From the IMG/VR virus record IMGVR_UViG_3300023180_000487, positions 1 through 20,935 of that record: a DNA stretch of 20,935 nt, one strand, 5' to 3'. Under the pieces are notes generated by a model. It had not been told where the DNA came from. It worked only from the letters and a program-made list of their open reading frames with translations, and ran no database searches. Position 1 is the first letter of the stretch. Every line of letters begins with the position of its first letter. The position numbers and the translations under genes were made by a program. The stretch is from a virus. Shown in pieces: positions 1 to 20,935 of this stretch.

Positions 1-1
1 T

Positions 2-157
2 CGTACAAAATACCTACTTCATAGTCACGGCAAATGCAACTCACATGAAACATTTTCTAAAAGACTTGGAACCTTTGTACAGGTTCCGTCTGACCAAAAC
101 AATCTACATGAACCATCAATTAATCCTAATTTATTAATTCTAGAAGAAATGTGTTAG
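2..157 (+). CDS. C-terminal end of an unrecognised upstream gene (partial)
   Basis: A frame is open from the window edge to a TAG at 155-157, giving 51 residues. I do not recognise the product. The fragment is polar and carries several His and Asn residues, with the stretch KRLGTFVQVPSDQNN near its middle. I chose this frame because about three quarters of its third codon positions are A or T, as in the neighbouring genes. The +1 frame is also open to a TAA at 135-137 but has clearly fewer A/T third positions. The call is therefore a preference between two short open frames, not a firm gene. Confidence 0.4.
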   Translation, partial: RTKYLLHSHGKCNSHETFSKRLGTFVQVPSDQNNLHEPSINPNLLILEEMC

Positions 158-174
158 AGCGTAAGCGAAAACAC

Positions 175-193
175 TAATGAGCGTAGCTCATTA
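175..193. repeat. Inverted repeat abutting a late promoter
   Basis: Perfect 8-bp arms (TAATGAGC / GCTCATTA) flank a 3-base loop (GTA). The repeat lies between the end of the partial gene and the TATAAATA box at 194. It could be a weak transcription end signal for the upstream gene, although no T-run follows, or a protein site next to the promoter. The sequence does not decide between these. Confidence 0.45.
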
Positions 194-201
194 TATAAAT
201 A
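194..201 (+). promoter_or_regulatory. T4-type late promoter box TATAAATA
   Basis: This is an exact match to the T4 late promoter core TATAAATA, 17 bases before the ATG at 219. By T4 geometry, initiation would fall about 6 bases after the box (near 207), leaving a very short leader that begins at the AGGATAGGAG ribosome binding site. Its position before a gene start supports the call. Confidence 0.6.
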
Positions 202-218
202 TAGGATAGGAGTATAAA

Positions 219-1184
219 ATGTTTGTAAGTGAAATATTATTAGAAGTTGATAGTTCTAGATATATAATGAAGCCGATGTATGGACAAGTTGGCAATTTTT
301 CTAAGCGCCTTAAAGGTTATATGATAATAACTAAGGATGCTCAAGGCAAAACAAAGATACTAGATAGATTCACAGGACCTAACAGTCAAGCACAAGCCCA
401 ACAGAAAGTTAATCAATTGAATGCAGCTGATGCTAAATATGGTCCTAGATCTGCTACACCACAAACAGTTCCGGATGATAAACCTTCCAATGGAGATAAA
501 GAATCTCCAAAGCAAAATAAATCTACAATACCTGAACCTAAAACAGATACTCCTAAAAAACCAGATAGTAAGCTTAAAGGTATAGGTAAAAAAGCACTTG
601 GGATTTTTTTAAAAGGACTTAAATTGCCGTTTGGAGCAACTGGTGCTTCTTTATACTCAGCATTTGCAAACTTTTCTCAACTAGAACCATTATTGGATGA
701 TTGGTTTAAATGGTATAAAATGAACCAATGTTCAATAAAAGATAAAGGTATTACACGAAAAGCTGCAGATGGAACAAAAGTTGTAATTTATTCTGAACTC
801 AACCTTGCACAAAGTAAAATTAGTAATTGGTTAAACAAAGCAGTGCTTGACTTTGCTGCAGAAGTGTTAATTGGTATGTTATTTTTTGTTACTGGTAATT
901 GGTGGCTACGAGGTGCATTATTTGCTGCAGGTGCAACTATTCCTTTTAAAGAGAAACTCGTAGAACAATTCGTTGATGATGATATGGCTGCGGTGCTGGG
1001 CAATTGGATTTGGTTAGAACTTGCTAAAAATAGTGTACTAGCGTCAATGTCGGATATGTGTAATGACATGTCTGAAGCAGAATTAAAAGGTCAGCAAAAC
1101 ATTTATAGGAATCAATTAGTAGAGTGGGTAGAAGAATTAGTTGATCAATTTGTCAAAGACACACCAATGTTTAAAATGTCATAA
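219..1184 (+). CDS. Unrecognised 321-residue protein with one hydrophobic segment
   Basis: I do not recognise this protein. It has three parts. Residues 1-78 are a compact N-terminal region. Residues 79-118 are a low-complexity Pro/Lys/Asp/Ser linker. Residues 119-321 are a helical C-terminal region with a strongly hydrophobic stretch at about 209-243, rich in Phe, Trp, Leu and Ala, which could span a membrane or form a buried helix. There is no N-terminal signal peptide. The start is supported by AGGATAGGAG 6-15 bases upstream and a late promoter box. It lies among late structural genes and is convergent with gp51, and the two stop regions overlap by 6 bases (1179-1184). A virion or late membrane-associated protein is an inference from this position only. 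Confidence 0.85.
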   Translation: MFVSEILLEVDSSRYIMKPMYGQVGNFSKRLKGYMIITKDAQGKTKILDRFTGPNSQAQAQQKVNQLNAADAKYGPRSATPQTVPDDKPSNGDKESPKQNKSTIPEPKTDTPKKPDSKLKGIGKKALGIFLKGLKLPFGATGASLYSAFANFSQLEPLLDDWFKWYKMNQCSIKDKGITRKAADGTKVVIYSELNLAQSKISNWLNKAVLDFAAEVLIGMLFFVTGNWWLRGALFAAGATIPFKEKLVEQFVDDDMAAVLGNWIWLELAKNSVLASMSDMCNDMSEAELKGQQNIYRNQLVEWVEELVDQFVKDTPMFKMS

Positions 1185-1412
1185 AAGCGGTAATCCAGTT
1201 TTAGAAACAGTTTCTATATTCTCTTTTACTATATCACTTATAATTTTCTTATCATCGTATGTTAACGTCATCATTATATCTTCATAATCAACGGCTCCAC
1301 GCATATACCAAATTAATTTAAAATTATTGTATTTTATTTCTTTAATTTCGTTTTCAAGATCAACAAAATATTTTTTTATTCCATCATGATCTAATGCGAG
1401 GAGCCGCGTTCG
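1179..1412 (-). CDS. gp51: gp51-like baseplate hub assembly protein, read by -1 frameshift from gp26
   Basis: The minus-strand frame from 1412 down to a TGA at 1179-1181 gives 77 residues. It contains the stretch KYNNFKLIWYMRGAVDYED and ends KTGLPLL, which I recognise from gp51 proteins of marine T4-like phages (a short helical protein with a W-[F/Y]-M-R-G core). In T4, gp51 acts in baseplate hub assembly and is not a major virion part. There is no ATG, GTG or TTG between the upstream in-frame stop and the conserved region; the first ATG is the Met inside WYMRG, which would remove half the protein. The frame is -1 relative to gp26 and meets it at T_TTT_TTC (1418-1412). The likely product is therefore a gp26-gp51 fusion of 268+77=345 residues. 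A sequencing error in the T run would be the alternative. Confidence 0.75.
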   Translation of the reverse strand, partial: RTRLLALDHDGIKKYFVDLENEIKEIKYNNFKLIWYMRGAVDYEDIMMTLTYDDKKIISDIVKENIETVSKTGLPLL

Positions 1413-2215
1413 AAAAAAGAACTGTAGTCAAGATCTAATTTAGAACTATAATTGTGCCTACATTCTTGATTTGCACACTGAAGAGGTAATAAAGGTAAAG
1501 CCCATTTTTTTGTTAAATTACTTAAACCATTTTTTACAATGTCGTATAGTTCACTATCTGCCGAATGTATAAATTCTTTTATAACTTCATGATCATTTTC
1601 AGCTTCTTCTCCATCTGTTATTTCTACAATGTGCATTAGATTTATATCTAAAGTTAAAGAATTTAAATCTTTATAAAGAGTTGCTAGTACTTCTTCATTA
1701 TTTTCTGCAGTTGCAATATTTTTTTGGATAGCATAATTCCTTTTGCTAACATTTGTTGATTCCTGATATGTTAACGGTCTAAGTATTAAATGTAGATCTT
1801 TGTATTGGATTTTTGTTATTATCTCTAACTCTGAAAAATTTGATAACATATTGTTTAAATCAATATCAAATGTATAAGAATTTTTACATTCTGGACATTC
1901 AGATTCCATTGACATCTGATCTCCGTATGTAGCCATCCTGATCGCAATTAATACCTGTTCAATATCAACAGAGAGTAAATTCCAAGGATTTAAAATTGTA
2001 GGCGCACAACTCTTTATGACTTTTACTGTAGATTCGCCTGTGAATAATGCATCTGGTGTTTTCAACATTATTTCATCCATAGTATTCATACCGAATATAG
2101 GAATTTGTGTATGTTGATTATCTTGTATTGTTAAACTGTTGTAAAAAATTCCTTTACTTGGCAAATCAATAAAAACTTTAGGTTGTCTAGCGTGTTGAGC
2201 TAGGAAATTTTTCAT
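1391..2215 (-). CDS. gp26: gp26-like baseplate hub subunit
   Basis: This 274-residue protein matches the T4 gp26 family (T4-type baseplate protein). Early on it has the conserved stretch VFIDLPSKGIFY, followed by TMDEIMLKTPDALFTGE. It has a Cys-x2-Cys pair at C107/C110 and a second Cys-x4-Cys-x-His group at C247, C252 and H254. Together these could bind one metal ion, which is an inference. T4 gp26 belongs to the central hub of the baseplate. The gene is preceded by a perfect TATAAATA box on its own strand (2250-2243). Just before its TAG it carries an in-phase slippery heptamer that leads into gp51, so the 274-residue form would be the non-shifted product. It is transcribed away from the tape-measure-like gene. 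Confidence 0.85.
   Translation of the reverse strand: MKNFLAQHARQPKVFIDLPSKGIFYNSLTIQDNQHTQIPIFGMNTMDEIMLKTPDALFTGESTVKVIKSCAPTILNPWNLLSVDIEQVLIAIRMATYGDQMSMESECPECKNSYTFDIDLNNMLSNFSELEIITKIQYKDLHLILRPLTYQESTNVSKRNYAIQKNIATAENNEEVLATLYKDLNSLTLDINLMHIVEITDGEEAENDHEVIKEFIHSADSELYDIVKNGLSNLTKKWALPLLPLQCANQECRHNYSSKLDLDYSSFFERGSSH
1412..1418 (-). promoter_or_regulatory. Candidate -1 ribosomal frameshift site T_TTT_TTC
   Basis: Read on the minus strand in the gp26 frame (codons TCT TTT TTC), the heptamer fits the X_XXY_YYZ pattern for tandem -1 slippage. Slippage moves the ribosome into exactly the frame that encodes gp51, six codons before the gp26 stop. Only a weak 3-bp GC stem (GCG/CGC, with a 6-base loop) is visible just downstream, and no strong stimulatory structure was seen. 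Confidence 0.65.
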
Positions 2216-2225
2216 AGAAAACTCC

Positions 2226-2233
2226 GATAAATA
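2226..2233 (+). promoter_or_regulatory. Late promoter box GATAAATA for the tape-measure-like gene
   Basis: This box is one mismatch from T4 TATAAATA and lies 50 bases before the ATG at 2284. It is followed by ATATAATG, nearly the same downstream sequence as the boxes at 6691 and 7716. It interlocks with an opposed TATAAATA box at 2243-2250. Confidence 0.55.
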
Positions 2234-2242
2234 ATATAATGA

Positions 2243-2250
2243 TATTTATA
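2243..2250 (-). promoter_or_regulatory. Late promoter box TATAAATA for gp26-gp51
   Basis: An exact TATAAATA is read on the minus strand, 27 bases before the gp26 start at 2215. Predicted initiation near 2237 almost coincides with that of the opposed + strand box (near 2239). Confidence 0.6.
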
Positions 2251-2283
2251 GGTATTTGTACTATGAGTTTTAAAGGATGATTA

Positions 2284-4917
2284 ATGGCAGACCAATTTAC
2301 ACAAGATCAATTAAATCAAATTTCAAAAGCCATAACTGATGGATTAGCTGACGGATTCAGAAGGATAGATTTTAATAAATTAAGTAGGAATGACAGCAAA
2401 GATTCAAAGGATACGTTTGGTTTTCAGGATTTTAGAGATAATTTTACAAGTCAAGCCGACGGAATATTATCAAATTTTGGCAATGCCTTATCGTCTAAAC
2501 AAGGTGATATACTAGGTTTCTATGGTAACATATTAAGTGCAAGTACAGGAATAGCTGACTTAATACCAGGTATAGGACAGTTATCAGAAACTTTTAAATC
2601 TTTAGGGACTTCCGGTTTACGATATCTAGTAGAATCAAATGAAGCCTTTAAATTTTTAAGTAAATCTGGAGCAGGATTTAACGGCGATTTAATGAGAATT
2701 AGGAAAACCAGTGCAGATTTAAATATGGATTTAGATGATTTTACTAACTTCATAACAAGGAATTCTGAATCACTTGCTGTGTTAGGTGGAACTGTAGATT
2801 CTGGCGCCGATAAAATTGCAGGTTATTATCAAAGTTTACTAGATACTGGTGTTATAGAAAGATTTAAAAGACTAGGTTACACCGCAGAAGAATCTGCAGA
2901 ATTTGTTGCAAAAAATATGAGCCAGCAAGCTAGGGCAATGTATGTTCAAGGTTTATCAGAAACTGAAAGAAATGACCAAATGTCTAGATATGCAAAAAAT
3001 TTACAAATTTTAGCAAAACTTACTGGTCAAGATGTAGATGCTTTACAGGAAAAATTAAGGAATGAAAATTTAGCAGGTGAAGAAATTGCTAAAAATAGAA
3101 TGTTGGAAAAACGTGGTATAGCAAACGCACAGACAAGCTATAATACCTTTAAACAAATGTTTGAGGACATGCCAGATCTTCAAAGACTAATAACTCAACT
3201 TTACACAAGACAAGCACCGCTAGATGAAACTACCGCAGGATTAACATCTACACTGCCTACTGTAACTGCAGCAATTAAAACTGCATTAAACATTGAAACT
3301 GGTACAGGAGATATTTTTGAAGATAGTGCTTTAATCCAAGGAAAATTACAAGAAGCTCTAGACAGAGATTCTGTATTACAAACTGCAATGCTTGGAAATG
3401 CAAGTTCGGCCACGCAAGCATTAGCTGATTTACTTGTGCAAGGTGACAAACAGTCACAAAAACTTGCTGCATTAAGATTACAAGAGGAATATAAAGGATT
3501 AGATAATGCTCAAATTTTAAATAAGTTGTATAGCGATGCAAATGAAGCAACAAGGAATCAATTGGACACTAATGAAGGTTTACAAAACACAATGAACGAA
3601 CTTGATAAAGCTCAAAGAGCAACAATATCAACTGTCCAAAATTCAATAATTGCACTTTTTCAAAATGACCAAATAAAAAATATAGCAGAAGAAATTAGAA
3701 TAACCGCAAGTACCATACCTGAATCATTAAAACATATAGAAGAAACTTATTTTAAAAGGTTATTGCAAAGCCTAGAGAAAACTACAGACATTTTAGGAAA
3801 AGTTACGCTATCAGTATTTGATGAATTGAAATTATCATTACTAGGAGCTATACAAATAAAACCAGGAGTAGAATACCTTCCGAAAGATTTGTACGGAGAA
3901 ATTAAAAAAGACATTGATACTAATCAAACTACAAATTTAGAAAAATTTACTGAATTAGGATTCCTTGTTAGGGAAGAAGGCAAAAATAAAAAACCTAGCT
4001 ACACTATAAATCCTGAATTCAAAACTGATAATCGGTTATCAGAAAACCTAATTTTTGTATTAGACCGTATAGAAACAAAATTATCAGAACAACGTGCAAC
4101 AGGTGTAGATCCAGATACGTTATTAGGTAGCGACGAAAGACAAGAAGAGACAAGAGAGATTTCAATTCAAGGGCTTGAACAATTAAATAAACATTTAAGT
4201 AATTTTCCAAATATATCTAAATTAGTTACTGACCTTGCTAATAAAAATAATAATGAATTAGAAGGAGAATCGGTTATATTATCAAATTTACTTAAAGAAA
4301 CAACAAAAAGCATTAAGACAATTATAAATTCTAAAGATAAAGAAGATTTTTCATTGGAAAAATCTGTTAATTCTTTATTACAAACTTTGCAAAAAGAAGT
4401 AGAGGGTAAATTAAAAGATGATCCTGAAAACAAGACTTTGAATCTGCTTAAACAGAAATTAAGTCCTAAGATAGAAGTATCTGTAGAGGCTCCTAAACCA
4501 TCTACGATAGAGAGCGTAGAGCAACAAGATATAACTGGAGATTATACGTCTGCTGTAGATAAAAATACACTTGCAATACAAGGACTTACAGGAACACTTG
4601 CAACTACAGATTTAAATGTTTCTATAGCCAATCCAATAGTCACAGTAGATACAACTGAATTAAAATCTGTGCTAAATACGTTAGTAAGAGATTCTGCTCT
4701 GCAAGTTGCAAATAATACTACTGAACCAATACCTGAGAAAGCTGAAACACCGAAAGAGAACATAGTGGAAAATACAAATAAATTTACTACATTACGTTCC
4801 TCAACATCCAGTCAAACCGATAAAGATTTTCAAGTCAATATGCTTGCTCAAATGAAAAGAACAAACGAATTATTACAAAAGCAAAATAGGCATCTGGAAA
4901 GCTTGTTTTCTGCTTAA
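2284..4917 (+). CDS. Candidate tail tape measure / large structural protein
   Basis: This is an 877-residue, mostly helical protein. The N-terminal third has Gly/Ala-rich hydrophobic stretches around residues 75-125. The middle has a region typical of large structural proteins in marine T4-like phages (YAKNLQILAKLTGQDVDALQ). The C-terminal third is charged and coiled-coil-like, ending in a Lys/Asn/Gln helix. T4 gp29, the tape measure, is shorter (590 residues). The tape-measure call rests on size, helical repeats, and the neighbouring gp26-gp51, which in T4 belong to the same hub assembly pathway. An internal head or other structural role is possible because gp20 follows 15 bases later. The start is supported by AAAGGA seven bases upstream and a late promoter box at 2226. 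Confidence 0.6.
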   Translation: MADQFTQDQLNQISKAITDGLADGFRRIDFNKLSRNDSKDSKDTFGFQDFRDNFTSQADGILSNFGNALSSKQGDILGFYGNILSASTGIADLIPGIGQLSETFKSLGTSGLRYLVESNEAFKFLSKSGAGFNGDLMRIRKTSADLNMDLDDFTNFITRNSESLAVLGGTVDSGADKIAGYYQSLLDTGVIERFKRLGYTAEESAEFVAKNMSQQARAMYVQGLSETERNDQMSRYAKNLQILAKLTGQDVDALQEKLRNENLAGEEIAKNRMLEKRGIANAQTSYNTFKQMFEDMPDLQRLITQLYTRQAPLDETTAGLTSTLPTVTAAIKTALNIETGTGDIFEDSALIQGKLQEALDRDSVLQTAMLGNASSATQALADLLVQGDKQSQKLAALRLQEEYKGLDNAQILNKLYSDANEATRNQLDTNEGLQNTMNELDKAQRATISTVQNSIIALFQNDQIKNIAEEIRITASTIPESLKHIEETYFKRLLQSLEKTTDILGKVTLSVFDELKLSLLGAIQIKPGVEYLPKDLYGEIKKDIDTNQTTNLEKFTELGFLVREEGKNKKPSYTINPEFKTDNRLSENLIFVLDRIETKLSEQRATGVDPDTLLGSDERQEETREISIQGLEQLNKHLSNFPNISKLVTDLANKNNNELEGESVILSNLLKETTKSIKTIINSKDKEDFSLEKSVNSLLQTLQKEVEGKLKDDPENKTLNLLKQKLSPKIEVSVEAPKPSTIESVEQQDITGDYTSAVDKNTLAIQGLTGTLATTDLNVSIANPIVTVDTTELKSVLNTLVRDSALQVANNTTEPIPEKAETPKENIVENTNKFTTLRSSTSSQTDKDFQVNMLAQMKRTNELLQKQNRHLESLFSA

Positions 4918-4932
4918 AGTTTAGGAAAATTT

Positions 4933-6690
4933 ATGTCTTGGAAAAAATATTTTACTCCGGCACCTCAAAATGACACAGACCTTAGTAATTTAAGTCCGAT
5001 AAGTGGAAAGCAGTTTTCTATGCGCCCAGGACCTGCTCGTTCAAATTATAATTCATTTTTACCAGATGTTTATACAGGTGCACCGAATAGGATAGAGCGA
5101 TATGGTCAGTATAACGTAATGGACATCGATTCTGAAGTAAATGCTGCATTAGATATCCTTGCAGAATTTTGTACACAAATTAATAAGAAGAATGATACAC
5201 ATTTTGAAATTAAATTTTACAAATCTGCAACGAATAGCGAAGTACAAATCTTAAGCCAATATCTAAAACAATGGTACAAGCTTAATCAATTTGAGACTCG
5301 TATGTTTAGGATTATTCGAAATACATTTAAATATGGAGATAGTTTTTTCTTAAGAGATCCGGAAACAAAAAAGTTATATCATGTTGATCCAAGTAACATC
5401 AACAGGATCATTGTAAATGAAAGTGAAGGGAAAGAACCAGAGCAATATATAGTACAAGATATAAATTTTAATTTTAAAAATCTAATTGCAACCCAACCAT
5501 TACAAACTAATGGCAATGTAACAGGAGGTGGTACAGGTTACATTACAGGAGGAGTAAGAGGAATGGTTGGTCCTATGAATCCAAGTGCAACTGGTACAAG
5601 ATTTCAATTAGATCAAGAAGAAGTAGCGATCGATGCAGATAACATGTTGCATATAAGTTTAAGTGAAGGTTTAGATGAAAACTTTCCATTTGGCAACAGT
5701 TTATTAGAAAGTATTTTTAAAGTTTACAAGCAAAAAGAATTATTAGAAGACGCAATTATTATTTACAGGGTACAAAGAGCACCAGAGAGAAGAGTTTTCT
5801 ATGTTGATGTGGGTAACATGCCGAGTCATCTTGCTATGCAATTTGTTGAGCGTGTAAAAACGGAAATCCATCAACGGAGAATACCATCCAAGACAGGAGG
5901 AGGTACAAATGTCATAGACAGTAGCTATAATCCTCTATCAATCAACGAAGATTACTTTTTTCCGCAAACAGCTGAAGGCAGAGGCAGCAAAGTTGAAACA
6001 CTTCCTGGAGGTACTAATCTAGGAGAAATAGACGACTTACGATATTTTACAAATAAACTTGTAAGAGGATTACGCATCCCAAGTAGTTACTTACCTACTG
6101 GTGCAGATGATAGTAACAGTCAATATAATGATGGTAGGGTAGGAACTGCTTATATTCAGGAACTTAGATTTAATACATATTGTGAAAGATTGCAAAATTT
6201 ATTAGTAAATGAATTCGATCAAGAATTTAAAAGATATTTACTAGAAAAAGGTGTTAACATAGATACATCAATGTTTGATTTAAAATTTTGCCCTCCTCAA
6301 AATTTTGCAGCATACAGGCAAAGTGAGTTAGATAATCAAAGAATTGGTACATTTGGACAGATTCAAGCTATACCATTTATTGCTAATCGTTTTGCGTTGA
6401 AAAGATATTTAGGATTAAGTGAAGAAGAGATTGCAGAAAATGAACGACTATGGCGTGAAGAAAATGACGAAAACTTCAATACCACAAGTGACGAAGCGGG
6501 TGAAATGCGAGGCGCAGGTATAAGTGGAGCAGGTATTGAAGCTGATCTTTCTGCTGCAGAATCAGAGATTGATCTAGATCAAGGAGAAGACGGAGGCGAA
6601 TTAGAAGCACCTGGAAGTGTAACTGACGAAGATCCAGCAGCAGCAGCGCCACCACCACCGGCAACAGACACACCAAGTCTTTCACAATAA
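4933..6690 (+). CDS. gp20: Portal vertex protein gp20
   Basis: This 585-residue protein matches the T4 gp20 portal family. The dodecameric portal sits at one head vertex, starts prohead assembly, and is the channel for DNA packaging by the terminase. Conserved stretches include NRIERYGQYNVMDIDSEVNA (about residues 51-70), FRIIRNTFKYGDSFFLRDPE, RAPERRVFYVDVGNMP, and the late YLPTGADDSNSQYNDGR loop. The C-terminal 60 residues or so are acidic and then Ala/Pro-rich (AAAAPPPPA) and look like a disordered tail. It is somewhat longer than T4 gp20 (524 residues). AGGA lies 7 bases before the ATG. There is no promoter box just upstream, so it is probably co-transcribed with the preceding gene. Confidence 0.95.
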   Translation: MSWKKYFTPAPQNDTDLSNLSPISGKQFSMRPGPARSNYNSFLPDVYTGAPNRIERYGQYNVMDIDSEVNAALDILAEFCTQINKKNDTHFEIKFYKSATNSEVQILSQYLKQWYKLNQFETRMFRIIRNTFKYGDSFFLRDPETKKLYHVDPSNINRIIVNESEGKEPEQYIVQDINFNFKNLIATQPLQTNGNVTGGGTGYITGGVRGMVGPMNPSATGTRFQLDQEEVAIDADNMLHISLSEGLDENFPFGNSLLESIFKVYKQKELLEDAIIIYRVQRAPERRVFYVDVGNMPSHLAMQFVERVKTEIHQRRIPSKTGGGTNVIDSSYNPLSINEDYFFPQTAEGRGSKVETLPGGTNLGEIDDLRYFTNKLVRGLRIPSSYLPTGADDSNSQYNDGRVGTAYIQELRFNTYCERLQNLLVNEFDQEFKRYLLEKGVNIDTSMFDLKFCPPQNFAAYRQSELDNQRIGTFGQIQAIPFIANRFALKRYLGLSEEEIAENERLWREENDENFNTTSDEAGEMRGAGISGAGIEADLSAAESEIDLDQGEDGGELEAPGSVTDEDPAAAAPPPPATDTPSLSQ

Positions 6691-6698
6691 GATAAATA
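6691..6698 (+). promoter_or_regulatory. Late promoter box GATAAATA directly before a start codon
   Basis: The box begins right after the gp20 stop and ends 5 bases before the ATG at 6704. By T4 late-promoter geometry, the first transcribed base would be the A of that ATG, giving a leaderless message from this promoter. The following bases, to ATTATG, match those after the box at 7716. Confidence 0.5.
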
Positions 6699-6703
6699 AT
6701 ATT

Positions 6704-6952
6704 ATGGTACTAAGAGAAATTTTTTATCACAATCAAGACACATTGGAATTAGAAGACAACGATAGATATTCTCCTGAATATGATGATTCAATTGTAGACT
6801 TAGATGATAATAGAAAAACACGATTAACATTAAGACAAATTAATCGTGTAAGGAAAGCTAGTGAACTTCATGACAAAGACAAAAAAAATGAAGTAGAATT
6901 CATTAGACAAATGTACGGGATGGCTGCACAAGCTCAAGCCGCAGGTTTGTAA
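6704..6952 (+). CDS. Small conserved head-cluster protein between portal and core genes
   Basis: This 82-residue protein is acidic in its first half (ELEDNDRYSPEYDDS) and has a basic helical second half (TLRQINRVRKASELHDKDKK) ending with IRQMYGMAAQAQAAGL. Small proteins of this type occupy the gp20-gp21 interval in marine T4-like phages, where T4 has the prohead core proteins gp67 and gp68. I can support a prohead role only by position. No Shine-Dalgarno sequence is visible; the start follows a late promoter box by 5 bases. Translation may be coupled to gp20 (13 bases between stop and start) or may use a leaderless message. Confidence 0.75.
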   Translation: MVLREIFYHNQDTLELEDNDRYSPEYDDSIVDLDDNRKTRLTLRQINRVRKASELHDKDKKNEVEFIRQMYGMAAQAQAAGL

Positions 6953-6953
6953 A

Positions 6954-7670
6954 GTGGCTAAAATAGATAAAAGCCTTTATACAAAATCTGAGTGGAAAAT
7001 ATTAAGAGAACAAAGAAGATTACAAAAAACACAAAATTATAAAAAAAATACAGAAATTGTCAAACGTCCTATTATCCAGTATACAAAAGTAGCATTTGTT
7101 TTAGGTAATGGTGTAAGTCGCAAACCTGTTGATTTAGAAAAGCTCGCAACAAAAGGTACATTGTACGGGTGTAATGCCATTTATAGAACATTTTCTCCTA
7201 ATTTTCTAATAGCAGTTGATGTTAAAATGGTATTAGAAATTGCCAAACACGGCTATCAAAATAAATCTGTAGTATGGACAAATCCAAATAAAGCATTTAC
7301 TAAAATAAAAAATTTAAATTTCTTTAATCCTAGTAAAGGTTGGTCAAGCGGACCAACTGCACTTTGGTTAGCAGCGCAGCATGGATACGCAGAAATTTAT
7401 ATTTTAGGTTTTGATTACAAAGGGTTATTTGATGGAAAAAAGTTTAATAACATTTATGCTGATACACCAAATTATAAAAAATCAACTGAACCTGCTACAT
7501 TTTTTGGTAACTGGGCCAGGCAAACAAAAAGCGTCATAAAAGAAACACAAAAAACTAAATTTATTCGAGTAACAACAGATGATTTCAATTATACTCCAGA
7601 AATTTTGCAGGATTTGAATAATTATTCTACAGTAGATATCAATGAATTTTTAAAATGGTTTAATATATAA
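6954..7670 (+). CDS. Glycosyltransferase-like protein (GT42/DUF115-type Rossmann fold)
   Basis: This 238-residue protein has a basic, Gln/Arg-rich N-terminal tail (1-40), then the motif FVLGNGVSR (48-56), YGCNAIYRTF (71-80), AVD at 87-89, and SSGPTALWLAAQHGYAEIYI (131-150) followed by LGFDYKG. A Gly-Asn-Gly-x-Ser loop, a Cys-Asn strand and an S-G-x-x-A-L...G-Y-x-E-I-Y-x-x-G-x-D block resemble bacterial family 42 sialyltransferases and the DUF115/MptE-like group. A sugar- or nucleotide-linked transferase is inferred; the substrate cannot be told. The start is GTG, because the preceding stop is at 6950-6952 and no ATG lies near. It sits inside the head morphogenesis block and is presumably translated with the 82-residue gene. 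Confidence 0.75.
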   Translation: MAKIDKSLYTKSEWKILREQRRLQKTQNYKKNTEIVKRPIIQYTKVAFVLGNGVSRKPVDLEKLATKGTLYGCNAIYRTFSPNFLIAVDVKMVLEIAKHGYQNKSVVWTNPNKAFTKIKNLNFFNPSKGWSSGPTALWLAAQHGYAEIYILGFDYKGLFDGKKFNNIYADTPNYKKSTEPATFFGNWARQTKSVIKETQKTKFIRVTTDDFNYTPEILQDLNNYSTVDINEFLKWFNI

Positions 7671-7715
7671 AAAACCATAAAAAAATACCTTTTTAAAGCT
7701 TTTTTTTAATTTTTA

Positions 7716-7723
7716 TGTAAATA
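7716..7723 (+). promoter_or_regulatory. Candidate late promoter box TGTAAATA before the gp67-like gene
   Basis: This weaker variant of the late box lies in the 100-base gap before 7771. It shares the 14-base sequence TAAATAATATTATG with the 6691 box. The upstream part of the gap (about 7671-7715) is almost pure A/T, with opposing A and T runs that could form an A-U hairpin, but I cannot call it a terminator with confidence. Confidence 0.4.
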
Positions 7724-7728
7724 ATATT

Positions 7729-7761
7729 ATGACAGCCTTACCATTTGGTAAAAAATTATAG
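7729..7761 (+). CDS. Possible 10-codon leader peptide MTALPFGKKL
   Basis: An ATG at the predicted start point of the 7716 promoter opens a 10-codon frame whose TAG overlaps the TAGGAG ribosome binding site of the gp67-like gene. No Shine-Dalgarno sequence precedes it, so it would be read from a leaderless message or not at all. It could be chance. Confidence 0.2.
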   Translation: MTALPFGKKL

Positions 7762-7770
7762 GAGAAAATA

Positions 7771-8898
7771 ATGGCGCAAAGAAAAACCAAAAAAACTGTT
7801 AAAGAAACAGCAAAAACACCAAGGAAAAAAATTGTTGAATCTAAAGACAAATTTCAACAAATGCTTGAATATTTAGTAAACGAAGACAATGCAAAAGCAG
7901 AAGAATTATTTCATGATATTGTAGTAGAAAAATCAAGACAAATTTATGAAAATATCCTTGCTGAAGAAGTAGATGAGTCAGATGATGAAGAAGTAGATGA
8001 GTCAGATGATGAAGAAGTAGATGAGTCAGATGATGACGAATTAGACGAATCAAAAGAAGATGATGAAGAAGTAGATGAGTCAGATGATGAAGAAGTAGAT
8101 GAGTCAGATGATGAAGAAGTTGACGAAAACTTTAATTTAGATGAATTTGAAGTTGAAGGTGAACCAGAAATGGACATGGATGCAATGGGTGGAGATCCAA
8201 CTGATGACATGGAAATGGATATGGACGACGAAGAAGGCGACATGGATATGGATGCTGACATGGGCGGAGACGAGCCTGTTACACAAGACGACATAAAAGA
8301 TCTAGAAGCAGAATTAGCCGATCTTAAAGCAGAATTTGAAGAACTAATGGCAGATCAAGATATGGGCGACATGGATATGGACGACGAAGAAGGCGACATG
8401 GATATGGACGACGAAGAAGGCGACATGGATATGGACGACGAAGAAGGCGACATGGATATGGACGACGATGAAATGCCAGAAGAAAATTTTAGTTATGAGT
8501 CAAAAGAAAATATGAGTTCAGCTGAATTAATGAGAGAATATGTTAACAAGATTGGCGGAGAGCAATATCATCAATTTGGTAAAATGGGTGATAATGGAGC
8601 GAATTCAAAATCTGTAGTAGCTGGAAAAAATGATATGGGTGGTACAAGTGCTAACATTGTAAGTGGTACTACTGAAAATGGCGTAGAAGCAGGAAAAGGA
8701 AATTTACACGGAAATCCTGTAAGTGACCAAAATCCAAAAGATATGAATACTGGAAATGTAAACGTACCTGGAAATAAAAAAGCTCCAGCTTTAAAGCCAC
8801 AGTCTGCAGGACATGGTGCTGAAAGAAAAAGCAAACCAGAAACTGCTGACAAAAGTGCGGGACCAGTAATTAATGGTGCCCCAAATAGAGCCAAATAA
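7771..8898 (+). CDS. gp67: gp67-like prohead core protein with expanded acidic repeats
   Basis: This 375-residue protein has a basic N-terminus followed by a helix-rich stretch (FQQMLEYLVNEDNAKAEELF, then IVVEKSRQIYENILAEE) and a long acidic region. T4 gp67 has the same plan in only 80 residues: a helical start and an acidic tail. Here the acidic part is built from EEVDESDD repeats (five copies within residues 65-119) and GDMDMDDEE repeats (four copies at residues 199-234). Between them lies a short coiled-coil-like helix. The C-terminal 120 residues are Gly/Asn/Lys-rich and probably disordered. Prohead core proteins are cut by gp21. The gene lies directly before gp21, as in T4, and has a clear TAGGAG binding site 6 bases before the ATG. 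The assignment rests on layout and composition more than on strong identity. Confidence 0.7.
   Translation: MAQRKTKKTVKETAKTPRKKIVESKDKFQQMLEYLVNEDNAKAEELFHDIVVEKSRQIYENILAEEVDESDDEEVDESDDEEVDESDDDELDESKEDDEEVDESDDEEVDESDDEEVDENFNLDEFEVEGEPEMDMDAMGGDPTDDMEMDMDDEEGDMDMDADMGGDEPVTQDDIKDLEAELADLKAEFEELMADQDMGDMDMDDEEGDMDMDDEEGDMDMDDEEGDMDMDDDEMPEENFSYESKENMSSAELMREYVNKIGGEQYHQFGKMGDNGANSKSVVAGKNDMGGTSANIVSGTTENGVEAGKGNLHGNPVSDQNPKDMNTGNVNVPGNKKAPALKPQSAGHGAERKSKPETADKSAGPVINGAPNRAK
7963..8127 (+). repeat. 24-bp tandem coding repeat (EEVDESDD)
   Basis: The unit GAAGAAGTAGATGAGTCAGATGAT occurs three times in a row (7963-8034). A degenerate 30-base copy follows, then two more perfect copies (8065-8112) and a partial one. 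The identity is at the DNA level, which points to recent expansion by slippage or unequal recombination. Confidence 0.9.
8365..8472 (+). repeat. 27-bp tandem coding repeat (GDMDMDDEE)
   Basis: Four head-to-tail 27-base units start with GGCGACATGGATATGGACGA. The first three are identical and the last diverges only at its 3' end. A partial relative occurs at about 8206-8250. All are in frame within the gp67-like gene. Confidence 0.9.
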
Positions 8899-8907
8899 GG
8901 AACAGAA

Positions 8908-9531
8908 ATGGATTTACTTAGAGAGCACTTAACCTTTGATCAGGCCCAAGTTATCGTTGAGAATGCTAACGAAGGAAAAGATTTGTATATGAAAGGAATT
9001 TGTATACAAGGAGGAGTTCGTAATGCCAATCAGCGTGTTTATCCTGTAAACGAAATTGGCAGGGCTGTCAAAACTCTCAGCGAGCAAATACAAGGTGGAT
9101 ACAGTGTTCTCGGCGAAGTAGATCATCCAGAAGGCCTTACTGTAAATTTGGACCGAGTCAGCCATATGATAACTGAAGTATGGATGGACGGTCCAAATGG
9201 CTACGGAAAAATGAAAATCCTTCCAACGCCTATGGGGCAACTGGTTAGAACAATGCTAGAAAATGGTGTAAAATTAGGTGTATCTAGCAGAGGATCCGGC
9301 AATGTTTCAGAAGACGGAAATGGACATGTAAGCGATTTTGAAATCATTACAGTTGATGTAGTAGCTCAGCCTAGCGCACCTGGAGCTTATCCTACACCAA
9401 TTTACGAACATCTTATGAATACACGAGGTGGTTACAAGGCATACAAATTAGCACAGGCAACAAAAAACGACGTAAAGGCACAAAAATATCTTAAAGAATC
9501 GTTGATCAATATGATCAATCGACTCCAATAA
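8908..9531 (+). CDS. gp21: Prohead core protease gp21
   Basis: This 207-residue protein matches the T4 gp21 prohead protease (a serine protease of the assemblin-like fold). The likely catalytic residues lie in EVDHPEG (His73) and GVSSRGSG (Ser126/127), and the third conserved block is TVDVVAQPSAPGA (Asp150). The enzyme is activated inside the completed prohead, degrades core and scaffold proteins, and trims gp23 after L/I-x-E sequences. It is followed by gp22 after 13 bases, the usual T4 order. The start has AAGGAA 7 bases upstream. Its length is close to T4 gp21 (212 residues). Confidence 0.95.
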   Translation: MDLLREHLTFDQAQVIVENANEGKDLYMKGICIQGGVRNANQRVYPVNEIGRAVKTLSEQIQGGYSVLGEVDHPEGLTVNLDRVSHMITEVWMDGPNGYGKMKILPTPMGQLVRTMLENGVKLGVSSRGSGNVSEDGNGHVSDFEIITVDVVAQPSAPGAYPTPIYEHLMNTRGGYKAYKLAQATKNDVKAQKYLKESLINMINRLQ

Positions 9532-9544
9532 TAGGAGAATAATA

Positions 9545-10633
9545 ATGTTGGATGCACTAAACACACTTTTTGAGAATAATGTACTTTCTGAAGATGTGCG
9601 CCAAGAGATTGAAGAAGCATGGAATGCGAAGATAAAAGAAAATCGTCTTCAAGTTACATCGCAACTAAGAGAAGAATTTGCACAAAAATACGAGCATGAT
9701 AAAAGTATTATGGTTGAAGCAGTTGATAAGATGGTAAGCGAAAAACTAGAAGCTGAGATGGTAGAATTAGCTGAAGATCGCAAACAACTTATCGAAGCAA
9801 AAGCCAAGTATACAATTGCTATGAAAGAAAATGCAGATTTACTTAGACATTTTGTATCTCAATCTTTAGTTAAAGAAGTTAAAGAGTTACATGACGATCA
9901 AAAATCAATGGCAACAAAATTCAGAATGCTAGAAGAATTTATTGTTGATAGTCTTGCAAAAGAAATTGCAGAATTCCAAACTGACAAGCAAGATTTAGCA
10001 ACTACAAAAGTTAAGCTTGTAAAAGAAGCTAAATCTAAATTTGGTTTAATTAAAACTAGATTCTTAGAGGAAAGTAGCAAGAAGATGACTAATTTGATTG
10101 AAAAAGTTCTTACCAAAGAAATTACTCAGTTGAAAGAAGACATTGATTCTGCAAGAAAGCATGACTTTGGAAGAAAAATCTTTGAAGCTTTCGCTACTGA
10201 ATACAACAGCAGTTACTTAAATAAAAAATCTGAATCAGCAAAATTGTTAAAAATTCTTAACATTAAGGACAAACAACTTGCTGAAGCTAAGAAAGTAATT
10301 GCAGGACAAAAAACGGTAGTTAGCAAAAAAGACACACAAATAAAACAATTAGCTGAATCTGCTAAAAGACAACAAATTATATCTGAACTTATAGATCCTT
10401 TAAACAAATCACAGAAAGAAATTATGATGGATTTGTTAGAAAGTGTTCAAACAGATAGACTAAAAACATCTTTTGACAGATATTTACCAACAGTAATTGA
10501 TAATAAAAAACCACAACAAAAGGCAATTATTACAGAAGGCAAAGAAATCACAGGCAACAAAAAAGAAGACATAAAAAAATCAGGTGCAAGGGATAATGTC
10601 ATCGACATTCGCAGACTTGCAGGACTTAATTAA
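9545..10633 (+). CDS. gp22: Prohead scaffold protein gp22
   Basis: This 362-residue protein is almost wholly helical and highly charged, with long coiled-coil stretches from about residue 20 to 290 and a short basic end (NVIDIRRLAGLN). It sits between protease and capsid genes, the place of T4 gp22, the main core protein around which gp23 assembles and which is later broken down by gp21. Several L-x-E tripeptides suitable for gp21 cutting are present. It is longer than T4 gp22 (269 residues). AGGAG lies 7 bases before the ATG. The stop TAA overlaps the ribosome binding site of gp23. Confidence 0.9.
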   Translation: MLDALNTLFENNVLSEDVRQEIEEAWNAKIKENRLQVTSQLREEFAQKYEHDKSIMVEAVDKMVSEKLEAEMVELAEDRKQLIEAKAKYTIAMKENADLLRHFVSQSLVKEVKELHDDQKSMATKFRMLEEFIVDSLAKEIAEFQTDKQDLATTKVKLVKEAKSKFGLIKTRFLEESSKKMTNLIEKVLTKEITQLKEDIDSARKHDFGRKIFEAFATEYNSSYLNKKSESAKLLKILNIKDKQLAEAKKVIAGQKTVVSKKDTQIKQLAESAKRQQIISELIDPLNKSQKEIMMDLLESVQTDRLKTSFDRYLPTVIDNKKPQQKAIITEGKEITGNKKEDIKKSGARDNVIDIRRLAGLN

Positions 10634-10646
10634 GGAGAAAATTAAA

Positions 10647-11828
10647 ATGTCAGAATTATTAGAAAGTCGCTGGCAGGATACTAGAACTGCACTTCTAGAA
10701 GGCCTACAAGGCACTAAAAAAAGCGTTATGGCGACGACTTTAGAAAATACACGAAAGTATTTGATGGAAACAGCTACTGCTGGATCAACATCCGCAGGAA
10801 ATATTGCTACACTTAACAGAGTAATTTTACCAGTAATTAGAAGGGTTATGCCAACTGTTATTGCAAATGAAATCGTTGGTGTACAACCAATGACAGGACC
10901 TGTAGGACAAATTCATACACTTCGTGTACGATATGCCCAAGCTCAAACTGGCACACCACAAAATTCAAGCAATGTTGCAGCCGGTGACGAAGCATTCAGT
11001 CCTTATTTTATTGCACAAGCTTATTCAGGTAATGCATCAACAGCAAAAGCTGCAAACACAGCAGTTCTTGAAGCACAGCCTGGCAACAAGATGTCAATTC
11101 AAATCTTGAAGCAAACTGTAGAAGCAAAAACCAGAAAGCTAAGTGCAAGATGGACTTTTGAAGCTGCTCAAGATGCTCAATCAATGCACGGAATTGATGT
11201 AGAAGCTGAAATTATGGCAGCACTTGCTCAAGAAATTACAGCTGAGATTGATCAAGAAGTGTTAACCAGTTTGCGAAGTTTAGCTGGAGCAGCTACAGAA
11301 ACCTTCAACCAAGCTGCAGTATCAGGAACAGCTACGTTTGTAGGTGATGAACATGCTGCATTAGCAGTTCAAATTAACAGAGTAGCGAATTTGATTGCAC
11401 AAAGAACACGAAGAGGCGCAGGTAACTGGGCTGTTGTAAGTCCACTTGCATTAACAGTTCTTCAAAGTGCAACAACTTCTGCATTTGCTCGAACAACAGA
11501 AGGTACATTTGAAGCACCTACAAATACAAAATTCGTAGGTACATTGAATAATGCTATGAAAGTATATGTAGATACATATGCTGGTGACGACAAGCCAGTT
11601 CTTATTGGTTATAAAGGATCAAATGAAAGTGATGCTGCGGCATTCTACTGCCCATACATTCCGTTGATGAGCAGCGGAACAGTACTGGACCCAGCTACAT
11701 TTGAGCCAACTGTAAGTTTTATGACAAGATATGGATATGTAGAATTAACAAATACAGCTTCATCTCTTGGTAATGCTGCTGATTATTTAGGATCAGTGGA
11801 AATTGCTTCCGGTGTATCATTTAGCTAA
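10647..11828 (+). CDS. gp23: Major capsid protein gp23
   Basis: This 393-residue protein is clearly gp23. Hallmark stretches include VILPVIRRVMPTVIANEIVG, VQPMTGPVGQIHTLRVRYA, and the later WAVVSPLALTVLQSA. The N-terminal 41 residues would be removed by gp21 at YLME/TATAGS, a fit to the L-x-E rule. I chose ATG 10647 because TAAGGAG lies about 9 bases upstream and the product starts with the typical MSELLESRW. A longer in-frame start at 10584 would lie inside gp22 and has no binding site. It is shorter than T4 gp23 (521 residues), so surface insertions are missing. A strong terminator follows. No separate vertex gene (gp24) is seen in the window. Confidence 0.96.
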   Translation: MSELLESRWQDTRTALLEGLQGTKKSVMATTLENTRKYLMETATAGSTSAGNIATLNRVILPVIRRVMPTVIANEIVGVQPMTGPVGQIHTLRVRYAQAQTGTPQNSSNVAAGDEAFSPYFIAQAYSGNASTAKAANTAVLEAQPGNKMSIQILKQTVEAKTRKLSARWTFEAAQDAQSMHGIDVEAEIMAALAQEITAEIDQEVLTSLRSLAGAATETFNQAAVSGTATFVGDEHAALAVQINRVANLIAQRTRRGAGNWAVVSPLALTVLQSATTSAFARTTEGTFEAPTNTKFVGTLNNAMKVYVDTYAGDDKPVLIGYKGSNESDAAAFYCPYIPLMSSGTVLDPATFEPTVSFMTRYGYVELTNTASSLGNAADYLGSVEIASGVSFS

Positions 11829-11852
11829 TCAATACAGTTAAAAAAATAAATT

Positions 11853-11890
11853 AGGTTCTGTAAATATTATTATTTACAGAACCTTTTTTT
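11853..11890 (+). terminator. Strong intrinsic terminator after gp23
   Basis: The arms AGGTTCTGTAAAT (11853-11865) and ATTTACAGAACCT (11872-11884) are perfect 13-bp complements around a 6-base loop, and T continues to 11890. It ends 24 bases after the gp23 stop and would separate abundant capsid transcription from iscU. Confidence 0.9.
11859..11866 (+). promoter_or_regulatory. Possible late promoter box TGTAAATA inside the terminator
   Basis: The same TGTAAATA variant as at 7716 occurs in the left arm, and by symmetry also on the other strand in the right arm. It could drive iscU, but the match may simply reflect the hairpin sequence. Confidence 0.2.
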
Positions 11891-11904
11891 ATGGAGAAAA
11901 AACC

Positions 11905-12291
11905 ATGGCTTACACAGATGCAGTATTAGAACATTATAATAATCCTAAAAATGTTGGCAGTTTAGACAAATCAGCAGCAGATGTTGGTACAGGACTCGTT
12001 GGTGCACCGGAATGCGGTGACGTTATGAAACTACAAATTCGTGTAGAAAATGATAGAATTGTTGATGCTAAGTTCAAGACGTTTGGGTGCGGATCGGCTA
12101 TTGCAAGTAGCAGTTTAGCAACAGAATGGGTAAAGGGCAAGACAATAAATGAAGCTTTTGAAATTAAAAATACAGAAATAGTAGAAGAATTAGCACTACC
12201 TCCAGTAAAAATCCATTGTTCAGTTTTAGCAGAAGATGCAATAAAAGCAGCAATAAAAGATTACAGGAGTAAGCAATGCACAGAGAATTAG
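11905..12291 (+). CDS. iscU: IscU iron-sulphur cluster scaffold (phage-borne)
   Basis: This 128-residue protein is a full-length IscU, the same length as E. coli IscU. All key residues are present: Cys37 and Asp39 in GAPECGDVMKLQI, Cys62 in KTFGCGSAIASSS, and His104-Cys105 in LPPVKIHC. LPPVK is the HscA chaperone recognition motif. IscU receives sulphur from IscS, builds [2Fe-2S] clusters, and passes them on. No iscS, hscA/B or fdx is present, so it would have to work with host partners, and HscA binding is plausible from LPPVK. It sits in the late region after the gp23 terminator, with TATGGAGAAAAAACC before the ATG. It is closest in appearance to proteobacterial IscU, which suggests acquisition from such a host. 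Codon use is as AT-rich as its neighbours. Confidence 0.95.
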   Translation: MAYTDAVLEHYNNPKNVGSLDKSAADVGTGLVGAPECGDVMKLQIRVENDRIVDAKFKTFGCGSAIASSSLATEWVKGKTINEAFEIKNTEIVEELALPPVKIHCSVLAEDAIKAAIKDYRSKQCTEN

Positions 12292-12404
12292 AAACCCAAG
12301 ACGAAAATGAACAAATAGGTTTAACTAATTATCGCTTTAAAGATTTGCCAAACTGGGCAAAAAAAGCATGGTTAGAACAAAAACAAAACAAGCCTAAAAC
12401 TTGA
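12276..12404 (+). CDS. Small 42-residue gene overlapping the end of iscU
   Basis: The ATG at 12276 lies 16 bases before the end of iscU in another frame and is preceded by CAGGAG at the right distance. The frame ends at TGA 12402-12404. The product is polar and charged, with the middle YRFKDLPNWAKKAWLEQKQ, probably one amphipathic helix with two Trp residues. I do not recognise a family. The overlap and the good binding site suggest coupled translation with IscU and possibly a related role, which is an inference. Its stop codon overlaps the next late promoter box. Confidence 0.65.
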   Translation: MHRELETQDENEQIGLTNYRFKDLPNWAKKAWLEQKQNKPKT

Positions 12405-12410
12405 TAAATA
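12403..12410 (+). promoter_or_regulatory. Late promoter box GATAAATA before the structured leader
   Basis: The box overlaps the stop of the 42-residue gene. By T4 geometry, transcription would start near 12416 and include almost all of the GC-rich leader before the ATG at 12504. Confidence 0.55.
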
Positions 12411-12500
12411 CTTTGTACGATAGTGTGCCACACAGGTGGACTTATGCTGTCCCCACAGCGTACCGGCTAGAACCCGGATCGGACTTCTAATAAGGAGAAA
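12411..12500 (+). ncRNA. GC-rich structured 5' leader, unassigned RNA element
   Basis: This gap of about 90 bases has roughly 54% G+C over 12411-12490, while the flanking genes are very AT-rich. Possible helices are GTACG 12415-12419 with CGTAC 12459-12463; TGTG with CACA around 12424-12434; GGAC 12438-12441 with GTCC 12449-12452, or instead CTGT with ACAG around 12447-12458; and CCGG 12463-12466 with CCGG 12474-12477. Some of these exclude each other, as in a switch or pseudoknot. It ends at the TAAGGAG binding site of the next gene. I cannot match it to a known riboswitch family. No protein frame of useful length crosses it. Confidence 0.5.
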
Positions 12501-12503
12501 AAA

Positions 12504-12980
12504 ATGGGAAGACCAATTAACAAAAAATTCTTTGGTACACCGACAGCTGGTGGAAAAGAAATAAAAGTAAGATATTATAACGGAACAGCAGATACATCAG
12601 GTTGGATAGTAAAACAACTTGGATCTAAAAAATTTAAAGTTACCAATGCCGCAAATGAAGAAAAAATTGCTATTTTAACGCCTAAACCTAGTGCATTTAC
12701 AATGCACCAAGTTACAGTCAATGGTGTTACAACAAATCATCCTACATTTGTTGAAATGGGTATTTTAGTGCAATTAGATTCAACTGTGCTTAATACTCCA
12801 GGCGCAGTGCATCCAGTTGAAAAAATAGCTGGTAGAAAAATTACAGCAGCTGGTGTTACACAACGCTGGAATTTCGAAGCAAATACACTTGACCCTGCAA
12901 CAGAAGATGGTGCAGTACAGATGGAAGAAGCTGGCGATGATGCTGCAGGTACTAACGCAGACGATTTCACAGCCCCTTAA
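12504..12980 (+). CDS. Small structural-type protein (158 residues)
   Basis: The protein starts MGRPINKKFFG and is rich in beta-strand-forming residues (ITAAGVTQRWNFEANTL), with an acidic C-terminal tail of about 30 residues (AGDDAAGTNADDFTAP at the end). Proteins starting in this way occur in the structural regions of marine T4-like phages, but I cannot name a function. A head decoration or minor virion protein is the best inference from position after gp23 and before the fibre genes. A strong TAAGGAG lies 8-9 bases before the ATG, and the gene is preceded by an unusual structured leader that may control it. Confidence 0.8.
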   Translation: MGRPINKKFFGTPTAGGKEIKVRYYNGTADTSGWIVKQLGSKKFKVTNAANEEKIAILTPKPSAFTMHQVTVNGVTTNHPTFVEMGILVQLDSTVLNTPGAVHPVEKIAGRKITAAGVTQRWNFEANTLDPATEDGAVQMEEAGDDAAGTNADDFTAP

Positions 12981-12986
12981 TTTAAT

Positions 12987-13007
12987 AAGGAGGGTCACTC
13001 CCTCCTT
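12987..13007 (+). terminator. Stem-loop AAGGAGGG/CCCTCCTT between two structural genes
   Basis: A perfect 8-bp stem with loop TCACT follows the 158-residue gene. It lacks a T-run, so it may be a weak terminator, an mRNA end-stabiliser or a translational element. The left arm is a strong Shine-Dalgarno sequence, but it is 27 bases from the next ATG and would be paired. The next gene has its own AGGAT at 13011. Confidence 0.5.
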
Positions 13008-13021
13008 TATAGGATAAAAAA

Positions 13022-14071
13022 ATGTCAAAAATTGTTAATGTAGAAAATGGTGGATACTCTTTAAGAGTACAACCTGGACAAGATATTATCTTAGATACAA
13101 CAAGAGGCACAGCTCAAAGTGGTAATGTTGTAGTAAAAGGAAATTTAGAAGTAGGTGGTAGTACTTTTAATATTACATCTACCGATGTAAATCTAATAGA
13201 TAATGTAATTACTGTAAATTATGATCCTGACAATGCAGCTATCAATGGTATTCCAGCAAGCAAAAATTATGTAGCTGGATTAACTGTTGCTAGAGGTACA
13301 GCACCTGAAGGAAGATTTTGGTGGAACGATCAAACTATGGTAACAATGAACGGATTGAATTTACAAGGTGCATTTGAATTTACTAGACAAGATCTTGGAT
13401 ATACTCCTGTTGTAATAAAAAGTATACATTCTCAAGGAACGCTTTATCTTAATACCGGTAACGGAGCAATTTCAGTTCAAGATAGCAATTCATACGAAGA
13501 TAATGTCTACAATTACAATCAAGATAAGACTGCAATAGTAGAAGCCTATAATGAAGATACAGGAGAAACTACAACTTATAAACATCCAGATCTTATACCT
13601 AATGCAAAAGGTGTAGCAGATTTTGTAGAATACGTATTAGCAGCACAAGGAACAAATTTAATATCAGATGTAGATACTAACATTGAAGCTAGAGATTTTA
13701 GCACAACAGGATCTGTAAGTGATATAACTTTTGTTGTAGATGGAACAGAAGTTATGAATGCTAGTTTAACTGCAGTAACTATAAACGATGTTGTAATATC
13801 TAATAACACAATAAAATCACAAACAGAAACTGATCTAATTTTAAGTTCTCCAGGTGATTCATCGGTGAGAATAGATGATAGCTTAATAATTAACGAAACA
13901 CCGGGGGAAAACACTAATTCAACAGACCCACTTGCTCCAAATGAAGGTATTAAATTATATAGTAAAACCGAAGACATCGGTAAAACAGGTTTATTTTTTG
14001 TTAATAAAGATAACAACAGAGATGAAATAGTTAGCAAAAATCGTGCCTTATTGTTTGGTATGTTATTTTAA
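13022..14071 (+). CDS. Fibre/appendage-type structural protein (349 residues)
   Basis: Residues 30-100 form a beta-rich block (VVVKGNLEVGGSTFNI, NLIDNVITVNYDPDNA, then GLTVARGTAPEGRFWWND), a pattern seen in structural and tail-fibre proteins of cyanophages and pelagiphages. A second module near the C-terminus (ITFVVDGTEVMNASLTAVTI) resembles repeats in the 415-residue fibre gene further on. It is probably a virion fibre or baseplate appendage subunit; the exact part is unknown. No signal peptide or membrane segment was seen. The start is supported by AGGAT seven bases upstream, and the next gene begins 11 bases after the stop. Confidence 0.8.
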   Translation: MSKIVNVENGGYSLRVQPGQDIILDTTRGTAQSGNVVVKGNLEVGGSTFNITSTDVNLIDNVITVNYDPDNAAINGIPASKNYVAGLTVARGTAPEGRFWWNDQTMVTMNGLNLQGAFEFTRQDLGYTPVVIKSIHSQGTLYLNTGNGAISVQDSNSYEDNVYNYNQDKTAIVEAYNEDTGETTTYKHPDLIPNAKGVADFVEYVLAAQGTNLISDVDTNIEARDFSTTGSVSDITFVVDGTEVMNASLTAVTINDVVISNNTIKSQTETDLILSSPGDSSVRIDDSLIINETPGENTNSTDPLAPNEGIKLYSKTEDIGKTGLFFVNKDNNRDEIVSKNRALLFGMLF

Positions 14072-14082
14072 AAAGGATATAT

Positions 14083-14424
14083 ATGGCAATTAAAAATTTA
14101 GAGTTAGATACAACGGCAACTTATGTATTTGATTCTGTAACAGGAGCACCATCAAATACTGCGATAACTACTATTATTGTTTGTAATAATAGTGCAACTG
14201 TTACAGCTATGTTTGATTTACATTTTGTTGAGCAAGGCGTACCTTACGATAATGACAAAACGAGAGTAATTAACAATCTAGAACTTGAACCAAAAGAAAC
14301 ATTTAGTTTTGATAGTGAAAGAGTTGTTTTATCACAAGGTGATAATATTTATTTTATGGCAGATGTTGTTAATCCTGGAGATACGCCTAATCTATCTGCA
14401 ACGATAAGCTATTTGGAAGTATAA
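14083..14424 (+). CDS. Small beta-sandwich-like structural protein (113 residues)
   Basis: This short protein is made of alternating beta-type stretches (TAITTIIVCNNSATVTAMFD, LEPKETFSFDSERVVLSQGD, and TISYLEV at the end). The layout looks like a single Ig- or sandwich-type domain of the sort used as a fibre adaptor. I do not recognise a named family. AAAGGA lies 7 bases before the ATG. Its TAA overlaps the ATG of the next gene by one base (TAATG), so the two are translationally coupled and probably interact. Confidence 0.75.
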   Translation: MAIKNLELDTTATYVFDSVTGAPSNTAITTIIVCNNSATVTAMFDLHFVEQGVPYDNDKTRVINNLELEPKETFSFDSERVVLSQGDNIYFMADVVNPGDTPNLSATISYLEV

Positions 14425-15092
14425 TGAGATTAATCAAAGCACAAAATACTAATCTAAGATCTATAACTGGTAAAGGAATCAAATACACAATTGATAATGA
14501 AGTTATTTTTGACACTTCAAAGAGTCTTTTAATAGCTAAAGGTACAACAGCAGAACGACCATCTAATCCAACTTCTGGTGTAATGCGATTTAACACTGAT
14601 TTGAACGAATTTGAATTTTACCAAGATGCTGCATGGAGAAAAGTAGGATATAAACAGCCTAGTGATGCAGGAATTTATCATCAAGATTTAGGTGTAGGAG
14701 ATAATTCTAAATACGTTTTTGGTCCAGTATTAAGTAATGATGCAGATTATCCTGTGCCAGTAAATGAATTTAGTATAGTAGTTTATGTTGATAATATTTT
14801 CCAAATACCAAACACAAATTTTGAATTACAAACTAATCCTGTTACAGGAATTGGCGAAGAAATACCTATAACTCAAATTATTCCTGGTGAAACATATTAT
14901 ATATTTGACAATACAGATGCTGATTTTATAGGAGAATTTGGCATTTCTAGTAACACAATTGGCACAGAATTTACTCCTTCAACTGTAGGTACAGGTCCTG
15001 GTATTGTAAAAAAATCTGGAAAATATTTATTTTTTGGATCACCTGTAGCTACAGGAATAAAAGTTACAGCTATCCATAATATGGACAAATAA
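14424..15092 (+). CDS. Fibre-type protein with RPSNPxxGxMRFN module (222 residues)
   Basis: The N-terminal 75 residues contain GTTAERPSNPTSGVMRFNTD followed by LNEFEFYQDAAWRKVG. This is the short phage tail-fibre module that also occurs twice in the 415-residue gene (there as GxIRYNxxDNxFEGYxGxNW). The rest (about 80-222) is beta-rich, with a Pro/Gly-rich end, and probably forms a receptor-facing or joining domain. The start overlaps the previous stop and has no good separate binding site, which fits reinitiation. A late promoter box follows the stop closely. Confidence 0.8.
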   Translation: MRLIKAQNTNLRSITGKGIKYTIDNEVIFDTSKSLLIAKGTTAERPSNPTSGVMRFNTDLNEFEFYQDAAWRKVGYKQPSDAGIYHQDLGVGDNSKYVFGPVLSNDADYPVPVNEFSIVVYVDNIFQIPNTNFELQTNPVTGIGEEIPITQIIPGETYYIFDNTDADFIGEFGISSNTIGTEFTPSTVGTGPGIVKKSGKYLFFGSPVATGIKVTAIHNMDK

Positions 15093-15098
15093 AAAACG

Positions 15099-15106
15099 AT
15101 AAATAT
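15099..15106 (+). promoter_or_regulatory. Late promoter box GATAAATA before fibre genes
   Basis: The box lies 19 bases before the ATG at 15126, just after the stop of the previous gene. It predicts a short leader containing the AAAGGGAAG binding site. Confidence 0.55.
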
Positions 15107-15125
15107 CTAGTATAAAGGGAAGAAT

Positions 15126-16373
15126 ATGGCATTGACTGGTATTGGTAAAATCAAAGGTACTTCTTTAGAATCTAATCTTGAAAGAAATAACGAAAATTTA
15201 AGCATAGAAACAGACTTACTTTTTATCGATGTTCAAAATAGTAAAATAGGTGTTGGATTAAGCGGAAATCTTGCAACAGATGCAAAATTTGAAGTAAACG
15301 GAAACATAAGAGCCGCATGGGTTTATGCAGCTAATATTGACACATCAGGAACTGATAATAGATTTGCAGGTTTAAAACTTAGTTCATTAACTGAGGGTAG
15401 AATTGTTTTTGCAGGAGTAGACGGAGAATTAGTAGACCATGCCAATCTTACATACAACAGTGCTCAATCTTTACTCACACTTACAGGTAATCAAGACATA
15501 ACAGGATTGTTAAGATTAACTTCTACATCAGCACTAAAAATACCAGTTGGTACAACAAATGATAAAAATAATTTTACAGCAGAATTAGGTCAAATTAGAT
15601 ATAACATTACTGATAATCAATTTGAAGGTTATGTTGGAAATAATAATTGGAGTAGCTTAGGTGGTGTAAGATCTGTAGATGGATTGACTTATATTACCGC
15701 AGAAACATCACCAAATGCATCTGATGATATATTAACATTTGTAGTAGACGGTACGTCTAGAATGACTATAGATACAGATAGTGTTGATATTACTGAAAAT
15801 GTAGCTATAGATGCAAATACAGATATAACAGGAATTCTAAGTTTAAATTCTACAAGTGCAATGAAACTTCCTGTAGGAAATTCTTTACAAAGACCAACTG
15901 CTCCTACTTTACAAACTGGAATGATACGATATAATACCCAAGATAATACATTTGAAGGGTATGATGGCAGTAACTGGGGTTCTTTAGGCGGAGTTAAATC
16001 AGTAGATCAACTTACCTACATAACGGCGGAATCTTCACCGGGAGTTTCAGATGACACGCTAACATTTGTGACAGATAATGTTACAAGGATGACAATAGAC
16101 ACTACAAATATTAATGTAACAAATATGGCTGTACATCTAACAGGAACTTCAACTTTAACGTTAGACAATCAGCTTACAGTTGCAAATGGTGGAACAGGAT
16201 TAACAACTGTTACTCAATACGGCATTGTTTACGGGAATACAGCAACAGCATTAAATTATACAGCAAATTCTCAACCTGGATCAAATGCTACAACAAGTTA
16301 TGGAATTTTAACAACTGATGAAAACAGCATTCCTGTATGGACCGATATATTAGATGGTGGCAGTTTTTCATAA
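15126..16373 (+). CDS. Tail fibre-like protein with two repeated modules (415 residues)
   Basis: The protein has an internal duplication with an offset of about 109 residues (about 132-222 and 241-331). Each copy runs TSAxKxPVG, GxIRYNxxDNxFEGYxGxNW, SLGGVxSVDxLTYITAExSP, and SDDxLTFVxDxxxRMTIDT. The C-terminal part has VANGGTGLTTVTQYGIVYGN, a Gly-rich phage tail repeat type. Such beta-rich repeats usually form trimeric fibre shafts. It has no enzymatic motif. It is expressed from its own late promoter box at 15099 and is followed by the large fibre gene 29 bases later. Tail fibre is the best family-level call; which fibre is unknown. Confidence 0.8.
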   Translation: MALTGIGKIKGTSLESNLERNNENLSIETDLLFIDVQNSKIGVGLSGNLATDAKFEVNGNIRAAWVYAANIDTSGTDNRFAGLKLSSLTEGRIVFAGVDGELVDHANLTYNSAQSLLTLTGNQDITGLLRLTSTSALKIPVGTTNDKNNFTAELGQIRYNITDNQFEGYVGNNNWSSLGGVRSVDGLTYITAETSPNASDDILTFVVDGTSRMTIDTDSVDITENVAIDANTDITGILSLNSTSAMKLPVGNSLQRPTAPTLQTGMIRYNTQDNTFEGYDGSNWGSLGGVKSVDQLTYITAESSPGVSDDTLTFVTDNVTRMTIDTTNINVTNMAVHLTGTSTLTLDNQLTVANGGTGLTTVTQYGIVYGNTATALNYTANSQPGSNATTSYGILTTDENSIPVWTDILDGGSFS

Positions 16374-16402
16374 AAACAATACACAATTAGGGAGTTAGCC
16401 GG

Positions 16403-19400
16403 ATGGCATCTAGAATTAAATTAAAACACTCAGATCAAGCTGGTATTAAACCACAAGCATCAGATTTGATACAAGGTGAATTAGCAATAAATTCAGCTGA
16501 TGGAAAATTATATACTTTACAATCTGACAATTCAACAGTAATAGATACTACAAAAAGAATATTTGAAAATGATACAGAAGTTATAATTAATGATGATGAT
16601 AGTAATACACCAGCAACTATACAAGCAAATGTTAACGGCCAACAAAAAGTAGAAATTGATGTAAATGGTGTTAAGATAAATGGTCCAATAACAGTGAGTG
16701 ATGCAGAAACTATTATATTTAATGACCAAAATAACGATCAATACATTGCAATCAAAGCGCCTGATGTTGTTGATAACTCATACATTGTAAAATTACCAAA
16801 ATTCTTACCGAATGAATCGTCTGTTTTAAGTATTGATAGAGAAGGAACTTCAACTTGGATAAATCCCGACGTATACGGCGGAAACAGGATTTATGTAAGT
16901 GACGAATTTGGTGATGATAAAAATGACGGAGTATCTTTACCTGTTAAAACACTAAAAAAAGGTATAAAACTAGCAAGTCATTTAACTAAAAAACCAAAAA
17001 ATGATCCAGGTGTTGCATATTATAATGCAAAAAAATTATTATATGATAATAGAGAATATATTCAAAAAGAAACTATTGCATGGATTGATTTTAATTTTGT
17101 AAATTTTTCAAATAATTATGACATTGTTAAATGTGAAAGAGATATAGGATACTGGATTGAAGCAGCAGCATACGATTTAGTTTTAGATACTAATTACAAT
17201 GCAGTTACAGCTGGCCTAGCTTATACTAGAGATAATTCAACGTATGTAACAGGTAAACAATCTTTACAAACATTATTCAGCATAGATTATGTCAAAGGTA
17301 GAGCAAACACAACCGTTTCAGGAGATGCTACTGCACAAGCAAGAAGTGATGCAGCATTTGACGAAATAACTGACATTTTTTCTAACGGTGCTTCTGCAGC
17401 AAATGCATTATCATTTACACCGTCGGTCTACAGTACTGCAGCTAGAGTGATTGCAAAAGATCAATTACAAGGAAACAAAGCATTTTTACAGGCAGAAGTT
17501 TTAGAGTTTATTAATCAAAATTATCCAGCAGTTTATCAAAATATGTCAGATACTGGAACACTATCAAAATGTTCCCGTGATATTGGTTACATTGTTGATG
17601 CACTTAGTTATGACATTATGTATGGAGGTAATTCTGCAACAATAAGAAATGCCACTTCATATTTTGTCGACGGAGTAAGTCAACTAGGTGTGGGAGAGGA
17701 AATTGCAACCAGTGCAGCATACACATATTTAGGAACAATTACACCGTATATAATTCAAGAAAATACAACATGGACTCCTTTACAAAATACTGTAACGCAA
17801 GTTCATACCGCAGGTGCAGGTACAGCTTCAGACGGAATTCTTAGTACAAGCTTAGTAAACATTATAGAAGATGTAATTACAGCAGGTAACACAGCAAATT
17901 TACCATCTACAACTTATCCAGATCTAACTAGTCAACCATTACTTACATATTTTAATATTTTGACAGATAGTACCACTATTGCAAATATAAAAAGTGATAC
18001 TACAACTGAAATTTCTAATAACTTTAATTTAGGTAATTTTTACAATCAATCTAAATGTGAGAGAGATGTTGGATATATAATTGACGCCGTAATATTTGAT
18101 TTAATTGTTTCTGGAAACGAAAAAACATATGAGGCAGGAGAAAGCTATATTGGCGTTACACCTGTTGTAGGAGATGCAAATCAAAAATATGCAACTATAG
18201 AATCATTAAAATTTGCAAGAGATTTAGCAGTTACGATTATCAATAATGATGATTACGGATTTGTTTATAACAGTGATATAACACAAGTTAAGTATGTAAA
18301 TTTTCCAGGGTCTGCTGCAGAAAGTGATTTAATTACTTTAATGAATGATATTATAACAATCATAACAGATGAAGCAACTACAAACGTCACTTTAGTAAAT
18401 GGACAATATACCGAAACTCCTGTAACTGTTAAAATAAGTTCAGGCGATTTTTATATAGACAATCCTATAATTGTACCAGATTATGTTTCGATAGTAGGAG
18501 ATGCACTTAGAGCAGTTGTAATTCGACCATTAAATGCAAATGTAGACATGTTCAGAGTAAGGAATGGTAATTACATTTTTGGGTTAACAATGAGAGATGC
18601 TTTAGACACATCAAATGTAGCTGTAAGCAAATTCGATTGGGGTGTAGCTTTTGATGATCCGACCGAAGTAGATTTAGATAGAGGAGGATATTTTGGACTA
18701 CGTAATGACAAGCCGATAATTACATTATCTCCATATGTGCAAAATTGTTCTATTATTTCTTTCCTTGGTGCTAATGGTGTAAGAGTTGATGGATCAAAAG
18801 TATTAACACCAAACACACCGATAATTCCACAAGAAGTAGAAACTCCCGTAGTACTAGCAGATGGTGTACCTGAACAAGGTAGATCAATGGTTGCAAACGC
18901 TTTCACAATGGTATCATTTGGTGGTACAGGATGGCTTGTAACCAATGAAGGTTATGCCCAGATAGTTTCATGTTTCCAAATTTTTTGTACAAATGGCTCC
19001 TATTGTCAATCAGGTGGCTATTTATCTATCACAAATTCAGCAACAAACTTTGGATTGTACGCTCTGCGAGCATCAGGCTTTTCTTTAAATGCATTCTCAT
19101 TTGATAAAGGTTATATAGCTAACATAGGTTCACTAGACGGAGTAACAACTGTAACGTCAGTTGGAACGTTGAGAAGACCAATTGAACAGTATGTTTTAGT
19201 TATTAAAGACGATAACGATGTAGATATAACTTCTCAATTTAAAAGTTTAGGCAGTGAAATTACATTTGATGCAAGCACTGGAATTAATGTTAATCTTAAT
19301 ACAATAACTACTACTACACCACATGGTTTACAAAACATTGATAGTATATATTACGATAGCAACAGTAATTCGGTTATAACAGGATTAATACAAGGTAGTA

Positions 19401-20935
19401 GTTATTATGTTGCTAAGATTAATGATTATACATTTAAATTAACATATGATGAAGGCTTAGTTTCTCCTGTTGATATTTTAGCAGCAGGTACTGGTACTCA
19501 TAAGTTTATTCTAAATCCTGAAGAATTTGTAATGCGTAGCATTACAGAATCTCATAATAGATATCAAATTCTAACATTTTCTCAAGATCGTTCATTTGTA
19601 GAAGGAGATGTAGTAATAGGACAAACAGGTGCTTTCACTAATACAGCTTACATTGCAAATTGGAATAGTACTACAAGAGAACTCTTATTGTCAATTGAGT
19701 TAACCGACACAGAACCAGTTTACTTTACAAATTCTAGTAGTATTACAACAGTAGCTGGAGTTCCTGCTACAATACCAGCAGGTTCATTTACTGTAAGTTC
19801 TACAAGTAATTATTTTACTTGCGTATTCAAGATACAATCAACAATAACAGGCAGTTTATTTCAAAATTCTTCAACTGCAATAGGTAAAAAAATCAGTTTC
19901 CATAGACCAAGTATTGTAAACTCATCAGCTCATACTTGGGAATATGCAGGATCAGGAACTGATTATAATGCTTTACCTCAAAACGGCGGAATAGGAGGCG
20001 GTGAATCATTTGAACAATTTGCAGAATTACCAGGACAAGTATATAGTTCGGGAACAAATGAGCTAGGAGACTTTAAAGTAGGAACGTTCATTGTTGCAGA
20101 AAATAAAACTGGAAATATTACGTTTACTAGTCAAGTATCGATTGGTGAATTAGAAGTATTAAAATTATCTTTTTCAGACGTAGAAATTCAAGCAATATCA
20201 TCTGATATAGGATTAGGAGACAACGAACCAGGAGGAGCACTTGATACACGGATTCCTACTCAACGTGCAGTTAGAACTTTTATATCAAACAGATTAGGTT
20301 ATGTACTAGACAAGCAAGTATCATCAAATGCTGTGCCTGGAGCTGTGGTACAATTAAACTCGTTAGGTCAGATTAATTCTGATTTACTACCTGCATCAAG
20401 AGGAGTAAGAACGTACAATACTACTAGTTACGGAGGTAGACTTTTACTATCCGAACAAATTCCGTCAATAGAAGTGTTTAGCGGGGACAATGCAACAGAA
20501 TCATACAGCCAAGTTACCCTTACTTTAACAAATAATATAACTGTATCTGCAGGTGAAATTATTACCCAAGACCCTACAGGTCAAACTGCAGGCGCATCAG
20601 GAGTTGTTAAAGATGATGTTACAAATAGTAATGAACTTGTTTTAATTTCTCCGTTTACTGGAACATTTAATACCAATAACGAACTTAGAATTGATGATAG
20701 TACATCTTTAGGAGCAGCAAACTACCCAACTAATGTAAGTGAAGTAACAAATATAGTAGATAACTACTATCTAAAAACAGACACAACTAATCAATTTTTA
20801 TTACTTCAAACTGGTATAACTTATGATTTTACTGGCATCACAAGCGTAGAAGGATCTATATCAGGTGCAACAGGTAATATAGATAGTGGACCAATATATG
20901 GAATTGCATATTCATTAGATTTAACTACATTAGTT
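16403..20935 (+). CDS. Very large fibre/structural protein, open to the window end (partial)
   Basis: The frame is open from ATG 16403 to the last base, 1511 codons with no stop, and the true C-terminus lies outside. The N-terminus (MASRIKLKHSDQAG, then GELAINSADGKLYT) is a common phage fibre attachment start. NRIYVSDEFGDDKNDGVSLP (about 160-180) opens a pectin-lyase-like region that resumes near residues 674-800 (SIVGDALRAVVIRP). Three repeats K-C-x-R-D-[IV]-G-Y-x-x-[DE]-A occur at Cys244, Cys390 and Cys552. Later stretches include TTTPHGLQNIDSIYY and TRIPTQRAVRTFISNRLGYV. GGGAG lies 8 bases before the ATG. It is probably a host-contact fibre or large adhesin-type virion protein. A polysaccharide-cleaving activity is possible for a beta-helix but no catalytic residues are recognised. 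Confidence 0.85.
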   Translation, partial: MASRIKLKHSDQAGIKPQASDLIQGELAINSADGKLYTLQSDNSTVIDTTKRIFENDTEVIINDDDSNTPATIQANVNGQQKVEIDVNGVKINGPITVSDAETIIFNDQNNDQYIAIKAPDVVDNSYIVKLPKFLPNESSVLSIDREGTSTWINPDVYGGNRIYVSDEFGDDKNDGVSLPVKTLKKGIKLASHLTKKPKNDPGVAYYNAKKLLYDNREYIQKETIAWIDFNFVNFSNNYDIVKCERDIGYWIEAAAYDLVLDTNYNAVTAGLAYTRDNSTYVTGKQSLQTLFSIDYVKGRANTTVSGDATAQARSDAAFDEITDIFSNGASAANALSFTPSVYSTAARVIAKDQLQGNKAFLQAEVLEFINQNYPAVYQNMSDTGTLSKCSRDIGYIVDALSYDIMYGGNSATIRNATSYFVDGVSQLGVGEEIATSAAYTYLGTITPYIIQENTTWTPLQNTVTQVHTAGAGTASDGILSTSLVNIIEDVITAGNTANLPSTTYPDLTSQPLLTYFNILTDSTTIANIKSDTTTEISNNFNLGNFYNQSKCERDVGYIIDAVIFDLIVSGNEKTYEAGESYIGVTPVVGDANQKYATIESLKFARDLAVTIINNDDYGFVYNSDITQVKYVNFPGSAAESDLITLMNDIITIITDEATTNVTLVNGQYTETPVTVKISSGDFYIDNPIIVPDYVSIVGDALRAVVIRPLNANVDMFRVRNGNYIFGLTMRDALDTSNVAVSKFDWGVAFDDPTEVDLDRGGYFGLRNDKPIITLSPYVQNCSIISFLGANGVRVDGSKVLTPNTPIIPQEVETPVVLADGVPEQGRSMVANAFTMVSFGGTGWLVTNEGYAQIVSCFQIFCTNGSYCQSGGYLSITNSATNFGLYALRASGFSLNAFSFDKGYIANIGSLDGVTTVTSVGTLRRPIEQYVLVIKDDNDVDITSQFKSLGSEITFDASTGINVNLNTITTTTPHGLQNIDSIYYDSNSNSVITGLIQGSSYYVAKINDYTFKLTYDEGLVSPVDILAAGTGTHKFILNPEEFVMRSITESHNRYQILTFSQDRSFVEGDVVIGQTGAFTNTAYIANWNSTTRELLLSIELTDTEPVYFTNSSSITTVAGVPATIPAGSFTVSSTSNYFTCVFKIQSTITGSLFQNSSTAIGKKISFHRPSIVNSSAHTWEYAGSGTDYNALPQNGGIGGGESFEQFAELPGQVYSSGTNELGDFKVGTFIVAENKTGNITFTSQVSIGELEVLKLSFSDVEIQAISSDIGLGDNEPGGALDTRIPTQRAVRTFISNRLGYVLDKQVSSNAVPGAVVQLNSLGQINSDLLPASRGVRTYNTTSYGGRLLLSEQIPSIEVFSGDNATESYSQVTLTLTNNITVSAGEIITQDPTGQTAGASGVVKDDVTNSNELVLISPFTGTFNTNNELRIDDSTSLGAANYPTNVSEVTNIVDNYYLKTDTTNQFLLLQTGITYDFTGITSVEGSISGATGNIDSGPIYGIAYSLDLTTLV

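Follow-up and report, generated by a model that had tools for sequence, protein, structure and literature searches.

The DNA analysed here (the window) is 20,935 nucleotides long and corresponds to positions 1-20,935 of the IMG/VR virus record IMGVR_UViG_3300023180_000487; all coordinates are the window's own. It comes from a T4-like phage of a marine lineage related to PA5oct and RaK2, and its gp23 capsid protein is nearest to those of Sinorhizobium phage Phosso, Vibrio phage 2.275.O and PA5oct (69-73% identity). The locus of interest consists of a gp26-like gene, a slippery heptamer close to its 3' end, an open reading frame that runs on from the heptamer in the -1 frame, and a divergent neighbour (Table 1).

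Table 1. Features of the gp26 locus in the window.
Feature	Position	Strand	Description
gp26-like ORF (TAC-N)	1391..2215	-	274 aa; stop TAG 1393-1391; PF12322, phrog_150, T4 gp26/gp51 profile
Slippery heptamer T_TTT_TTC	1412..1418	-	X_XXY_YYZ phase of gp26; kept across relatives
-1 frame ORF (TAC-C, 'gp51')	1179..1418	-	79 codons from heptamer; stop TGA 1181-1179
First ATG of -1 frame	1302..1304	-	offset +114 nt; inside conserved W-Y/F-M-R-G motif
877-aa ORF, probable tape measure or tail structural protein	2284..4917	+	divergent neighbour of gp26

At its 3' end, the gp26 frame reads TCT (1420-1418) TTT (1417-1415) TTC (1414-1412) GAA CGC GGC TCC TCG CAT TAG, with six sense codons between the heptamer and the stop. 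An earlier note on this DNA had described a heptamer in the correct phase at this distance from the gp26 stop, a gp51 frame that is -1 to gp26, and a fusion of 345 residues. Coordinates and phase were verified directly, as was the predicted length of the fusion (268 + 77 = 345 aa). A TGA located 12 nt upstream of the heptamer closes the -1 frame, so that the two frames are both open over a short overlap only; downstream, the -1 frame remains open until its own stop. A 321-aa ORF (219-1184, + strand) runs towards the -1 ORF and overlaps its end by a few bases, and a search of phage records gave no match to it.

The divergent 877-aa ORF is similar to ORF088 of RaK2, which is annotated there as tape-measure-like, and the order of gp20, structural protein and divergent gp26 is common to the window, RaK2 and PA5oct. 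Judged by sequence, this ORF is probably a tape measure or tail structural protein. The earlier note had pointed to the tail assembly chaperones of many phages, which use such a shift next to the tape-measure gene; the putative tape-measure gene of the window does adjoin gp26, but it is divergent rather than immediately downstream.

The identity of the gp26 product is indicated by several profile comparisons. It matches the Pfam family PF12322 (T4_baseplate) with an E-value of 1e-10 and 42 bits (cut-off 24.5) and the baseplate hub family phrog_150 with an E-value of 7e-11, while its own profile aligns to the T4 gp26/gp51 family at 97.9% (hhalign, E 5e-13). In a viral structure library, its AlphaFold model (pLDDT 86) finds matches among predicted baseplate hub proteins. 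A search of the PDB with the same model returned nothing at E <= 0.001, and thus no link to solved TAC (tail assembly chaperone) folds is demonstrated. The TAC-C part is predicted to form helices, and a fold search with its model gave just weak matches to uncharacterised phage proteins. In Pfam and PHROG, it drew chance-level names only and did not match phrog_634, the cyanophage baseplate hub assembly catalyst (gp51). Profile-profile comparison with cyanophage gp51 was marginal (probability 13%, P 0.002), with a plausible match over 33 columns. The 'gp51' of the window is the TAC-C part only, and its agreement with known gp51 lies more in position than in sequence. The label used in the earlier note holds for position, although T4 gp51 is a protein with both N and C parts and only the C-terminal extension is present here.

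Chance alone supplies many slippery-type heptamers in the AT-rich window, where 56 occur in phase in 6,576 codons (about 0.9 per 100), a second in-phase T_TTT_TTC among them in the middle of gp20. The heptamer of a single sequence is therefore weak evidence, and the earlier note had proposed an alignment of junctions from relatives as a check. Scans of IMG/VR with the gp26 sequence and with profiles of both gp26 and the -1 ORF yielded 174 loci with a readable junction, which reduce to 129 distinct junctions of 150 nt. All 129 have TTT TTC in phase, with a run of exactly six T followed by C and then G, and the heptamer lies in phase with the upstream gp26 frame at 80 of 80 loci retrieved by the -1 ORF alone, a search that is blind to codon choice at the heptamer; because the 174 loci are kin and not phylogenetically independent, neither count is one of independent trials. 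The gp26 proteins of these loci are as little as 34% identical to that of the window. Codon usage does not explain the invariant TTT-TTC, since phenylalanine elsewhere in the relatives' gp26 genes is encoded by TTT 978 times and by TTC 140 times (87% TTT). The C and the G may be constrained in part by an overlapping arginine codon of the -1 frame, and such a constraint in itself implies reading of that frame. As a matter of sequence comparison, the 129 junctions are decisive against a chance heptamer.

The pattern extends to isolates whose gp26 is only 24-28% identical. Klebsiella phage RaK2, Pseudomonas phage PA5oct, Agrobacterium phage Atu_ph07 and Vibrio phage 2.275.O all have an in-phase T_TTT_TTC at the end of gp26, as do cyanophages S-PM2 and P-SSM2, Vibrio phage KVP40 and Delftia phage phiW-14. 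At this place, T_TTT_TTT occurs instead in Pelagibacter phage HTVC008M and Sinorhizobium phage phiM12, within runs of eight and seven T, respectively. Eight of these ten named T4-superfamily phages of the same layout thus carry T_TTT_TTC and two carry T_TTT_TTT. The gp26/gp51 pairs of the cyanophages, KVP40 and HTVC008M are like that of the window in combining one of these heptamers at the end of gp26 with a conserved -1 ORF. No fusion is annotated in the records of RaK2, PA5oct, Atu_ph07 and 2.275.O. Those of S-PM2, KVP40 and HTVC008M treat gp51 as a gene apart despite the in-phase slippery heptamer that ends gp26, and this public annotation probably misses a gp26-gp51 fusion.

Elements that might stimulate slippage vary within the group. 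RNA structure downstream of the window's own site is not above that of shuffled sequences (fold z -0.8). An SD-like element lies ahead of the heptamer in P-SSM2, S-PM2, HTVC008M, phiM12 and KVP40, whereas the window's site has none, and such elements are not enriched in its clade (2% vs 6% background). A sister subclade has a 10-bp stem (GCCTAA...TTAGGC) starting 6 nt past the heptamer. Its paired fraction of 98.9% of cells is inflated, as the sequences were picked for forming the stem; the informative part of the result is the compensatory changes, in that 4 of 10 pairs have changed on both sides and no shuffle reached the observed covariation score.

A fusion could also be made by transcriptional slippage on the run of six T, without ribosomal frameshifting. 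The presence of a T-run at the junction, lengthened in HTVC008M and phiM12, is in keeping with this. Polymerase slippage, however, usually needs longer runs and is independent of codon phase, which fits poorly with a run of constant length that keeps the same codon phase and is always followed by C. The stem of the sister subclade, at its distance from the heptamer, fits stimulation of ribosomes. Transcriptional slippage is very unlikely to be the source of the fusion.

Whether the -1 frame encodes protein was assessed on 19 dereplicated loci that are less than 95% identical in the TAC-C region. Across these, the -1 frame contains no stops and has a mean pN/pS of 0.52; the other two frames have pN/pS values of 0.85 and 1.17, with 4.9 and 8.5 stops per sequence. 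The length of the -1 ORF is nearly constant among relatives (77-79 codons), and conservation in the TAC-C alignment starts at the heptamer. Upstream of the conserved ATG, pN/pS in the -1 frame is 0.57, which argues that this stretch, too, is translated. By this measure, the -1 frame is under purifying selection at the protein level from before any possible start codon.

These results bear on the possibility that gp51 is an independent gene, initiated at a non-canonical start or at the internal ATG, beside an incidental heptamer. The separate gp51 entries after the gp26 stop in the S-PM2, KVP40 and HTVC008M records favour such a gene. The earlier note had nevertheless seen no early gp51 start in the window, and a start-codon scan bears this out: the first of any ATG, GTG or TTG in the -1 ORF is the conserved internal ATG at 1304, and initiation there would leave out the conserved first half of TAC-C. 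The same holds more widely: the nearest relatives of the window, and likewise 32 of the 80 loci, have none of these codons before +110 of the -1 ORF, and PA5oct lacks them throughout. An independent gene would account neither for conservation that begins at the heptamer and selection that acts ahead of the ATG, nor for the in-phase TTT TTC of every junction, and we regard it as extremely improbable.

An assembly or sequencing error in the T-run, splitting one continuous gene, would be in character for a homopolymer, a classic site of error. Three further contigs from separate metagenomes have a junction identical to the window's, which makes an assembly error at this T-run unlikely; the run length is moreover invariant over the 129 junctions and recurs in isolate genomes, and the 0-frame stop is present in every case, so that conservation across many genomes effectively refutes this explanation. 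A degrading pseudogene or chance overlap, for which the frequency of slippery-type heptamers in the window might speak, is effectively refuted by the selection analysis, given the low pN/pS, absence of stops and near-constant length of the -1 frame.

A programmed -1 shift joining gp26 and gp51, as the earlier note had proposed, is thus supported at the level of sequence by the conserved heptamer, the start-less and protein-coding -1 ORF under purifying selection, and an N part homologous to T4 gp26/gp51. With high confidence, we interpret the locus as a tail assembly chaperone of the T4-superfamily type, in which gp26 would be TAC-N and the 345-residue -1 product TAC-NC. Since TAC-C lacks a start codon, a conventional route leads to it only as part of the fusion. 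Most ribosomes would read gp26 to its TAG and produce TAC-N (274 aa). A minority would slip back by one base on T_TTT_TTC, tRNA-Phe moving from TTT TTC to pair with TTT TTT, and would continue in the -1 frame to the TGA at 1181, producing TAC-NC (345 aa). In lambda, the tail assembly chaperone gpG/gpGT exists in a short and a long form generated by -1 frameshifting. By analogy, TAC-N and TAC-NC would act as chaperones for the tape-measure protein while the tail is assembled and would not form part of the virion. The occurrence of slippage, its rate and the chaperone role are inferred.

The TACs of lambda (gpG/gpGT), P2 (E/E+E') and the Vandenendeviridae (phage Adele) have a short and a -1-extended form encoded near the tape measure, much like the two forms predicted for the window beside its tape-measure candidate. 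They differ from it in their slippery sites, and the window is distinct in the divergent orientation of its tape-measure candidate. Frameshifting is reportedly conserved in several T4-like groups according to an earlier abstract, in which T4 is said to use genes 26 and 51. Among T4-like phages, the idea of a TAC frameshift has already been proposed, and the window is a strong further case. The assignment of TAC genes in T4-like phages is that of Vladimirov, Gautam and Davidson (2022, Virology 566:9), who are cited for T4-like phages with separate TAC genes in PMC10885494, and for poly-T slippery sites in the TAC-N genes of T4-like phages in PMC12846349. The tie to the general tail-chaperone scheme that the earlier note had drawn is accordingly supported but, to judge by these citing passages, is not a new insight, as the link was already published. 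The window shares with the T4-like TACs of that work a gp26-family TAC-N, a poly-T slippery site and a -1 extension as TAC-C; it differs in the missing start codon of TAC-C and in the phage group, a marine lineage related to PA5oct and RaK2.

Phage T4 itself is arranged differently. The N-domain encoded by its genes 26 and 51 is homologous to the window's gp26, with PF12322 in both, but the two are separate, divergent genes, each matching PF12322 over the whole profile, and T4 gene 26 has no heptamer (TTC TTT GAG). PF12322 spans the first 200 residues of T4 gp51 end to end, which makes T4 gp51 a separate gene with an N part and a C-terminal extension. In Campylobacter phage CPX, two PF12322 genes follow in succession, the second with a longer C-terminal part; they look like tandem TAC-N and TAC-NC genes, unlike the divergent pair of T4. 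In the piece of Rhodothermus phage RM378 that was examined (1295-2174), the gp26-like gene ends TCC TTT TTT TGG AAT AAG TTA TGA, and a TAC-C-like ORF runs on in the +1 (= -2) frame instead of the -1 frame. A fusion in RM378 would require a shift of +1 or -2, or else slippage at the run of seven T.

A broader reading, on which we are evenly divided, is that in one branch of the T4 superfamily (marine phages and jumbo phages of the PA5oct/RaK2 type) expression of TAC-NC has become locked to a near-immutable U_UUU_UUC, with a downstream hairpin specific to a subclade and no independent initiation of gp51. Together with T4, CPX and RM378, this branch would form a series of distinct two-form solutions. 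The window offers an unusually clean, start-codon-free example of the proposed TAC frameshift in T4-superfamily phages. The small -1 tails beside gp26 in genomes of the RaK2 and PA5oct types would be unannotated parts of fusions, rather than separate genes or intergenic DNA, and the gp26/gp51 annotation of many marine and jumbo phages would be corrected. This also supports the view that the separate genes 26 and 51 of T4 are a derived exception.

Elsewhere in the window, an ORF with acidic repeats (DDEEVDES, MDMDDEEGD) sits between gp20 and gp21 (7771-8898, + strand) and has no match in Pfam. Directly 3' of the gp23 capsid gene (11905-12291, + strand) is a complete IscU/NifU_N-like iron-sulfur scaffold protein (PF01592, 181 bits).
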